A DNA stretch of 61,133 bases. Origin: a virus. Under the pieces are notes generated by a model. That model was not told the origin of the DNA. It ran no database searches and saw nothing but the letters and a program-made list of their open reading frames with translations. The DNA lies in the IMG/VR virus record IMGVR_UViG_3300010883_000027, positions 1-61,133 of that record, one strand, 5' to 3'. The position numbers and the translations under genes are program-made. Every line of letters starts with the position of its first letter. Position 1 is the first letter of the stretch. This document shows positions 1-61,133 of this stretch, piece after piece.

Positions 1-602
1 AAGGAGGAGACTGGGATGATATGGTCAAGGTGTTCGCCCTCCATGTCATCCCAAGACTTGCCAAAAGGGAGGAGCCTCTCGTTGAGATCCTTTCCTGTAA
101 AACCAGCCTTCTCGAAAGCCTTCGCGCCATAATTTCCGCCGAATTTTCGGAAACTCCAGATCGCAGCCAAGAAATTCTTGTAATTAGCAATTCCAGGGTT
201 TTCCGCGCATCTCTTCTTCTGATACTCGTTTACGGCCTCTTTGATCTCTGGCAAAGCTCTCTTCGCGGCGAGCTTCTCTTTGTTAGCTTCGTAATACGTG
301 TCACGATACTCTTTCTTCTTCGCTTTACTCTCTGGCAAAGCATTCTTCGCGGCGATCTTCGCTTTATTCTCTTCGTAATACGCGGCCTTCTTCGCGGCTA
401 TCTTCGCTTTGTTCTCTTCGTAATGCGCGGCCTGCTTCGCGGCGAGCTTCGCTTTGTTCTCTGGCTTAGCGTTACGGACCTTCCGCTTCGCGGCGATCTC
501 CGCTTTGTTCTCTTCCTGATACTCGGCCTGATACGCGGCGAGCTTCTCTTTGTTAGCTTCGTAATATTTCTTAGCGTAAGCGTTCTTTTCTTCTGGTGTC
601 AT
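1..602 (-). CDS. Repeat-rich HNH endonuclease-like protein, C-terminus cut by window edge
   Basis: I translated this frame from the ATG at 602 and it stays open to base 1. About 110 residues of Lys/Glu/Ala-rich degenerate repeats (YYEANKEKLAAK-type units) precede a globular part that ends in GEHLDHIIP, the first part of an HNH nuclease motif. The rest of the HNH lies outside the window. A full-length paralogue is at 35734-36423 with very high nucleotide identity. Probably a free-standing homing-type HNH nuclease; the repeat domain's role is unknown. Confidence 0.75.
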   Translation of the reverse strand, partial: MTPEEKNAYAKKYYEANKEKLAAYQAEYQEENKAEIAAKRKVRNAKPENKAKLAAKQAAHYEENKAKIAAKKAAYYEENKAKIAAKNALPESKAKKKEYRDTYYEANKEKLAAKRALPEIKEAVNEYQKKRCAENPGIANYKNFLAAIWSFRKFGGNYGAKAFEKAGFTGKDLNERLLPFGKSWDDMEGEHLDHIIPVSS

Positions 603-641
603 ACATGGTATATTACAGACCGATCAAAAAAAAATCAACAC

Positions 642-836
642 TTATTTCAGACCATTAATTAGGGCTTCTGTGTCTATTATGTTCTCGTCCACGAAGTATT
701 TCGTTCCGTCTATCATACTTACCATGACTCCGCCCTTAAGTCCAATTCTTATTGAAATAAAATTTACAATGAGATCCGCATCTACAATTATTTCGCCGCA
801 GGAAGTGTGAAGACCTATAAAATATCTATTCTCCAT
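642..836 (-). CDS. Small hypothetical protein, 64 aa
   Basis: Unrecognised protein of 64 residues with a CGEIIVDADLI segment and predicted beta structure. Its ATG overlaps the end of the upstream gene (826-1059) by 11 nt, so translational coupling is likely. It is the last small gene of the lysis-like run 642-1931. Confidence 0.6.
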   Translation of the reverse strand: MENRYFIGLHTSCGEIIVDADLIVNFISIRIGLKGGVMVSMIDGTKYFVDENIIDTEALINGLK

Positions 837-1059
837 CCTTCCACTTAAAAATTCCGACTACAACTTCTACTGAGGCTTTATTCGTATAAATTATCTCGGC
901 GTAACCTCTTTCGATAGCTTGATTTTTAAGGTCAACTATCTCTCTACTCCTTTTGTCTACTTTATATAGCCCTATTATTCCAAGTGCTATTATTCCAAGT
1001 GCTATTGCCACTATAAGAAAGAATACTCCCGCGAAAGTGTCGCCTGATGAATCACTCAT
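826..1059 (-). CDS. Small membrane protein, 77 aa
   Basis: One strong hydrophobic segment (about residues 9-31, rich in Ile/Leu/Ala/Gly) is followed by a basic and polar C-terminal part. The likely topology is N-out with a cytoplasmic tail. Its ATG overlaps the previous stop by 4 nt. Because it lies next to a lysozyme-like gene a holin-type role is possible, but nothing in the sequence proves it. Confidence 0.65.
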   Translation of the reverse strand: MSDSSGDTFAGVFFLIVAIALGIIALGIIGLYKVDKRSREIVDLKNQAIERGYAEIIYTNKASVEVVVGIFKWKDGE

Positions 1060-1283
1060 ATTTTTACCAAATCCTCAGGTCTACAAGATTGGCTGGTCGC
1101 GCCGTCCCACCCTAGATCCTTAACATTCTTGTCGAACTTCACAAAAACATATAAATCATTAGAAGTATTTACTTCCCCGTGCTCAACATCCGAATGTTCG
1201 AGGTCTCCGTGCGCATGCATAGGAACATAAGCGACTCTTTCTCCGGCTAGAAAGTCCAGAGACTTATTATTAACTTCTTTCAT
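1056..1283 (-). CDS. Hypothetical protein, 75 aa
   Basis: Not recognised. The His/Glu/Asp-rich middle (residues about 22-38, HAHGDLEHSDVEHGE) could bind metal. It ends with a SCRPEDLV segment. It overlaps the lysozyme-like gene start by 14 nt and ends 4 nt inside the next gene, so it belongs to the same tight run. Confidence 0.6.
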   Translation of the reverse strand: MKEVNNKSLDFLAGERVAYVPMHAHGDLEHSDVEHGEVNTSNDLYVFVKFDKNVKDLGWDGATSQSCRPEDLVKI

Positions 1284-1707
1284 TTAAAACCTTATTAATT
1301 TTCCCCCAATAAATATTGGTTGAATTTTTTTTCTTTTCCCAATTTGGCCCGCTATTGTATAGGCGACTTAAAGCTTCAAAATCATTATTTTTATACGCTT
1401 CAGGTTCCCACCTCTCAAAATAAGCCTCCGCCACTTCCTTCGCGACGCCAAGATCCCGGCAATTACTAAAGGGTCTGTCTATCCCGCTATCTAGCCAGCA
1501 AGCCTCCGTGATTTGTAACGGCCCAATCTCTCCTGCCTTGCCGTCTGGTGCGTTAAGAGAGCCGCTAGACTCCACCATGTGGAGAGCTTTGAAAAACTCA
1601 ACTCTAGGATTCTCTATTTTCGAAATCTCGCGGGGCTTTCTGTGGAGGTCTTCTCCGAAGATGACTCCTGAGATAAAACAAATTACCGCGACAAAGATAT
1701 ATCTCAT
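1270..1707 (-). CDS. Exported lysozyme / transglycosylase-like endolysin
   Basis: 145 residues. An N-terminal hydrophobic segment (about 3-18) acts as signal peptide or signal-arrest-release anchor. The region HMVESSG...GEIGPLQI and a later RLYNSGPNW match the lytic-transglycosylase/lysozyme fold, with the Glu of VESSG as likely catalytic acid. It should cut peptidoglycan in the periplasm at lysis. The start overlaps the stop of 1704-1931 as ATGA. Assignment to the SLT-like superfamily is from motifs only. Confidence 0.7.
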   Translation of the reverse strand: MRYIFVAVICFISGVIFGEDLHRKPREISKIENPRVEFFKALHMVESSGSLNAPDGKAGEIGPLQITEACWLDSGIDRPFSNCRDLGVAKEVAEAYFERWEPEAYKNNDFEALSRLYNSGPNWEKKKNSTNIYWGKINKVLNERS

Positions 1708-1931
1708 TTTTGTTCAATTATTATGTGTAGGTTGTTGTTATCTTCGAACACTTGGAAACGTCTTCCAATGTTGACTTTATTAGTCTGCACCGAGTAGGTC
1801 GACATGTCAAGTCTAACTTTGTTTTCTTGCCTCTTTATTTCTTCCCGAGTGTTCGGGGCGAAATACAAGAGGGTGAGCGCCGCCAGCCCAAGAAAGGCTA
1901 CGATAGCTTTGTCGTCCCTCTCATATTTCAT
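1704..1931 (-). CDS. Small membrane protein, first gene of a promoter-driven operon
   Basis: 75 residues with one membrane segment (about residues 9-25) and a charged periplasmic or cytoplasmic tail. The ATG at 1931 sits 6 nt after a TTGACA-17-TATGTT promoter, so the transcript is probably leaderless. It is the first gene of the run that holds the lysozyme-like gene, so a lysis-accessory role is a fair guess only. Confidence 0.65.
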   Translation of the reverse strand: MKYERDDKAIVAFLGLAALTLLYFAPNTREEIKRQENKVRLDMSTYSVQTNKVNIGRRFQVFEDNNNLHIIIEQK

Positions 1932-1937
1932 GGAGAG

Positions 1938-1966
1938 AACATAGCGCGGGAAACTATCTATGTCAA
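1938..1966 (-). promoter_or_regulatory. Sigma70-type promoter, leaderless
   Basis: Minus strand: TTGACA (1966-1961), 17-bp spacer, TATGTT (1943-1938). The ATG of 1704-1931 begins 6 nt after the -10 box, so the expected start site falls on the start codon. Confidence 0.8.
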
Positions 1967-2070
1967 GAATTTAATGTTACTAAATATAACTCGCTTTGCC
2001 AGACATCTCGGCAGTAAGCTCTACGAATTAAAATAATTCAAAACAGCTATAAAAACCTAATTAGGCACAA

Positions 2071-2110
2071 AAAAAGAGATCATCCGCTAGGATAATCTCT
2101 TTTCTTTTGT
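2071..2110 (-). terminator. Intrinsic terminator, probably bidirectional
   Basis: An imperfect inverted repeat (AGAGATcATCC / GGATaATCTCT, loop GCTA) is followed on the minus strand by a run of seven T and on the plus strand by TTTTCTTTT. It separates the operon ending at 2122 from the promoter at 1938-1966. Confidence 0.8.
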
Positions 2111-2121
2111 TTGCGAGGCGT

Positions 2122-2280
2122 CTAAGCCAATCTCGCCGCAATCTGCTTAGCTCTCACAGATGCAATCTCCCCATTGCCTCTCAGCCTATCCAACTCCTTC
2201 GCCGCATATTCTAGAGTCATTCTCTTGACCTTAGGATGTTTAAAACTTCTCTTTTTTGGCTCTTTCTGTTTCTTATTCAT
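2122..2280 (-). CDS. Small basic protein, 52 aa
   Basis: Read directly from the minus strand: ATG at 2280, TAG at 2122. The protein begins MNKKQKEPKKRSFKHPKV and continues with a helical AAKELDRLRGNGEI segment. It lies between the gene ending at 2333 and the terminator at 2071-2110. Function unknown; the basic N-terminus would suit nucleic-acid binding. Confidence 0.6.
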   Translation of the reverse strand: MNKKQKEPKKRSFKHPKVKRMTLEYAAKELDRLRGNGEIASVRAKQIAARLA

Positions 2281-2332
2281 TTCTTTTCTTTTCTTTTTCT
2301 ATTTCTTCCAACTTTCCCGATATCTCTTCGAC

Positions 2333-2593
2333 CTATATATTCCTTATCTCCTGAAGAATTTCCTCGTAACTCGCCCCGTTACAAGCTCTGTCTACAATAT
2401 AATCCAGAAATACATGATACGAAAATATAGCCCCCCTCTCCAGGTGGAGTTCTGCCGCCAGACTCATCGCTAGCCTTGTTTTTTTGATAGGATCTCCCTC
2501 ACCATTTTTTAGAAAAATAATTCCTAAGTCCCTCCGAACCTTCTTGATATGACTAGCTCGATGCTTCGTGTAAAAATTGCCGAATCCGTTCAT
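2333..2593 (-). CDS. Hypothetical protein, 86 aa
   Basis: Unrecognised, mostly helical, Lys/Arg-rich in the first half and ending in a helix (SYEEILQEIRNI). It lies in a co-directional run of small genes. No membrane segment or known motif was seen. Confidence 0.6.
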   Translation of the reverse strand: MNGFGNFYTKHRASHIKKVRRDLGIIFLKNGEGDPIKKTRLAMSLAAELHLERGAIFSYHVFLDYIVDRACNGASYEEILQEIRNI

Positions 2594-2622
2594 CAGAGAG
2601 TTTATACACTCTTTGTTGAGGA

Positions 2623-2883
2623 CTACCTCGCTAATTCTATCTCTAAATCACTAATCAGAAGCTTTAAGTTCTCAACGTCCCCCTCAAGATCGTCTATTTT
2701 CTCCTCTAGACTTGTTCTGTAGCTGTAATACTCCAGGGCTTTCTCTCTCCACTCTTGGCCCCAGTTTCGAAGGTCTTCGGATCTTTTTTTAATTAATTCT
2801 AAATCATCTACAACTGATTCGACGAGAAAATAGGGGTCCTCTGGCTCAGGATCTACGTAATGTTCTAGTTCCTTGGTCTTCAT
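2623..2883 (-). CDS. Coiled-coil protein, 86 aa
   Basis: An acidic N-terminus (VDPEPEDPY) is followed by a long heptad-rich helix (about residues 55-86, LEEKIDDLEGDVENLKLLIS). It probably oligomerises. It lies 2 nt downstream of the deoxyribosyltransferase-like gene. Confidence 0.6.
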   Translation of the reverse strand: MKTKELEHYVDPEPEDPYFLVESVVDDLELIKKRSEDLRNWGQEWREKALEYYSYRTSLEEKIDDLEGDVENLKLLISDLEIELAR

Positions 2884-2885
2884 AT

Positions 2886-3437
2886 TTACCTTAAATTCTC
2901 TAGTAAGAGCCTCCAGTGTTTTTCGTCAATCTCTTCTTCGCCGCTATTAATATCAAATACATGTTGCATCGCGCTTTCAATAGTGTCGTGCCAATACTTA
3001 GGGCAAATTTTCCCAGCCAACCAGAGGGGCATCTTCTTGGCTCCTCCCTCAATAGTGATAAATACAGGCTTCCGCAACCTATTCGCGTGCCCTATTTCGT
3101 CAATACTCCCCACCGTCGGAATATCCGGGTTAATGACAACAAATAAAAAATCAACTTTATCCACCATGGCTAGGTCCTGCCTAACAATTGGTTTCATATT
3201 ATTATGAACTTCCCAGTAATATCCTTGCTCAAGGAGATCATGCTGCTTATCTCTAAAGTCCTTAGACTCTGGCTTGAAATTCTCAGCGACAAAATTCTGT
3301 TTAATAGGGCTTAGACATGTGATGCCACGACTATTAAATTCCTTTGTAACAAATTGCCGCCAGACTCTCGCGTCTTCGGGGTCGCCGTATTCCAAATTCC
3401 CGGCTAAATAAACTTTTGTCTTTTTTAATATATTCAT
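2886..3437 (-). CDS. Nucleoside 2-deoxyribosyltransferase-like protein
   Basis: 183 residues. The N-terminal KVYLAGNLE strand and the later GSIDEIGHA...KPVFIT stretch match the Rossmann-like nucleoside deoxyribosyltransferase / DUF4406 superfamily, whose members cleave or exchange the glycosidic bond of (deoxy)nucleosides. The Glu of the DEIGHA segment is the usual nucleophile position. In a phage with ThyA, DHFR, MazG and PRPP synthetase a role in nucleotide salvage or clean-up fits. Substrate cannot be told from sequence. Confidence 0.6.
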   Translation of the reverse strand: MNILKKTKVYLAGNLEYGDPEDARVWRQFVTKEFNSRGITCLSPIKQNFVAENFKPESKDFRDKQHDLLEQGYYWEVHNNMKPIVRQDLAMVDKVDFLFVVINPDIPTVGSIDEIGHANRLRKPVFITIEGGAKKMPLWLAGKICPKYWHDTIESAMQHVFDINSGEEEIDEKHWRLLLENLR

Positions 3438-3454
3438 TATTCATTTACTTTATC

Positions 3455-3823
3455 TTACAAAAGACAATCTTTGATGAGATAATTTGTTTCTTTCTCATCC
3501 TTCCAATATCTGTCTCTCTCTAGGAAAGCAATTCCCACTTTTATTGAAGCTAGTTCATCAATATGAGCTAATCCTCCAAATTCGACACATCCGAAACCCA
3601 AATCCGCGTAGCCGATCAAAACCCCGCTGGACTCAATGTGGGTAACTAACCAAGTAAGATTGCCCATAAAGAGTTTGATGATTGGTCTTGGTAAAGGTGG
3701 CTCTCCAGTTTCATCAGCCTCGTATTTGACTCCTGCTTTAATCAATTTTTTCATTTGAGCTTTAGTAATTAAAGTCATCACTAGATTGGAGACAGATTCT
3801 GGGGTGTTCAATTTTTCTTCCAT
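3455..3823 (-). CDS. DUF2958-like protein
   Basis: 122 residues. The pattern PIIKLFMGNLTWLVT...GYADLGFGCVEFGGLAHIDEL followed by a RDRYWK segment matches my memory of DUF2958, a small family often found on plasmids and phages. Biochemical role unknown. Confidence 0.6.
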   Translation of the reverse strand: MEEKLNTPESVSNLVMTLITKAQMKKLIKAGVKYEADETGEPPLPRPIIKLFMGNLTWLVTHIESSGVLIGYADLGFGCVEFGGLAHIDELASIKVGIAFLERDRYWKDEKETNYLIKDCLL

Positions 3824-3864
3824 GTGATTAATCTACCAAATTTTGTGGATTCTGCAAGCTTTTT

Positions 3865-4455
3865 CTAAAATTCATATTTGACCAGGAAGCCAAAAACGCT
3901 TCTCCCTCTCCATCCTTCGTTCTTCTTGAATTCTTTAAAATAATAAAGTTCTGGCTTGAATTTCCCTACTGTTGCTGCAATTCCTATTGCCACTCTATTT
4001 CTGCTATAACTAAACTTATTATTAATATTAAAAAAGAATTCATCAGAGAAATTTGGCTGTATTTTGTATTTAGTCCATTCGAAAGGAAGATAATACTTAA
4101 TTCTTTCTCTAAATCTATTTCCATTGTCGGTGTCCAAATTACCAAGCTCATGTCCCGGTGTGAATTCATACCTATTTCTAAATACAAGTTTCCCCAATTT
4201 ACTGTCAAATTTCACATTCGCTCCAAGGTGGAACCGACTATGCCTCTTCCAGTCCCCCTTATCTTCTACAATGAATCTATAACCAGCGAAGCCGGTAACA
4301 TTCTTATAGCTTTTTGCGAAATAAGACAAGTCCGTGTGCTCGTAGTAAAAGTTATCGCCTTTCAGTCTCTGATCCTGCTCAAGGATCAATTTTTGGCCAA
4401 TTAAATTAATGGAAGTTAAAATGACATATATCAACAATATCAAAATATTATTCAT
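3865..4455 (-). CDS. Outer-membrane beta-barrel protein (DUF2490-like)
   Basis: 196 residues: a signal peptide (about 1-20), then alternating beta strands rich in Tyr, Phe, Arg and Asn, ending in a terminal Phe typical of proteins assembled by BAM. It resembles DUF2490-type barrels. A phage-encoded surface protein could alter the host envelope, for example to block superinfection; this is inference. A 40-bp piece of its signal-peptide region (4404-4443) recurs exactly at 9828-9867. Confidence 0.6.
   Translation of the reverse strand: MNNILILLIYVILTSINLIGQKLILEQDQRLKGDNFYYEHTDLSYFAKSYKNVTGFAGYRFIVEDKGDWKRHSRFHLGANVKFDSKLGKLVFRNRYEFTPGHELGNLDTDNGNRFRERIKYYLPFEWTKYKIQPNFSDEFFFNINNKFSYSRNRVAIGIAATVGKFKPELYYFKEFKKNEGWRGRSVFGFLVKYEF
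4404..4443. repeat. 40-bp direct repeat, copy 1
   Basis: Identical to 9828-9867. Here it lies within the codons of the signal peptide of the outer-membrane protein gene. Confidence 0.9.
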
Positions 4456-4473
4456 TTTTGGTTGGTTTGCAGC

Positions 4474-4698
4474 CTATTCGCCCTTCTTAAGAAAATTGAT
4501 ATGATTCTCAAAATCCTCTAGTTCGAATTCGTCGCCTTGGAAATCTGGATTCATAGCCGCCAACTCCGCCCAAATCTTAAATTCGGCTTCAGGATCAGAG
4601 TCCCTTGTAATAAGTCCGTCTATGTCCCAGTGTGTTTTGATTGTCACTGGTGAGTTGTCAGTTCGCATGGTGATTCCATTCATATTGTTTGTATTCAC
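4474..4698 (-). CDS. Acidic hypothetical protein, 74 aa
   Basis: No known domain. Acidic C-terminal half (GDEFELEDFENH). Located between the DNA methyltransferase and the outer-membrane protein gene. Confidence 0.55.
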   Translation of the reverse strand: MNTNNMNGITMRTDNSPVTIKTHWDIDGLITRDSDPEAEFKIWAELAAMNPDFQGDEFELEDFENHINFLKKGE

Positions 4699-4736
4699 TC
4701 TCTTAGTCTACTCTTACTCGCTCGAAAGTCAACATA

Positions 4737-5486
4737 TTATTTGCTAAATCTCTCCTTCATCAGCTCTATATAAGTCTCCTCGCTTTCAATCAGTATATAT
4801 TTCCTGTTTAGTTTTTTTGCCATAACGCCCGTGGTCCCTGATCCAGCGAAGCAATCTAACACCGTGTCGCCTTCATTACTCCAAGAGATGATGTGGTCTT
4901 CAGCTAGTTTTTCGGGGAATATAGCTGAATGTTTGTAAGGATTGACCCCTGTAGCAATTCTCCAGATATTGGTTCTCCTTCCCACATGCTTTCTAACGAA
5001 CGTTCCCTCTCCCGTCTTCCTGCTCTGCTCTTTTTTATCGAAAGAGTCCTTCTTTTGGACTCTCCCTCCATGTTGGTTGACCTTGTCCTCTATAAAATTC
5101 ATGGACTTTGGCTTTCCCTTACTAAAAACAAACATATATTCGAAAATTGAATAATATCTATCTTTGGTCGGTAACATGCCAGTCTTCTCCCATATCATAG
5201 TGTCGTGCAAATTGAACCCGCATTCTTTCGCCCATAGAGCTTGCTTAAAAGAGGTCCCTGTTTCGCTCCCTTTCACAGTCGCATCGCCAACCACCCACAC
5301 CACTACTCCGCCATTTTTAGTTATTCTATATAAAGATTTAATTGCCTCTTTCCATATATCTTCGTTCCATTCCAAGGAGTCATTATAGTTTCGCAGGTTG
5401 TCGTACGGAGGAGAAGTAACAGTGAGGTCGATACTGCCTTCCTCCATCTTCTTCATCTCCTTTAAACAATCTCCATGTATAATCAT
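4737..5486 (-). CDS. DNA methyltransferase, beta-class (N4-cytosine or N6-adenine)
   Basis: 249 residues. The catalytic motif TSPPYDNLRNY (about residues 24-34) comes before the AdoMet-binding DCFAGSGTTGVMA (about 213-225), the motif order of beta-class amino-methyltransferases; SPPY favours N4-cytosine. It probably protects phage DNA from host restriction or marks it for regulation. No matching restriction endonuclease is adjacent, so it looks like an orphan enzyme. The recognition site cannot be read from sequence. Confidence 0.85.
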   Translation of the reverse strand: MIIHGDCLKEMKKMEEGSIDLTVTSPPYDNLRNYNDSLEWNEDIWKEAIKSLYRITKNGGVVVWVVGDATVKGSETGTSFKQALWAKECGFNLHDTMIWEKTGMLPTKDRYYSIFEYMFVFSKGKPKSMNFIEDKVNQHGGRVQKKDSFDKKEQSRKTGEGTFVRKHVGRRTNIWRIATGVNPYKHSAIFPEKLAEDHIISWSNEGDTVLDCFAGSGTTGVMAKKLNRKYILIESEETYIELMKERFSK

Positions 5487-5505
5487 TATTTATTGTCTTT
5501 TCCCT

Positions 5506-5709
5506 TTACCAATTTTGGTTCCTAAACCCTCCTTTTCGCGATCCAAAATTCCATCTACCCACTCTCCGCGCCTTTCTGACTTCGCATGCTCTCTCGTTTG
5601 CCCATATCCATATCAATATCAATACCAATATCAAAACAAGGGCCATGCCCAAGACTGTCTGGCCATTGACCGCTATTAAATCAATCAAATTCATTCCTAT
5701 TGTTTCCAT
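5506..5709 (-). CDS. Small membrane protein, 67 aa
   Basis: A hydrophobic helix (about residues 18-38, VLGMALVLILVLILIWIWA) is followed by a very basic tail rich in Arg and Gly. It starts 28 nt downstream of the predicted start site of the promoter at 5744-5771. Confidence 0.6.
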   Translation of the reverse strand: METIGMNLIDLIAVNGQTVLGMALVLILVLILIWIWANERACEVRKARRVGRWNFGSRKGGFRNQNW

Positions 5710-5743
5710 ATTTTTTTTGTTATGTTATTCTTTCAAGAGACTC

Positions 5744-5771
5744 AATCTACCAGATATTCCCAACTGGTCAA
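5744..5771 (-). promoter_or_regulatory. Sigma70-type promoter
   Basis: Minus strand: TTGACC (5771-5766), 16-bp spacer, TAGATT (5749-5744). It drives 5506-5709 and possibly the methyltransferase gene. It lies just after the stop of 5784-5948. Confidence 0.65.
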
Positions 5772-5783
5772 GTTTTTTTCTTC

Positions 5784-5948
5784 TCAGTTTACGGCTCCAA
5801 AAATATTTCCCCTAGTTATCCGAATCAATGTCTCGCCAATTTTAAAGGCAAAGTAATAACATGTAAAGACTGCAATTATCTCACTTAGGGCAATCCCAAG
5901 CAAGGGGATCGCGGACATAATGTCGCTAGCATTCAGCCCGACCATCAT
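5784..5948 (-). CDS. Small membrane protein, 54 aa
   Basis: ATG at 5948 in an AATATG context, TGA at 5784. The sequence begins MMVGLNASDIMSAIPLLG and carries one or two hydrophobic segments. Function unknown; size and hydrophobicity would suit a membrane toxin or regulator. Confidence 0.5.
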   Translation of the reverse strand: MMVGLNASDIMSAIPLLGIALSEIIAVFTCYYFAFKIGETLIRITRGNIFGAVN

Positions 5949-6021
5949 ATTTTTTTTAAGCGGAAAAGAATCTTCGACTCCGAGATTCTCTTCTTTTGTC
6001 AGCTTGTCGTAGAGAAATTTC

Positions 6022-6141
6022 TCATTTTATCGCCGCAGTAACAAATCCTATTAGGCCTACGATGCAAGCTATTGCAAACACAAAAATCAAAATAGTCAAA
6101 TCGTCGTAGTATTTTCTAATTATTTTTTTAATTTTTTCCAT
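6022..6141 (-). CDS. Small membrane protein, 39 aa
   Basis: ATG at 6141, TGA at 6022. A basic N-terminus (MEKIKKIIRKYYDD) is followed by one hydrophobic helix (LTILIFVFAIACIVGLIGFV). It is one of several tiny single-span proteins in the 5.5-7.3 kb region. Confidence 0.5.
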   Translation of the reverse strand: MEKIKKIIRKYYDDLTILIFVFAIACIVGLIGFVTAAIK

Positions 6142-6149
6142 ATTATTTT

Positions 6150-6232
6150 ATTTCCTTATAATCTGAAACCTGCCGCTTCTGGCTTGGTGAGCCGCGACAG
6201 GCCTCCTCATAACCGCTATCAATTTACAATTT
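6150..6232 (-). other. Intergenic region with long hairpin
   Basis: The ~90-bp gap between the IscA-like gene and the 39-aa membrane protein holds an interrupted stem on the minus strand (CCTG-CGC-GGCT paired with AGCC-GCG-CAGG) without a T-tract. It could be a processing or regulatory hairpin; no gene is seen. Confidence 0.35.
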
Positions 6233-6234
6233 AC

Positions 6235-6576
6235 TCATTCAGACTCGAAGGAACTCCCGCATCCACAGGTTTGAGATGCGTTTGGATTGAGAACCTTAAA
6301 TCCTCCGCCCACTAAGTCATCGGAATAATCCACGACAGAGCCCTTGAGGAAGGACATGCTAAAATCATCGACAACGACTTTTACGCCATCTTGTTCCACG
6401 ATAAAATCCCCATCGCGCTCTTCATCAAAGGCCAGGTTGTATTTCATGCCTGAACAGCCACCTTTCTCGACATACACTCGAAGTGGCTTACCCTCGTCCT
6501 CCGGCTTGCTTGCATACATCTCTTTGATGTGAGTCGCGGCGGCGGGAGTCAGTCTCACTGTATCATTCTTGGTCAT
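6235..6576 (-). CDS. Iron-sulfur carrier, IscA/ErpA/HesB family
   Basis: 113 residues, close to the usual ~110. The three conserved cysteines are present: GGCSGM (about residue 41) and CGCGSSF near the C-terminus. Such A-type carriers bind and deliver Fe-S clusters to client enzymes in the cytoplasm. In this phage it might support Fe-S enzymes of host or phage, for example the PD-(D/E)XK nuclease at 50900-51925, which has Cys pairs; that link is inference. It starts within the stop of the MazG gene (4-nt overlap). Confidence 0.9.
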   Translation of the reverse strand: MTKNDTVRLTPAAATHIKEMYASKPEDEGKPLRVYVEKGGCSGMKYNLAFDEERDGDFIVEQDGVKVVVDDFSMSFLKGSVVDYSDDLVGGGFKVLNPNASQTCGCGSSFESE

Positions 6577-6896
6577 CTATCGTCTCCTGCGCCTTTCAAT
6601 ACTCCGCGCTCTTTTCTTGATTGTAGTTTTTCTATATTCGCTTGTGCAACTTCTTCTAAATCTCCACCAAACTCTCTTACTAACTGAGAGACATACCAGA
6701 GAACATCACCAAGCTCTTTTTGCAGGTCTTTTTTCAATATATCAGTAAATTCTGAGTCGCCGCGAAGGACTTTCTTTATTTTGTTTGCAATTTCTCCTGC
6801 TTCGCCAGCCAGGCCTAGAGTTAGGTAAGGGACAGCCACTTCCTTCGGGTAGATTGCTGTTTCTGCTGATTTATTTTGATATTCTTTAAATGTCAT
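6573..6896 (-). CDS. MazG-like NTP pyrophosphohydrolase
   Basis: 107 residues with the metal-binding pattern GLAGEAGEIANKIKK (about 27-41) and ELGDVLWYVSQL (about 61-72) of the all-alpha MazG/dUTPase superfamily. It hydrolyses NTPs or dNTPs to NMPs; phage MazG proteins are thought to adjust nucleotide or alarmone pools. Upstream of and overlapping the IscA-like gene. Start ATG at 6896 sits in the usual AATATG context. Confidence 0.85.
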   Translation of the reverse strand: MTFKEYQNKSAETAIYPKEVAVPYLTLGLAGEAGEIANKIKKVLRGDSEFTDILKKDLQKELGDVLWYVSQLVREFGGDLEEVAQANIEKLQSRKERGVLKGAGDDR

Positions 6897-6897
6897 A

Positions 6898-7017
6898 TTA
6901 ATTTGTAGTTAATTCTTTTTTAGCTGGCTCGTCCAGCTGCCGAAAATCCTTTAGGAAAGTGTAGATCAACGCACTCGTTACATTAAGATAAAGATATATT
7001 GCAAATAATAAACTCAT
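6898..7017 (-). CDS. Small membrane protein, 39 aa
   Basis: ATG at 7017, TAA at 6898. Hydrophobic N-terminal half (MSLLFAIYLYLNVTSALIYT) and a charged tail. It lies directly before mazG. Confidence 0.5.
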   Translation of the reverse strand: MSLLFAIYLYLNVTSALIYTFLKDFRQLDEPAKKELTTN

Positions 7018-7024
7018 ATTAATT

Positions 7025-7264
7025 TCATCGGTGATTGGGGTTTTTACATGTAGGGTGATGAATCACCTGCAAGCCGTTACTAGGCCTGAATGCCACAAAA
7101 CTACAACCTTTACTCGTATACTCTTGTCTCTCCAGGTCCATGGGAAGAGCCCTCGCCTCTGCAACGTCGACTTTTTGTTGAGCATCTAAGAGATAAAAGA
7201 AATAACAAAATATAAATAATCCAATTACCACGCCTACTACTTTGTTTTGATTTTTATCACTCAT
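7025..7264 (-). CDS. Single-span membrane protein, 79 aa
   Basis: A polar N-terminus is followed by one membrane helix (about residues 9-27) and a soluble part ending HHPTCKNPNHR. Not recognised. It lies just after the zinc-ribbon gene 7267-7701. Confidence 0.6.
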   Translation of the reverse strand: MSDKNQNKVVGVVIGLFIFCYFFYLLDAQQKVDVAEARALPMDLERQEYTSKGCSFVAFRPSNGLQVIHHPTCKNPNHR

Positions 7265-7266
7265 AA

Positions 7267-7701
7267 TTATTCTCTACAAATAAAATTCCAATCTAGTATT
7301 GCCGCCTTGACATTCTCTTTTGCATCGCTGCGGAACTTACATTTACTACAATGAACATACCAAGCCTTCGGCTGAGCGTCAACCTTAAACAACGAAAATC
7401 TCTTCTTTTCCTCTTCGAAATCTATATTTGGGTCTATCTCGCACTTCGGGCAAGTCGCGGGCAATAGAATATTGGATGTTTTTAGAGATATATCGTCTAG
7501 ACAATCCTCGCATAGCGGGCCAGTGTCCCCCTCGAAGAGAGAATCCTCTCCGCACCTCTCAGTAGGTAATTCGCAGTTAATACAAAGTTGTCTAGTTCCT
7601 GGGTAGTTTTTAGAATTATACTCTTCATGTTCTAAAGGAAATCTACTCTTCATAATGTCTTTTGAAATGAAAAGAGAGCTAAATATTTGTTTAGCTCTCA
7701 T
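7267..7701 (-). CDS. Zinc-ribbon protein with Lar-like C-terminus
   Basis: 144 residues. Cys pairs CINC/CEDC form a first possible zinc site. CPKC...CSKC followed by AAILDWNFIC resembles the C-terminal fold of restriction-alleviation (Lar) zinc ribbons, which end in an AI..WN motif. A role against restriction is possible but not shown. It lies directly downstream of tRNA-Trp. Confidence 0.5.
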   Translation of the reverse strand: MRAKQIFSSLFISKDIMKSRFPLEHEEYNSKNYPGTRQLCINCELPTERCGEDSLFEGDTGPLCEDCLDDISLKTSNILLPATCPKCEIDPNIDFEEEKKRFSLFKVDAQPKAWYVHCSKCKFRSDAKENVKAAILDWNFICRE

Positions 7702-7713
7702 GTTGATAAATTA

Positions 7714-7790
7714 CAGTAAGGGAAGGAATTGAACCCTCTTATTAACAAGGGATTTGGAAACCCTTTGACTTACCCTCAGTCCGCCATACT
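7714..7790 (-). tRNA. tRNA-Trp (CCA anticodon)
   Basis: Folded by eye: acceptor AGTATGG/CCTTACT (one mismatch), D-arm GACT/AGTC, anticodon loop TTCCAAA on a stem with one mismatch, T-arm GAGGG/CCTTC with loop TTCAATT, discriminator G as in bacterial tRNA-Trp. CCA is not encoded. The stem can also be drawn with a 9-nt loop, so identity is slightly uncertain. Confidence 0.75.
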
Positions 7791-7797
7791 ATTTAAT

Positions 7798-8223
7798 TTA
7801 TGATCCAGAAGTTCCGCTGGTCCCCGAGTTCCCTTTAGGCCCGCTTGTCGAGGCCTTAACTTCCACGGTTTTTGTTGGTCCTGTTGGTCCTGTTGGTCCT
7901 GTGCTTCCTACGTTACCAGTAGGTTCGCTTGGTCCCGATGGGCCAGTTGGCCCTGTATTTCCGACGTTACCTGTGACCTTAGGTTCCGGGGCTCCTACAT
8001 TACCAGAAGAAGCTACGGGACCAGAGGTCGGACCAGAGGTCGGACCAGAGGTCCCCACCTCCGAGAGCCTCTTAGCGAAGGCCTTAAGCTTAATGTTAGG
8101 GTGCTTTAAGAACTTCTTCACGACTCTCTCTCCCTTTCCCTGACTGACCATTTCTCCGAACCAGCGAACTCTTCTATTAACGTGTTCTGCCATCTCTTCT
8201 AGAATTAATTTTAATGTGTCCAT
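7798..8223 (-). CDS. Protein with collagen-like Gly-X-Y tail
   Basis: I start at the ATG at 8223; a longer reading would need TTG. 141 residues: a helical basic N-terminal ~55 residues, then a long low-complexity tail of GPT/GPS/GNV triplets like collagen repeats. Such tails trimerise and are common in phage fibres and surface proteins. Driven by the promoter at 8270-8297. Confidence 0.65.
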
Positions 8224-8269
8224 ATATTTTAAAAACAAATGCCGAGTTTATTCGCGGCAATCTTATAAT

Positions 8270-8297
8270 AATATACACTTGGATTCCGAAAGGTGAA
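8270..8297 (-). promoter_or_regulatory. Promoter of the AGTG-TATATT class
   Basis: Minus strand: TTCACC (8297-8292), 16-bp spacer ending AAGTG, TATATT (8275-8270). A short hairpin (TGCCG...CGGCA) lies in the ~40-nt leader before the ATG at 8223. Confidence 0.65.
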
Positions 8298-8338
8298 CGA
8301 ATTTTTATTAAATAGAGTATTTCTCTCTCAAGGATTAT

Positions 8339-8680
8339 CTACGCCCTCAGGATATTATTAAGAATATCGGGCTTGTGGCGTCTTCCTCTTATCGACTGCT
8401 TCTTCTCAAGCTTGACCAGTTTCTTATTATAGTCTTCGTCTAGATTAGTTTCTAGAATAATTAAAGCTTTTTTTAGAGTCTCGACCCTTTTTCTATGATC
8501 TCTATAGTCTTTCTTCAGGTGACTGACCTGTTTCTTGTGATTATTACTGTAACCTTCGTCCATCCAAAAGGAGAAGTTGACGCTCCTCGAACAATCTTGG
8601 AGAGTCATGTCTGTATCCCTTACGAGAACGAATGACTGCGAAGCCTCCCGAGCTAGGAGCCACCTTCTAAATGTCTTCAT
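8339..8680 (-). CDS. Hypothetical basic protein, 113 aa
   Basis: Not recognised. The C-terminal two thirds is a basic coiled-coil-like helix (HKKQVSHLKKDYRDHRKRVETL). It precedes the promoter at 8270-8297. Confidence 0.6.
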   Translation of the reverse strand: MKTFRRWLLAREASQSFVLVRDTDMTLQDCSRSVNFSFWMDEGYSNNHKKQVSHLKKDYRDHRKRVETLKKALIILETNLDEDYNKKLVKLEKKQSIRGRRHKPDILNNILRA

Positions 8681-8720
8681 AATTAATAATTTTGTCTTAA
8701 GATTTCAGTATAAATCCAAA

Positions 8721-9242
8721 TCAAACATGAGACCAATTGATTCTGTGTATTACTTTGTAAATAACAAATGTATTAACCCCGCATAGCGAAGCCAAATCCT
8801 TGTGAGTCATCCCTTTCTTCGACATCTTACGGATTGCAATTACCTTGTCCGCATTAAGCTTCGCGCTGCCGTTTCGCTCTCCTATAGCTCTAAGGCCTAG
8901 AAAGGCAGCATGCCGAACGTTTTGCTTCGGGGTATTCCATTCTAAATTCGAATGATAGTTATTAAACTTCACTCCGTCTTTGTGGTTAACCTGGGGTAAA
9001 TTCTCCTCGTTCTTGAGGAATGCTTGGGCTACGAGCCTATGCCCAAGAAGGTTTTTCTTACTCTTGTCCTTCGAAAGAGAGAATCTCCTATATCCGTCCT
9101 GAAGGCTTCCCTTCAAAAATTTTCCGGTCTTTGCGTTCAAAATTTCGCCGCAATCACTAACCTTGTAGTTTCCTTCATATCCAACAACGTCTTTCCAGCG
9201 CTGGTTAGATCCGTTAATTGATTCATTTTTGCTCTTACTCAT
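8721..9242 (-). CDS. NUMOD4-HNH homing endonuclease
   Basis: The likely start is the ATG at 9242, in AATATG context; the longer frame needs TTG. Order: NUMOD4 motif (RWKDVVGYEGNYKVSDCGEI, from about residue 15), HNH core (LGHRLVAQAF...VNHKDGVKFNNYHSNLEWNT, about 66-100), then a DNA-binding helix-turn-helix tail (ADKVIAIRKM...LASLCGVN). Typical of free-standing phage homing endonucleases. It probably cuts an intergenic target in related phages to spread itself. Confidence 0.85.
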   Translation of the reverse strand: MSKSKNESINGSNQRWKDVVGYEGNYKVSDCGEILNAKTGKFLKGSLQDGYRRFSLSKDKSKKNLLGHRLVAQAFLKNEENLPQVNHKDGVKFNNYHSNLEWNTPKQNVRHAAFLGLRAIGERNGSAKLNADKVIAIRKMSKKGMTHKDLASLCGVNTFVIYKVIHRINWSHV

Positions 9243-9264
9243 ATTCAATTTTTATGTAATTTTC

Positions 9265-9546
9265 TTAGTCTTCTTTTTTCTTGTAAGATGTATATGCTAC
9301 AGCCTCTTCAAAGACTATAGGAAGGGTGCTGTGCTCAAAAGGCTCCCCAGTATCCACACCGATCTTCGATACGTCCGCTTGAACAATATAGTATATCTCA
9401 TTATTTACATCTTGAATTACAAATTCAAATTCCGCGTTCCAGAGGGATTCGCTTACGATCCTTTTGCTGATGGGAACGAGCCCTCTTTCAAGACCTTTTA
9501 CCATCCTGCAGGCTAAATCTCTATCTACTACTTCGATAGTTTTCAT
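9265..9546 (-). CDS. Hypothetical protein, 93 aa
   Basis: Unrecognised alpha/beta protein with an EFEFVIQDVNNEIYYIVQAD strand pair. Three nucleotides separate it from the upstream gene. Confidence 0.6.
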   Translation of the reverse strand: MKTIEVVDRDLACRMVKGLERGLVPISKRIVSESLWNAEFEFVIQDVNNEIYYIVQADVSKIGVDTGEPFEHSTLPIVFEEAVAYTSYKKKED

Positions 9547-9549
9547 AAG

Positions 9550-9786
9550 TTACCCCGCATACTGGACAATCGAGCATCCAGCATAAGTGTCCCTGTCCAG
9601 TATATCTTCGTAATGCAGTCTAGCCTTCTTGCAGACCGTCTCCGCCTCTTTCTCAGTAGCAAACTTAGTTTGAAGTCTCGAATCTTGCAAAATCCTCAAC
9701 CCTTTTTCGCTGAAAAAATATGTATCTAACAGATTAGAGTCTTGTGCCTTCTTCATGCAAATATGAATAACGTAATTTAATTTCAT
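9550..9786 (-). CDS. Hypothetical protein, 78 aa
   Basis: Unrecognised. Small alpha/beta protein (FSEKGLRILQDS..., ATEKEAETVCKKA) reminiscent of short DUF-type phage proteins. Same operon as 9265-9546. Confidence 0.55.
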   Translation of the reverse strand: MKLNYVIHICMKKAQDSNLLDTYFFSEKGLRILQDSRLQTKFATEKEAETVCKKARLHYEDILDRDTYAGCSIVQYAG

Positions 9787-9825
9787 AATTTTTTAATTCC
9801 TCTCGATGATTTAAATGCCGCCCAG

Positions 9826-10050
9826 TTAATTAATGGAAGTTAAAATGACATATATCAACAATATCAAGGGAGAGAGTAGCACCAGCCCCACCTCTGAGGA
9901 GTCCAAAGGGTAGTCGTCCAACTGTTCGTCATAAAATATAGATTCCATGGTCTTACAAATGAAGTAAGACACGACGCTGACACCTAAGTAAACTAAGGTC
10001 CAGAGCGCCACATTTGTTGCGAACTCTTTAATAATTTCTGGCTGATTCAT
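9826..10050 (-). CDS. Membrane protein with chimeric C-terminus
   Basis: 74 residues with two hydrophobic segments. The last 13 residues (LILLIYVILTSIN) are encoded by a 40-bp sequence identical to the signal-peptide region of the outer-membrane protein gene at 4404-4443, in the same reading phase. This looks like a recombination scar: the gene was probably fused to a fragment of a second barrel gene copy. Confidence 0.6.
   Translation of the reverse strand: MNQPEIIKEFATNVALWTLVYLGVSVVSYFICKTMESIFYDEQLDDYPLDSSEVGLVLLSPLILLIYVILTSIN
9828..9867. repeat. 40-bp direct repeat, copy 2
   Basis: Exact copy of 4404-4443, here forming the 3' end of the membrane protein gene 9826-10050. Confidence 0.9.
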
Positions 10051-10065
10051 ATTTAGACTTTAAAA

Positions 10066-10143
10066 TGGTACAGGCGGAGGAATTCGAATCCCCAAATCAT
10101 AGAGGTAGAAACTCTAGGCTTTATCCAGTTAAGCTACGCCTGC
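10066..10143 (-). tRNA. tRNA-Arg (UCU anticodon)
   Basis: Full cloverleaf: acceptor GCAGGCG/CGCCTGT, D-arm GCTT/AAGC, anticodon stem TAGAG/CTCTA with loop TTTCTAC, T-arm GGGGA/TCCTC with loop TTCGAAT, discriminator A and encoded CCA. It reads AGA, a frequent Arg codon in these AT-rich genes. Confidence 0.9.
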
Positions 10144-10149
10144 ATTAAA

Positions 10150-10270
10150 TTTTGCCCATTTGATCCGTGGTGGGCACCACATTCTAAAAATTATTTCCAG
10201 CCTTCAACAAAGTGCTCTACAGAATAAGGCTTTAGAAGAGCCTTGTGATATCCAATTTCACCAACCCCCT
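10150..10270 (-). other. tRNA-Arg-like sequence with degenerate 3' half
   Basis: Directly after the promoter at 10291-10319: a 5' acceptor-like AGGGGGT, D-arm GTGA/TCAC and a perfect anticodon arm AGGCT-CTTCTAA-AGCCT (UCU). No recognisable T-arm or matching 3' acceptor follows; a GTGGTG/CACCAC hairpin stands there instead. It is either a decayed tRNA gene or a tRNA-like leader of the tRNA-Arg transcript. Confidence 0.4.
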
Positions 10271-10290
10271 GTTAAAGTCTTTGTATATTC

Positions 10291-10319
10291 AATATACACT
10301 TCGTATGCGCGGCTGTCTA
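10291..10319 (-). promoter_or_regulatory. Promoter for tRNA-Arg
   Basis: Minus strand: TAGACA (10319-10314), 17-bp spacer ending GAAGTG, TATATT (10296-10291). Confidence 0.7.
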
Positions 10320-10320
10320 G

Positions 10321-10764
10321 TTAAATTTCACTTTTTTCGAATTGTTCGCCCTGGAATGCCTTCTCGCAGCTATTCGTTTTGCTAACATATTCATTATATA
10401 TTTTAGAATACATGTACTGTGCAAGGACGAATAGTCCCGTAGGCTTATCTACGTATACCTGCAGGATCGTCTTCATGAATTTCTCGTGAGTCTTGTTAAG
10501 TCCCAGTGCCTTTTCTTTGTCGTTAGAAACAGCCTCGTTATACTCTTTCGTAGGACATGTGAATGGGACGACCTCTACGATACATTCTCCTTCGCGACCC
10601 ACATTCCCCTCTCTGTTCGAGGATGCCGCCGCAAACAAAGACCTCCCTTCTTTTAGACAAAGTTCTCTGAGTTCAGTAAGTTTGTCGCTTATTTTTCTGT
10701 CTTTCTCCGAAATCTTCTCGCTAGAAGTTTCTGCAAGTTCTTTAATATCTGCCGTTTTTGCCAT
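10321..10764 (-). CDS. Hypothetical protein, 147 aa
   Basis: Helical N-terminus (residues 1-50), then LCLKEGRSLFAAAS and a beta-rich middle. The LCLKEGRSLF stretch resembles RCLKEGKRFAFF in the protein at 32684-33184, so the two may share a domain. Function unknown. Confidence 0.6.
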   Translation of the reverse strand: MAKTADIKELAETSSEKISEKDRKISDKLTELRELCLKEGRSLFAAASSNREGNVGREGECIVEVVPFTCPTKEYNEAVSNDKEKALGLNKTHEKFMKTILQVYVDKPTGLFVLAQYMYSKIYNEYVSKTNSCEKAFQGEQFEKSEI

Positions 10765-10793
10765 ATCGTTTTTTAAAATATTCTATATCCATG

Positions 10794-10831
10794 AAATAAA
10801 AGAGGGAAGTAGATTGCCTCTCCCCTCTCTT
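10794..10831 (-). terminator. Intrinsic terminator after the vWA gene
   Basis: Minus strand: a 12-bp stem (AAGAGAGGGGAG with CTTCCCTCTTTT, including G-T pairs) then ATTT. It lies between the vWA gene stop (10911) and the next gene start (10764). Confidence 0.65.
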
Positions 10832-10910
10832 GATGACACAATCAGCAAAAAGCACCAATTGTTAAACTCTAACTACTATAACTACTATATAGTATGACTT
10901 ATTTTTCTAA

Positions 10911-12398
10911 TTACACAGTAATTTTGTCGTATCTATCTGAACTCAATTTCTCGACCATCAAATCATAAGGAGTCGTAGACTTCCCGGTAAGAACTGTCTC
11001 CAGAATGGAAGGACTGAATCCACTAACAAGCATATTGCCTTCTTCGTCATGCGTGACTGGTGATTGACTGTTTTTAGCGTTAACGTTCCACCAGACAAGA
11101 GTAGGCACCTCATACCCCGCCTCCCTATACTTCTCCTCAATTTCTTTTTGATTAGTCGTCCCAGAAGAAGAAGGGTTAAATTCGAGGTCTGTGATCACAA
11201 AAATCACATTTGGCATATCCTCTTCTCCGAGACCTTCCTTAAGGCCCGCATTCAAAATAGTATTAAATGCAGATTGAAGATTCGTGGAGCCTCCCCACTT
11301 GGCCTGCCTTAGATTTTGCGACTTCTCTACGATATTCGTCCCCTTGATTACCTCAAGGTCGCACTCGTCAGTGAACGTCAAGAAACTATCCTTGAAGATT
11401 CCCTTCCCTTTATCAGCACAGTAGATACCTAGCGAGACTGCCACGTCTATTGGGAGAACTCCGTTCACCCCCGTCCAGGTCATTGACCCAGAAACGTCTA
11501 CGACACAAATAACCCTCTTGTCTGAGTCCGCCATATAGTCGGGCAAAGCCTTCCATTGTGCGTCCAAAGTTCTCGCCTCCGTTGAGCCAGAGGCGTGCGC
11601 CGCTTTAGAAGTGATTTCGTAAGGATACAAAGTGCCCGAATTAATCTTCGTTTCACCCTCCTCGACCTTTTCGAGAAATTCCTTAAACTTCTCTGGAGTG
11701 TGCTTAGCGAAAGCCTTCCTTAATTTGCTCATCGCATTAGAAGGGACTTTTGAGAAGTCAATCTCTTCCCACTTTTTCGCGCAAATCTTCTTCTCTACGA
11801 TGTCGATCCTAGCCCTCAAGCCGGAGAGCATCTTTCTATATTGCCTCGAAGTTAGCCCTAATGATCGCCTGAGTTTCGAACCATACCTCTTCGTCTCTTC
11901 TGAGGATGAATTTTCGGATTTTGCCCATTTTCCGGCAAGAGAAATTGTTTGTGATTCTGTCTCTAATTTTTTGACATCTTCCTTTATTTGTTTCCCGTAG
12001 AAGTCTAGGACCTCACTCTCCGTCTCTGTATCCATCAGGCTAAATACGTCGTCCCATCTTCCGTATTCTGGGATATTCTCAAAGTTCTTCTTGATGATTT
12101 CTGGATGATTATTACTTAACCATTTCAAACAGACTTTAAAAAACCTACGTTCTCCTTGTCCGCCTCTCACATCGCGAAGATAGAAGAGACACTTGACAGC
12201 CAAAAGTTCATCCTCTGCATATGCCTTACGAAACAAGGCCTCTACATCTTCGTCACTACGGGTTCTGAACGCCCCTCCGAGCCCAAACATATCGGTCAAG
12301 TCGGACTTAGAAGACTTGAGAGTCAACGCGCTATTTTCAGTGAGGGTGTAATTCTTGTCGTCCTCAATGGACCCAATTAATTTACTTTTTGTTTTCAT
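10911..12398 (-). CDS. vWA-domain protein, DUF2828 / Ro60-like
   Basis: Start chosen at the ATG at 12398 (AATATG context); the longer frame begins inside a hairpin of the leader. 495 residues: an N-terminal all-helical region (LRDVRGGQGERRFFKVCLKWL) like HEAT repeats, then a von Willebrand A domain with the metal-binding DVSGSM motif (about residue 305) and a later ITDLEF. This two-part layout matches DUF2828 proteins of large viruses and is reminiscent of Ro60/TROVE, which binds Y RNAs and misfolded RNAs. A structured leader with three covarying hairpins precedes it. Confidence 0.75.
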   Translation of the reverse strand: MKTKSKLIGSIEDDKNYTLTENSALTLKSSKSDLTDMFGLGGAFRTRSDEDVEALFRKAYAEDELLAVKCLFYLRDVRGGQGERRFFKVCLKWLSNNHPEIIKKNFENIPEYGRWDDVFSLMDTETESEVLDFYGKQIKEDVKKLETESQTISLAGKWAKSENSSSEETKRYGSKLRRSLGLTSRQYRKMLSGLRARIDIVEKKICAKKWEEIDFSKVPSNAMSKLRKAFAKHTPEKFKEFLEKVEEGETKINSGTLYPYEITSKAAHASGSTEARTLDAQWKALPDYMADSDKRVICVVDVSGSMTWTGVNGVLPIDVAVSLGIYCADKGKGIFKDSFLTFTDECDLEVIKGTNIVEKSQNLRQAKWGGSTNLQSAFNTILNAGLKEGLGEEDMPNVIFVITDLEFNPSSSGTTNQKEIEEKYREAGYEVPTLVWWNVNAKNSQSPVTHDEEGNMLVSGFSPSILETVLTGKSTTPYDLMVEKLSSDRYDKITV

Positions 12399-12684
12399 AT
12401 TTTCTAGATATTGCGCCAGACACCACATCTGGCAGTTTTTGTAGGATTTTTATTGCAGATAATATCTATGCTAGAAACTGTTTATTAGAAATATATTCGC
12501 TGTTAGTTTCTAAATTTTGATTAGTAAGTTGTATATAAATTAAATTGCCTAGATACAGTTTGTTTTTAATTGCAGATAAAAAGTTTATTGCTGGATGTAT
12601 CTATAAAATTGCCTAGGTGCTGTATTTTTTTCTTAATAATAGATTTTTGGTTTGCTGTAAGCACCTAAATTCGTTTAAATTCTG
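12399..12684 (-). ncRNA. Structured leader with three tandem covarying hairpins
   Basis: On the minus strand three units repeat: stem GGTGCT/AGCACC (12665-12660 and 12621-12616), stem GATACA/TGTATC (12601-12596 and 12557-12552), stem GAAACT/AGTTTC (12510-12505 and 12479-12474). Each 5' arm is followed by a CAGCRA motif in the loop and each 3' arm by TAG(GCA). The stems differ in sequence but keep pairing, strong evidence for RNA structure. A fourth hairpin, GCCAGA/TCTGGC (12415-12433), lies just before the start codon. It may be bound by the vWA protein or act as a riboswitch-like leader. Confidence 0.7.
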
Positions 12685-12688
12685 TTAT

Positions 12689-12717
12689 ATATTAGTCTCT
12701 CTCGTCTAGTTTGTCAA
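12689..12717 (-). promoter_or_regulatory. Strong sigma70-type promoter for the vWA leader
   Basis: Minus strand: TTGACA (12717-12712), 17-bp spacer, TAATAT (12694-12689). It overlaps the last codons of the small gene 12692-12823 and starts a ~280-nt leader. Confidence 0.85.
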
Positions 12718-12823
12718 CACCTTTCTTGGCTTTTCTCTTCGACTTCTCCATCCCAGCGATATTCTCCCAGTTCTCTTGGACTCTTTTGAAGTCTTCTTGC
12801 CTTCTCTTTGAAGTTTTACCCAT
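12692..12823 (-). CDS. Small basic protein, 43 aa
   Basis: ATG at 12823 overlaps the stop of the upstream gene by 8 nt; TAA at 12692. It is rich in Lys and Arg (MGKTSKRRQEDFKRVQENW), so probably nucleic-acid binding. The promoter of the vWA gene lies inside its 3' end. Confidence 0.55.
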   Translation of the reverse strand: MGKTSKRRQEDFKRVQENWENIAGMEKSKRKAKKGVDKLDERD

Positions 12824-13166
12824 CCTTTACCTCCTCGAAGCCGCCATTCTTGTCAATATACATTGTAATTAAAATGTCGTCTCTTACTACCAATACTGTA
12901 GCACTGTTACCGTCTCCTGTTAAATAATATTTCGCTGCTTTAAAGTCGTGATCAAGTAACTTGAAAACCTTCGAAAGACCAGTAGGTTCTTTCTCCAAGC
13001 CTTTAGAAAGGACGTCCTCGATGGTCTTCATCGCGAAGCCGAATGTCGCGCTCTTGTGAGAGGTCCTTTCAAAGAACCTCTCCAAGGCATGTTTAGTGAT
13101 CCACCTTACTCCCTTGATTGGCCCGAAAGGTAATACCTCTGGAATTTCTTTCTTTGATCTTTTCAA
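12816..13166 (-). CDS. Hypothetical protein lacking a standard start; possible frameshift product
   Basis: 116 residues if started at TTG 13166; no in-frame ATG exists before residue ~46. It contains the conserved-looking ITKHALERFFERTSHKS stretch. Stops lie just upstream in this frame, while the 68-aa frame 13093-13299 runs into it with a 74-nt overlap. The simplest reading is one protein made by a +1 shift near AAAG at about 13150, or a sequencing indel. Confidence 0.5.
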   Translation of the reverse strand: MKRSKKEIPEVLPFGPIKGVRWITKHALERFFERTSHKSATFGFAMKTIEDVLSKGLEKEPTGLSKVFKLLDHDFKAAKYYLTGDGNSATVLVVRDDILITMYIDKNGGFEEVKDG

Positions 13167-13299
13167 TAGTTACTCCTACGCCCCCGTATTTTGAAGTTAG
13201 TTTTTTGAATTTTTTAAGCGATGGCCTAATCTTCTCAGGCATAGACCTCCACCCTAGGACCCTTAACCTTGCATATTCCTCGGAATCTATCCCTTTCAT
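13093..13299 (-). CDS. N-terminal frame of the putative frameshifted gene
   Basis: 68 residues from ATG at 13299 (MKGIDSEEYARLRVLGWRSM), basic and helical. Without a shift it ends GSKVDH at 13093. It may be the N-terminal part of the 12816-13166 product. Confidence 0.5.
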   Translation of the reverse strand: MKGIDSEEYARLRVLGWRSMPEKIRPSLKKFKKLTSKYGGVGVTIEKIKERNSRGITFRANQGSKVDH

Positions 13300-13313
13300 T
13301 TCTGTTTAAATAT

Positions 13314-14438
13314 TTATTCGTAATTCCGGATGCTTTTTATGTTCGCGTGTCGCGGGACTTCCTCCGGCGGCGGCGTTAAGTTCATGAATTTCACTGTAGC
13401 CATCTTGCCTACGTAATTCTCTGGATGCAAGAACATATCGCGAAAAAGAGACTCGTCTCCCATCGATGTCGCCTTAAACGTCTCCCCCTTCTCATCAATC
13501 AACCTAATCTTCCCGGCCATTCCCGCTCTATTTCCTTTCCCTTCAAGGATCTCTACAATCTTAAACTCATCTTCTCTAAAATCCTTCTTCTTTTGGAGTG
13601 TGTAGCTCCTCTTGTTCTCGTAAGGTGCGCCAGGATCTCTTAGCATCGACCCTTCGTAACCCTCGCTAATATAGATTTCATGTTGCTTATCTATATCTGA
13701 TTTCGAAATAATCTTATACTCTACAAAAAACTCCGGATTAATATCTCCGTAAAACTCAAGAATAAGTTTAGCCCATCGATCCTTGAAAGGGTCCTTCTCG
13801 TTTAGCTCACCAATGACAGGCACATCGAACAAAATTGGGAAAATGTTCTTTTCGACCTCTTCTCGCGAAGCTTCTATAGCGGACGCCGTTGTTTTTTTAC
13901 AAAGGGATATGATTTTATTGAAATTATCTTTCAAATTATGGTTATACGCCTCCCCGTCTAGGATAGCCTCAGGGTATTTCTCGAAGATAGGCCTTAAGAG
14001 ATTATTAGCAAAAAAATCCAGAGCTGGGAACCTTTTTCCAGTGCGACTAAAAACTCCATCTTTTTTAATTATAATTCTAGCCCCATCCATTTTGCTGGAA
14101 ATAAGGAGAGTCTCTGGGAGCTTGTGACCCTGATCTTTATATTTATGAGCGAGCATCGGAGAATAGTAATTGCTCTCGTTAATTCTTTCAATATTAGTAT
14201 GATAATCAAGATCATTCTTCTTGTCCCATTTAGCTCTGGCCTCTAGCATCGCTTGCTCCTCTCTTGAAGTTTCGTTTGAACGTCCAACATTCTTTGGCTC
14301 AACATCTGTCCATCCTGAGACAGTCAGAGTTCCTCCGACCTGCCCCGCGATAGTCCGATACCTTCCTCCGTCAATTTCGACAGTCCATTCCTGCGTCTTG
14401 TTCTTTGTAGATAGTTTATACAATTTTGGCAATAACAT
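13314..14438 (-). CDS. ATP-dependent DNA ligase with WGR-like N-terminus
   Basis: 374 residues. Residues 1-75 look like a WGR domain (YKLSTKNKTQEWTVEI...GRYRTIAGQVGG...TVSGW). The adenylation domain follows with the nucleophile motif SSKMDGAR (Lys near 115), LDGEAY, and EGSMLRDP, then an OB-fold with KMATVKFMNLTPP. It seals nicks in phage DNA during replication and repair. The WGR part may recruit it to DNA. Confidence 0.9.
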   Translation of the reverse strand: MLLPKLYKLSTKNKTQEWTVEIDGGRYRTIAGQVGGTLTVSGWTDVEPKNVGRSNETSREEQAMLEARAKWDKKNDLDYHTNIERINESNYYSPMLAHKYKDQGHKLPETLLISSKMDGARIIIKKDGVFSRTGKRFPALDFFANNLLRPIFEKYPEAILDGEAYNHNLKDNFNKIISLCKKTTASAIEASREEVEKNIFPILFDVPVIGELNEKDPFKDRWAKLILEFYGDINPEFFVEYKIISKSDIDKQHEIYISEGYEGSMLRDPGAPYENKRSYTLQKKKDFREDEFKIVEILEGKGNRAGMAGKIRLIDEKGETFKATSMGDESLFRDMFLHPENYVGKMATVKFMNLTPPPEEVPRHANIKSIRNYE

Positions 14439-14442
14439 ATTA

Positions 14443-14649
14443 TTATTCTTCTAATTTCGTTATATAAGATTTTTCGTCGACTCTTTGGTTAACAATCTCT
14501 CCACAATGCGGACAAGGCATCCTTAGGTATTCCTCCGCGCCTTTGTAGCTCGCCTTGCTAGCTCTCGCGGCATTGTAATTAAATGTAATTTCTTTTTTAC
14601 AGCCATAGCAAACAGTTGTATAAACTCTATCTTTTTTATTGGTTGCCAT
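14443..14649 (-). CDS. Small zinc-ribbon protein, 68 aa
   Basis: CYGC (about residue 14) and CPHC (about residue 46) form one zinc-ribbon site. Overlaps the upstream 61-aa gene by 14 nt and lies 4 nt before the DNA ligase gene. Confidence 0.6.
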   Translation of the reverse strand: MATNKKDRVYTTVCYGCKKEITFNYNAARASKASYKGAEEYLRMPCPHCGEIVNQRVDEKSYITKLEE

Positions 14650-14821
14650 CGAGTTTATCCAACCTGGCCTGGAGCCTTTTCATCGCTCTTTGGCTCTTCC
14701 TTCTACTCTTTTTATGAAAATGGTTATCAGGCTTGTCTTTCGCGTCGGCCCCAGTTCCAGCGATGTTTAGTGAATGCCAGCCCATCTCGCACGCAATCTC
14801 ACTTCTAGTTCTCGATATCAT
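14636..14821 (-). CDS. Small basic protein, 61 aa
   Basis: No known domain. C-terminal half is rich in Lys/Arg (HKKSRRKSQRAMKRLQARL). Same operon as the two ligase genes. Confidence 0.5.
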   Translation of the reverse strand: MISRTRSEIACEMGWHSLNIAGTGADAKDKPDNHFHKKSRRKSQRAMKRLQARLDKLDGNQ

Positions 14822-14833
14822 ATTATTCTTTCT

Positions 14834-15841
14834 TCAATCTTTATAATTTTGATTAATAACCTTGACCGACAGGTCTTTGTTTAAAACATGACTGTATGTT
14901 GGGATTACAGGCCTGATTACAATTCCCTCGGCAGGGATACCTGGCGAATACTCCTGCTCATTAGCAAGATCAATTAAACTTTGAATTGTCGGATATTTGG
15001 ACGAAAGTATTAAAACATCGCCAATTTGTTTCACTTCTTCTAAACCATATGTCTTGCAAAATTCCAAAGACATATTCCTACTTAAAAGGGCATGACCTTC
15101 TGTAATATGAAAAACATTGAATGCCGCCGCACCATGTTCCTCAGCTTTCATTTTATTCCCATTTACGCCCGGACCATAAAGTTCCAAATTAATAGCGAAC
15201 CCAGCTGGAATTTTATCCATATTATATTTCCAATACATCTTCCAAAAAAGATTGCCTTCAGTTTCCTCAAGGGAAAGGTTCCTAGAGCAAACTTCCACTC
15301 GCCCATCTAGATGTTTGATTACTCCCATGGAACTACCATCTACTTTTTGAGTAATGCCACACGTTATATTTTTAAGTTCATCGAAAGCCTTTGAATTAGA
15401 GAGTAAATTGTCCTCATCTGTCTTTGGAATAACGTCTGTAGGGTATCGCCCTATTGCATTTGATACTTCAACAGGCAAAGGCTTCTCATAATGAGAAGCG
15501 CCAATTAAATCAGAAATATCCGTTCCGAGGTCCCGACTCATGAATAAAACACCAAATGCATTTTCTAATTCCAATAGCGGCAGAATTAAACCTGCACTAT
15601 AAACCTTTCGAAGTCTAATAGGCTTGACCATGAACTTCTTATCCCTAAGGAATTCGAAGATTGGGACCTCGGGAAGAACTGTATCACATTCTACATAACA
15701 AACGTGGTCGCCCACAGTGTGAACTCCCTTTTGGGACACTACTATCCATGCCATCCCTTCTAGAGTGATAATATCTAGTTTATCTGCATTTGGATGATCC
15801 TTAACAGAAGCTACTTTTTGAATTGAAGCTGGTTCACTCAT
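14834..15841 (-). CDS. RNA ligase, DRB0094/Rnl5-like
   Basis: 335 residues. An N-terminal OB-like domain (ASVKDHPNADKLDIITLEGM...) precedes the nucleotidyltransferase domain, whose Lys motif is ITQKVDGSS (about residue 168), with LELYGPGVNG, and EGIVIRP near the C-terminus. This order is that of the RNA ligases typified by Deinococcus DRB0094. It seals RNA nicks with ATP and could repair phage or host tRNAs cut by anticodon nucleases, which fits the tRNA-rich surroundings. Confidence 0.85.
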   Translation of the reverse strand: MSEPASIQKVASVKDHPNADKLDIITLEGMAWIVVSQKGVHTVGDHVCYVECDTVLPEVPIFEFLRDKKFMVKPIRLRKVYSAGLILPLLELENAFGVLFMSRDLGTDISDLIGASHYEKPLPVEVSNAIGRYPTDVIPKTDEDNLLSNSKAFDELKNITCGITQKVDGSSMGVIKHLDGRVEVCSRNLSLEETEGNLFWKMYWKYNMDKIPAGFAINLELYGPGVNGNKMKAEEHGAAAFNVFHITEGHALLSRNMSLEFCKTYGLEEVKQIGDVLILSSKYPTIQSLIDLANEQEYSPGIPAEGIVIRPVIPTYSHVLNKDLSVKVINQNYKD

Positions 15842-15869
15842 ATTTTAATATTGCCTTTTTCCGTAGAAT

Positions 15870-16027
15870 TCATTTTTTCCACCTCTTCTCATTCTGTTTG
15901 TGATTGCAGCATGGGCACCGCTGACCTGGATTCACTAAATATGCATCGCATGTGTCGCACCAAAATTTACCTTTTCGCGGCTCTAAACTTTTTTTCTCTA
16001 TTTGTTTTTTTGTAACACATTCTTCAT
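15870..16027 (-). CDS. Zinc-ribbon protein probably made by -1 frameshifting
   Basis: The ATG at 16027 overlaps the preceding TGA (ATGA). Frame 0 gives only nine codons and a TAG. Inside it is A AAA AAC (16010-16004), a canonical -1 slippery heptamer. After a -1 shift the frame stays open to TGA at 15870, giving about 52 residues with CDTC and CPCC zinc pairs. The frameshift is inferred; an indel in the A-run is the alternative. Confidence 0.5.
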
Positions 16028-16212
16028 CTCCAACAATCTAGCACATTACTGAGATCTGTCAAGGGCATTGAATAATTATTTAATAATGTTTTGTCAATTT
16101 CATACCCAATTTTTCTCCAGAGCTTAGTCATCATATGATGTTTCTTAGAGATATCTCCGCTGGTATTCTTAAGCATCTTCGCCATACTACGGACCTCTTT
16201 CGCATTCTTCAT
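16024..16212 (-). CDS. Small basic protein, 62 aa
   Basis: Unrecognised, helical and Lys-rich (MKNAKEVRSMAKMLKN, KKHHMMTKLWRKIGYEID). Starts 4 nt inside the HNH gene's stop. Confidence 0.55.
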   Translation of the reverse strand: MKNAKEVRSMAKMLKNTSGDISKKHHMMTKLWRKIGYEIDKTLLNNYSMPLTDLSNVLDCWR

Positions 16213-16763
16213 AAACTATTTTTTAATTCTTTAAGAAACTCTCTAAATTGTTCGTCGGAAAAATCTGATTTGGCAAAATTCAAAGCCATACAGACGAATT
16301 GAACATTTCCTTGCTCGTAGCCCTTAGAAGAGTCCCTCCTATCTAGGGATGCGTTTTTTAAATTTCTAGGTCTATCTTTAGATAGAGATCTTTTATCTAA
16401 AATCATTTTTAACCCGCTATAAGGACATCTACCTTCCTGGCTGTCCCAAACTTCTTTCAAATGTTCTAAAGATAAATTATTAAATTTTTGCCTTCTATTT
16501 GATGCCCTTAGATGGAATCTGTAAGGAGAATAGTCATCCAGAGATGTATTATTTTCCCAATGTTTTTTAAGTATATCTGAGTTACCATCTTTATAATTAG
16601 GTATGTTGCCTATATTAGATTTTCCCACGCAAGACCTACTGCAATAAAAGATATTGAATCCGTTCTTTAATCTCCTTTTGTATTCCTTTAGAGGTTTTTC
16701 AAAATTATTTTCACAATGATTGCATTTTACTGTTATACTTTTTTTCTTGTTCTTTCTTTCCAT
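16209..16763 (-). CDS. HNH endonuclease next to the tmRNA
   Basis: I start at ATG 16763 (MERKNKKKSITV); an upstream extension would run into the tmRNA 3' end. 184 residues: a CNHC/CSRSC zinc-binding head (about 14-45), then a nuclease core with EGRCPYSGLKM, NASLDRRDSSKGYEQGNVQFVC and a C-terminal helix. Likely a mobile homing endonuclease. Its position right after a tmRNA gene is typical for nucleases that target conserved RNA genes. Confidence 0.75.
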   Translation of the reverse strand: MERKNKKKSITVKCNHCENNFEKPLKEYKRRLKNGFNIFYCSRSCVGKSNIGNIPNYKDGNSDILKKHWENNTSLDDYSPYRFHLRASNRRQKFNNLSLEHLKEVWDSQEGRCPYSGLKMILDKRSLSKDRPRNLKNASLDRRDSSKGYEQGNVQFVCMALNFAKSDFSDEQFREFLKELKNSL

Positions 16764-16805
16764 ATTCAGTTTTACACCGAACTGGTGGAGACGGGAACAA
16801 TTAAA

Positions 16806-17224
16806 TGGTGGAGGCGTTGGCATGATGCTAGCCAAGTCCAAAAACATTTCCAATAGTAGCGTTTACATGCTTATTTAGTTTTAAGTTCTTCCGCGCACTG
16901 AAACTAACAATACCAACGCGGTATAATACGAATTATTTTAACAAGCGAGACCATATAAAATTCTGCTTAACTTACTAAATTGATAGACTAAAGGGTGTAA
17001 GAACCTCTAGTCCCAGCTACATAATTTTACTTACGCAGCAATTGCGACTGGTGCTAGAACTTGAGTTGCATATACCCCTTTTGAGGATGTGAAGCTTCCG
17101 CCGCCTAGTGCCATAACTTTATCAGTCGTGCCATTTTGTGATTTAGTTGATTCTTAAAAGGCCAACAACTATCCTTTGCATGTGGCTATTACAGATTATA
17201 TCTCTGTCGAATCTGTTCGCCCCC
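16806..17224 (-). ncRNA. ssrA: Transfer-messenger RNA (tmRNA)
   Basis: 419 nt. The 5' end GGGGGCG pairs with CGCCTCC before A and an encoded CCA at 16806. ATTCGAC near the 5' end and ACTAAATAAGCATGTAAACGC near the 3' end are the conserved tmRNA signatures. The tag frame ends VAIAA-stop; if resume is at GCA the tag is 26 residues (ALGGGSFTSSKGVYATQVLA, then PVAIAA). Pseudoknot-like stems flank it. The T-arm TTGGC/GCCAA has a 9-nt loop, unlike the normal 7. It would rescue stalled ribosomes on SmpB and mark the products for proteolysis; no smpB is seen here. Confidence 0.9.
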
Positions 17225-17240
17225 GTAAATTCTTTACTAA

Positions 17241-17312
17241 AAATTGTTAAGGGTTTATTTTACGGCGCTTATCCCCTATCCGCCTTTATTTTCGGCTACT
17301 AACTCTCCGTAG
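17241..17312 (-). ncRNA. Pseudoknot element, copy 1, in the tmRNA leader
   Basis: Minus strand: stem CTAC/GTAG, then an H-type pseudoknot: GGCG (17284-17281) with CGCC (17267-17264), and AGGG in its loop with CCCT (17253-17250) after an A-rich linker. Shares GGGATAAGCGCC...AAACCCT with copy 2 at 18336-18415. Lies in the ~170-nt leader between the tmRNA promoter and its 5' end. Confidence 0.6.
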
Positions 17313-17400
17313 TTTTCGCTCTAGACAATCATGTGTCTAATTTACTATGTTGTTAGGTAGCGGCTTTGCCGCACGCCTGCAAATTATTGTTTACTCTTTA

Positions 17401-17429
17401 AATATACACTCTAAACTGGGTTTTGTCCA
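17401..17429 (-). promoter_or_regulatory. tmRNA promoter
   Basis: Minus strand: TGGACA (17429-17424), 17-bp spacer ending AGAGTG, TATATT (17406-17401). Confidence 0.75.
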
Positions 17430-17505
17430 GAAATTTCTTCCTTTATTCTTCTTTGCCTCTACTTATACCCACTGATATTTTAATTTACAATATAATTTTT
17501 TCTCA

Positions 17506-18234
17506 TTATGGATTAAATATTTTTACTGTAATATGTTTCTTAATTATTTCCGACACTTCGACGTTCATGAATCCTGCCGAAGGTCTATGCTCTAGCCAGT
17601 TTTGATTAATCTGTTTTTCACCATCGTAGAAACTCACACGCCTATCTATCAATATCTCTGTGTCGAAGCCCATATATTCAAAGAAATCTATATTTCTGAG
17701 TTGAGAGTCCGCTCCTAAACTTCTGAATATCTCCTGGTTCTTCTCGAAATTCTCCTCTCTCTCGCCCTTCTCATTTATGGTATCCATATTCAAAAAAGTT
17801 GAAATTATTAGACTGCCGCCAGCCTTAAGAACATGATAGTATTTATTTATCATCTCTCTTTGCCTATACTTAGAATATCCTATTGTCTCATTGAAGAAGA
17901 TAGTATCGTATAATTCGCCTTCATTATCGAAAGATTCCATATCTGACTTAAATACCAGGGTATTACTATGTCTACCTAAATTTAATCTCGCCAAGCATAG
18001 CTGGTGGTCAGAGGGGTCGATGCCCCTATGGATAAGGCCCATCATTAGTCGGTTTAAAAATCCCCCGGAGCCGCAACCTACATCTAGAACCACCCCTCCA
18101 TCTGGAATTCCAGCGAACTTGATTAGATTATCACAATGTTCTGATTCGTCATTTCCTAGTAAAACTGCGTTATAAATTTTGCAATGCTCATATATTTCCC
18201 CGGCGAAACAATTATAATGATCTACGACTTTCAT
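17506..18234 (-). CDS. Class I SAM-dependent methyltransferase
   Basis: 242 residues. Motif I VLDVGCGSGGFLNRLM (about 47-62), an acidic IDPSD after strand 2, and YDTIFFNETIGY at motif IV. Overall like small-molecule/lipid methyltransferases (UbiE or cyclopropane-synthase type) rather than DNA enzymes. Substrate unknown; glycan or lipid modification is possible given the phage's glycosyltransferases. Its 5' leader holds the second pseudoknot element. Confidence 0.7.
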   Translation of the reverse strand: MKVVDHYNCFAGEIYEHCKIYNAVLLGNDESEHCDNLIKFAGIPDGGVVLDVGCGSGGFLNRLMMGLIHRGIDPSDHQLCLARLNLGRHSNTLVFKSDMESFDNEGELYDTIFFNETIGYSKYRQREMINKYYHVLKAGGSLIISTFLNMDTINEKGEREENFEKNQEIFRSLGADSQLRNIDFFEYMGFDTEILIDRRVSFYDGEKQINQNWLEHRPSAGFMNVEVSEIIKKHITVKIFNP

Positions 18235-18335
18235 TTAAATTAGTGGAGCATTTCTTTAATCACGCCGCCCCTACGTGTTGAGGGATAAAACTTAGGTTTA
18301 GCGGGAGCTACCCGCACTAAGTCTTTTCAATATGA

Positions 18336-18415
18336 AATTATTGAGGGTTTCTTTCTAGGGCGCTTATCCCTCCTGCGCCTCATTCTTTGGCCTTCCGGCA
18401 CAAAACCGATAGTGG
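18336..18415 (-). ncRNA. Pseudoknot element, copy 2, before the methyltransferase
   Basis: Minus strand: stem CAC/GTG, then GGCGC (18379-18375) with GCGCC (18363-18359), and GAGGG in the loop with CCCTC (18347-18343) after an A-rich linker. The pairing is kept although bases differ from copy 1. The 264-nt gap 18235-18498 around it holds further hairpins (ACTTAG-GCGGG/CCCGC-CTAAGT) and no gene. Confidence 0.6.
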
Positions 18416-18498
18416 TTTTATTTATACTTCTCTTTCTTCGCCGTTGCTTCGCTACGACATAGCTGCTCCAGTTTGGATGTTCATAAATTTATTTCTTT

Positions 18499-18915
18499 TT
18501 ATAGCGTTGTTTCTACCTTAATACTTCCTGATTCACTTAAAAGGTAGCCAAAAAGTCGATCCGTTACATCTTGAGATGTGTGCCCGTCCCCTCTTTTTCC
18601 TATTTCTAGTATTTCGTCGACTACAGGTTCCGCAAAGCCCCACAATCTAGAAGGTAAATGATAAGAGATAGGTCCTTGGGGCAATGTAACCCCGACAATA
18701 AACCACCCATCCCTTTCGCTTCCGTCATCGTGTTTCTTAGAGATCCAAGAAGGAGACTTACAATTTTTTATAAAATTCAATAACAATAAATGCCATCTAT
18801 CTCCGCTCATATCCGCGAATTTAACCTCAAACTCATCTTCATGGCAGCTTCTTACGCGAAGAGTTTTACCTTCTCTTATTAGGGTATCAATTCTTTTTGC
18901 TTCTACTTCATTCAT
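18499..18915 (-). CDS. Hypothetical protein, 138 aa
   Basis: Not recognised. Mixed alpha/beta; includes RDGWFIVGVTLPQGPISYHLP, a stretch seen in phage proteins of unknown role. Located upstream of the pseudoknot-bearing gap. Confidence 0.6.
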   Translation of the reverse strand: MNEVEAKRIDTLIREGKTLRVRSCHEDEFEVKFADMSGDRWHLLLLNFIKNCKSPSWISKKHDDGSERDGWFIVGVTLPQGPISYHLPSRLWGFAEPVVDEILEIGKRGDGHTSQDVTDRLFGYLLSESGSIKVETTL

Positions 18916-18955
18916 ATTATATATTCAATTCTTTTATTCCTCCATTAAATTTCTA

Positions 18956-19168
18956 TTATCTTTCTAATTCTTTAAACAAAAATGTAGCATAGCCTTTCAT
19001 GGACATCCCTTCCGGGCTGCTTCCAAGTATTTCGTTTTGAACCAGAAGAAGGGCCTCTTTTAAAGCATCATTCCAGCCTCTTTTGTAAGCCGTTTCAGCA
19101 ACGTGAACCCTAACCTCTGTATCGAGTTCGACTTGTTCGGAAACGGTTAACCTCTCAGGACTTCTCAT
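18956..19168 (-). CDS. Hypothetical protein with leaderless start, 70 aa
   Basis: Start set to ATG 19168 because the promoter -10 TATATT ends 6 nt before it; the longer frame would begin at GTG inside the promoter. The helical protein contains YKRGWNDALKEALLLVQNE, a pattern of small phage proteins of unknown function. Confidence 0.65.
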   Translation of the reverse strand: MRSPERLTVSEQVELDTEVRVHVAETAYKRGWNDALKEALLLVQNEILGSSPEGMSMKGYATFLFKELER

Positions 19169-19174
19169 AACTGC

Positions 19175-19202
19175 AATATACACTGTCTGATATGTTTGTC
19201 AA
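19175..19202 (-). promoter_or_regulatory. Leaderless promoter
   Basis: Minus strand: TTGACA (19202-19197), 16-bp spacer ending CAGTG, TATATT (19180-19175), then 6 nt and ATG at 19168. Confidence 0.85.
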
Positions 19203-19211
19203 CTTAAAGTT

Positions 19212-19287
19212 TGGACCACATAGGAAACGAGCCTATCGCACAGATTTTTTTTGCAAAAATCCATCGCCACCAGGAACATGCCAGTCC
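19212..19287 (-). tRNA. tRNA-Cys (GCA anticodon)
   Basis: Acceptor GGACTG/TGGTCC (two G-T pairs), short D-stem CAT/ATG with GG in the loop, anticodon arm GATTT...AAATC around TTGCAAA (loop drawn as 9 nt), T-arm ATAGG/CCTAT with loop CTCGTTT. No CCA encoded. Several non-canonical features, so activity is uncertain. It follows the structured RNA 19307-19588. Confidence 0.6.
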
Positions 19288-19306
19288 GTAAACTTCCCTT
19301 ACTTCA

Positions 19307-19588
19307 AGGGCCTATAATTAGTTTCATCATTGAAAATGTGCTATTACGCCAAAAGCGGCAGGAAAGCACTCCCCGACTCCGTGGACTCCCTATGCCTTAT
19401 TCTCAGGAAGCTGCTTCTCACATACCACGCCGAACATTTACCCTAGCCTCGTCACTGAATACTCAGCATATCGCGGTTTCGGTGCCGACACTACTCATTA
19501 TAGGAACCGGCTAGAATTCCGGTCGATCTTTCGATCTGGCTGCCTCTAAGCCAACCTCTTTAAAATGATGAAACTAATTATAAGCCCT
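19307..19588 (-). ncRNA. Large structured RNA with 25-bp closing stem and rRNA-like junction
   Basis: Bases 19588-19564 and 19331-19307 pair over 25 uninterrupted base pairs on the minus strand. Inside: TTGGCTTAGAGGCAGCCA (19554-19537) and GGCGTAATAGCACA (19350-19337) closely match the two loops of the 23S rRNA GTPase-associated centre (E. coli TTGGCTTAGAAGCAGCCA and AGCGTAATAGCTCA). Between them lie ~185 nt with further hairpins: GATC-GAAA-GATC, ACCGG/CCGGT, CTGA-GTAT-TCAG and CGTGG/CCACG. No coding potential. The whole gap 19184-19665 holds only this RNA, the tRNA-Cys and a promoter. Confidence 0.75.
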
Positions 19589-19665
19589 TTTTGAGATGAA
19601 GGTCTCTAAAAACCCATCAGGCAGTTTTTAACGTAGATCTTACCTAACTACTCAATACATTACGC

Positions 19666-20049
19666 CTAATTTGCTGCTGCGTCAACTAATTTCTTTGTAA
19701 CTTTCTCTGTAACCTTCTCCACTAGCCCGTCTAGTCCTTCGAACTCCCCAACAGTCAACACAAAGAAATTATCTATTTCTAGAGTCCCATCCGCATTTCT
19801 AAGTGAAAATTGGACCTTATCCGGCCCATATCCCGTCGAATACGTGGAAAAATCTAAATTCACCCCCAATTTCTCCTGGACAATGTATTTTGCCGCTACA
19901 GCATCGCCGTAGAGCGTCCCGTCAGATTTCGGGAGGGTTACGGTCGACCCCTTATCAAACGTCTTGTAAGAGCCTCCTGCGAAGTAATCACCGTTTAATG
20001 AAATTACTAGAAATAGAGTTGTGGTAAAAGTTAATATGCCTTTCTTCAT
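19666..20049 (-). CDS. Secreted or periplasmic hypothetical protein, 127 aa
   Basis: Signal peptide at residues 1-20 (MKKGILTFTTTLFLVISLNG). The rest is a beta-rich domain with KYIVQEKLGVNLDFSTYST and a C-terminal helix (VEKVTEKVTKKLV). Not recognised. Confidence 0.6.
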   Translation of the reverse strand: MKKGILTFTTTLFLVISLNGDYFAGGSYKTFDKGSTVTLPKSDGTLYGDAVAAKYIVQEKLGVNLDFSTYSTGYGPDKVQFSLRNADGTLEIDNFFVLTVGEFEGLDGLVEKVTEKVTKKLVDAAAN

Positions 20050-20082
20050 ACTATATGTTACACTTTTTTATCTATTTAGTTT

Positions 20083-20289
20083 TTATTTAAGTCTTCTATA
20101 GCCTATATAACTACATCCTGAGCATTTAATCATTTGTAACGGCGGCATCAAGGATGTCATGCCGCTCACATCCTGAAGCTCCTCCTTGCAGGACGGGCAC
20201 TCTAATCCGTTGAAGGTCGGACCCGCGACATTGTAACTTTCTGTAATTTCCTCGTTATGTTCGTGCAAAGACACTAATACCTTATTCAT
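20083..20289 (-). CDS. Zinc-ribbon protein, 68 aa
   Basis: CPSC (about residue 31) and CSGC (about 57) make one zinc site. Overlaps the upstream gene's end by 8 nt. Confidence 0.55.
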   Translation of the reverse strand: MNKVLVSLHEHNEEITESYNVAGPTFNGLECPSCKEELQDVSGMTSLMPPLQMIKCSGCSYIGYRRLK

Positions 20290-20497
20290 TATCCTTGTCC
20301 AAAAAATGCTTCGCTCCCTCTATTTCGCCGAAATTCAAGAACCTTTCCGTCAATTCTTCCCGGTATTTTTCTTCTTTCTTTAGAAATAATTCCCTAGCCT
20401 TAATAGCTTGCTCTCCTTCTAAGGTGTATAGTAGAACTAAACTTGTTTTATGAACTATTAAAAATGTAGTATCTACGTTATTAGATTTCGACACCAT
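20282..20497 (-). CDS. Hypothetical protein, 71 aa
   Basis: N-terminal beta strands (TTFLIVHKTSLVLLYTLEG) and a charged C-terminal helix. No known domain. Confidence 0.55.
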   Translation of the reverse strand: MVSKSNNVDTTFLIVHKTSLVLLYTLEGEQAIKARELFLKKEEKYREELTERFLNFGEIEGAKHFLDKDNE

Positions 20498-20507
20498 ATG
20501 AAACGGG

Positions 20508-20627
20508 CTATGTTTTTTTGTAGACCAAGGACCCTCTAAACTCCTCTAAGGCCGTCCCCTGGACAGGAGAAAACTCCCAATTATCTTCATCCAAAAATTG
20601 TATATCTGGTAAATTTTCTTGCTTCAT
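20508..20627 (-). CDS. Small acidic protein, 39 aa
   Basis: ATG 20627 overlaps the stop of the 344-aa gene as ATGA; TAG at 20508. It begins MKQENLPDIQFLDEDNWEF. Coupled translation supports it being real. Confidence 0.5.
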   Translation of the reverse strand: MKQENLPDIQFLDEDNWEFSPVQGTALEEFRGSLVYKKT

Positions 20628-21658
20628 ACTAAGTAATTACAATTAGCTGAGATTAAGTTCCTCACTTTTTTAGTTACATATGGTTTAAAATCTTCTAAAG
20701 ACCTTAAAATAGATCTATTATCGAGATGAGTAATGTTTCTCCTTCGTCTCCCTTTGAGCATGGGTGCAGGTCCGCTCTCGACAGGATATAACGGGAATTG
20801 CTCATCGAGGACTCGCCACTCCGTTTTATTCAAAATAAATCCTGTGTTATGTTGCATATCCAGTATATGATCAGCATAGAGGAGCATTTGCCCTGTATCC
20901 TCTTTCTCTATAGCCTTGTTAAGTTTCATAAGGCCGTCCGCCGCCTTTCCCCACAAAGGCCCGCCAAAGCTCCGACCCCATATCTTCGCATAAAAAGCTA
21001 TTTGCACTTTATCTAAACTTACTCTGTCAAAAGTCATGTCTTCGCCCCAAAAATCCCAACCAAAATCCTCGAACAGACAGTCTTTCTCGGCGCAATTTAC
21101 AGGGGTGCCGTAATCCTCCAGGCTAGCAACCTTCCTAGACCTAAAGGCGTATGCCGCCTCGCTCCTGATTGACCTTTCTAACGCGTCGCTAATAGAGTCC
21201 GCCAACAGCCTCACTTTTTCAGCTCTCAAGTTAATAACTTTCTCTAATTTCTTTTCATTAGCCATTCTGTAGTCCATCTTAAAGAATAAAAAATCTAAAG
21301 CGCAGGCATCATAGATAAGCCGGAAAATATCTAACTTAGAAATATATTTCTTTCTGGCTTCTAGTATCTCCCTCCTCTCCTTTGTTTTTTTAGAATCATT
21401 AGCTTTTCTTGACTTCCCAAAGGTCGAAGGTATCTCTGGGTAAGGATCTTCGCCTTTTTTGATAGGCGTGTTCCCCATGACACTCTTCCCGCTCTTCACT
21501 TTGTCGATCTTTACTTTCGCCTCACAGTATGTTTTCGCAAAATGAGAAGCGTAATTAGGATTCTCAGGGCCTACCGCTAAGGTCGACTCTTTTGCATATA
21601 TTTTTATCTTTTTCGCGAGATCAATTAATACGTTCTTGTTCGCTTTACTTGCAATCAT
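20624..21658 (-). CDS. Hypothetical protein, 344 aa
   Basis: Not recognised despite its length. Mostly helical; Lys-rich N-terminal 110 residues, then a globular part with GWDFWGEDMTFDRVSLDKV and a region (GGPLWGKAADGLMKLNKAIE...YADHILDMQHNTG) that could be a catalytic fold. No membrane segment. Overlaps its neighbours on both sides. Confidence 0.55.
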   Translation of the reverse strand: MIASKANKNVLIDLAKKIKIYAKESTLAVGPENPNYASHFAKTYCEAKVKIDKVKSGKSVMGNTPIKKGEDPYPEIPSTFGKSRKANDSKKTKERREILEARKKYISKLDIFRLIYDACALDFLFFKMDYRMANEKKLEKVINLRAEKVRLLADSISDALERSIRSEAAYAFRSRKVASLEDYGTPVNCAEKDCLFEDFGWDFWGEDMTFDRVSLDKVQIAFYAKIWGRSFGGPLWGKAADGLMKLNKAIEKEDTGQMLLYADHILDMQHNTGFILNKTEWRVLDEQFPLYPVESGPAPMLKGRRRRNITHLDNRSILRSLEDFKPYVTKKVRNLISANCNYLV

Positions 21659-21899
21659 ATAAACACTTAAAACACGGAACTAATTTATTAAATACAGTCA
21701 CACTTATTACCCCATAGCCGCCGCATTGTTCGCAATGATAATTCTTGGAGGGTGTCACCTTCGACGCGCACTTGTGACCTCCATTCAATAAAGTAAAAAG
21801 AGCCCAGTCGCCCTTTACTCTCTGCCAAAATACATTCGCGCCGCAATATGGGCAAACTTTGTCTTCCTTTCTTCCAGTGGGAGTGTGCTGAGTAGCCAT
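21645..21899 (-). CDS. Zinc-finger protein, 84 aa
   Basis: Cys pairs CPYC, CEQC and CFKC (plus an HKC) suggest two zinc-binding ribbons. Overlaps the 344-aa gene start by 14 nt. Downstream of the tRNA-like cluster. Confidence 0.6.
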   Translation of the reverse strand: MATQHTPTGRKEDKVCPYCGANVFWQRVKGDWALFTLLNGGHKCASKVTPSKNYHCEQCGGYGVISVTVFNKLVPCFKCLYDCK

Positions 21900-21983
21900 A
21901 TACTTCTTAACTCCTCGGTATTTTGCTCACCAAAATTTTTTTACCCATATCTATTTTTTATACAATTTCAACTGAAGCTTTAG

Positions 21984-22118
21984 GCTAACACTGTTCGGAG
22001 GGAAGTGTCAACCCTATTGTGAAATATTGGGAGTGCTTTGCCATTAAGCTACTAGTAAGGAATTGAACCTTCGTCTCTCCGCTTGAGGGGCGCTTTACCG
22101 TTAAGCTACAGCGTTAGC
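21984..22118 (-). other. tRNA-like element with nested arms
   Basis: Outer stem GCTAACGCTG (22118-22109) pairs with CAGTGTTAGC (21993-21984) over 10 bp with one G-T. Inside are two D-arm-like sequences (GCTTAACGGTAAAGC and GCTTAATGGCAAAGC) and one T-arm-like GAAGGTTCAATTCCTT. No clean anticodon stem forms. It may be two overlapping or fused tRNA genes, or a tRNA with an insertion. Confidence 0.4.
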
Positions 22119-22124
22119 TGGAAG

Positions 22125-22300
22125 GCTTCGAATCCTCCATAATCCCAATGTCTTTAAATAATTCCGCGCCGAGACTTGCGTCTCGAATGACGAAGACGTA
22201 ATGACCAGGGAACAAAAGAGATAAAGACCCTCTGGTACGTCTCCGCAACTTCCTCACCGAAGGAACGCGGTAAATTGTATACCTGGCGGGAATTAACCCT
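22125..22300 (-). other. Structured non-coding segment
   Basis: Minus strand carries several strong stems: CCGCG/CGCGG enclosing TTCCT-AGGAA, a long arm AGACGTA/TACGTCT with CCA..GGG/CCCTGG inside, and CGAGAC-GCAA-GTCTCG capped by a GNRA tetraloop. The open frame over this stretch (22114-22308) gives an Arg-rich peptide without features and looks spurious. It ends beside a T-arm-like GGAGGATTCGAAGCC. Confidence 0.45.
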
Positions 22301-22315
22301 ACAGGCATGTTAAAA

Positions 22316-22473
22316 TGGTGGCAACCTGAGGACTCGAACCTCCATTTTTCCCCTATAAAGGGAACGTATTACTATTTAATACCTGTTTACGTAAACAGAC
22401 ATCTATAGTCTCAACATCTCTTCGACTTTAACTAGTCAGCCTAAAAATGTTTAAAACATTATACGACATCGCC
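22316..22473 (-). other. tRNA-like element with long insertion
   Basis: 5' GGCGAT (22473-22468) pairs with the 3' GTTGCC that precedes A and an encoded CCA (22316). A T-arm-like GGAGGTTCGAGTCCTC is present. The ~110 nt between contain a D-arm-like GACTAGTTAAAGTC, a 16-nt palindrome (CTGTTTACGTAAACAG) and TTCCC/GGGAA. Total 158 nt is far too long for a simple tRNA; intron-containing tRNA or fused elements are options. Confidence 0.4.
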
Positions 22474-22479
22474 ATAAAA

Positions 22480-22554
22480 TGGTGTTAGGGAAAGGCATCT
22501 AACCTTTCAGTTCCCCCTTTTGAAAGCGGGCGCTTTACATTTAAACTACCTAAC
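22480..22554 (-). tRNA. tRNA with disrupted anticodon stem
   Basis: Acceptor GTTAGG/CCTAAC, D-arm GTTT/AAGC, T-arm AAAGG/CCTTT with loop TTAGATG, discriminator A and encoded CCA. The anticodon arm CCCGC-TTTCAAA-AGGGG has two mismatches at the top; depending on register the anticodon is UUC (Glu) or UCA (which would read UGA). Confidence 0.5.
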
Positions 22555-22563
22555 ATAAAATTC

Positions 22564-22625
22564 TAGCGCTTAGAAGGGTTCGAACCCTCTCTTCAGATAT
22601 ACAAGAACTGTGTCCTGCAAGCGCT
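22564..22625 (-). other. Short tRNA-like RNA lacking a normal D-arm
   Basis: Perfect acceptor-like stem AGCGCTT/AAGCGCT and strong T-arm GAGGG/CCTTC with loop TTCGAAC, but only 62 nt in all. A CAGTT/ATCTG stem around CTTGTAT would give a UGU (Thr) anticodon and leaves just 7 nt for the D-region. Confidence 0.45.
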
Positions 22626-22684
22626 TATTTTATATTATAGAACCGTATCTATTATTTCAATTATTTTCTTCTTTAAATTCTTCT

Positions 22685-22858
22685 TTAAATTCCAAAGCAC
22701 CCACATATAGAGGCGTCGATAGTTCCGCAGTTGGTGCAGGCCGCTTCCATTAAGCTTCTCTCTAGCTCGTCAGCGTCTTCCAGCACTTCCTGCCTGTGTC
22801 CGTATTCGTCTGAAATAGATTGATGTTCCGTCTTCTCTGTCTTTATAAGATCTACCAT
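22685..22858 (-). CDS. Small Cys-rich protein, 57 aa
   Basis: ATG 22858, TAA 22685. Acidic helix (QEVLEDADELERSLMEA) followed by CTNC...CGC, a possible metal site. The start codon lies about 5 nt after the predicted transcription start, so nearly leaderless. Confidence 0.6.
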   Translation of the reverse strand: MVDLIKTEKTEHQSISDEYGHRQEVLEDADELERSLMEAACTNCGTIDASICGCFGI

Positions 22859-22869
22859 AACATTGATAT

Positions 22870-22898
22870 ATACTAAACTGTCTCTACTGTTTTGTCAA
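22870..22898 (-). promoter_or_regulatory. Promoter, nearly leaderless
   Basis: Minus strand: TTGACA (22898-22893), 17-bp spacer, TAGTAT (22875-22870), ATG at 22858. It lies just downstream of tRNA-Thr. Confidence 0.75.
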
Positions 22899-22917
22899 CT
22901 ACTATTGTAAAGAAAAT

Positions 22918-22993
22918 AGGCTCAGTTGGGTTCAAACCAACAGTCTCGCTACTTACGAGGTAGGTGATTTAAGTTCTATTTAATCTATGAGCC
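22918..22993 (-). tRNA. tRNA-Thr (CGU anticodon)
   Basis: Acceptor GGCTCA/TGAGCC, D-arm GATT/AATC, anticodon stem CTAC/GTAG with loop CTCGTAA, T-arm GTTGG/CCAAC with loop TTTGAAC. CCA not encoded. It reads ACG. Confidence 0.75.
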
Positions 22994-23003
22994 AATAAAT
23001 TGA

Positions 23004-23198
23004 TTATATCGCTATGTCCGCATATCTCTCTGATCTTTCCAAATCTCCTTGACTTAAAAGCTCTTTCGTGCTTTGAATAGTCGTTTCTCCATCGGAGGTC
23101 GATGCATCCATGGCTAGGTCCTCAGCTTCCTCTTTACCTTCTACAGACTTTATCGTAATCACTGTAGATGTCAAGACTGTTATCTCAAAATTCTTCAT
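23004..23198 (-). CDS. Hypothetical protein, 64 aa
   Basis: Start set to ATG 23198 (MKNFEITVLTSTVITIKSVE), just after the stop of the Cys-rich gene; the longer frame lies entirely inside that gene. Acidic and small, with a beta-rich first half. Function unknown. Confidence 0.6.
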   Translation of the reverse strand: MKNFEITVLTSTVITIKSVEGKEEAEDLAMDASTSDGETTIQSTKELLSQGDLERSERYADIAI

Positions 23199-23199
23199 A

Positions 23200-23814
23200 C
23201 TAACAATCACTCTCTGCGCACCAGGCGTCACAGATGCAATCAGGACTTTTCTTTCCGCAAATCCTACAAGTGCACTCGCAAACACCGCACTTCTGGCAAC
23301 AGCCGCATTCTTCACATTTTGCATATTCCGATGCTGTCCCACATGACTTGCAACTTACTTCGCGGCGGGCGAGACCTCCTCCACCCTCTACATTCCACTC
23401 TTCCCTAAGGTCCTCTTCTTTACACTCCTCTTCATAAGCTCTGACCTTTCTCAGGGCATCAGCGAGAGAGGTCCTTGGTTTCTCAGCTGCTTCCTCCTCT
23501 CCACAAGAGGCCTCTTCGCCCTCCGAGGAGGCACCCTTGAAGTCCCAGGAATGCCGAACATTCGTGATATTCTGGGGATTAACTAAGATCCAGACTAACT
23601 CCCCGTATTTTACATCCTCCCCCAAAAATGGGTTCACCACGCCTTCCGCTCGGCTTTGAAATTCTTTTGACCTGAAAAAGGCTATGCCATTCGTAATTGA
23701 TACGTTGTCTCCAGCTTTCAATGGACCCCCTGCTTTCACCGACACAACTGGCGTATGCGCAGCATCCGTGAGGTTAGGGGCGCTAGGCTTTTCGTTTAGG
23801 TTTGTTCCACTCAT
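23200..23814 (-). CDS. Cys-rich protein with several zinc knuckles
   Basis: 204 residues. N-terminal ~90 residues form a beta domain (VSVKAGGPLKAGDNVSITNG); an acidic linker follows; the last ~55 residues hold about 16 Cys in CxxC-type pairs (CKSCG, CEECGCC, CRICG, CICD). Probably several zinc sites. It follows a promoter and a tRNA-like leader. Confidence 0.6.
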   Translation of the reverse strand: MSGTNLNEKPSAPNLTDAAHTPVVSVKAGGPLKAGDNVSITNGIAFFRSKEFQSRAEGVVNPFLGEDVKYGELVWILVNPQNITNVRHSWDFKGASSEGEEASCGEEEAAEKPRTSLADALRKVRAYEEECKEEDLREEWNVEGGGGLARREVSCKSCGTASEYAKCEECGCCQKCGVCECTCRICGKKSPDCICDAWCAESDC

Positions 23815-23843
23815 TTTATTTTATTTTTTTTAATTTCAATTTA

Positions 23844-23894
23844 GTTATTGATTCGAACCTGTGGTGTTGAGGGACCCACTTTCCGTTAAGATCT
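23844..23894 (-). other. tRNA-like 5' leader
   Basis: The predicted transcript of the promoter at 23901-23928 begins with CTTAACGGAAAGTGGG..CCTCAACACC..GGTTCGAATC, resembling D- to T-arm sequence of the tRNA-like element at 21984-22118, but no acceptor stem forms. Probably a decayed tRNA in the leader of 23200-23814. Confidence 0.35.
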
Positions 23895-23900
23895 GTATGC

Positions 23901-23928
23901 AATATACAGCAGATCCTGATATTGTCAA
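23901..23928 (-). promoter_or_regulatory. Promoter for 23200-23814
   Basis: Minus strand: TTGACA (23928-23923), 16-bp spacer ending GCTG, TATATT (23906-23901). Its -35 box overlaps the T-tract of the terminator just upstream. Confidence 0.85.
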
Positions 23929-23963
23929 TAAAAAAGTTGACCTGCCCTTTCGGACAGGCCAAC
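23929..23963 (-). terminator. Strong intrinsic terminator
   Basis: Minus strand: 12-bp stem GTTGGCCTGTCC / GGGCAGGTCAAC with a GAAA loop, then TTTTTT. It ends the operon with 24110-24541 and is followed at once by a promoter. Confidence 0.9.
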
Positions 23964-24109
23964 TCTACAGGAAGAGACCTAGCCCACACCAGCGGGGCGA
24001 GATCGAATACAAAGCTGGGACGAAATATCAAAATCTCCCAACCATCTTATATTAACGGGGGAAATCATTTTTTCAAGTTCTTTTTTCAAGTCATATATCT
24101 CTAAAAAAT

Positions 24110-24541
24110 TCAAGAAGTTTTTAGAATCCTTTCCAGGAAGGAAGTTTCGTTTGCCTCAATGAGTTCTTCCTTGTGGATAATGCGGAATTCCTCCGTATTT
24201 GCCACGCTTTCCTCCTCGTCGGCGAAGATTACAAATCGACAATTGTTATCCTTCGACTGAGCCTCTGCGAAATCTATACTTCTTCTATCCTCTGAATCAA
24301 TTACACAAAATTCGAAAGCCCCGTTCTTTAAAAAGCCCTCAGCCTCCTCGAACGAATCTGTCACCCGCAGGTCGAAGAATCCATTGAATTTCTTTAGAAA
24401 TCCCTCTAGATCTTCGGGGTTTGTCTCTATAAAGAGAACTTCGATCTTCTGTCCCAGAGTGTCCAACAAGTCATTCTCGAAGAAGTCCTTCAGTTTATTC
24501 GCGTTAGTTTTTAACTCATTGATAAGCAATTCTGTATTCAT
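24110..24541 (-). CDS. Receiver-domain-like (CheY-fold) protein, degenerate
   Basis: 143 residues. After an N-terminal helix, KIEVLFIETNPEDLEGFLKKF and FEFCVIDSED follow the spacing of response-regulator receiver domains (first acidic pair and phospho-Asp strand), but the invariant lysine is not evident. It may bind a partner without phosphorylation. Confidence is modest. Confidence 0.45.
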   Translation of the reverse strand: MNTELLINELKTNANKLKDFFENDLLDTLGQKIEVLFIETNPEDLEGFLKKFNGFFDLRVTDSFEEAEGFLKNGAFEFCVIDSEDRRSIDFAEAQSKDNNCRFVIFADEEESVANTEEFRIIHKEELIEANETSFLERILKTS

Positions 24542-24550
24542 AATTATCTG

Positions 24551-24964
24551 TTAACCTCCAAGAATCTTAACCAAATACGAACCCCCACCACCGCCAACAA
24601 GACTGATAGCTCCTACGGCGGCCATAAATTTTAGATTCAAATGCCGTTGCTCGGTATTAACCCTAGCTTGCTCCTCCTTATCTTTCAAATACCTTCTTTC
24701 ATTGTTCTTACTTTCCGCCTCTAGCGCCTGGACACTGCCGACCAATGCTCGCAAGTGTCCAGCTACCCCTGGAGTGTTAAGGTCCCCTGTGCCGCTAATA
24801 GATTCGTGCAAATCCTTGATAGCCTCTTTGAGCTGAGGCACCGCCTCCGCGATCTTAGAACTGTCATATTCTAACCTGATTATCCTTTCCGACAACAGAT
24901 CGACTTTTTCCTTAATTTGATCGAGGTCATGTACAAGTCTTTTTGTTTCTAAATGTTCTGACAT
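24551..24964 (-). CDS. Coiled-coil protein with C-terminal membrane anchor
   Basis: 137 residues: long heptad-rich helix (about 5-110, DLDQIKEKVDLLSERIIRLE), then a hydrophobic Gly-rich segment (LKFMAAVGAISLVGGGGGSYLV). A tail-anchored, probably oligomeric membrane protein. Starts ~100 nt after the promoter at 25070. Confidence 0.6.
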   Translation of the reverse strand: MSEHLETKRLVHDLDQIKEKVDLLSERIIRLEYDSSKIAEAVPQLKEAIKDLHESISGTGDLNTPGVAGHLRALVGSVQALEAESKNNERRYLKDKEEQARVNTEQRHLNLKFMAAVGAISLVGGGGGSYLVKILGG

Positions 24965-25069
24965 AGCTTACAATCTTTACACATTTATAGTTTAATTTCG
25001 AATAAATAAATTAATTATTTAATATTGCTTTTTTTGTTTAGGTAGTCGTCATATTTTTAACAGTTATAT

Positions 25070-25080
25070 AATATACACTT
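25070..25080 (-). promoter_or_regulatory. -10 element of the AGTG-TATATT class, no -35
   Basis: Minus strand TAAGTGTATATTA (TATATT at 25075-25070). No TTGACA-like box at the right distance; the terminator hairpin occupies that place. It could need an activator. Confidence 0.5.
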
Positions 25081-25085
25081 ACAAT

Positions 25086-25114
25086 AGAAAGGGAGGTTTT
25101 TAGCCTCCCTTTCT
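25086..25114 (-). terminator. Terminator hairpin after the PRPP synthetase gene
   Basis: Perfect stem AGAAAGGGAGG/CCTCCCTTTCT, loop CTAAAAA. The T-tract is weak on the minus strand and better on the plus strand. Confidence 0.75.
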
Positions 25115-25136
25115 CCTTTTTTCAATTAATTTCTAA

Positions 25137-26108
25137 TTAAAAGCCAGTGATAGGGAAGAGTCCCGAGATACTTTCGTTCTTAATGGTGCAGTCGATAGCC
25201 TCCGCCAACACAGGAGCAATACTAAGGACTTCTATCATCTTAGTATTGACCAACCCTCCCACGGTATTAGTAGTTATGATTTTATCTATAAAAATATCAC
25301 CTTTCAGGACCTTTTTCCCGGAAGAGGTCAATGGAAGGTGTGTTGCGAATGCAAAAACTTCCTTCGCCCCTTTCTGCTTAAGAAGTTTAGCAGCCCCATC
25401 CAGGGTCCCTAAGGACTCGGACATATCGTCGATCATGAGGATCTTCTTACCCTTCACATTACCGATCACTCTTTTTTGGATTACCCTTGTCGCGCTTAAT
25501 CTCTTTTTATGGACAATGGCGAAGTCCAGACCCAAAACCTCGGAGAATTTCTCTATCTTCTTAACGCTTCCTAGGTCTGGGGCCACTAATTTCCAGTCTT
25601 TTAATTCCTCTTTAGTTTTCGCAAGTTTTTCTTTAAAATATTTAATAAGTAAATTACAAGGAATTAGGGAGTCGAAGGGCACGGACGACTGCCCCTGCAG
25701 AACTAAGTTATGTATATCTATAGTAATAATTCTTGTGGCCCCAGCCTCCTTCAGAAGATCAAACATCAATCTAGAGCTTATTGGCGTCCTCGGCTCAGTC
25801 TTCCTGTCCTGTCTGGCGTAAGCAAAATAAGGGATTACCGCCGTTATCTTCTCCGCCGAAGCTAACTTCGCAGTATGAATAAGTAACAAAAGCTCCATGA
25901 AATCATGGTTCGGATTATTAGTCGACTGAACAAAAAATACATTTTTACCTCTAACGTTGTCCTTTAAGTGGCAATAGATCTCTCCTGACGGGAAGTTCTT
26001 TGTATCTACCTTGCCTTTATAGTCTCTCCCTGATTTCTTTTTAAGGATGTTACATATCTCTTCTGTGAGTTTTGGATTAGATCTACCGCTAAAAATTAAG
26101 TTATCCAT
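25137..26108 (-). CDS. prs: Ribose-phosphate pyrophosphokinase (PRPP synthetase)
   Basis: 323 residues, near the usual ~315. The flexible-loop YFAYARQDRKTEPRTPISSR, TIDIHN, VAPDLGS and the PRPP-binding loop MIDDMSESLGTLDGA are in order; the loop reads DDMSES where most enzymes have DDMIDT. It makes PRPP from ribose 5-phosphate and ATP for nucleotide and NAD synthesis. Phage copies are known to boost dNTP supply or, paired with NAMPT, to rebuild NAD; no NAMPT gene is seen here. Confidence 0.93.
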   Translation of the reverse strand: MDNLIFSGRSNPKLTEEICNILKKKSGRDYKGKVDTKNFPSGEIYCHLKDNVRGKNVFFVQSTNNPNHDFMELLLLIHTAKLASAEKITAVIPYFAYARQDRKTEPRTPISSRLMFDLLKEAGATRIITIDIHNLVLQGQSSVPFDSLIPCNLLIKYFKEKLAKTKEELKDWKLVAPDLGSVKKIEKFSEVLGLDFAIVHKKRLSATRVIQKRVIGNVKGKKILMIDDMSESLGTLDGAAKLLKQKGAKEVFAFATHLPLTSSGKKVLKGDIFIDKIITTNTVGGLVNTKMIEVLSIAPVLAEAIDCTIKNESISGLFPITGF

Positions 26109-26169
26109 ATATATATATATATTATTAGTAACTATCCATTTCCGACTTATTTGTAATGTATATTTCCAT

Positions 26170-26652
26170 CTACTGGAATTTATCTTCTATTATTAAATTA
26201 AGGAACTGTTTAATCTTTTTATTAAAGTCAGTGCCTGGACTAATGTTCTTCTTTTCGCAAAAGCCCTTGAGGAAAGTCTTAACATCATTGCCGAACTCCT
26301 CTGACCTAGCCTTCAAATCACACGCAATTATTGCCAATTGAAGTTCGGGGATCTCCTTGTAGGACTCGTAGTATTCTAAATGATGGGGATTGACTAATTG
26401 GTGGTGACGAATTGCATCCGCAAGCTTATCCTTCTCTCCAGAAAAGAACCCTACATATTCGTATTGACCTAATTTACTCAAATCATGCTTGAATATTTCG
26501 ATAGTTACTCTCCTGGCGAAGCGCGGCCTGCCTATTTCTATTAACTTTTCTGCAAGTTTTACTCCGTTCTCATGAACTTTTCTCAAATGTGATATTACTC
26601 TTCTGTAATTTTCAAGATCTTTTAGAATCTTTATCTCTTCTTCACTTTTCAT
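26170..26652 (-). CDS. DUF5662-like HD-type protein
   Basis: 160 residues, helical. H-rich signature: HDLSKLGQYEYVGF (about 56-69), RHHQLVNPHHLEYY (about 82-95), as in DUF5662, which looks like a distant HD-phosphohydrolase. It may dephosphorylate nucleotides; function unproven. It starts at the stop of the 33-aa gene (ATGA). Confidence 0.6.
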   Translation of the reverse strand: MKSEEEIKILKDLENYRRVISHLRKVHENGVKLAEKLIEIGRPRFARRVTIEIFKHDLSKLGQYEYVGFFSGEKDKLADAIRHHQLVNPHHLEYYESYKEIPELQLAIIACDLKARSEEFGNDVKTFLKGFCEKKNISPGTDFNKKIKQFLNLIIEDKFQ

Positions 26653-26750
26653 TCCTCATCATCATCGGGCTCAGACTCCGAAAACAATTCGTGGCCGGAG
26701 TCTGTGCCTAATATTTCTTCTTCAAAAGGATTGTAATTTGTTTCTAACAT
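26649..26750 (-). CDS. Leaderless acidic peptide, 33 aa
   Basis: ATG 26750 lies 6 nt after TATATT; TGA at 26649 overlaps the next ATG. It begins MLETNYNPFEEEILG and ends in a run of Asp/Glu. It may serve mainly to couple translation of the downstream gene on a leaderless mRNA. Confidence 0.6.
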   Translation of the reverse strand: MLETNYNPFEEEILGTDSGHELFSESEPDDDEE

Positions 26751-26756
26751 ACAAGC

Positions 26757-26767
26757 AATATACACTC
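26757..26767 (-). promoter_or_regulatory. -10 element, leaderless, no -35
   Basis: Minus strand GAGAGTGTATATTGCTTGTATG: TATATT at 26762-26757, then 6 nt and ATG. No TTGACA upstream. Confidence 0.6.
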
Positions 26768-26771
26768 TCAG

Positions 26772-27986
26772 CTAAATTCGAATATGACTTCTTTTGAAAT
26801 ACTTTTCAAAGCCAACCTTAGTAGCTGTGACACTTTCTCCCGCACTCCAACTTCCTAGCGCGAAAGGTAACTTCGCGTCAAATTCTACTCTGTTTTTATT
26901 CACATCTGAGTAATCTGTGTTCCAGCTGTTGAAATCATACCCGCACCAAAGGTCGCCAATATTATATGAATAGATTGAATTTCTAAGAGTATTAGAAAAC
27001 CCCGCTACAACGGTCCCCGCGAGAGTCCTTTGATTCGAGTCGCCGCCCTCTCCACTGAATATATTATTTTCCAACCTAGATTTCTGTAGATTCTTAGAGA
27101 AGAAAGCTACCTCGCAATAGTCTGTTAGGTTGTTCGTTATCAAGCAGTTACGACCCATCACTTCGATGCCAATGTTGCCGCCTTCAATATGATTATTGAT
27201 TGTGTAGCTCTCAAGTTGCCAAGCATCCTGCCGCACTACCTCTGGTTTCACTGTGAAGTCCTGACCGTAGCCCAAGAACCTACCTAATAAGCCGTAATCT
27301 TTTAGTTTCGAAGCCCCAATTCCTCTGGATCTCTTAGTCGCATCACCGAACATCGTAAGGTGACACCCATCGATCCAATGGTTATGCAAGTAGCCGACTC
27401 TATTGATTAGTGCAGAATTCCTCTCCATCGTTTCCGCCGCAATGATCTTTATATTGGAGATTCCGCCCCGAGTAGCCTGAAAATCATTACCTTTGAATTG
27501 ATAATGACCGATAACGCTTAGAAAATCTGTTTTTCCGAAATATTTAAAGACGGTATTGTGCCCTTTTACTCCCTCAATTGAAATTGGCGCAGGAACCCAA
27601 TGATTATCGTTGAACCAGAACGCCCCGGCAGGGAACTTGATGGGTTCACAAAAAATATTATTTGTATAGTCCCATCCAGAATTGATTGCCCCGACATTAA
27701 CCTTATGGTGAGTTCTCGCCGAGGTAAGGAAGTTCAGCTTATCGAAGATAGCTTCCTTTAGGTAGGCGTCGCAGTTGACTGCTGCCCCTTTTTTGTGAGA
27801 CTTTAAATCTTCTTTGGAGAAATAATCTCTAATATCATTAAACTTAGTTCCCGCCATAGAGAACTTGGAAATTCTCCCTTCAATGTAGGCGGCAATGTGT
27901 TTCGGGGTCTCTTTAATTACTGCATCTACGGCAGAGATTTCACCCTCCCATTTCTTTCCTTCGTCCGTTGTAACTTGTATATTCAT
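26772..27986 (-). CDS. Predicted right-handed beta-helix protein
   Basis: 404 residues of short beta strands with repeated N/G turns (GGISNIKIIAAETMERNSALI, NNHIEGGNIGIEVMGRNCLITNNL), the pattern of pectate-lyase-like beta helices used by phage tailspikes and depolymerases. No signal peptide. The site inside the nucleotide-metabolism operon (overlapping the DHFR gene stop) is odd for a structural protein. It could be a spike enzyme or an unrelated binding protein. Confidence 0.55.
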   Translation of the reverse strand: MNIQVTTDEGKKWEGEISAVDAVIKETPKHIAAYIEGRISKFSMAGTKFNDIRDYFSKEDLKSHKKGAAVNCDAYLKEAIFDKLNFLTSARTHHKVNVGAINSGWDYTNNIFCEPIKFPAGAFWFNDNHWVPAPISIEGVKGHNTVFKYFGKTDFLSVIGHYQFKGNDFQATRGGISNIKIIAAETMERNSALINRVGYLHNHWIDGCHLTMFGDATKRSRGIGASKLKDYGLLGRFLGYGQDFTVKPEVVRQDAWQLESYTINNHIEGGNIGIEVMGRNCLITNNLTDYCEVAFFSKNLQKSRLENNIFSGEGGDSNQRTLAGTVVAGFSNTLRNSIYSYNIGDLWCGYDFNSWNTDYSDVNKNRVEFDAKLPFALGSWSAGESVTATKVGFEKYFKRSHIRI

Positions 27987-28462
27987 TTATTATTATTATT
28001 ATTATTATTATTATGGTATTGCTCGATCTTAAACTCTTCTGTCTCTTGTATCGTTTTAACTATTTGAAAATCTTCTTCAAATTCCGGGAAAAAACAGTCG
28101 CCCTCAGTCTCTCTCTTGACTCTCGTCAAAAATAGATCAGAGCACAAAGGGAGCATGAGGCTGTAGATCTCGGCACCGCCGCAGACGAATATCTCTCCGT
28201 CGAACACAGGAATATCCTCTACTGTTTTATACACATCTACATTCTTACATGAAAAGTCGCCTCGACTCAAGACAATAGTTGTTCTTCCTGGCAGAACCCT
28301 TCCGATGGACTCGAAAGTTTTGCGTCCCATCAGGAGAGCTGAACCCATCGTCTTTCTCTTGAACCATTTGAAGTCATCTGGAAGATACCAGGGGATCTGA
28401 CCTCCGTTTCCTATAGACCTGTTCTCAGACATGGCGGCTATTGCCATGAAATTATTTTTCAT
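27983..28462 (-). CDS. folA: Dihydrofolate reductase
   Basis: 159 residues. MAIAAMSENRSIGNGGQIPWYLPDDFKWFK carries the substrate-site Asp, then MGRKTFESIGR, LPGRTTIVLSR and VCGGAEIY, all in standard order. It regenerates tetrahydrofolate consumed by the phage ThyA encoded just downstream on the other side of a small gene. The last residues are a run of eight Asn encoded by an (AAT)n microsatellite. Confidence 0.93.
   Translation of the reverse strand: MKNNFMAIAAMSENRSIGNGGQIPWYLPDDFKWFKRKTMGSALLMGRKTFESIGRVLPGRTTIVLSRGDFSCKNVDVYKTVEDIPVFDGEIFVCGGAEIYSLMLPLCSDLFLTRVKRETEGDCFFPEFEEDFQIVKTIQETEEFKIEQYHNNNNNNNNK
27987..28012. repeat. (AAT)n microsatellite at the DHFR 3' end
   Basis: About eight tandem AAT codons on the minus strand give poly-Asn. 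Length changes would keep the frame. Confidence 0.8.
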
Positions 28463-28463
28463 A

Positions 28464-28742
28464 CTACTTTTCGAATACTTTAACTAAGGCTTTATAGATA
28501 TCCGTTCTGAATGCCGCCTCTACATCTTCCTTGACCTCTAGTAGGTTCCCACAGAATTTACAAAACTTAACTTCTAAATTATCAAAGTCATCTACCTCTA
28601 GGAGATTCTTTTGTCCTCTCTCGCATTTTTTCTCCGAGCATATCATCAGAGGGTCTCCTTCGGGGCAGTCATCGATGACCCAACCGAAGTCTCCACTTAA
28701 GATATTACTAAGATCCACTACGTGCTTTCTAGTTATTTTCAT
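28464..28742 (-). CDS. Small Cys-containing protein, 92 aa
   Basis: Between ThyA and DHFR. CSEKKC and CKFCG could bind zinc. Not recognised. Overlaps the thyA stop by 4 nt. Confidence 0.55.
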
Positions 28743-29530
28743 ACTGATACTTCCGCCTTTATATGAGGGTGAGGGTCGTAGCCCTCTAGTTTAAAGTCTT
28801 CGAACTTAAAACCATCTATACGTTCTCTAGGAGTTATTGTCATCTTAGGTAGAGGTCGCGGCTCTCTAGTTAGTTGAAGTTTTGCCTGTTCAATATGATT
28901 ATTGTATAAGTGGAGATCTCCATATGTATGAGTAAAAACTCCCGCTTCTAACCCGCAGACTTGCGCCACCATCATAGTTAATAATGAGTAAGAGGCAATA
29001 TTATAGGCATTCCCAAGAAATAGGTCGCAACTTCTTTGATATAACTGACAATCTAACTTGCCTTCATTGACATAAAACTGAAAGAAGCAATGGCAAGGGG
29101 GCAGCGCCATCTTGTCTACCTCTCCAGGGTTCCATGCTGTTACAATTAGTCTGCGTCTATTAGGGTCTGACTTGATCCTCTCAATCACTTCCGTCAATTG
29201 GTCTATGGAGTTCCCATGTTGATCTCTCCAGGATCTCCACTGTTCCCCATAGACTGGGCCGAGATCGCCGTTCTTATCACTCCATTTATCCCAGATCTTT
29301 ACGCCGTTATCTTGTAGGTATTTAATATTAGTGTCTGAACTAATTATCCACAATAACTCGTGAATAATGGATTTCAGATGTAGCTTCTTGGTAGTAAGAA
29401 GAGGGAAACCTTTCGATAAATCAAATTTAGCTTGGGCTCCGAAGACACTAAGGGTTCCCGTCCCCGTCCTATCTCCTTTCTGTTTTCCTTCTGAAAGAAC
29501 TAATTCAAGTAATTCTTTGTACTGTTTCAT
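28739..29530 (-). CDS. thyA: Thymidylate synthase
   Basis: 263 residues, the length of bacterial ThyA. Catalytic Cys in [14 protein letters not shown] (about residue 144), the [11 protein letters not shown] dUMP-phosphate site, and [13 protein letters not shown] with the Asn that selects dUMP rather than dCMP. It methylates dUMP to dTMP with methylene-THF, pairing with the phage DHFR. Confidence 0.95.
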
Positions 29531-29536
29531 ACTTTT

Positions 29537-29758
29537 TTATACTTCTTTTTCATAAATTTCAAACACATCTTCTGAACTACTAAAAGAATCTTCCTCTACG
29601 ATCCAATCTACACCATCGACATCGTCTGTCTCCCCTCTTTTGTATCCAGTATATTCCTCTATTTCTTGAAGAAGTGTTTCTTTATCTCTTGAAATTTCAC
29701 CGTTTAAATCTCCAGCGCCATCACATCTTGTGTCATGACTAATTACATATACTATCAT
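29537..29758 (-). CDS. Acidic hypothetical protein, 73 aa
   Basis: I favour ATG 29758 (AATATG context); a start at 29782 overlaps the upstream gene. Very acidic; begins MIVYVISHDTRCDGAGDLNG. Function unknown. Confidence 0.55.
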   Translation of the reverse strand: MIVYVISHDTRCDGAGDLNGEISRDKETLLQEIEEYTGYKRGETDDVDGVDWIVEEDSFSSSEDVFEIYEKEV

Positions 29759-29771
29759 ATTTTTTTCTCGT

Positions 29772-30023
29772 TTAACACTCATAATCTGCTATGTTTTCTT
29801 CAAGAAACTCTCCTACGAATCCGCTCTGTCTGAGACAATCTACATACGTATCAGCCCTCTCTTCCCCCTTCTCACCGTAATCTCCGAACTCTATAGCTAG
29901 CTCCCCATCTACAAAGATATGTATCTCTCGATAATCAAACACGAATTCAAAGTCGTTTATGTCGTAACGTGTAACGACCTTGACTTCCTTTATTTCTTGC
30001 GGCTTTAATAATTTAATACTCAT
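29772..30023 (-). CDS. Hypothetical protein, 83 aa
   Basis: Small beta-rich protein (EFVFDYREIHIFVDGELAIEFG). Not recognised. The 50 nt before it hold only a 16-codon open frame. Confidence 0.55.
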   Translation of the reverse strand: MSIKLLKPQEIKEVKVVTRYDINDFEFVFDYREIHIFVDGELAIEFGDYGEKGEERADTYVDCLRQSGFVGEFLEENIADYEC

Positions 30024-30074
30024 GATGACAATGCTTTGTTACTGCTACTAGTTCTACTATCATATTACTTAATT

Positions 30075-32045
30075 CTATATATCTATTTGTGAGACTCTGT
30101 CTTCGTTAATCATCGTCCCCTTGAACTCTTCGTATTTCTCCTCGTAGTTATCGATAATCTCCTCGTCCGCAGAGAAATCTAGAGGTTCTACGAACTGGAG
30201 GCCGGGAATATGCTTAGCCATTAGAGTGTAGAACTCCTCGCTATTCATCTTCTTAACCTTTAATAATTCATCGGTCAACTCTATTAATAAATGTCTATTG
30301 TCATTTAACAAAGTCTTAGTCTCTTCCATGCAGTCATTTAGCATCTTCTCTACTATGATATTAGTTTTATCAAAGTCTGTTATCCCCGAGTAAGCCACGT
30401 CTTCTTCATTCCCATAGCAGTAATTTCCTGTTAAGCTATCCATACCTAACTTTCTAACCATTCTGCATATATCTGCTGTAGCCCGTGAGATGTCCGAACT
30501 GCAACCCGAAGTTTTGAGCATCTCTCCCGCTACTATCTCTTCCGCAACAGTTCCCGCTAGGTAAACCTTCACGGTATCGAGGGAGTTTTTCTTGTTATTG
30601 AAAAGATCATTAGGGATGATGTAGGCACCGTCGAAATTTGTAATCTCCGTATTTATGAACTTAGGGGACCACTTGAAGAGCAAGGCGTAGACCAAAGCGT
30701 GACCCGCCTCATGGACTCCATAGATGACCTTTTTGTCCGTACAGATATTGCTTTTAATAATATCTATATCAAATTCGTATTCAACCTTCAAAGTTTCACC
30801 CTTAATAGCTGCAGATATAACGCCCCCGTCCGCCCTCAATGAGATTCCTGCTTTATCTTTCTCATTAATAGAATAAAAGAGTAAAGGGGGAGAAACCTTG
30901 CTTAAGAAACTGTTTACTCCGCTGAATACCGGCCTTACTCCCTGCGCAGGAAAAACAAAATTCTTATACAGCAAAGCCACTATCCCTTCACTATATTCGA
31001 AAGGCACTCCTACCGCCTCAAAAATCTTTTCCTGGTACCCTCTCAGGTTCTTTCTAATTATGTCTCTATAGTTGGAGGAACTTAAGCAAGGATAGATTAC
31101 GTGGTTACTTCCCAGTCTTGAGACCTGTTCTGGTCGGAAGAGACAGAACAATGATTTCTTTATGTCTACAACATTTATATTCCTACTGTATTTATGGAGC
31201 ATATCTGCATCGACATCTGCGTCGGCGACGTTTGCCGACATTGAATAAGCATCATCTAAATTGCCGCATACAAAGATTAAAGTTTTTTCATACTCTCCTC
31301 CCTCACTAGAAACAAGCCTATCGAAGTTTTCCTTACAAAGGCTTATTAGACCTTTTAAATTCAACTTTTTAATATCGGCTACGGATTCTTTTAAACTCAT
31401 AGATTTCTTCACGTATTTCGCATAGTACAATTCTATAGGCTTGCTCAGGTTTTCTTCCGCTTCTCTAATATTCTCCTTTTTACCCTTGCCTTTGGCTTCC
31501 TTGGCCATGGTGATACACTTATCCAGAAACTCATATCTATCCTGCATGTCGAACATCAACTCATTGTAGTCAGACTCATACGTAGTTGCGCCCACATTGA
31601 AGACCCCGTCACTCAATAACATCCAAGTATCACCGTATCTCTCCTGCTTAACATTCCCAGAGAGAGGGTCTTTCGAATTAAACCTCTGGAATTCGTCCAG
31701 GAGGACGACTCCTTGCTCTTCTTTTTCAATATCTGAATATAAGAAGGCTTTCTTTAGCGAATCTACCTTCGTGTATCCGCACATGAGATCCGTGTCCATC
31801 TGGATTTCTAAAAACTTATGTGAGAACTCTAAATATTTGACTAGCTTTCTGACGAGATCCGTCTTGCCCGTCCCTGTCATGCCCCATAGGTTCACGATGA
31901 CCGGCCTAGTTAACACCTCTGGCATACAATACCAGATCTTAATATTGTCTAAAATCTTATCAATCTCATGATCGAGACCGATGAAGTCACCTTTTAGTTT
32001 CGTCCCGACTTCCTGTAGCTTGCTTAACCTGTCGTTTAAATCCAT
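30075..32045 (-). CDS. AAA+ ATPase fused to an M41 (FtsH-type) metalloprotease
   Basis: 656 residues. AAA+ module at about 20-330 with Walker A GMTGTGKT (about 54-61) and Walker B VVLLDEFQRF (about 113). After a linker, VHEAGHALVYAL (about 450) is the zinc-binding HEAGH of M41, and SGCSSDISRAT (about 520) supplies the third ligand as in FtsH. No membrane segment. Normal FtsH has a different, FtsH-type AAA and two membrane helices; here the ATPase looks more like Clp/ClpX-type. Probably a soluble ATP-dependent protease. Confidence 0.8.
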   Translation of the reverse strand: MDLNDRLSKLQEVGTKLKGDFIGLDHEIDKILDNIKIWYCMPEVLTRPVIVNLWGMTGTGKTDLVRKLVKYLEFSHKFLEIQMDTDLMCGYTKVDSLKKAFLYSDIEKEEQGVVLLDEFQRFNSKDPLSGNVKQERYGDTWMLLSDGVFNVGATTYESDYNELMFDMQDRYEFLDKCITMAKEAKGKGKKENIREAEENLSKPIELYYAKYVKKSMSLKESVADIKKLNLKGLISLCKENFDRLVSSEGGEYEKTLIFVCGNLDDAYSMSANVADADVDADMLHKYSRNINVVDIKKSLFCLFRPEQVSRLGSNHVIYPCLSSSNYRDIIRKNLRGYQEKIFEAVGVPFEYSEGIVALLYKNFVFPAQGVRPVFSGVNSFLSKVSPPLLFYSINEKDKAGISLRADGGVISAAIKGETLKVEYEFDIDIIKSNICTDKKVIYGVHEAGHALVYALLFKWSPKFINTEITNFDGAYIIPNDLFNNKKNSLDTVKVYLAGTVAEEIVAGEMLKTSGCSSDISRATADICRMVRKLGMDSLTGNYCYGNEEDVAYSGITDFDKTNIIVEKMLNDCMEETKTLLNDNRHLLIELTDELLKVKKMNSEEFYTLMAKHIPGLQFVEPLDFSADEEIIDNYEEKYEEFKGTMINEDRVSQIDI

Positions 32046-32116
32046 TTTAATTTATATTGAAAGGCTCACCCGCCCGAATCACTCTAAAAAAACTATGCCA
32101 CCGATACCCGCGAACG

Positions 32117-32497
32117 TCAAGCCCTCAACTCACTTTTGTTCAGCCTGTAACTGTCCTCCGGGTCATCTCTCGTGGAGAACTCCACGATGGTCCCTCCCAG
32201 AGGTGCGAACAGCTCATGCGCGAACCCAGGCTTGATGAGTATGATTTGCCCCTCGTAGAGGGTGTCTTGATGCTCTTCCCCGCTCTCCGCCTCAAACCAC
32301 CTCAGGTTGAAGACCCCTTCGGAAACAAAGAAGTATTCTGTCTTCGAGACGTGCATATGAAGACTTGACTTTCCTCCGGCGAGATAAACTAATTTTTTAA
32401 TATATAGTCCCGCAGAATCCTCGAATATCCGCTCTTCTCCCCAGACCTTCTTGATTACCCGAGGGATCAAGGGAACCAGCTTATGAGGTAAATTCAT
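32117..32497 (-). CDS. Cupin, phosphomannose-isomerase type II-like
   Basis: 126 residues. KVWGEERIFE, LHMHVSKTEYFFVSEG and IKPGFAHEL match the cupin of mannose-6-phosphate isomerase/GMP enzymes, with two His and a Glu for metal. May supply sugar precursors for the phage glycosyltransferases, or act as a sensor; unproven. Confidence 0.75.
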   Translation of the reverse strand: MNLPHKLVPLIPRVIKKVWGEERIFEDSAGLYIKKLVYLAGGKSSLHMHVSKTEYFFVSEGVFNLRWFEAESGEEHQDTLYEGQIILIKPGFAHELFAPLGGTIVEFSTRDDPEDSYRLNKSELRA

Positions 32498-32672
32498 TGC
32501 CTAGCTCCAGGATGCGAAGGAATTCCCCCCTCTTAGGTTTCGGCGTTTTGTTTAATTGCCTCTTCAAACCTTTATAGAACAACCTCATAATCTTATGAGT
32601 AGCCTTGTGCTGGTTCTGTTCGAAATACCTTTCGGTGATTTTTCTTAATCTTTTCACTTTTTTATCTCTCAT
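32481..32672 (-). CDS. Small basic protein, 63 aa
   Basis: Helical, rich in Lys/Arg (MRDKKVKRLRKITERYFEQN). Overlaps the cupin start by 17 nt. Function unknown. Confidence 0.5.
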   Translation of the reverse strand: MRDKKVKRLRKITERYFEQNQHKATHKIMRLFYKGLKRQLNKTPKPKRGEFLRILELGNEFTS

Positions 32673-32683
32673 ATTATGTTTAT

Positions 32684-33184
32684 TTATTTTAAAAACTTGT
32701 CTAGGTCGAAAGGAACTATTTTATCATCTTCGCTCGGATCGCCCTCTTCATCTTCTAGTCCGTCAGTCAACTCGTGCAAATCTTCGAACATCTTGCTGCA
32801 CTCCCTTTGGAGAATTCCAAAGCTCTGATGAAGTGTAGCATTGATCATCTGCAAGAAATAAGTAAAGGAAGATGCCGATGCCTCTGTTTCTTCGAAGTTA
32901 CCTTGGAACTCTGAATTCTTGTGAGGATTAAAAAACAGCCAGAAACCTGTATTATCCTCATCAACCGAGTCCTCTTCGGCTCTCTCAAAACCTCCGCTCT
33001 GAGTGGGCACTAGGGAATCTGTTTCGTAAAAGAAGGCAAACCTTTTTCCTTCTTTTAGGCACCTCTCAGAAAGTGCCTTGATATCCTTGAGATACATCGC
33101 GTCTGAGTCTGAAGCAACTCGGATCGCCTCCTCCCTGATTCTATCTAGCTCTTTCTTCTGTTTTTCGAAAACTTTATTATCCAT
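32684..33184 (-). CDS. Hypothetical acidic protein, 166 aa
   Basis: Helical N-terminus with RCLKEGKRFAFF, similar to a segment in the 10321-10764 protein, a central beta part (GFWLFFNPHKNSEF) and an acidic C-terminus. No known family. Confidence 0.55.
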   Translation of the reverse strand: MDNKVFEKQKKELDRIREEAIRVASDSDAMYLKDIKALSERCLKEGKRFAFFYETDSLVPTQSGGFERAEEDSVDEDNTGFWLFFNPHKNSEFQGNFEETEASASSFTYFLQMINATLHQSFGILQRECSKMFEDLHELTDGLEDEEGDPSEDDKIVPFDLDKFLK

Positions 33185-33213
33185 TTATTAAAAATTTATT
33201 AGTTATAATGTTA

Positions 33214-33498
33214 TTACTGCTCCCTAGAGATATCTTCTTCATACCGGTTCAGGATTACTCTCAGCTTCTTAGAATAAGCTGCGAAATCCTGGATATTTAA
33301 GGATAAATTCCCATAGTTTTGCGCGTCCAATGCGAAGTAGGTCACCTCGCCCACGTTCAGCATCGTAAATTCCACATCTTTCATTGGAACCTTGGCCGGA
33401 AGAGGGTATGAAATTAGAGGCTGGGTCTTCTTGAACATCGTTCTCGGACCTTTGCATCCGACTACTACAACCATCAATACAATATAAAAATATCTCAA
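33214..33498 (-). CDS. Outer-membrane lipoprotein, probable o-spanin
   Basis: 94 residues. Signal peptide with lipobox ending VVVVGC (Cys about 15). Pro-containing linker (LISYPLPAKVP), then LNVGEVTYFALDAQNYGNLSLNIQDFAAY, a pattern of Rz1-like/spanin lipoproteins in large phages. It would join the inner-membrane spanin (35297-35728) to fuse the membranes at lysis. Confidence 0.65.
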   Translation of the reverse strand: MRYFYIVLMVVVVGCKGPRTMFKKTQPLISYPLPAKVPMKDVEFTMLNVGEVTYFALDAQNYGNLSLNIQDFAAYSKKLRVILNRYEEDISREQ

Positions 33499-34238
33499 AT
33501 ATAACCTCCTATTTTATTCTGCTTAGAGAAATTATGATAATACAATTTCTCTTCCTTCTCTGGGCCAAAACCTATATTTACTAGCTGTAAGCCTCTCCTT
33601 GAGGCTTTCACGTCTTGATTAAATTTTTTATTCTTTGTAGAAACGTTCGACTCTATTTTCTTAGTCAGTTTCAAGATATTGTCCTTGTTGTATTCTGGGC
33701 AAAGACATACCTTCCGGGGCTTAGTCAAATCCTTGAGATTATATTGAACTTCTACAATGTCTGTGCAGAACTTCAACTTTCTTCCAAAAAAATCTACTGA
33801 TCCTTTCTTTTCATACTTATAAATTCTTTTATCTACTTCTACTTTAGTGTTAGCCTCCCTAGTTACTATCCCTTCGAACACTTCGTCGCTCCCTTCACTC
33901 CTCTTTCCTCCAAAGCCGAAGAAGCCATTATCCTTATTGAGATCGTAGCCCAGAAGGATAGTAAAACCCTTGAACCCTAAGCCTGTTCTCTCGAAAGCTT
34001 TGCCACTCCAAGTTTGGAATCTCGTCTTTACTACACTTCTAATTGACTCATCAGGAACGATGTTACAAAACGATCCCATATCTTCTTGCTTAGAAAATAA
34101 CCTTACATAAAGTTTAACCTGAGTGACCTCTCCGCCCACAAGGTTGACTCCTAGAGTGTAAGAGTATTTAAATTTATTTAGAATCTTACTCTCTATCCTC
34201 TCTAGCTCGGCCTTGTATATTGTTAACTCTTCGAACAT
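33495..34238 (-). CDS. Hypothetical protein, 247 aa
   Basis: Not recognised. Beta-rich, with a repeated Lys/Tyr-rich C-terminal third. Overlaps both neighbours (4 nt with the lipoprotein, 16 nt with the citrate-synthase-like gene). Confidence 0.55.
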   Translation of the reverse strand: MFEELTIYKAELERIESKILNKFKYSYTLGVNLVGGEVTQVKLYVRLFSKQEDMGSFCNIVPDESIRSVVKTRFQTWSGKAFERTGLGFKGFTILLGYDLNKDNGFFGFGGKRSEGSDEVFEGIVTREANTKVEVDKRIYKYEKKGSVDFFGRKLKFCTDIVEVQYNLKDLTKPRKVCLCPEYNKDNILKLTKKIESNVSTKNKKFNQDVKASRRGLQLVNIGFGPEKEEKLYYHNFSKQNKIGGYI

Positions 34239-34849
34239 ATTCTTTTAGCTCTTCTTAATATTTTTTGACTCGGGCCTAGTTTTATTTGGCCGCTATCCGC
34301 TAGGGTTTTGTAAATTTTGGTAAGTCCTACCATTCGACATATCAGAGGAAAAGAGTCTATATTGTTTCTAGTAAACCCGCACCTCATTAAAAACGGGGTG
34401 ACCGCACCAGCAAGATTGATTGGTAGTTTCCAAGAATTAGATAGCGACGCCATTTTTCCATAATTTATATCCCAATCAAACCATTTAATCCCTAATTTCT
34501 TAACTTTTATAACTCTTGGGTCAGGATTCTTATAAGTGTATACAGGGTGCCCTAACCCAGGTATCTTACCTCTCCACTCCCAGCTTCTTTCTAAGGATAA
34601 GTAATCATATACATTTGAAAAAACGAAATGATTTTCTCCAAACGTATTAACTGCCGCCGCGACTGATTCGTAGTAATTCTTTCCGCAAGAAAGAGAGAGA
34701 GGAATCATGGCGGAGCTGGGAGGCTCCAAAGGATCTTCAGGATACTCTATTAGTAATTCTGCCACGTCATTAAGAAATTGATAAGCCAAACTTTCTATTT
34801 CTTTACCAGTGACTTCTTCGTAAAAACTCCTAACAAAGTCTGACTTCAT
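34223..34849 (-). CDS. Citrate-synthase-like protein, probably non-catalytic
   Basis: 208 residues, half of a normal citrate synthase. IPGLGHPVYTYKNPDPRVIKV aligns with the GFGHRVYKNxDPR motif, NTFGENHFV may stand for the substrate-binding His loop, and LPINLAGAVTPFLMRCG...RMVGLTKIY aligns with PNVDFYSGVVL...RVVGW, with the catalytic Asp of NVD replaced. It may divert or sense acyl-CoA/citrate metabolites, or be a remodelled fold. An unusual phage gene. Confidence 0.6.
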   Translation of the reverse strand: MKSDFVRSFYEEVTGKEIESLAYQFLNDVAELLIEYPEDPLEPPSSAMIPLSLSCGKNYYESVAAAVNTFGENHFVFSNVYDYLSLERSWEWRGKIPGLGHPVYTYKNPDPRVIKVKKLGIKWFDWDINYGKMASLSNSWKLPINLAGAVTPFLMRCGFTRNNIDSFPLICRMVGLTKIYKTLADSGQIKLGPSQKILRRAKRICSKS

Positions 34850-35300
34850 AACACGTTCCTGTTTTCTTTACCTCCAACCCCGAAGTATCTACGAAGTTCT
34901 TAGCCGAACCTTCTCCTGCGTAATTCCCTTCTTCTACCGAGTATCTAACTATCTTACCTACCAGGTCTATACTGTCAAGAGATTTGTGCCTTAACCTCAC
35001 GGAAACCCCTGTCCCCCTAAAGCCCTCCTTGACATAAGTAAGGATGCCGTCAACAAAAAAATTATTACAAAACTCTGATTCCTTAAAAGCTGAAAACCCT
35101 ATAACCTCACCTTCGAAAGTGGCAACAATGATATTGGACTGACTAAATGATGGCATCAATAAATTTGAAAAGACTCTCGGCGCATACTTTTTATCTGTTA
35201 CATGGAACTGATATTTAAAACACCCTTCCTCTATAGCCTCCTCTACTAGTGATATTACTTTAGGAATATGCTCTCTCCTGCACTGATATAAAGAGATCAT
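34830..35300 (-). CDS. GNAT-family N-acetyltransferase
   Basis: 156 residues. VATFEGEVIGFSAFKE (strand beta4) and VKEGFRGTGVSVRLRHKSLD (acetyl-CoA loop, R-G-x-G) follow the GNAT layout. Target unknown. Overlaps the citrate-synthase-like gene by 20 nt. Confidence 0.65.
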   Translation of the reverse strand: MISLYQCRREHIPKVISLVEEAIEEGCFKYQFHVTDKKYAPRVFSNLLMPSFSQSNIIVATFEGEVIGFSAFKESEFCNNFFVDGILTYVKEGFRGTGVSVRLRHKSLDSIDLVGKIVRYSVEEGNYAGEGSAKNFVDTSGLEVKKTGTCYEVRLC

Positions 35301-35728
35301 AGCTTCTTCAATGCCTCCACGTCTACTGCTATCTCTCTCTTGGTGATAAAATCCGGGTCCGTGATCTCCTCTAGTGTCGTCATGGTAGACTTCACAGCTC
35401 TATTTACGATCCTAGTGACTAAGGAAGCTTTTTTCTCGACCATCTTTCGAAGATCATGCTCACCTAACGTCTGAGTGATATGATTCTTATTTTCTGCGGT
35501 CTCGGTGCTGATCTGGTTAATGTCTCTGTTGATTTCAATAATAGAAGTGATCATGTTGGACCTCGAATGCTCCATGTCTATAACAGTGTCGCTCAGGTTC
35601 TCCACCCGCAACTCTGTTTCTATTAAATTTTCTTTTAACTTCTGATTAGTCCTGTAGAATCCCCAAGAGATTCCTCCAGATACCAAAATAAACACAGTAG
35701 CTACTATAATTATTTCTTTTGAAAACAT
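35297..35728 (-). CDS. Inner-membrane spanin (Rz-like, DUF2570 type)
   Basis: 143 residues: N-terminal membrane helix (about 5-24), a long periplasmic coiled coil, and HDLRKMVEKKASLVTRIVNRA...LEEIT, the signature of DUF2570 Rz-like spanins. Partner is probably the lipoprotein at 33214-33498. Confidence 0.7.
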   Translation of the reverse strand: MFSKEIIIVATVFILVSGGISWGFYRTNQKLKENLIETELRVENLSDTVIDMEHSRSNMITSIIEINRDINQISTETAENKNHITQTLGEHDLRKMVEKKASLVTRIVNRAVKSTMTTLEEITDPDFITKREIAVDVEALKKL

Positions 35729-35733
35729 ATTTT

Positions 35734-36423
35734 TTACTTTTTCGGTCCTTCGAGCTTCGAGCCCTTTGCCCTATTCTCCGCTGGGGTCAATAGCTGAAGG
35801 TTATCCAGTCCATAGCAGGCCAGGAAGTTAGAGTCCCCTGGGAGCGGGTATCCAAAGGATGAGGCTGGGATGATATGGTCAAGGTGTTCGCCCTCCATGT
35901 CATCCCAAGACTTGCCAAAAGGGAGGAGCCTCTCGTTGAGATCCTTTCCTGTAAAACCAGCCTTCTCGAAAGCCTTCGCTCCATTCTTTCCGCCGAATTT
36001 TCGGAAATTCCAGATCGCAGCCAAGAAATTCGCGTAATAAGCAATTCCAGGGTTTTCCGCGCATCTCTTCTTCTGATACTCGTTTGTAGCCGCTTTGGTC
36101 TCTAGCTTAGCTCTGTGGACCTTCTGCTTCGCGGCGATATCCGCTTTATTCTCTTCCTGATACTCGGCCTTCTGCAAGGCGACCTTCGCTTTATTCTCTG
36201 GCAAATTCCTCTTCGCGGCGAGCTTCTCTTTGTTAGCTTCGTAATACGTGTCACGATACTCTTTCTTCTTCGCTTTGTTCTCTGGCAAATTCCTCTTCGC
36301 GACGATCTCCGCTTTGTTCTCTTCGCGATACTCTTTGTCCTTCGCGGCGATCTCCGCTTTGTTCGCTTCTCGATATTTCTTAGCGCTAGCGTTCTTTGCG
36401 ATCCTTTTTTCTTCCTTAGTCAT
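35734..36423 (-). CDS. Repeat-rich HNH endonuclease, full length
   Basis: 229 residues. N-terminal ~115 residues of degenerate Lys/Glu/Ala/Asn repeats (KKYREANKAEIAAKDKEYRE-like), then HNH core EHLDHIIPASS...GLDNLQLLTPAENRAKGSK. Near-identical DNA to 1-602. The repeats may vary in number by recombination. Confidence 0.85.
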   Translation of the reverse strand: MTKEEKRIAKNASAKKYREANKAEIAAKDKEYREENKAEIVAKRNLPENKAKKKEYRDTYYEANKEKLAAKRNLPENKAKVALQKAEYQEENKADIAAKQKVHRAKLETKAATNEYQKKRCAENPGIAYYANFLAAIWNFRKFGGKNGAKAFEKAGFTGKDLNERLLPFGKSWDDMEGEHLDHIIPASSFGYPLPGDSNFLACYGLDNLQLLTPAENRAKGSKLEGPKK

Positions 36424-36446
36424 ACTTTTTATTCATTTTATATATA

Positions 36447-36677
36447 TTACCAGAATTTTACTGGTTCGCCCAAGTGGATTGACGCTGAAGAGCACAGTGT
36501 ATAGCCGTCTAGGGCTCTAAAGTTTCTTTCTTTCGATCCTCTCGCCGTGTCTGGACCATGGCAGAGGTCGGTTTTCCCGTGCTTATTATAAAATATTTCG
36601 GCGACCCTGCACCAATCTCTTTCTCTTTGATAAGATAATCTAATAAATTTAGCCTGCTGGCTTGATAACATTTCCAT
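36447..36677 (-). CDS. Hypothetical protein, 76 aa
   Basis: Contains SYQRERDWCRVAEIFYNKHG, suggesting a helix-turn-helix-like or enzyme-accessory fold, but not recognised. Starts 29 nt inside the glycosyltransferase gene. Confidence 0.5.
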   Translation of the reverse strand: MEMLSSQQAKFIRLSYQRERDWCRVAEIFYNKHGKTDLCHGPDTARGSKERNFRALDGYTLCSSASIHLGEPVKFW

Positions 36678-37440
36678 AATAATGTGATATTTGTTTATTT
36701 AAATTTCCACTGTAACCCTGCGTCCCTCGGTGCGTTAGGGTAATATCAGGAATTAAATCTATTTTCCCACCTAGCGATCTCCATAATTGGCAGAAGCCAT
36801 AGTCCTCACTCTCGTATTTTTTTGACACAGGGTTTACTCCAACGGAGAAGAAATCATAAAAATTATCGCCGCCGCCTGTATACCCATCAATGTCGTTAGT
36901 GTATTTTAGGTCAGGTCTCTCTCTCACGATCTTTTTGAAGACTCTCGTTTTAATACACATAAAGCCCGTGGCTGCATAGTCGACCTCTACGGTTCTATCA
37001 CCCCTTAAGACCCCAGCAATGCTCTCCTTGGTGATCTCTGTGGAGAAATCAGTGGAGTAGAGGGCCCAGTCCTTCTTCTTAGGCCCCTTTAACGTCTCTA
37101 GGGCCGTCAAAACCTTAGTTTCGTTCAGATATTTCTTGGGGTATGTCCCTACGCAGACATCTTTGTCTGCTTCAAGCAGTCTGACAGCGTCGTCGGCACT
37201 AAAGACCACGTCCGCATCGAAGAAAATGACATGAGTATAATCCGGATCTTGCAAAGCAAATGCGATGCTGGCATTGCGGCCTCTGCTTATTAAACTTTCG
37301 AAAGTGATGGGGTGAATGGATAGGTCTATACCTTTTGCCTTGCATTTTAACACAAAAGACATCAAGGACATCGCATAGTCAACGTAACATACTCCGCCAT
37401 AAGCAATTAAAGGCAAAAATAGTTTATATTTCTTCTTCAC
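36649..37440 (-). CDS. GT-A fold glycosyltransferase
   Basis: 263 residues. SRGRNASIAFALQDPDYTHVIFFDADVVFSADDAVRLLE holds the metal-binding DAD; a later YAATGFMCIKTRVFKKI and DYGFCQLWRSLGG complete the core of Anp1-like/GT2 phage enzymes. It may glycosylate phage DNA bases, capsid or host surface glycans. Confidence 0.75.
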   Translation of the reverse strand: MKKKYKLFLPLIAYGGVCYVDYAMSLMSFVLKCKAKGIDLSIHPITFESLISRGRNASIAFALQDPDYTHVIFFDADVVFSADDAVRLLEADKDVCVGTYPKKYLNETKVLTALETLKGPKKKDWALYSTDFSTEITKESIAGVLRGDRTVEVDYAATGFMCIKTRVFKKIVRERPDLKYTNDIDGYTGGGDNFYDFFSVGVNPVSKKYESEDYGFCQLWRSLGGKIDLIPDITLTHRGTQGYSGNLNKQISHYYGNVIKPAG

Positions 37441-37444
37441 TGTG

Positions 37445-37450
37445 TATAAT
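37445..37450 (+). promoter_or_regulatory. -10 box for the plus-strand gene
   Basis: CTGTGTATAATTAGAT then ATG: TATAAT ends 5 nt before the start codon, again a leaderless arrangement. -35 is poor. Confidence 0.55.
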
Positions 37451-37455
37451 TAGAT

Positions 37456-37731
37456 ATGATCAAACTTCCATTTACTAACTTCGAGGGCCAAAAGTATGAA
37501 CTTCGTTTCCGAAAACCCTTAAAAAAATATAAGGCGGACGGCTTATGCCATCCACCCGACCCTAAAAAAACTCCTAAACTCTACGTCGATCCAACATTAG
37601 TGGGATGGAAATCTACTGAAATTACCATCCACGAGCTAACACACGCCTTTTTTTGGGACTTGACAGAAGAAAAAGTGGAACTGTTCTCTAAAACAATAGT
37701 AGAAGCTTTAAGAGCGAAAGAGGAGGATTAA
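37456..37731 (+). CDS. Small HExxH putative metallopeptidase
   Basis: 91 residues, the only clear plus-strand gene. STEITIHELTHAFFWDL (about 53-69) holds HELTH, the zinc protease motif; CHPPDPKKTPKLYVDP precedes it. Divergent from the glycosyltransferase gene and tail-to-tail with 37728-37922 (4-nt overlap). Small HExxH phage proteins are known but their targets are not. May be expressed at another time than its neighbours. Confidence 0.7.
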   Translation: MIKLPFTNFEGQKYELRFRKPLKKYKADGLCHPPDPKKTPKLYVDPTLVGWKSTEITIHELTHAFFWDLTEEKVELFSKTIVEALRAKEED

Positions 37732-37922
37732 ACCGTTTTACTTTTGCTTTTGAAGGAATGGACGATAGTCATTTGATCCGAACTAGCGTCCTCTCTTGTG
37801 ACTACTCCTTCAGATCTCTTTGCGCATTGCTTGGCCCATGCTAAGGCGTCCGGCCAAGTTCCTTCGTCATAGGTAGCCATCCAGTTACCCAAACTGTCTC
37901 TAACAATGTATTTTGTGCTCAT
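37728..37922 (-). CDS. Hypothetical protein, 64 aa
   Basis: Small beta/alpha protein (KYIVRDSLGNWMATYDEG...ALAWAKQCAKR). Not recognised. Confidence 0.55.
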   Translation of the reverse strand: MSTKYIVRDSLGNWMATYDEGTWPDALAWAKQCAKRSEGVVTREDASSDQMTIVHSFKSKSKTV

Positions 37923-38179
37923 ATTTCTTTTTGAGATACTTCAATTAATACGTCATGAATCAAGTGTCTTGTCTTTTTGTCTAAGACTCTCTCTTCTTCA
38001 TCTCTAGGAACATCCTTTAGAACTTCCTCGAAATTCACATCCAGAATCAAAGCCATAGATTTAAGTTTTTTAAATATACCTAACTCTTTATACTTTAATA
38101 CCGCCCATAAAGTATTTATTTCTACCTCGTCCGCCTGCTCAATGGCTGAAACCAATAGCCCTTTTTTTACTCCTTCCAT
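37919..38179 (-). CDS. Hypothetical helical protein, 86 aa
   Basis: Helical, acidic and basic patches (VEINTLWAVLKYKELGIFKKL). Overlaps the next gene by 4 nt. Confidence 0.55.
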   Translation of the reverse strand: MEGVKKGLLVSAIEQADEVEINTLWAVLKYKELGIFKKLKSMALILDVNFEEVLKDVPRDEEERVLDKKTRHLIHDVLIEVSQKEI

Positions 38180-38201
38180 TCATTACCCCTCGTTTGTTTT
38201 T

Positions 38202-38456
38202 TTATGTTCTCACATATTCTATAGCAAAAAGAAATCTTCCGAAAAAAGATGAAGGCGACTCTAAAGCTCCTTCAAGAAACATCTCTTCTTTATCAAAGAT
38301 AAAATTTGCTGCCTTTAGAAGGTATTCGTGGCCCTGGTAGTTAAACTCCAGGACCGCACGAACGTCTCCTCTCAACTCCACTTCAAAAGAGCCCTCCGAA
38401 AACAACTCATCAGAAGATGGCTTGTTATTCTCTTTTTTTGTAAGTTTAAGATTCAT
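38202..38456 (-). CDS. Hypothetical protein, 84 aa
   Basis: Beta-rich (FEVELRGDVRAVLEFNYQGHEYLL). Directly follows 38457-38714 without a gap. Confidence 0.55.
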   Translation of the reverse strand: MNLKLTKKENNKPSSDELFSEGSFEVELRGDVRAVLEFNYQGHEYLLKAANFIFDKEEMFLEGALESPSSFFGRFLFAIEYVRT

Positions 38457-38714
38457 TTATCTCAAGCCTTCAGGAAGGGCTTCTGCAGTTTGCGTTGGAG
38501 CCTCCTCTGTATTCTCCGTATTCTCCGGCTTCGGAAGGCTCTTATAGATACTGAAGTCGGGAGCATTCTCAAACTTCTTCTCCTTATTGTTGAAGGCTAC
38601 AACTTTAACCTTCTCCCCGTTAACGGTGACAGTTCCCGTAAAATGCGTTCCCCTGTCGTTCAACCATAATGCGCCAACTTCTCGTTCGCGCCACTCACTA
38701 TTTTGTTCACTCAT
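38457..38714 (-). CDS. DUF736-like small protein
   Basis: 85 residues: REREVGALWLNDRGTHFTGTV and KVKVVAFNNKEKKFENAPDFSIY follow the DUF736 pattern common in phages, then a Thr/Glu/Pro-rich tail. Role unknown, sometimes near ssDNA-binding genes. Confidence 0.55.
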   Translation of the reverse strand: MSEQNSEWREREVGALWLNDRGTHFTGTVTVNGEKVKVVAFNNKEKKFENAPDFSIYKSLPKPENTENTEEAPTQTAEALPEGLR

Positions 38715-38789
38715 ATTATTTTGTTCCTTTTTTACTTAAAGGACACTACGTATATCATACGCAGCATCTTTACTTTTTCTACTTTTTGT

Positions 38790-39569
38790 TTACACTAGAC
38801 CGAAAATAATTCTAGCTTCCTTCGCAGGGATATCTTCCCAGCAAGTCCATTCTCCACACTTATCGTTCATGTATTTCTTCGACTTATACAAACCTCTCAA
38901 GACATGCTTGAATGATTCGTATTCATCTTCCCTAAGAGATAGTTTTGCCTTGATTTGCTCAACAGGCCCAAGACTCATCACTGAGTCTACAGGGCTACTT
39001 TTCGCTCTACTTTTAACAAAACTCCCTCCAATTTCCTCATCACAACAAACATTGATTTTCAAAAATGTCCTTACACTTCTAACGAACGATCTGTTCCTAG
39101 CTATTGCCTCTAGATATCGGTGCATAAACGGATCTGTGTTGTCTAAATTCGCAGATGCCTCGTCATTGCTACATACGTCTCTCCCTCCTGTCTCGTAGTT
39201 AGCTATCCAAAGGATAGTGCATTCCGACGCAACATGCGTAGGAGTTACGTGTCTGCTAGAAGTCAGACAACTTGTATAGCCTCGTAGCTGAGCGAGTTCC
39301 TTTAAACCCCCTAGCTTAATAAGAAGTTGATTATCCTTCAGCCCTTCGATGGACTCAGGAACCTCCTTACCATACCTAGTGTAATACTCTTTGCTTGCGT
39401 AAAGGTATTCAGGGCTAACCATCGCCCTCCAGTCAATGTCGCCCTCTTCCGAGAAGATATATTCCACCCCCACTCTTAGGCCGAACTCGTCTCTTTCGAA
39501 ACTCTTCGCAAAATCCGCTCTCTCATCCATTACTTTCACCTTCTTCACCTTCGCTTTTTCTTCAGTCAT
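38790..39569 (-). CDS. Conserved phage protein, possible DNA-recombination role
   Basis: 259 residues. LKELAQLRGYTS, VASECTILWIANYETGG and YLEAIARNRSFVRSVRTFLKIN resemble the core of phage single-strand-annealing-type proteins in spacing, but the match is weak. Located between glycosyltransferase and DUF736-like genes, not far from ssb. Confidence 0.4.
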   Translation of the reverse strand: MTEEKAKVKKVKVMDERADFAKSFERDEFGLRVGVEYIFSEEGDIDWRAMVSPEYLYASKEYYTRYGKEVPESIEGLKDNQLLIKLGGLKELAQLRGYTSCLTSSRHVTPTHVASECTILWIANYETGGRDVCSNDEASANLDNTDPFMHRYLEAIARNRSFVRSVRTFLKINVCCDEEIGGSFVKSRAKSSPVDSVMSLGPVEQIKAKLSLREDEYESFKHVLRGLYKSKKYMNDKCGEWTCWEDIPAKEARIIFGLV

Positions 39570-40717
39570 ATTCTGTTAAACAATCTGAAATGATCTAACT
39601 CCTTCCAGAATTCATCAGTATCATACACGTCTTCCGGGACGTTTGTCAACACCTTTCCTGCTTTTTTAGCCGATAGGCATGAATACCTTTCCCCTTCGCT
39701 TATGAGAATCTTACCTGTTATAAATTTTGTTCCCTTCTTAAGCTTCCCTGGGAGCCAAAGATCAGCCTTCTTTTTAAACATGCTTTTATTAATAGTATGA
39801 TCGAAATATTGGAACCTAAACTTTTCCAGGTCTTCGTCCTTCTCACAAAACATCTCAAGCTTCACACCTATATTCTTCACTCTCTTTATCCACTCCTCGG
39901 AGAATGAATCATTGATACTAGCAGTTATCTGGAATATTTCTCCTCTATAATAATTAATAAGATCCAGATTTAAAGGTTCATTGATTAATAAGTTAGCCTT
40001 CCTCCCCTTGATCCACTGAATGAGATTCTGCTCATCCATATGGTAGTCAGTCCTCACATTCACTACCTGCCCTGCAAAAAAACTTGGGTCCGGCTGAAAA
40101 TCAGGGATAGCTTCGGCAACCTTCATTTGGTAGACGCCTCCGACATGAATAGTCTCCACACCTACTCTCTCCTTAACTTCTAACATCTCCAAGATACCAT
40201 TAGCTATCTCTTCAGGCCTTATTTTATTAATGTATTTCTCTTTCTCTTCTCTCCCGTATGAAGGTAAATTTCCTTCTCTCCGACTCTCTAAAATAATATG
40301 TTTGTTATCCCAGTTAGGCTTGGTCAACTCTGAAGGGTAAGAGGAATACAGACCTAAAGAAGGCACCCCGTAAGAGGATGCCGCATAGGTAGATACATTG
40401 CCATTAGTAATTACTGCTAGGCTATTTTTTATAAGATAATTCTCTTGTTTAGGAGAAAGCATGTAGAACGGATAAGTGAATTGCAACGCAGTCTTCTCAG
40501 ATGTGCAAAACATATAGACGTCTATGCCCTCCCTCGTGAGAATCTCTCTGACCATGTCGAGAACGTCTACGTAATATTCATAAATATCTTGGCCCGTTCT
40601 TGTCCTGTTATCTATAATGATGTAGGGCCTCCCTTTGTTCGGGTAGTAAGAGGAGGGGACTTCCGGCCTCTTCGCCTCTACTCCACAATAATTTGCGTAT
40701 TTATTTAAAATATTCAT
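39566..40717 (-). CDS. GT9-like glycosyltransferase C-terminal part
   Basis: 383 residues. LAVITNGNVSTYAASSYGVPSLGLYSSYP resembles the nucleotide-sugar-binding half of heptosyltransferase-like GT9 enzymes; a second domain follows. Its N-terminal half appears to sit at the end of the upstream gene. TAATG junction. Confidence 0.55.
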   Translation of the reverse strand: MNILNKYANYCGVEAKRPEVPSSYYPNKGRPYIIIDNRTRTGQDIYEYYVDVLDMVREILTREGIDVYMFCTSEKTALQFTYPFYMLSPKQENYLIKNSLAVITNGNVSTYAASSYGVPSLGLYSSYPSELTKPNWDNKHIILESRREGNLPSYGREEKEKYINKIRPEEIANGILEMLEVKERVGVETIHVGGVYQMKVAEAIPDFQPDPSFFAGQVVNVRTDYHMDEQNLIQWIKGRKANLLINEPLNLDLINYYRGEIFQITASINDSFSEEWIKRVKNIGVKLEMFCEKDEDLEKFRFQYFDHTINKSMFKKKADLWLPGKLKKGTKFITGKILISEGERYSCLSAKKAGKVLTNVPEDVYDTDEFWKELDHFRLFNRI

Positions 40718-42609
40718 TAGTCTTTTCCATGATGAGAGAAGTTCACCAAATGCTGAGCTTCGTGCTGAGGAGTAAAAGCAATATCAAAGTAACCTTTCTT
40801 CTCTCCGACTCCCTCAAAATAGAAGGCGTTCTTCATTTCCTCATGTGTCTCGCATAACTTATGGATCCCATCCATCTCATCCAATATAGGGAAGAAGGTC
40901 TTGTGTGTGAAATAATAGATATCATGGTCCGGGTATTTCTCTTTAATTCCTTTTATTATTCCGGTAGTGAGCATCACTTCTTCTGGAACCCCTTCCGCTA
41001 TAAAAGCTATTCTCTTATTGTCTCTATCTTGATCTACAATTTCTTCCAGACTCTGTTTGAAGAGGTCTCCATTCTCTTTATGAGCTATATCCTTGAACAA
41101 GAGAACTATCTCTCCTCTAGACTTCCCTACTCTGAGTTCATTCATCCAATACTTGAAGCCTCCATCCTTATCATCCATGTCCTCATATTTTAAAACATTA
41201 TGATACAAAGATAGCACGAATTCTTTATCTCCCAAGGCCATATCAGGCACAAAGTCAGGGTTCCTCTTCTTCACGCATTTCGTTACTAACTTGTCCCAGT
41301 TTACCTCCTCAAAGGAATCAAAGAGTTCCTCAAATTTCTTTCCAACTACTTCAATAGAATAATTATCAATCACATACTGCCTAGCCTTGGCTCCCATTCT
41401 TTCTCTAGCTTTGTCTTCCATGATATGGACCTCTTTTATCTTATCACATATCGATATCGCAGAAGTCGAAGCCTTAATGAACTGCGTTCCTGGCTCTCTA
41501 TACTCTGCCCATTCTAAAGGGATTCCGCCGCTACCTTCTTTCACTGCGTCTTCTCCGCAAGAGTAGTTCGTGGCTAAAGTAATCAGCTCACAGAGTTTCG
41601 CCTCTTGAATAGGGATCTCTTGGCCTCCGCTTGTAAACGCATGGCAATAAACATCCATTAAATTATAAATTTCATTTAACTGCCCTTCATCTACCCCCTC
41701 CTTGATGTTTACCGTCTCTACTGTCGCCACTCCTCCACACACACTGCAGTTACATTTATGAAAACTGAACGGGGCGACATAATAATTGTGGCATTTGTGG
41801 CATACATAAGTTGTAACTACTAATTCATTAGGTATTTTCTTCTCTTCTATAAGTCTAGGGATATCCCAGCCTTCCCCCCAGTTAGTATGTAATAGTAATT
41901 TCGCGTTAGCTTTTGGATTGCTGTCTACGAACAATTTAAAACCATCTAATAGGTTAGGCACACTTTTTCTTAATTGATTTCTAAAAACAAAACCTACTAC
42001 GAAACTATCTTGTAGCCCGAAATGAGTTCTTATGCTCTTGCGATACTCTTCGTCGAGCTTTCTGAAATTATCCGCGTCTAACGTCCCATGGATCGTTTTG
42101 ACATGATTGTGGCCTAACTTCTTCAATTCCCTCTCCGCAAATGAGGCCCATACAAGGTAATTCTGAATTTTAGGGGCCGCATCTATAGCGTCCCGGAGAA
42201 TGGGCAAGCTATCTAACGTAGTATGAACTACACAGTTTACCTGGTTCCACCAGGGCTTGCCATGGTATCCATCGAATGCCCAGATATCTTCTATTCCTAG
42301 GTAGATGTCTGGTTTTTCTATCTCTATTATTTTATCTATTACCAGGGAGCCATAGCCAGCGTCTCTCGCCGTCTCCGGCTTTTGAGAAGCTTTATGCATC
42401 TCGTCGTCGTCGTCGGGGAGGCCTCCGTAACACTTCCAAGGAAGAGTTTCTAACCTTGGGTCGCTAAACTTTCTGGCATTCGCTATCTCGATGATCTCAT
42501 ATTTGCCTGTTTTATATAAATACTTTAAGAGGTTCGCTTTATGTTTGCCGAACCCCGTTAAAGCCTTGCAGTGATTACTATGAACCACAATTTTCTTTTT
42601 CGTTTTCAT
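40717..42609 (-). CDS. GT4 glycosyltransferase with DUF4214-like and GT9 N-terminal parts
   Basis: 630 residues. GT-B enzyme: ALTGFGKHKANLLKYL near the N-terminus, YGGLPDDDD, a central zinc insertion (CHKC, CNCSVC), and GGQEIPIQEAKLCELITLAT. Residues ~470-535 look like DUF4214 (VLSLYHNVLKYEDMDDKDGG). The last ~90 (RIAFIAEGVPEEVMLTTGII) resemble the start of a GT9 domain completed by the next gene. Confidence 0.65.
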   Translation of the reverse strand: MKTKKKIVVHSNHCKALTGFGKHKANLLKYLYKTGKYEIIEIANARKFSDPRLETLPWKCYGGLPDDDDEMHKASQKPETARDAGYGSLVIDKIIEIEKPDIYLGIEDIWAFDGYHGKPWWNQVNCVVHTTLDSLPILRDAIDAAPKIQNYLVWASFAERELKKLGHNHVKTIHGTLDADNFRKLDEEYRKSIRTHFGLQDSFVVGFVFRNQLRKSVPNLLDGFKLFVDSNPKANAKLLLHTNWGEGWDIPRLIEEKKIPNELVVTTYVCHKCHNYYVAPFSFHKCNCSVCGGVATVETVNIKEGVDEGQLNEIYNLMDVYCHAFTSGGQEIPIQEAKLCELITLATNYSCGEDAVKEGSGGIPLEWAEYREPGTQFIKASTSAISICDKIKEVHIMEDKARERMGAKARQYVIDNYSIEVVGKKFEELFDSFEEVNWDKLVTKCVKKRNPDFVPDMALGDKEFVLSLYHNVLKYEDMDDKDGGFKYWMNELRVGKSRGEIVLLFKDIAHKENGDLFKQSLEEIVDQDRDNKRIAFIAEGVPEEVMLTTGIIKGIKEKYPDHDIYYFTHKTFFPILDEMDGIHKLCETHEEMKNAFYFEGVGEKKGYFDIAFTPQHEAQHLVNFSHHGKD

Positions 42610-42611
42610 TT

Positions 42612-43262
42612 TTAAAACGGTGGTTCGTCTTCGTCAGGAACTGCCGGAGAGGACACTGCCTTAGGATTACCTGGCGTCACGGAGGACTTCGTCGGCTCCA
42701 CCTCTTCTTGTTTATTTTTTAGGAATTTTTGTTGATTAGAGGCTTCTTTATCAAAGACAATTTTAAAGTAATAATTAATTAATTGTTTGAATGCCTCGAT
42801 CTCTCCAGGCTCCAAAGCTACAGAAACATTAACCTCTCCTCTCCTCACAGTAAACCCGTAAGCGTGGACGGGAACCTCTACATCACCAAAAACATACTTC
42901 CCCTGATCTGCATTCCATACTTTTTGCTTTACCTTTCTATTCTTATCCCATGGCGTGAGAGTGAAGGAAGTGTTGTTGTCGCCGAAAGAATGAAAGCCCG
43001 TCCAGGGGAGCCTTCTCTCGAAGCAGTTCTTGATCTCTCCTAGCTCGAACATCCCTAGTTTAGTAGATATAGATTTCTTAGGATTCTTTACGTTCTCCTT
43101 GAACGACCCGTTCTTTGTGACGGAATTCCAACTCACCTGGTTAGTAAGATTTACATAAAATTCCGGCATGTAATTGTCCCACTTATCTTTTCTGAACCCG
43201 ATATTAAATTCTAGTGCCCCGCCTGTACTCTTGGGGTTTGGCTTGTAAACTTGTAATCTCAT
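42612..43262 (-). CDS. ssb: Single-stranded DNA-binding protein
   Basis: 216 residues. OB-like beta-rich body with aromatic residues, a Pro/Ser-rich linker and the acidic tip VPDEDEPPF, like the C-terminal peptide of SSB that recruits replication partners. First gene after the promoter/terminator gap at 43263-43362, at the edge of the replication block. Confidence 0.7.
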   Translation of the reverse strand: MRLQVYKPNPKSTGGALEFNIGFRKDKWDNYMPEFYVNLTNQVSWNSVTKNGSFKENVKNPKKSISTKLGMFELGEIKNCFERRLPWTGFHSFGDNNTSFTLTPWDKNRKVKQKVWNADQGKYVFGDVEVPVHAYGFTVRRGEVNVSVALEPGEIEAFKQLINYYFKIVFDKEASNQQKFLKNKQEEVEPTKSSVTPGNPKAVSSPAVPDEDEPPF

Positions 43263-43270
43263 AATCTCAT

Positions 43271-43295
43271 AATCTTTCCAGATTATAGACTAGCC
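43271..43295 (-). promoter_or_regulatory. Likely promoter of ssb
   Basis: Minus strand TATAAT about 12 nt before a repeated ATTATGAG-ATTATGAG at the start of the gene; a weak TTGGAA lies 18 bp upstream. Confidence 0.45.
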
Positions 43296-43308
43296 GCTAC
43301 ATTTTTTC

Positions 43309-43346
43309 CAAAAAAAAGCCCAACTTTCTTTCGAAAAGCTGGGTTG
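43309..43346 (-). terminator. Intrinsic terminator
   Basis: Minus strand: 9-bp stem CCCAGCTTT/AAAGTTGGG, then C and TTTTTTTT. Ends the operon 43363-50826. Confidence 0.9.
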
Positions 43347-43362
43347 ATTGAGATTATTAAGT

Positions 43363-43635
43363 TTAGTCCTCCGTAGGAAGTTTTACTTCTCCTTCGTCCT
43401 CTGCGGCGACCTCTTTTCTAGGTCCTTGAGCCTTTTCGAACTCTTCTACCTTAGCATGGAGTTCCAAGAGAGTCTCTTCGTCGGCCTTCTCGACATGTTC
43501 CGTAGCTGCCTTCACGCAAAGGTCTCTAGCTGCCTGTATAACCTCTGACAGAGAGACTCTGTTAATATATAAATTCGCGAGAGCTGTTTTGAGTTCTCCG
43601 ACTGTTTTCTTTACTTCAGTATTTTCTTCTGACAT
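43363..43635 (-). CDS. Hypothetical helical protein, 90 aa
   Basis: Helical and acidic, ending EVAAEDEGEVKLPTED. Last gene before the terminator. Function unknown. Confidence 0.55.
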   Translation of the reverse strand: MSEENTEVKKTVGELKTALANLYINRVSLSEVIQAARDLCVKAATEHVEKADEETLLELHAKVEEFEKAQGPRKEVAAEDEGEVKLPTED

Positions 43636-43671
43636 ATTCTAATGATAAAAGTTCCAACCAGAATTTCTAAT

Positions 43672-43905
43672 TTAATCTGCGATAAAGTAGAAGACTGTCC
43701 CTATGGTGGCGCTGGTTATATTAGTCGTACACTTTAAAGGGTGGTCCCCGAAGCTCACGCCTGTCACAGCAATATTAGCCACAGCTACGCCATTCGCAGT
43801 GAACGTATGCGTGGCAGCTACAACGTAGATATTCTTGTCTGTAGGCTTAGTAATGCTTGTTCCTGCATTGACTGTTGCAGATATTCCGTCTGTTAACCTA
43901 GCCAT
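43672..43905 (-). CDS. Small beta-rich protein, 77 aa
   Basis: Ala/Thr/Val-rich beta protein (IYVVAATHTFTANGVAVANIA), like small phage decoration or fibre-tip proteins, but not recognised. Confidence 0.5.
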   Translation of the reverse strand: MARLTDGISATVNAGTSITKPTDKNIYVVAATHTFTANGVAVANIAVTGVSFGDHPLKCTTNITSATIGTVFYFIAD

Positions 43906-44114
43906 TATTCTTTTACCCCTTCTTTCTTCTCTTCTGGATCTGCATTCTTAGCTTGTCCTACGTTAAGCGCCAAGACATCTACGAACCCTTGAATTTTCTT
44001 AACGATACCGTCATCTTTCTTTGTTTTAGTCATCGCTGAGATTGCTGACGCAAGAGCGATGATTGAAGTTACAATGCTAAGAAGCATTCCTCTATTTTCT
44101 ATTAACCATTCCAT
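43905..44114 (-). CDS. Holin-like small membrane protein
   Basis: 69 residues with one membrane helix (about 9-28, GMLLSIVTSIIALASAISAM) and a charged C-terminus (DPEEKKEGVKE), typical of phage holins. No lysis gene is adjacent, so this is a guess from topology. Confidence 0.5.
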   Translation of the reverse strand: MEWLIENRGMLLSIVTSIIALASAISAMTKTKKDDGIVKKIQGFVDVLALNVGQAKNADPEEKKEGVKE

Positions 44115-44125
44115 AACTGAAAAGA

Positions 44126-46513
44126 TTATACACTCGAAACCACTATTTTCCCTTCTTTTTTCGAGAAATTAACGGAAACTTTCCCGGCGCTACTATTTCT
44201 TAGCACTTCGAAGGAAATAGGGTCGGCTATATCATTTTGAATAATCTTCTTTATCTTCCTAGCTCCAAACTCACTATCTGAGATGTTTTTTAAGACGTAT
44301 TCCTCCACACTCTTGCCACGAGTGAAGGAAATCCCTGAAGAAAGGCATCTTTCTGAGAGTTTCGCCAACTCTATTTTGATAATCTTCTTCAGATCGTCCT
44401 CCTTCAGGGCGTTAAAAAATACAACCTCATCAATACGCCCTAGAACTTCAGGGGCAACCAAGGCCTTCAAATGAGATGTGGCGTTTTCTACCTTCTCTTT
44501 CTCTGATATCGAATGCCCAAAGCCTAACTTCTCGTTCTTAACTAGCTCTCTCGACCCTATATTTCCTGTCATTACTACTAAAACATTAGAAAAATTAGCG
44601 ACTCTGCCCTGAGAGTCTGTAACCTTTCCTTCTTCGAGTATCTGCAAAAAGAGATGAAAAATATCAGGGTGAGCTTTCTCTATCTCGTCAAACAATACAA
44701 CAGAATAAGGTTTTTTTGTTACGAATTCAATTAATTGCCCGCCGCTATCGTGGCCAATGTAGCCAGGAGGAGCACCGATAAGCTTCGCTACAGAGTGTTT
44801 CTCTGAATACTCCGACATATCAAAGATCTTAATTGCCCCTTCCGACCCGAACATTTCCTTAGCCACAGTCTTAGCCAGCAACGTCTTTCCTACCCCTGTA
44901 GGGCCTAAGAATACGAAGGAGCCGATAGGTTTCTTCAGGTCTCTGATTCCTCCCTTGTATCTGACTAAACATCTATGAACTGAGTTTATGGCCTCAGATT
45001 GACCAATCACTTCCTTGCCTAATGTTTTATCAAGCTTTAAATATTTCTTATTTTGATCCCCCTTGAAGTTAGAGATGGGAATTCCTGTCGCTTTACTAAG
45101 CACTTCGAAGACTTCAGAGTCAGTAGCCTTGAAAACTGCCTCCCCCAATTTGTCTCCCCATTTTTTGTATTCTAATTCTATTTTTGAAATGAGTTCGTCT
45201 TTTTCTTCCTTTATTTCCTCCACATCTCCATACTCATAGAACAGTTCCTCCACCTTAGCTTCAAGGGCGTCGAGAGCCTTGGGCTTCACAACCTTACTGA
45301 CCTTGGTATGACTCGCCACAGAATCAAGAAAGTGTATTTCTCTGTCTGGCGAATTGACTGTGTGCAGGTAGACCTCGCAAAGGCTCTTAGACATGTCTAC
45401 TATCTCTTCTGACAGCTCTACTCTGTGGAAGTTACCGAACTCTCTTGCTTTGTCCGTAAGAAGCTCTGAAAGGCTTTCCGCGTCCAATCCATTTAAGTCG
45501 ATGTTCTGAAAATACCTCGTCAGCTCCCCATCTTTAGAGAAATTCTTCCTGTATTGCTCAAAACTTGTTGTTCCTATCACGGAGATATCTCCTCTCGATA
45601 AGGCAGGCTTCAAGATTGTCGCCGCGTCCGTCAAGCTTTCGTTATCCCCCGCCCCGATGATAGTATGGATATTGTCAAGGAAGAGCACTATCCGGGGATT
45701 CGAAGCTTCTTTAATAATCTTCTTGAGTCTCATTTCAAACTCGCCTCTAAATTTTGTTCCAGAGATAACTGAGTTTACGTCTACATTATAAATAACTTTA
45801 TCGTTAAGGAGGACGGAAGAGTCGCCCAGTGCCACGGATACCGCTAACCCTTCGATGAGCGCCGTTTTCCCAATACCTGAATCCCCGATAATAATTGCGC
45901 TCTTCTTAATTTTATTATTGAGAACCCTCTCTAAATCAGCTAGCTCACCACTTCTCCCGAATAGAACCCCATACTCTCCCTTTAAAGCTTTAAGGTTCAT
46001 ATTCTCCCCAAACTTATCTAACATAGGGACACTCGGGAAGGTCATGTCTACCTCCAGAACCTCTGAATCTTCCTCCTTGGTTGCGGAAGCCTTGTTGTCT
46101 AAATGCTCTACTATTTTTGGTCCGAGATCTGCCTTAGAAATTCCAAATAACTCTTGAGGGTAATCTTTGCTTACGATACATGCGAAGATATGGTCTATGC
46201 ACACATGAGTATGCTTTAGGTGCTCTGCGAAACGAAAGGATTCACTAAGTATCTCTGTGAAATCCTTAGACGGCTTCACAGCCTCACTAGGAAGGGCAGA
46301 TTTCTCGACCTTGCTTAGATACTCATCTTGGAGCCTCTTCTTCAGAGCTTTAGGGTTTTGACCTATATCTGACAACACCCTCATAGAAAACGAATCATCC
46401 GCGTCCAAAATTGTGGCCAAGAGATGCATGTAAGTCACCTCCGCATGGTGGTATTCTTCCGCTAATTTCTTAGAAGCGTCTAAAATTTTCTTTACCCTCG
46501 GTGTTATTTCCAT
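44126..46513 (-). CDS. ClpA-like AAA+ unfoldase
   Basis: 795 residues: N-domain (1-145), first AAA+ with GDSGIGKT (about 214), second AAA+ with GPTGVGKT (about 530), no long M-domain, as in ClpA rather than ClpB. A KLGFGHS stretch in the second module occupies the place of the ClpP-docking IGF/L loop. It could redirect host ClpP, or act alone as a remodeller. Upstream of the holin-like gene, downstream of the polymerase. Confidence 0.85.
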   Translation of the reverse strand: MEITPRVKKILDASKKLAEEYHHAEVTYMHLLATILDADDSFSMRVLSDIGQNPKALKKRLQDEYLSKVEKSALPSEAVKPSKDFTEILSESFRFAEHLKHTHVCIDHIFACIVSKDYPQELFGISKADLGPKIVEHLDNKASATKEEDSEVLEVDMTFPSVPMLDKFGENMNLKALKGEYGVLFGRSGELADLERVLNNKIKKSAIIIGDSGIGKTALIEGLAVSVALGDSSVLLNDKVIYNVDVNSVISGTKFRGEFEMRLKKIIKEASNPRIVLFLDNIHTIIGAGDNESLTDAATILKPALSRGDISVIGTTSFEQYRKNFSKDGELTRYFQNIDLNGLDAESLSELLTDKAREFGNFHRVELSEEIVDMSKSLCEVYLHTVNSPDREIHFLDSVASHTKVSKVVKPKALDALEAKVEELFYEYGDVEEIKEEKDELISKIELEYKKWGDKLGEAVFKATDSEVFEVLSKATGIPISNFKGDQNKKYLKLDKTLGKEVIGQSEAINSVHRCLVRYKGGIRDLKKPIGSFVFLGPTGVGKTLLAKTVAKEMFGSEGAIKIFDMSEYSEKHSVAKLIGAPPGYIGHDSGGQLIEFVTKKPYSVVLFDEIEKAHPDIFHLFLQILEEGKVTDSQGRVANFSNVLVVMTGNIGSRELVKNEKLGFGHSISEKEKVENATSHLKALVAPEVLGRIDEVVFFNALKEDDLKKIIKIELAKLSERCLSSGISFTRGKSVEEYVLKNISDSEFGARKIKKIIQNDIADPISFEVLRNSSAGKVSVNFSKKEGKIVVSSV

Positions 46514-46514
46514 A

Positions 46515-49070
46515 TTATTTTAAGTCCGACAATTTCATGTAGATCTTATCTGTTAAGATTTTTATACTATCCATAAAAACAGTATCCCCTTCCGCCTTCT
46601 TTCCGCTTACTATGACTATGTCCTTTTTCTTAGGAACCTCGTTATCTTCAAGATACTTTTCTAACTTAGGATCGAAAAATAAAGCCGACACCTTCGCTGT
46701 CTCATCTACAATCTTGAAATTGTAGTATTTATTGCCGTTTTTACTCGTGGCTTTACGACTAGATTCAACAATCCCAACTAGCTTTACACCTTCGTTGTTT
46801 TCTGCCTCTAAACTTTCTTCACAATTCATTAGATTTTCTGATTTATTTAGAAATACACTCCTTAAAGAGTGGCTGTAGGAGTATCCTAAACAACTTTTCT
46901 CGAAGAACCATTCCGCAAACCTAGGATGTTGCGAGTTTAAACTGTAAACTTTTTTATACTTAGCGTAGTGAGCCATGAAAGTTACTTGTCTTTTCTCAGA
47001 CATAAGTGGCTTTCCGTCTCCCGCTACAGCTTTTCTCTCTAGAACTTCTTTAGAGATAATATTTAGAATATCATGATCATACTCTTCTCCTAACTCAGAC
47101 ATCACTCTCTTCTCTCTATCACTCAACTTATTGAACGACTGCGCCTCTAGGACCATCCTCGGCCTATTAGACCCAAAAGAACTTAGAATTCCAGCCTGAA
47201 TCAAGGAAGATAGAACCCCAATGCCGAGTTTAGCTTGCTTGGCCGCGAGAAAAATATCGAACTTGTTCGACATAGTGTCCGATCTAAAATCAATCATCGA
47301 CTGAAAAGTCTTAGTGCTAACGCCCTTTATTGAACTCAGCCCATATCTTATATTACCCTTTTCGTTCTGAAAGTCAATACTTGATAGTGCTAAATCTGGT
47401 TGCAACAACTGGATGCCGAACTTTGGAAGCTCCATCACTACGTAATTGATCCTCTCAAAAGGATCTTGACTCGACATTGCAATCTTCAGGTGAGATACAA
47501 AGAAGTCTGTGGTTTGTTTATATTTTAAATAGGCAGTGATTACCGCGAGGATCGCATAACTTACGGAATGTGAAAAATTGAAAGAATATTTTGCAGAATC
47601 TTCCAAAATCTTCCAAAATACTTCACCAATCTCAGGGTCAAGATTATTTTCAATTATTTTATCCTTTACCTTTTGCTCCCATTCTGGCATCTGATCTACT
47701 TTTTTCTTACCAATAATGCGCCTCAACATCTCAGCCTCATCCGCCGTAAAGCCTATCTTTACAGCCATTTTCATCGTCTGTTCCTGATAAAGGCAAAGCC
47801 CTCCAGTCTTCTTCAAAATATCGTCAAAGAAAGGGTGGATACTCTGGAACTCTCCCGTCTCTGCGAACTTAGCGTAATCATCCGCGAATTGCAAAGCTCC
47901 GGGACGAGCAATAGCTACTACCGCCGCCATCTGTTCTAGGTTTCGCGGCTTTACTTTCTGGCAAACTTTCTTATTAGTATCTGCCGATATCTGAAATAGA
48001 CCTTCTGGTGTATTATAATTTTGAAACCACTTATAAAGAGCAGGATCTTCGAGATCTATATCTCTAAAGTCTATGCCTCTAGTCTTACTTACATCGTCAA
48101 TAAGAGTGAGAGTTTTCAATCCAAGAATATCAAATTTTACAGTAAGTTCAGAAACCCAATCCATATTGTAGCAAGCCACGAGTTCGCCGTCCTTCGTTCT
48201 CTGCATCGGAATCATTCCTTCTAGATCGTAGTAAGAAATAGCTATGCCGGATGGATGTACCCCTACTGATTTGATTAGTTTTTCAATCTTTCTTGCAATT
48301 TTATATACCTTCTCATTCTTCTTGCACCAATCATCAAACTTATCGACATCTTCTCTAGCCTCTTGTAGGGGAGCTGGCTCACCAAACTTACTAGGAATCA
48401 TATCGCTAACCTCGTTCATCTCCTCCTCAGAGTAGCCGCCGACAATCTTTCCGCACTCCTTAATGCATACTTTGCTTTTTAATTTCAATAAAGTAATAAT
48501 ATTGCAAGCCCGACCCTCGAATTTATTTTTAATATAATCTACTACTTCACTACGCCTATCATGTGCAATATCAGTATCGACGTCCGCTAACAAACTTCCG
48601 TCAAGATAGGTCTCTCCGTCTACCTCTATCTTTCTAGCTCTGCTCTTAGAGACGAACCTCTCAAAAAACAAACCATATTTTATAGGATCTACATCTGTAA
48701 CATCCAACAAATAAAGGATTAAAGATGACGGAGCTGACCCTCTCCCTGGTCCGACAGGGATTCCACCTTCATGAGCGAACTTAATAATGTCCCAATTCAA
48801 AAGAATATAATCTACAAACCCGAGTTCTTCAAAAACAGAAAGTTCATACTTTGCCCTATCGTAATATTCTTGTTTATTATCCTTCTTATCTATTCCTCTC
48901 TTCTTCACCCCTTCGAGGCATTTGAGCCTCAGAAAATCATAGTTAGAAGAGTCCTTTGGAATGTCTAGTTCTTTGTAATATTTCTCTTCTACTTGAATTT
49001 TCGGCAACTTTACGCCTGGCGGAACAGGGTTCACATACGCTACTGCTTTATCAAAGATGCTACTACTCAT
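46515..49070 (-). CDS. C-family DNA polymerase (DnaE-type), catalytic part
   Basis: Start set to ATG 49070 (ATGA overlap with the exonuclease gene). 851 residues: palm with GPGRGSAPSSLILYLLDVTD, the catalytic ADVDTD, GLFQISADTN, ARPGALQFADDY, HPFFDDI...YQEQTM and finger region; C-terminal OB-fold (VKLVGIVESSRKA). The N-terminal PHP domain of normal DnaE is missing; a PHP-like protein is encoded at 50125-50826. Confidence 0.9.
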   Translation of the reverse strand: MSSSIFDKAVAYVNPVPPGVKLPKIQVEEKYYKELDIPKDSSNYDFLRLKCLEGVKKRGIDKKDNKQEYYDRAKYELSVFEELGFVDYILLNWDIIKFAHEGGIPVGPGRGSAPSSLILYLLDVTDVDPIKYGLFFERFVSKSRARKIEVDGETYLDGSLLADVDTDIAHDRRSEVVDYIKNKFEGRACNIITLLKLKSKVCIKECGKIVGGYSEEEMNEVSDMIPSKFGEPAPLQEAREDVDKFDDWCKKNEKVYKIARKIEKLIKSVGVHPSGIAISYYDLEGMIPMQRTKDGELVACYNMDWVSELTVKFDILGLKTLTLIDDVSKTRGIDFRDIDLEDPALYKWFQNYNTPEGLFQISADTNKKVCQKVKPRNLEQMAAVVAIARPGALQFADDYAKFAETGEFQSIHPFFDDILKKTGGLCLYQEQTMKMAVKIGFTADEAEMLRRIIGKKKVDQMPEWEQKVKDKIIENNLDPEIGEVFWKILEDSAKYSFNFSHSVSYAILAVITAYLKYKQTTDFFVSHLKIAMSSQDPFERINYVVMELPKFGIQLLQPDLALSSIDFQNEKGNIRYGLSSIKGVSTKTFQSMIDFRSDTMSNKFDIFLAAKQAKLGIGVLSSLIQAGILSSFGSNRPRMVLEAQSFNKLSDREKRVMSELGEEYDHDILNIISKEVLERKAVAGDGKPLMSEKRQVTFMAHYAKYKKVYSLNSQHPRFAEWFFEKSCLGYSYSHSLRSVFLNKSENLMNCEESLEAENNEGVKLVGIVESSRKATSKNGNKYYNFKIVDETAKVSALFFDPKLEKYLEDNEVPKKKDIVIVSGKKAEGDTVFMDSIKILTDKIYMKLSDLK

Positions 49071-49705
49071 ACCTCTACCTCCCAAATTAATTTATTAAAT
49101 ATTTCAAAATTTTTCTCTACATCGTATAAAGAGTCGTGCAGTCGACTCTCCTCAAACTCTATATCGAGATCCTTAAGTAGAGCGAGCTGGGTTACTTTGG
49201 AGCCTCTCGGCAATTTAGTGTTGAGGTATTTATACATTGAATATATTCTTTTCTCCTTGGGGATCTTTGTCACCCCCATCACTCTAGCCTTTGCAAGACA
49301 CACCGTATCTACTACTCTCGGCAAGTAAGAGAAGTCCGGGTTCTTCCCCTCTAACCTTCTATAGATATTATGAATATATATATCAAAACCTAGCAAATTT
49401 TGCCCAACAATGATATACTCTGGATTATAAAGAATCTTTTCGAATTCGTCCAAGATGGGGCTGGCTGGTTTTTTTAGTTTATTATACTTATCGTAGGAAA
49501 AGCCTGTGACCATCGCGGCCCCAGGAGAAACCTCGAGACTAGGCCAATCTATCCAATGGTCGTACTTAGAAGTAATTTGATTTCCTGTAGCAAGGACATA
49601 GCTAAGTTGCCACGGCTTAGAAGAAAAAAGATTGAGGCCGCACGTCTCAAAATCCATCACCATATATTTTTGATTCTTGTCGAACCTTAATAAATCATTT
49701 TTCAT
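49067..49705 (-). CDS. DnaQ-like 3'-5' exonuclease
   Basis: 212 residues. DEDD family: MVMDFETCGLN (ExoI), VGQNLLGFDIYIHN (ExoII) and LHDSLYDVEKNFEIF (ExoIII, H...D). Proofreading exonuclease for the adjacent C-family polymerase. Confidence 0.85.
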   Translation of the reverse strand: MKNDLLRFDKNQKYMVMDFETCGLNLFSSKPWQLSYVLATGNQITSKYDHWIDWPSLEVSPGAAMVTGFSYDKYNKLKKPASPILDEFEKILYNPEYIIVGQNLLGFDIYIHNIYRRLEGKNPDFSYLPRVVDTVCLAKARVMGVTKIPKEKRIYSMYKYLNTKLPRGSKVTQLALLKDLDIEFEESRLHDSLYDVEKNFEIFNKLIWEVEV

Positions 49706-50135
49706 CTTCTCTATCAGACCAATACTGCTCTCCGTAATTGATAGTCAATTCGTCTCCCTGCTCTATATCCTTCTTGGCAATATAGGTTACTACTTTTCTT
49801 CTATCGTCTATTTTGAATACTAAATTTTCTTCTTTAGAATGATTATAGATCATTCCGAATCCTAACACTGCAATAGGGCGAGTCACCAAGTCCGTAGTTA
49901 GCCCTCCATGCTCGTCGCAGAATTCCTTCCAGTTATCAGAAAGAGACTGCAATGCGAAAACATATTTAATAAGTTCTTTGTCACAATTTTTCCACTCTCT
50001 GTCCTCTAGAACAAGGTAGTGTGCCTCTTCAACCGTTACTCCTGCTCTGATATCTTCTCTAGCAAAGACTCCTTTACCCTCTATATCTGAGAATCCCACG
50101 TAGATAGGACCCTGTAATAATGATTTATCTTTCAT
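49695..50135 (-). CDS. SET-domain protein (lysine methyltransferase-like)
   Basis: Start ATG 50135, overlapping the upstream stop. 146 residues: GKGVFAREDIRAG, FGMIYNHS and QGDELTINYGEQYW are the three SET motifs (AdoMet site NHS and catalytic Tyr in NYG). May methylate a phage or host protein; partner unknown. It sits within the split polymerase operon. Confidence 0.85.
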   Translation of the reverse strand: MKDKSLLQGPIYVGFSDIEGKGVFAREDIRAGVTVEEAHYLVLEDREWKNCDKELIKYVFALQSLSDNWKEFCDEHGGLTTDLVTRPIAVLGFGMIYNHSKEENLVFKIDDRRKVVTYIAKKDIEQGDELTINYGEQYWSDREDEK

Positions 50136-50826
50136 TCTTCCATGCCTCGAAACTGAATTTGTCACTACAAAAATGTTCTAGCCCAGGAGAACTAAGATCC
50201 TTGGCCCGCCCTTTATACTCCCCACAAGTAATTTTAAATGTTTGGAAGACTTCGAAGTCTTCTGCTTTTTCGTAGTAAATTGTTTTGACTTTCTCAATAT
50301 TGTATTTTCCTTTAGTATATTCTAGTATCGAATTTTTGAGTAAGCCGTCAAAGGGTAATCCGTTGTCCTCTACGAGAAACTGGGGCTTGAACGGCTTAAG
50401 GTCTGGGGCGAAACTCGCAAACGTGAAATTGTTGTAGTAGAGGAACGAATCATAAAAAGGTATTGCCATTCCTAAATTTTCCGACCAATGCTTCACTAAA
50501 TCTTCTAGTTTGAGTTTCCCTTCGTTCTCGCAGAAGGCCTCCGTGTGTATCTTGTAGAGAGCCTTACAACCTTCATCGTTCAAAGCGATGATCACGACCT
50601 TATGGGTTTGTTTGCTCTCTTTCTCTTCATAGATATTCAATCTTAAGCAAAAAGTAAATTTCAAATTACTCTCGTCAAAAATCTTCCGAGATTCTAAAAA
50701 CCCATGAAAATTGTCTTCGACGAGGACTACCTCTGTCAGACCATCCTTGGTCGCGATCCTCGCAACATCGTCTGGGGTCAACAGGGATTTCCCAATGCTT
50801 CGGTCAGTTTTAAACAGAGGTTTCAT
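50125..50826 (-). CDS. Stand-alone PHP-like domain of the DNA polymerase
   Basis: Start ATG 50826, set by the promoter whose -10 ends 7 nt before it. 233 residues. VVLVEDNFHGFLESRKIFDESNLKFTFCLRL, then KVVIIALNDEGCKALYKIHTEAF, the order of the DnaE PHP domain, but key metal His/Asp of the start are missing, so probably structural. It would pair with the polymerase 46515-49070. Confidence 0.6.
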   Translation of the reverse strand: MKPLFKTDRSIGKSLLTPDDVARIATKDGLTEVVLVEDNFHGFLESRKIFDESNLKFTFCLRLNIYEEKESKQTHKVVIIALNDEGCKALYKIHTEAFCENEGKLKLEDLVKHWSENLGMAIPFYDSFLYYNNFTFASFAPDLKPFKPQFLVEDNGLPFDGLLKNSILEYTKGKYNIEKVKTIYYEKAEDFEVFQTFKITCGEYKGRAKDLSSPGLEHFCSDKFSFEAWKNER

Positions 50827-50833
50827 ATCGACA

Positions 50834-50862
50834 ACGATACTCTTTGCTCTGTTGAATGTCAA
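50834..50862 (-). promoter_or_regulatory. Leaderless promoter of the polymerase operon
   Basis: Minus strand: TTGACA (50862-50857), 17-bp spacer, TATCGT (50839-50834), ATG at 50826. Confidence 0.8.
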
Positions 50863-50864
50863 CT

Positions 50865-50894
50865 AAAAAGGCGCTGGAGGGTAAACCCAGCGCC
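50865..50894 (-). terminator. Intrinsic terminator
   Basis: Minus strand: GGCGCTGG/CCAGCGCC, loop GTTTACCCT, then TTTTT. Ends the helicase-primase-nuclease operon. Confidence 0.9.
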
Positions 50895-50899
50895 GTTTT

Positions 50900-51925
50900 T
50901 TAGATCATGTTCCCATTAAATCTGGGGCACCCCAGATAATCCCTTCTCTCTAAAGTTTCTCCATCCTTTAAAGACTCTTTCCCATCGAGGTAATCCCCGA
51001 GAAAATAAGATCTCTTGACCTTTTTATCCTTACCCATTACAGCATAATAACCAAAACCAAATTTAAAAGCACATGACCACTTTGGAGTTCCATCCAACTT
51101 CAATTCCCCGGGCTTCTTACACCTTCCGCAAACAACGGGACCCTCGAAACCTTTCCCATAAGGTTTGTCTGCTGCATATCCCGACTTTCCTTTCTCGACA
51201 GTAAAGTCATTTAAGTATTTTTGTATTCCATCTAGTTCTTCTTCGAAGCCGTCTATTTTATTTATTTCTATTAATTGCATAGGCTGATACCCTTCAGACT
51301 CCCTCCCGTGTGACAGGTCGAATTTCAAGAAAACGAATTCTGACATCACGCGTGTATATTTTGGATATAACCTTCTAATTACTAGCGTATAAATATAATC
51401 TTGCAGATTTTTGTTTATCTCCTCCCCTTCGAACATCCTTTTACTTGACTTAAAATCTCTAATAATTGCTAATTTCTTCTTTTTATATAGAAATAATTTG
51501 TCGATGAAGCCTCTGACTCTGAACTTCTTTCCTTTCTCTTTTATCTCCATGTCGAAATCTTGTTCAACCAAAATTTCGTCGGGGGCTCCTAGACTTGTTC
51601 CTTCGAAGTCAAAATTCAAACCCTTAAGAGTCATCTCTCTTATGAGGTCCATGTTATCTTCGTCGTCCACTTCTAACTTTACAGCGTGCTTGAGACAAAG
51701 GCGCTTAATAGAAGGTTCGCTAAAAAGGTCTCCACTCTTTATGAGCCTCTTCCACATCTTTCTCCTACGCTGAATACCTAAGCACTCAAAAATCAAATGG
51801 CATATCCATCCCCTGGAAGCTCCATCGTTAGATTTGTCTGGTAGTTTCATAACGTATTTTGCGAAATACATCCAAGAACATGTCTTAGCTGTTTTGATCC
51901 TGCTAGCTGATAATGCTATACCCAT
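50900..51925 (-). CDS. PD-(D/E)XK nuclease, RecB/Cas4-like
   Basis: Start ATG 51925 overlaps the primase stop. 341 residues: LSASRIKTAKTCSWMYFAKYVMKL (entry helix with Cys), GWICHLIFE, RGFIDKLFLYKKKKLAIIRDFKSSK (D...D-x-K catalytic core), QDYIYTLVIRRLYP. C-terminal CGRC, C and GC could complete a Fe-S cluster with the N-terminal Cys, as in Cas4/AddB. Likely role in DNA end processing. Confidence 0.75.
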   Translation of the reverse strand: MGIALSASRIKTAKTCSWMYFAKYVMKLPDKSNDGASRGWICHLIFECLGIQRRRKMWKRLIKSGDLFSEPSIKRLCLKHAVKLEVDDEDNMDLIREMTLKGLNFDFEGTSLGAPDEILVEQDFDMEIKEKGKKFRVRGFIDKLFLYKKKKLAIIRDFKSSKRMFEGEEINKNLQDYIYTLVIRRLYPKYTRVMSEFVFLKFDLSHGRESEGYQPMQLIEINKIDGFEEELDGIQKYLNDFTVEKGKSGYAADKPYGKGFEGPVVCGRCKKPGELKLDGTPKWSCAFKFGFGYYAVMGKDKKVKRSYFLGDYLDGKESLKDGETLERRDYLGCPRFNGNMI

Positions 51926-53019
51926 TCTTCCTCCCCACAGAGCGCAGATAATGTTTTTATCTTGCAATCTCTTTCTTTTTTGTTTTTAATTATAGAATTT
52001 CCTTCAAAACTATTTAATTTCTTTAGTAAGTACTTCCTTTGTTCTTCTGGAGCTATTTTCTTATTTAACCACATCTTAAATTCATCTTTCGTTTCTATTT
52101 CGTGGAGTTTACTGAGGTCAACGTTCGGAGGGCATAGCCTAATTTCAAGTCTCTCTAGATTAAAAACAGAACTTAATTTAAAATAATTTTTAATTGCCCC
52201 TTTCATTCCCGGATTATCTCTCTGGTTTGCATCGTTGTTAGAAGAGATGACTATCTTTTCAGGTCGAAGTTCTAACAGTTTCGCCACCTGTTTAGAACTT
52301 AAGGTCAATCCGAAGCTAACCATATGGTTAGTCAAACCTCTCTGAGTCATCGCTAAACTGTCTCCAATACTTTCGACAATATAGAATGGTTCTTCTCTAT
52401 CGTATTTTTCTAGGAAAGGAAGTTTCCCGTCGAAAGGAATGCAAAAAGGGTATATCCAGTTAGACTTCCTCCCCAGATGCTTCCATTTCGACATGGTCGA
52501 TCCTTCTGTCCAGTAGAGGCTCCGTCCGCTACAGCCAATAATACTGGTAGGATCATTCATATCGAAGATCGGGAATACATATCTGCGACTCATCTTCCCT
52601 TGAGTAGAATATCCCGACTTGTAAAGATTAATAACGCTTTCGCTTATTTTTTTATTAATATATAAGTTATGTTGAGGCAGTAAATTCTTTAGTAGTTCTA
52701 TTGGGTATTTCTCGTCCATCGCTATTTTTATTTTTCTTTCCAATCTTAATATATTATTATCTACAGTGTCGCCCCTCTTGATAGCTAGATTCTCGAGATT
52801 GTATCTCCCGCCTGAAGCTATTTCTATAAGTCTCCCGAAGGGCTGAGAGTATTCCCCTCTTGCATGATCGTGCCAAACTCCTGAGTTTTTGTATATCTGA
52901 ATAGAGCTAGGATTATCCCCTTGCCTCCATGCAGCCTTCGCCTGCCAATAGCTACCTCTGTTGGTTAAGCCAAAGCCTAAACTAACTAGCGTTTCACGTA
53001 TGGCTTCCTCATCTTCCAT
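51916..53019 (-). CDS. DNA primase, DnaG/TOPRIM type
   Basis: 367 residues. N-terminal region (SYWQAKAAWRQGDNPSSIQIYKN, GVWHDHARG) like a CHC2-type domain without the Cys/His zinc set; TOPRIM with EEPFYIVESIGDSLAMTQ and IVISSNNDANQRDNPG in place of DxD. It makes RNA primers for replication next to the DnaB helicase gene. Confidence 0.75.
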   Translation of the reverse strand: MEDEEAIRETLVSLGFGLTNRGSYWQAKAAWRQGDNPSSIQIYKNSGVWHDHARGEYSQPFGRLIEIASGGRYNLENLAIKRGDTVDNNILRLERKIKIAMDEKYPIELLKNLLPQHNLYINKKISESVINLYKSGYSTQGKMSRRYVFPIFDMNDPTSIIGCSGRSLYWTEGSTMSKWKHLGRKSNWIYPFCIPFDGKLPFLEKYDREEPFYIVESIGDSLAMTQRGLTNHMVSFGLTLSSKQVAKLLELRPEKIVISSNNDANQRDNPGMKGAIKNYFKLSSVFNLERLEIRLCPPNVDLSKLHEIETKDEFKMWLNKKIAPEEQRKYLLKKLNSFEGNSIIKNKKERDCKIKTLSALCGEEEWV

Positions 53020-54539
53020 TACCTCAGTCCTGGAGGCAGATCATCGTCGGCATTAGCACTCCTTATTGCTATAGCATCATCACTCATATAATACAGCAAA
53101 TCATGTAAGTCTCCCTTTTCTTCTACATTGAAACCCTTAATGTCTAAACAAATAAAATTATCTCTAAGAGTATTGTCCGGTAGTCTCACGGGTTGTAAGG
53201 CCCTCTCCACTTCTGGCCCCAAGTGTCTAGGCTTCCTTAAGATTAACCTATGGGTTCCAAAATCCGGAGCTTCCGCTATCTCGTCCAAGGTGCAGTTCCT
53301 GAGAATAAAAAAATGAGAGCAATAATGAATAATTTTATCAGATAATGCTGCAATACTTTCGTCATCTATAACGTCTTTCGCCATTTTCTTTCCTACTATT
53401 CCCCCTCTATTACTTTGAACAGAGGTGAACATTGACACCATCGGCTTTTCCTCAAAAACTATGTCTCTTTGAATAGTCCTTTTAAACTTATCAACCATTT
53501 CCCCAATAATAGCGTATTCAGATCTCCTTCCCGTCGGGTCTGCGACAGGTTTTATGTAGTCGAAGGAGAAAATCATTTCATTCCCTCTTCCTACTTCGTT
53601 ATAATAGAATCTTTTTAGTTTCAAAATCATAGAATCAACACCTTCGCCGCCGACGTTGATATAATGGAATTTCATCCCTTTTATTTTTTTCCAAGTATCC
53701 CTTACTTTCTTCACCGTCTCTTCTCCAGCCTTCCTCCAAAGACCTGTCTCAAGCAAATGAATAGGAACGTCGCTCATCGCCGCGCATTGTCTAAACGAAA
53801 GCTCTTCCTTCGACATCTCTCCATTATCGAAGTGAAGAATGGGGACGTTATCGTATTTCTTGGATACCCTTGTGCAAAAATCTAGTGCTACCTTAGTTTT
53901 TCCCGTGGAACTGCGAGCGCAAACTACCGTTATATTCCCTGGTCGTAATAGAGAACCATAAAGTTCGTTGATTCGTTTGTGTGGCCCCATCATGCCGAAT
54001 TCAGTAATAGGGTTCTCTCCACGTTCTTCAACTAGCGCCTGCATTTCTTCAAAAATATTAACAGGTTTATCGACCGCTGAATCAAAGAATGTGATATTCT
54101 CATTAAACTTCTTATCTACTCTCTCAATAATTTCTGTGCATGTAAGTTCAGGAGGTAGAGATCTTAGATCTTTTACAATTTCTATTGCAGTAGATTCTAA
54201 AGTTCTTTTAACTGTATATAATTTCAATTCCCCGACGACTTGGGCAATCTTCTGTTTGTTGACCTTCTGCATCGAAAGCGAATGGATGTAGTCACCGACA
54301 CTTAGGTCCGACTTGAAAGTAATTCCTAGAGCTTTGACCCTCTCAACTAGGACAGTCTCATCCAAGAACTCAGAGTTATCAATACCTCGCTTGATGACGT
54401 TGAAAATTGTCCTATTTATGCCATCTTCGTCGGCGTAAAAGTCTTCTTTGTTTAGCCATTCTGCAACCTCTGCATAACATTCAGGGTACTTAATAAGGCA
54501 TGCCAGCACATGCTGCTCTAATTCTAGGGAATAAATCAT
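53019..54539 (-). CDS. dnaB: Replicative DNA helicase (DnaB-like)
   Basis: 506 residues. N-terminal helical domain (LEQHVLACLIKYPECYAEV), linker, RecA-fold core with Walker A ARSSTGKTKVALDFCTRV (about 215) and FDNGEMSKEEL, FSFDYIKPV (Walker B), SVQSNRG. It unwinds the fork and recruits primase. Start lies 8 nt after TATGAT. Confidence 0.9.
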   Translation of the reverse strand: MIYSLELEQHVLACLIKYPECYAEVAEWLNKEDFYADEDGINRTIFNVIKRGIDNSEFLDETVLVERVKALGITFKSDLSVGDYIHSLSMQKVNKQKIAQVVGELKLYTVKRTLESTAIEIVKDLRSLPPELTCTEIIERVDKKFNENITFFDSAVDKPVNIFEEMQALVEERGENPITEFGMMGPHKRINELYGSLLRPGNITVVCARSSTGKTKVALDFCTRVSKKYDNVPILHFDNGEMSKEELSFRQCAAMSDVPIHLLETGLWRKAGEETVKKVRDTWKKIKGMKFHYINVGGEGVDSMILKLKRFYYNEVGRGNEMIFSFDYIKPVADPTGRRSEYAIIGEMVDKFKRTIQRDIVFEEKPMVSMFTSVQSNRGGIVGKKMAKDVIDDESIAALSDKIIHYCSHFFILRNCTLDEIAEAPDFGTHRLILRKPRHLGPEVERALQPVRLPDNTLRDNFICLDIKGFNVEEKGDLHDLLYYMSDDAIAIRSANADDDLPPGLR

Positions 54540-54547
54540 ACTCCACC

Positions 54548-54575
54548 ATCATACAAAACATTGTCTTTATGTCAA
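54548..54575 (-). promoter_or_regulatory. Near-leaderless promoter of the helicase operon
   Basis: Minus strand: TTGACA (54575-54570), 16-bp spacer, TATGAT (54553-54548), ATG at 54539. Confidence 0.8.
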
Positions 54576-54596
54576 GACTTATTCGAAACCAAGGCA

Positions 54597-54625
54597 AAAG
54601 GCGTTGGGACTTGCACCCCAGCGCC
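54597..54625 (-). terminator. Intrinsic terminator
   Basis: Minus strand: GGCGCTGGGG/TCCCAACGCC stem (one mismatch) with loop TGCAAG, then TTTT. Confidence 0.8.
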
Positions 54626-54626
54626 C

Positions 54627-54932
54627 TTAAAAAGAGTAACCATCTTCGAAATTCGCGTACTCTATATCGTCTATAGATTTTAAGAAGCTCGCGGTTACTT
54701 TCCTTAGTCCCATCTCTAGAGTCCTGGTCCCTGCTCTGAGACGAACAACCGGCGTACCATCTCTCCCCACGTATGCCAAAAGATAGCCACCCGTATTTGT
54801 ATTTCCTGACCCCGTACACTCCCAAATTGCATCGAGCAGAGAGTCAGGGATAGAATACCCCTCTTCTTCACTTCCTTCACTTCCTTCAACGTCATCTTCC
54901 TCGTTATCTTCTATGTCTTCTATATCATCCAT
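54627..54932 (-). CDS. Acidic hypothetical protein, 101 aa
   Basis: N-terminal 25 residues almost all Asp/Glu (MDDIEDIEDNEEDDVEGSEG), then a globular part (GYLLAYVGRDGTPVVRLRAG). Could mimic DNA; speculative. Confidence 0.55.
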   Translation of the reverse strand: MDDIEDIEDNEEDDVEGSEGSEEEGYSIPDSLLDAIWECTGSGNTNTGGYLLAYVGRDGTPVVRLRAGTRTLEMGLRKVTASFLKSIDDIEYANFEDGYSF

Positions 54933-54976
54933 ACTTTATTTCTATTTATTTTCTATATTATATATACTCCTATTAC

Positions 54977-55384
54977 CTAAGCTTCTAAAATACTCTCTAT
55001 CATTTCCTCTAAATCAAAAGTATCTTCGAAAATCTCTACTAATACTATCCCATTTAAACTGCAAAAATCTGCTTTCATCACGTCCTTCTCAATCTGATAA
55101 ATAAAGTTCAATCTATTCTTACCATGAAAAAATGGATTATACTTAGTGTGCTGAGTCCCTTGAACCTCTATTGCTATCTTTCTCGTGGCATTATAAAAGT
55201 CCAAGGTTAACCTGGTCCCTGCCACAGGAAACTCCTCAAATACTACATCATGCCTCCAATAAGGGAAGACTGCCTCTTTAGCTCTAAACTGAAGCTTACT
55301 TCGAGACTTTCCTTTCCAGTCAATGATGTATCTTTGAGGTTTCTTAATTTTCCTCTTCGAGCCCTTTAGTGTCTGGAATTGCAT
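54977..55384 (-). CDS. PD-(D/E)XK endonuclease, DUF559/Vsr-like
   Basis: 135 residues. TRLTLDFYNATRKIAIEVQGTQHTKYNPFF (D...E-x-Q) then DVMKADFCSLNGIVLVEI matches small nucleases common in large phages, sometimes proposed as Holliday-junction or nicking enzymes. Overlaps the recA stop by 41 nt. Confidence 0.7.
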   Translation of the reverse strand: MQFQTLKGSKRKIKKPQRYIIDWKGKSRSKLQFRAKEAVFPYWRHDVVFEEFPVAGTRLTLDFYNATRKIAIEVQGTQHTKYNPFFHGKNRLNFIYQIEKDVMKADFCSLNGIVLVEIFEDTFDLEEMIESILEA

Positions 55385-57572
55385 TCGTCGCCTCTTCTAA
55401 TATTCTTTGTAAATAGTCAAGTAAAAAGTCCTTCAACTTTTCGTCGCCCAAGATTAAATCATTCACCTTCCCATAACCTTGTAATCTATTAGGCATTTCC
55501 ACCCCTGCGTCTGCCACCAAAGCCACAAGATCTTCGTCGAAAGTATACCACCCTCCCTTTTTCGTTAGAAGCTCCCATTTCATAAGCATTTTACTGATCT
55601 CTCTTTCGACCCAAATAGACGTCCCTCCTTTCCGGCCATGGCAAATAGGATATTTAATTACATTGTTCGTCGACTCGTTCGGACTTTTTTTAATAGTTAT
55701 CTTAGCAAAATGACCCACAATCTTATTCTTTTCTGCATCGTACTTTGCGTCTTCGTTCTCTAAAATTAAATCTCCTTTGAATTTTGGTTCAAATTCTAGA
55801 ATCCAGTTAGCATAATGCAATAATGCGTTTCCTCCGGTAGCCGTAGTCTGTCTCACTGGTGCCTTACTGTAAGGATCTAATTTTATATCAGCCCTAACCT
55901 GAGAGATAAATAAAGCCATGTGTCCCCTCTTTGGCAAGGCTATGCCGATCTTCTTCATAAGAGTAGAGGAGATGACCGCCCCACCTGCGATCTTGTTGCA
56001 CTCCGAGAAAGGTCTATCCAGGTCCGCCTGAGGTATCAACCCGTCTACAGAGTCCAACAGAAAATTATAGATCTTCCCGCATTCTTTCGCCGCGACCAAA
56101 TTCCTCATTAAATCCACAACTATCTCAAAGATATTACATTCGAAGACTAAACAAGTTCCATCCTCCCACTCCTTAGGATCGTAAACGAATTTAACTCCTG
56201 ATCTAGCCCTCATTTCAGGGCCTAGCCTTCCTTCCGCCTTCAGGTAAACGCCTCTTGCGTTTGGCATTTTTAAGAAATTCCTCATGAATTCCAATGCTTG
56301 TGAGGTATTGTGAGTCAAAATATAATTAGTTGTTACATACAAGGATTCCGGCGACGACACCTTGATACACACACTCTCTTCTTCTCCCACTTTTTCTATA
56401 CTTTTTATGAAGTGACAAAAATTTAATTCTCTTGGCGTATAATTTTCTAGCTTTCTAGGTAGAGAGCAGGGATTCATTCCTTCCGGCAAATAGAAACTAA
56501 CTACATTACAATCTTTACATTTTACTTTCTCCCCCTCACTGTTCTTGTATCCGCAATGCTTTTTCACCCTTAGTCTCGCTAGACCTCCTAAGGACCTAAC
56601 TAAATCCATTACGTTGTCCGCTAGTTTGTTCGAGCAAGTGTAATATAGAACCTCTGATTTATTAGGATTTAAATACCCGTCTGTATCTACTAAACCTTGT
56701 AATAATTTCAGCCTTTGATTGATTGACCCGAAGAGATATTTCTCTGGAATAAATTTTGTATCAGACTTACAACCAAAAAGACCTTCTTTTCTTAAACATG
56801 AAATTAGAGGGTTATCTGTTTGACTTTTAAATACTACTCGAAACTCCATGTCGCTCATCTTCGTCATACTAGAGCCGGGGAAATCTCTTTTCGTTATTCT
56901 CCCTACCTCGTCCCAAATGAATTTGTCTGCCGAAGTTACTTGCACAGACTCAGTTATTCCTCCGTCACCTAAGAGAACTCCCAATAAATAAGGGTCAATG
57001 TCGTAATCTTTCTCTAAAAACTTGATAGGTTTAACGAGTCTTATCGAGTGGTTCGAGTTCTTGCCGTGTTTAAGGGTATCTATAATATCCTTCATAGGCT
57101 TTACTGACCTTCTCTGTCCTTTTTTCGCATGTCTCTCTGAGAAGGAGGAAGTCTCCCATAAATGCTCCATACCGCAGCGCGTTACTGACCCGTCGTCGAA
57201 CGTCATCTTGTAAACATCTTTCACTCCTTGAGGGTAGACAGCTAGAACATCTTGTTCCTCTCCTTGAGCGTCTACAACTTTATCACCAACTTTCAAGTCC
57301 CCCATCACTCTCCACCCTTGAAGAGTCAGAACGGGCTCCGATACCCCCTGAAGCTTCCCACCTTCATTCATTCCTGTGAGCCGGTGGAGCCCCGGCCCAA
57401 GCCCTCCGTCTAGCCTGTAATCCAACGACAAAGACCCACTGGAGACTTTGTAGTCCAGCGGGTCTTCGTAATTGTAGTGAAACTCTGCGTGTTCCTTGAA
57501 AAATTTATCCGTTATTGCGTTAACTGATACTATTTTCTCTTCCTTATTCTTTACTTCTTTCTTTCTTGCCAT
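55344..57572 (-). CDS. RecA/UvsX recombinase interrupted by an intein
   Basis: 742 residues of which 349 are intein (residues 74-422). The Walker A GMNEGGKT is split between K and T. The extein continues SQALEFMRNFLKMPNA, FLLDSVDGLIP, and ISQVRADIKLDP. It pairs and exchanges strands in phage recombination. Insertion at the P-loop is the classic intein position in RecA-type enzymes. Confidence 0.9.
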   Translation of the reverse strand: MARKKEVKNKEEKIVSVNAITDKFFKEHAEFHYNYEDPLDYKVSSGSLSLDYRLDGGLGPGLHRLTGMNEGGKLQGVSEPVLTLQGWRVMGDLKVGDKVVDAQGEEQDVLAVYPQGVKDVYKMTFDDGSVTRCGMEHLWETSSFSERHAKKGQRRSVKPMKDIIDTLKHGKNSNHSIRLVKPIKFLEKDYDIDPYLLGVLLGDGGITESVQVTSADKFIWDEVGRITKRDFPGSSMTKMSDMEFRVVFKSQTDNPLISCLRKEGLFGCKSDTKFIPEKYLFGSINQRLKLLQGLVDTDGYLNPNKSEVLYYTCSNKLADNVMDLVRSLGGLARLRVKKHCGYKNSEGEKVKCKDCNVVSFYLPEGMNPCSLPRKLENYTPRELNFCHFIKSIEKVGEEESVCIKVSSPESLYVTTNYILTHNTSQALEFMRNFLKMPNARGVYLKAEGRLGPEMRARSGVKFVYDPKEWEDGTCLVFECNIFEIVVDLMRNLVAAKECGKIYNFLLDSVDGLIPQADLDRPFSECNKIAGGAVISSTLMKKIGIALPKRGHMALFISQVRADIKLDPYSKAPVRQTTATGGNALLHYANWILEFEPKFKGDLILENEDAKYDAEKNKIVGHFAKITIKKSPNESTNNVIKYPICHGRKGGTSIWVEREISKMLMKWELLTKKGGWYTFDEDLVALVADAGVEMPNRLQGYGKVNDLILGDEKLKDFLLDYLQRILEEATNAIPDTKGLEEEN
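56307..57353 (-). mobile_element. Intein with LAGLIDADG endonuclease, class 3 hallmarks
   Basis: Starts with Leu, not Cys/Ser, and ends ILTHN before Thr. Block B has Trp two residues after its His (MEHLWETS), block F has Cys (SVCIKV) where Asp is usual, and Thr precedes HN: the W-C-T set of class 3 inteins. Two LAGLIDADG-type motifs: LLGVLLGDGG and LLQGLVDTDGYL. Confidence 0.75.
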
Positions 57573-57960
57573 CTATAAAACCTATAAGTGTTTGTTTCTT
57601 CTTATAGATTATATCCTCTCCGACAGTTTCTCCAATTTCTATTTTCACTTTTTCAGGAATGACTATATTGTATTCCAGATATTTGCGTTTGACTAAAGTC
57701 TTGAGAGGCTCCACTGTAAATTGAGCCATACTCTGCACTTCGGGCAAAATAACCTTCTCCCAGAATTTCAGCTCCGGGTAAAGAGCGAGAATCCTTTTAA
57801 AGATCGACATCTCTTTTCCCCACCACTGACCGACTGCGACATTAGGAGGATTCGCCAACCTCTTTACTATGCTCCGCTTATCAATTTCTACCTTCTTCTT
57901 CGCGACTTTCTTCTTCGCAACTTTCTTGGCAGGTTTCTTTTCAGCAACTTTTTCTTCCAT
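57544..57960 (-). CDS. Hypothetical protein with Lys/Ala-rich N-terminus
   Basis: 138 residues. Histone-tail-like start (KKPAKKVAKKKVAKKKVE) then a folded helical/beta part (MSIFKRILALYPELKFWEKV). Probably binds DNA or RNA. Lies between the reductase and recA genes. Confidence 0.55.
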   Translation of the reverse strand: MEEKVAEKKPAKKVAKKKVAKKKVEIDKRSIVKRLANPPNVAVGQWWGKEMSIFKRILALYPELKFWEKVILPEVQSMAQFTVEPLKTLVKRKYLEYNIVIPEKVKIEIGETVGEDIIYKKKQTLIGFIDGKKERSKE

Positions 57961-57961
57961 G

Positions 57962-60900
57962 TTATTTAATTGGGCAAGCTCCCCCTTCGCACTCTATCCC
58001 TTGCAAGGCTTCTCCCTGTGAGACTTGAATGCTACTTAAAGGCTTCGTCTTTGCCACTAATTTCAAGTATGTCTTCTCGTCAATTTCTTCCATAGGAGCT
58101 TGATCGAACCCGTGGTCATCATGCAACAAGAAACTCACACTCTTAATATTGTTTTTGTAATTCTCTTTCAACCACTCCTTAATTCCCGCAAGTTCTTCCT
58201 TTTTGTAATAAACTGTGCAAGAAACTGCGTTATCAGACCAGTCACTTTGAATCTGCTTTACCAACTCCAACTGACGTATTGCCGACATATCTTCCGTTAA
58301 GACGGCATCTTCCCCCACATAGCAAGGAAACTCAACAATTGAAGTGTCGTATTTGTTCGTTCCGTCGAAGTTCCTTGCGAACTCTACGTGGTATCCCAGC
58401 TTCTTGCAAGCTTCTATTAACTTATCTCCGCTCGCCATCCTTACTCTTCTGATGAAGTATTTAGAAAAACCAGGGTGAATCCCAGGAGTCGCCCCCGCCA
58501 ACAGAGAAAGAGTCCCCGAGGGCTTAACCGTCGTAAGCTTTATGCTAACTGGTAGACCATTTTCCTTACTCCACTTCTCATCATAATCCTTGAGGGCAAC
58601 ATAAGCGCCGTCTAGCCACTTAAGTTTGTCCAACGACTGGCAGATTCCTGTCACCCCTTGGCCGAGTCTCATATTTTTATGTACTACTTTATTAGTTTCT
58701 TCATGTATAAACGGAAGAGAACAAATAGCTTTTTGCGTTTTATATAGAAGTTTAGAACATTCTATTAATTCCTCTTCAGAAGAAATATTATTTAAATATA
58801 ACTCAGAGAGATTGCAACATTCATAGTTCTCAAGGGTGATCTCACCACAGTTGCTGACATCGCACCCTCCGGTCCAATACGTATGAGAAGAGTTATTTAC
58901 ATTTATATCAAAAACTTCCTCCTCTGACACAAAATCCACAGAAATAATGTCATAGTTAGTTTTAATTCTTGAAGAACTAACTACTCTGATTCTCTCGTTT
59001 TTATATTCTTGAATGAATCCAATACTTTCTATGAATTTTTCTCTGTCTGTAGATATATTTAAATCATAACTTTCTCTGCAAATATAATCTCCGTTTTCAA
59101 ACCTAACTGACTTGGATTTATTAGTAGTATAATAAGATCTAATTCCTATTGAAGAAAGCATTAGCTGAACTTGATCCCTTAAAGTGGGAGACGTCGTTTT
59201 TAAAGTCACCCTATTCCCTGCCACGGACCCGTTCGCTGAATACACCCCTCTCAAGAACCCTGAGACCTTTTCCCTTCCTCCGTAAAGAAAGCGGTCGGGA
59301 ACAGTTCGTTCGTATGTCTTTGGAAGTTCTTCTGAAGAGATGGTAGTTTTTATATCGTAGCTATCATAATCACTTATTTTGTTACCCCCCTTTATAAGGC
59401 CCGCTATTTCTGATGCAAAATAATCACTATCATTTACCCCAATATACAAAAAGACCTTGCTATTACTAGCTTTGTGGACCGACCCATCCCCTATCACCAT
59501 CCCGTCCATGATATCTTGAGTGTCTATTGATGCCACCTTTCCGTAAGGACCTGTGAGAATATCTACTGATTCGCAATCTTTAGCTTCAATTTTCTCTCCG
59601 TTCGAGACTAACTTGTGATTCTCTGTTCCCACAAAAGACCCCGCTGTAGTTGTATATCTGTAAACTTTCTTGATTCCTGTAGACCATTTCTTATTAACTT
59701 CTACCCATCCATCTTTAGACCAAATTAGGTCGCCCGCGTTAACATCTTCCAGTTTTTTAACGCCCCCTTGAGTTAAAATAGGTGCCCACCTCGGCTGGCA
59801 GGGGTTAATTCCTGCTACTTCCAAGTCCGCCTTACTTCCCTTGTCCTTGACTCTACCTTTCTTTCTTGAGAGAGGGAGGTTAAAGAATCCATAAGGTTCC
59901 CCATTTCCAGCGTATCCGTCCCATACTGACTCCATGATATGACTATATTCATCTGCATAGATAGTGTTGTTCGACATCGCCCTCCAATTTGGAATGTTCC
60001 CAAGATCCCATCTCTTCGCTCGAAGGAATAGAAAGTCATCGGGATCTCCCAAACAGATCTCCGCAGAGTTATGAGTCAAATAACCATTGCAGAAAAATTC
60101 ATGAACACTCTCCACTTCTATGTCGTAAGTTGATACTCTCCTTCCCTCTTCTATGTCTACAACTTCCACAGGGATATAGTCGGGGTCAAGAAAATATGTT
60201 TGATATTTATCAATATTAACTTTTTTATTAGATAACGCTCCTGTTTTTGTTCTATTCGTTTTTATCCATTCCGAAGGATACGAATTAGCATTCATGCTTT
60301 TACTTCTCAAGGGGATCTCTTTTAACAAATTCCCCTTTTGACATAATTTGACCCTTGAATAATTCGTGATAAGGTTCACATAATGTAATTTTTGCCAACC
60401 CTTTCTGCTCTCCCAGTCTTCACTAGATTCGCAATATCTAGATTCCATTCCGCAGGAATACAATAGTCTTTGAATTCCTAATGCGAAGCCCTTGTAAACT
60501 GTAGTAACTACGTTAAGAGGTCTATTGTTGGCCGCGCCGTCGGAGTCCAAGACTCCAGAAACATAAGATAATTTTATTTCTGTGTTCGCCTTATTTATAA
60601 AATCAGGTATTATAATTTCTTTTTTAGGTTGCTTAATATTTTGGTCTAAATACCACGCTAGCTGTTTCGACTGGCAATGAACCATCCAGCTATTTTCTCC
60701 CTTTCTTTTTTTCAAGGTTACATTGTCCAACCCGAACCTTTCTATTTGCTCTTTTGCTTTCTCCGCAATGTCATGTTCAGATATATCAAAGACTAAAGAT
60801 ATATAAGCATTAAAACCTCCTTTTTCTCTATTTGCATAAGTATAACCATCCCCGTGAAACAAGCCAATGAACCATGCCATATCCTGGTCTAATTCAGGAA

Positions 60901-61132
60901 CAACAATATCTTTACATGTCGTTGATCTTTCTGGTTTTTTATATTCCCAACTTGGTAAAAATGTTTTTTGCCCCGCAATTTCATCCCTGGTGGAAATAAG
61001 ACGATCTCCAGCTTTTAAATCCTCTGCACTTACCCAAACTTTTGAATTTGTTCCGGTGAGTTTAGCCATTCTGTGGTTAGGAGTGCATTCGAAATAACCA
61101 TCTTGAGTCTTAATTTTTATGGTTTTTTGAAC
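57962..61132 (-). CDS. nrdJ: Adenosylcobalamin-dependent ribonucleotide reductase with two inteins, 5' end outside the window
   Basis: The frame is open to the right edge (the ATG at 61069 is inside an intein). Extein parts: SAEICLGDPDDFLFLRAKRW...VAGINP, CGEITLENYECCNLSEL, TVKPSGTLSLLAGATPGIHPG and the C-terminal ECEGGACPIK, the redox Cys pair of monomeric B12 (class II, RTPR-type) enzymes. It turns ribonucleotides into deoxynucleotides and would need host cobalamin. Confidence 0.9.
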   Translation of the reverse strand, partial: VQKTIKIKTQDGYFECTPNHRMAKLTGTNSKVWVSAEDLKAGDRLISTRDEIAGQKTFLPSWEYKKPERSTTCKDIVVPELDQDMAWFIGLFHGDGYTYANREKGGFNAYISLVFDISEHDIAEKAKEQIERFGLDNVTLKKRKGENSWMVHCQSKQLAWYLDQNIKQPKKEIIIPDFINKANTEIKLSYVSGVLDSDGAANNRPLNVVTTVYKGFALGIQRLLYSCGMESRYCESSEDWESRKGWQKLHYVNLITNYSRVKLCQKGNLLKEIPLRSKSMNANSYPSEWIKTNRTKTGALSNKKVNIDKYQTYFLDPDYIPVEVVDIEEGRRVSTYDIEVESVHEFFCNGYLTHNSAEICLGDPDDFLFLRAKRWDLGNIPNWRAMSNNTIYADEYSHIMESVWDGYAGNGEPYGFFNLPLSRKKGRVKDKGSKADLEVAGINPCQPRWAPILTQGGVKKLEDVNAGDLIWSKDGWVEVNKKWSTGIKKVYRYTTTAGSFVGTENHKLVSNGEKIEAKDCESVDILTGPYGKVASIDTQDIMDGMVIGDGSVHKASNSKVFLYIGVNDSDYFASEIAGLIKGGNKISDYDSYDIKTTISSEELPKTYERTVPDRFLYGGREKVSGFLRGVYSANGSVAGNRVTLKTTSPTLRDQVQLMLSSIGIRSYYTTNKSKSVRFENGDYICRESYDLNISTDREKFIESIGFIQEYKNERIRVVSSSRIKTNYDIISVDFVSEEEVFDINVNNSSHTYWTGGCDVSNCGEITLENYECCNLSELYLNNISSEEELIECSKLLYKTQKAICSLPFIHEETNKVVHKNMRLGQGVTGICQSLDKLKWLDGAYVALKDYDEKWSKENGLPVSIKLTTVKPSGTLSLLAGATPGIHPGFSKYFIRRVRMASGDKLIEACKKLGYHVEFARNFDGTNKYDTSIVEFPCYVGEDAVLTEDMSAIRQLELVKQIQSDWSDNAVSCTVYYKKEELAGIKEWLKENYKNNIKSVSFLLHDDHGFDQAPMEEIDEKTYLKLVAKTKPLSSIQVSQGEALQGIECEGGACPIK
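58850..59800 (-). mobile_element. Intein 2 of the reductase, at NP|CGE
   Basis: 317 residues from the first Cys (CQPRWAPILTQGG) to Asn before CGEITL; block B GTENHKLVS; endonuclease motifs GMVIGDGSV and FLRGVYSANGSV. Penultimate residue is Ser instead of His. It splits the NPCGE active-site motif. Confidence 0.85.
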
Positions 61133-61133
61133 C
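60068..61133 (-). mobile_element. Intein 1 of the reductase, N-terminus outside the window
   Basis: Block B CTPNHRMA at the right edge, endonuclease motifs FIGLFHGDGY and YVSGVLDSDGAAN, end YLTHN before SAEI. Inserted at the RRSAEI-type conserved site. Confidence 0.85.

Follow-up and report, generated by a model that had tools for sequence, protein, structure and literature searches.

The tmRNAs of the bacterial phylum Omnitrophota encode tags far longer than the usual ten residues, and the codons of these tags differ from one another in the manner of a selected protein. A virus carries a tmRNA gene with a tag of this length. Of these two results, the selected long tag of a whole phylum is the more interesting. 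The virus is known from a record of 61,133 bases that may be a fragment; the whole of this stretch was analyzed and is called the window here. We consider it probable that the gene in the window is a phage-borne one-piece tmRNA of the Omnitrophota long-tag type, likely taken from a host in the order of Ca. Omnitrophus, and that it rescues ribosomes during infection. The preliminary description of the sequence as a tmRNA encoded by a phage and bearing an unusually long tag holds good, and the length of the tag probably exceeds the 26 residues proposed at the time.

A divergent one-piece tmRNA gene and its surroundings

A search of the window with the Rfam tmRNA model RF00023 gave a match of 81.3 bits (E 5.3e-30; gathering score 47) that spans model positions 1 to 374 of 374. 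The match bears out the gene boundaries of the preliminary description exactly and places the gene on the minus strand, where the following features were located.

16806 to 17224, minus strand: one-piece tmRNA (ssrA) gene of 419 nt with encoded CCA, matched over the full length of RF00023
17218 to 17224, minus strand: 5' strand of the acceptor stem, GGGGGCG, with 7/7 pairs to CGCCUCC at 16810 to 16816, including G3:U70
17206 to 17213, minus strand: GAUUCGAC, the D-loop equivalent of the tRNA-like domain, from the sequence and the RF00023 match
17178 to 17182, minus strand: CAUGC, with 5/5 pairs to GCAUG at 16866 to 16870
17145 to 17177, minus strand: pseudoknot 1 (PK1; S1 AAAGG/CCUUU, S2 AGUUG/CAACU), with 5/5 pairs in each stem
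17031 to 17132, minus strand: tag reading frame of 33 codons plus UAA, read directly as GTTDKVMALGGGSFTSSKGVYATQVLAPVAIAA
17130 to 17132, minus strand: GGC, the most likely resume codon, in the context AAAU|GGC, 12 nt after PK1 and placed by the RF00023 alignment
17109 to 17111, minus strand: GCA, the resume codon of the preliminary description, in frame and 33 nt after PK1
16817 to 16835, minus strand: T-arm UUGGC-UAGCAUCAU-GCCAA, with 5/5 stem pairs and a 9-nt loop
16783 to 16805, minus strand: the 3' end of the tmRNA in a second copy (UUUAAUUGUUCCCGUCUCCACCA) that immediately follows the first CCA and in which CGUCUCC makes 7/7 pairs with the 5' strand of the acceptor stem
16209 to 16763, minus strand: HNH/endonuclease VII-like open reading frame (ORF) directly downstream of the tmRNA (PHROG 3322 endonuclease, E 3e-19)

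The signatures first noticed in the letters alone (the acceptor stem, GATTCGAC and the encoded CCA) are all present, and a direct check of the pairing found the alanine-type G3:U70 and A73 at the acceptor end. Taken together, the helix pairings are far beyond chance, and the gene is genuine. It has also diverged, as its score is about half that of the bacterial copies, most of which scored about 120 to 210 bits in our sample. ARAGORN with default settings did not report the gene, and lowered thresholds produced a spurious permuted call only. Of the two programs that had been proposed as a check, Rfam thus confirmed the gene and ARAGORN missed it, and a survey made with default ARAGORN would miss it as well. 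Folding of the whole RNA as a single strand gave a z of -1.3 and was not informative.

The 9-nt T-loop that had been claimed proved real when the pairing was checked: UAGCAUCAU closes a perfect 5-bp stem and is without the usual UUCRA. A typical TΨC arm has a 5-bp stem and a 7-nt loop of the UUCRA type, which is not strictly required; the phage stem has all five pairs and the loop departs from the type. The T-loop was 7 nt long in each of the 152 bacterial tmRNAs measured, and the phage loop is the only one of 9 nt among the 153. In tmRNA the T-loop packs against the D-loop equivalent, near the binding places of SmpB and EF-Tu. Because of this location, reduced function or a decoy role is a serious rival explanation, and the unusual loop together with the low Rfam score means that the function of the phage tmRNA may be reduced. 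On such an account, the altered T-loop and elbow would hinder alanylation or EF-Tu/ribosome entry; decaying or kept as a decoy, the RNA would mainly bind SmpB and damp host trans-translation. A precedent exists in mycobacteriophage DS6A, which likewise makes an RNA with the tRNA-like domain of tmRNA and makes that domain alone (PMC4131195, PMC11915505). Unlike the DS6A molecule, which has no tag frame (PMC4131195), the RNA described here retains a full tag frame with its stop, PK1, the CAUGC/GCAUG pairing and both stems. An open frame of 40 codons with a degron-like VAIAA end is not expected to outlast a long decay, and an intact tag frame is evidence against simple decay. The likely host order has moved away from UUCRA too, with UGCAAUU in 28 of its 31 tmRNAs, and the phage loop keeps the U..GCA of that sequence. 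We regard decay or a decoy role as unlikely.

The neighborhood of the gene raises the question of whether it is a passenger, swept in by a mobile element through the HNH endonuclease or by integration at the tmRNA 3' end and playing no part in the phage cycle. The HNH-like ORF, which starts with an ATG at 16763 (a mechanical ORF call of 16209 to 16853 begins inside the tmRNA), follows the gene directly, and the 3' end of the tmRNA is duplicated 23 nt downstream. The sequence CGNCTCCACCA occurs in the window only at these two 3'-end places, against 0.03 occurrences expected. The second copy may have been left behind by an insertion or by site-specific integration at the 3' end, and tmRNA genes are known integration sites (PMC11915505). 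No integrase was recognized among the proteins scanned, though, and the recurrence of tmRNA genes in phages (402 of 18,146 genomes; PMC9004378) suggests that they are used; a mere passenger seems to us quite improbable. The T-loop is also a known insertion site of group I introns (PMC11915505), and such an intron was considered and rejected, since a second 3' end only 23 nt away leaves too little room for one.

Elsewhere in the window, all on the minus strand, a RecA-like protein (55344 to 57572) and a ribonucleotide reductase (57962 to 61069) both carry intein/LAGLIDADG homing endonuclease insertions. The phage also encodes a DUF2828/DUF7788 protein of 505 aa (10911 to 12428), a SET-domain protein of 156 aa (49695 to 50165) and an ORF with Gly-Pro-Thr/Ser repeats (7798 to 8238), the DNA of which gave repeat-type similarity to one Omnitrophota contig.

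The phage tag and the long tags of Omnitrophota

The tag frame ending in VAIAA and a stop had been read correctly; it is open at the spacing expected from PK1, runs for 33 codons from GGC to UAA and ends in the small hydrophobic degron type. Its start required revision. In RNA coordinates the last position of PK1 is 80; GGC, preceded by AAAU, is at 93 and GCA at 114. We take GGC as the resume codon because the RF00023 alignment, which sets the GCa resume codon of the model against it, the spacing from PK1 and the AAAU|G context agree. The E. coli resume codon lies 11 to 12 nt past PK1 and needs an A four bases upstream (PMC2481249). Among Omnitrophota tmRNAs with an uninterrupted PK1, the resume position is about 90 to 98, in contexts such as AAAU or AAGU and sometimes at a GGN codon. 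The phage tag is thus most likely GTTDKVMALGGGSFTSSKGVYATQVLAPVAIAA, 33 aa with one Asp and two Lys, as judged from the frame and its context, and the earlier statement that the tag lacks acidic residues no longer holds. Resumption at GCA (17111), as first proposed, or at the AUG just before it would give a tag of 26 to 27 aa, with the stretch 12 to 33 nt past PK1 forming an extension of the single-stranded leader. This alternative uses the identical frame, GCA is common as a resume codon, and the AUG lies four bases downstream of an A in the context AGUU|AUG, the importance of A86 being known (PMC2481249). Its distance from PK1, at 33 nt instead of 12 for GCA, the resume positions in Omnitrophota and the placement of GGC by the covariance model all weigh against it, and we consider a start at GGC the most likely and give the later start only a slim chance.

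A tag of 33 aa is of the length found in Omnitrophota, where we call a tag long at about 20 aa or more. When 84,980 bacterial and archaeal genomes were scanned for the 5' tRNA-like motif of the phage RNA, 22 loci were recovered; the tmRNAs among them mostly have tags of 8 to 9 aa, but Ca. Omnitrophus fodinae and an Omnitrophota metagenome-assembled genome (MAG), the two members of that phylum, have ADNIALDRVMDGAVVTPNFAPVALAA and ADNIALDRVMDGVVTPDFAPVALAA. A tmRNA match was then found in 304 of 384 sampled Omnitrophota genomes. About 110 of these tmRNAs, drawn from the better-scoring matches, were examined; their tags have a median length of 26 aa and a range of 8 to 52, with 93 of 107 reaching at least 20 aa. 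ARAGORN called part of the tags, and the others came from a rule based on PK1 and the resume context, which supplied most of the longest ones (34 to 52 aa). Tags in the comparison phyla are mostly 8 to 9 aa long, and those of Ratteibacteria about 9 aa. In the order of Ca. Omnitrophus, a tmRNA is present in 36 of 47 genomes, and the median tag is 24 aa. Here 24 of 30 tags end in LAA or IAA, and IAA, which accounts for 10 of the 30, is absent from the C-terminal triplets listed for the remaining Omnitrophota. Across the phylum, many tags, which reach 52 aa (for example, in locus L115), have ends other than LAA, such as ALV, ALR, GLN and AVA. Hairpin-like insertions of about 28 to 50 nt were also seen inside PK1, between the 3' strands of S1 and S2, in some bacterial tmRNAs (loci L183, L185, L031 and L025).

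The long tags carry the mark of selection on the protein. In 26 independent pairs of Omnitrophota tags of equal length, differences at codon positions 1, 2 and 3 numbered 76, 53 and 156 (p 4e-14), which puts 156 of the 285 differences at the third position. Outside the last ten codons the counts were 35, 19 and 98 (p 1e-15), and within the last ten they were 41, 34 and 58 (p 0.03). The third-position excess outside the last ten codons indicates that the extension, therefore, is selected as protein. As far as codon positions can tell, the full length of the tag is under selection at the protein level, and constraint is stronger in the extension than in the final ten codons; the test covers the bacterial tags only. 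We found no description of Omnitrophota long tags in the open-access literature. The main tmRNA database paper gives a modal tag of 10 aa, highlights an extreme of 2 aa and does not have Omnitrophota in its text (PMC11915505). The long-tag trait of Omnitrophota has apparently been unreported until now, and the length of the phage tag is probably a trait of a bacterial phylum and not a viral oddity.

Origin of the phage gene

The phage tmRNA resembles those of the order of Ca. Omnitrophus fodinae, which are also one-piece, share its 5' tRNA-like end, have AAAU before the resume codon and have a T-loop other than UUCRA (TGCAATT in the DNA, 7 nt). Tags of the order are 20 to 27 aa long and mostly end in LAA or IAA after a Pro/Ala/Val-rich stretch. 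The phage differs in its Gly/Ser-rich tag of 33 aa, its T-loop of 9 nt against 7, the absence of an adjoining smpB and an RNA sequence only about half identical. The 3' half of the phage tag, GVYATQVLAPVAIAA, matches GAVVTPNFAPVALAA of the order's locus L037, with the ends APVAIAA and APVALAA. This match gave the best score of the phage tag (35; shuffle p of about 0.01), and against the remaining Omnitrophota the p was about 0.08, which is not significant. Tag length, the APVAIAA end, the presence of IAA in a third of the tags of the order, the AAAU|G context common to both, the shared 5' end and the non-UUCRA T-loop lead us to favor, with reasonable confidence, an origin in Omnitrophota, in the order of Ca. 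Omnitrophus.

Other comparisons gave less direction. A nucleotide tree put the phage RNA on a long unresolved branch (end branch 1.04), and profiles made from the Omnitrophota order and from other phyla scored it alike (21.1 versus 20.8 bits). The best nucleotide identity, 52%, was to a Ratteibacteria sequence, in a comparison biased by the fact that neighbors outside Omnitrophota had been fetched by the very 5' motif that they share with the phage. This identity favors an origin in another phylum, such as Ratteibacteria or an unsampled lineage, with the long tag arisen independently or more widely shared than we sampled, and the odd T-loops of Ratteibacteria lend it further support. The tags of Ratteibacteria are only about 9 aa long, however, and the sampled short-tag phyla do not match; such an origin is in our judgment rather doubtful, although it retains some weight. 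The Ratteibacteria loops are noncanonical and 7 nt long (GGCAGTA, CTCACTA), and ARAGORN reported almost none of these genes.

A search for prophages and spacers in the 384 Omnitrophota genomes gave no convincing match, an absence that is weak evidence; all that it returned was of low complexity or belonged to conserved genes (ThyA, ClpC-like). ThyA was rejected as a host marker; it is nondiagnostic, at 62 to 64% identity to phage and 61 to 65% to Omnitrophota proteins. Among 50,697 phage records, none showed DNA similarity to the tmRNA, and exact-pattern scans of IMG/VR for it returned nothing or one chance match within a GC-rich ORF. When the AAA-M41, RNA ligase and PolIII proteins were used to look for related phages, the outcome was none or distant contigs (about 38%) without a tmRNA over the cut-off, and no related IMG/VR phage sharing the tmRNA was found.

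Proposed trans-translation in infection and the possible meaning of long tags

Several phages carry ssrA, among them the mycobacteriophages Bxz1 and Wildcat, Bacillus phage G, methylophage Melnitz and pelagiphages, and huge phages. The Melnitz-type tmRNA has the permuted two-piece form (PMC9004378), whereas the one described here is one-piece, and some huge phages encode SmpB too (PMC7162821), in contrast to the 61-kb window, within which no SmpB gene was found. The open-access literature yielded no description of a long tag of the Omnitrophota type in a phage tmRNA. Tags longer than the usual 10 aa also occur in Mycoplasma and Mesoplasma, where ClpXP has been lost and tags with an NYAFA end are read by Lon (PMC9382460); here, the ends are IAA or LAA, and the likely host order has ClpX.

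We propose the following course of events. The phage tmRNA would be charged with alanine by AlaRS through G3:U70, with A73, and bound by host SmpB, which is encoded in 38 of the 47 genomes of the Ca. Omnitrophus order, mostly close to the tmRNA. During infection it would enter ribosomes that have stalled on broken transcripts, and translation would resume at GGC (17132), adding A + GTTDKVMALGGGSFTSSKGVYATQVLAPVAIAA with a host-like IAA degron at its end. The tagged products would be read by host ClpXP. The likely benefit to the phage is that ribosomes and proteolysis are kept going while the host genome and transcripts are destroyed.

It had been suggested that host products may be tagged differently or that the tag may escape host ClpXP and go instead to proteases of the phage itself. 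Long tags are usual in Omnitrophota, LAA or IAA ends 24 of 30 tags in the order, and ClpX lies over the cut-off in 24 of its 47 partial genomes. Neither suggestion finds support here; given the host-type tag end and ClpX in the likely host order, we do not prefer avoidance of ClpXP, and the simplest reading of these sequences is that the phage would keep a host-type tag. The two phage proteins in question are as follows.

44126 to 46513, minus strand: double AAA+ unfoldase of the ClpC/ClpA kind, in which LGF aligns with the ClpP-docking loop of ClpC
30075 to 32045, minus strand: protein with AAA and M41 (FtsH-type) peptidase domains, from a domain match

The LGF tripeptide of the unfoldase stands at what we take to be the position of the ClpP-docking loop in ClpC. 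The unfoldase might use host ClpP, and processing of the tag by this pair is possible. A link of the tag to the unfoldase or to the AAA-M41 peptidase is likewise possible. The AAA-M41 protein has the motif HEAGH and weak similarity to FtsH, and it showed no close relative in phage records or IMG/VR.

The phage copy provides an uncultured virus with a possible link to a host, and it suggests that phages retain whichever type of tag their host uses. The tags of Omnitrophota, mostly 20 to 50 aa long and more constrained in the extension than in the last ten codons, indicate that ending in a degron is not all that a tag can do. We put forward, tentatively, a model with a second kind of trans-translation tag, used by Omnitrophota and by one or more of their phages, that is 20 to 50 residues long and conserved as protein over its whole length, beyond the C-terminal degron. 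The N-terminal part of such a tag may carry a signal of its own, such as a recognition site for an adaptor or protease, or may be a spacer on which degradation or a nondegradative fate depends, and the phage may have kept it to act in such a host.
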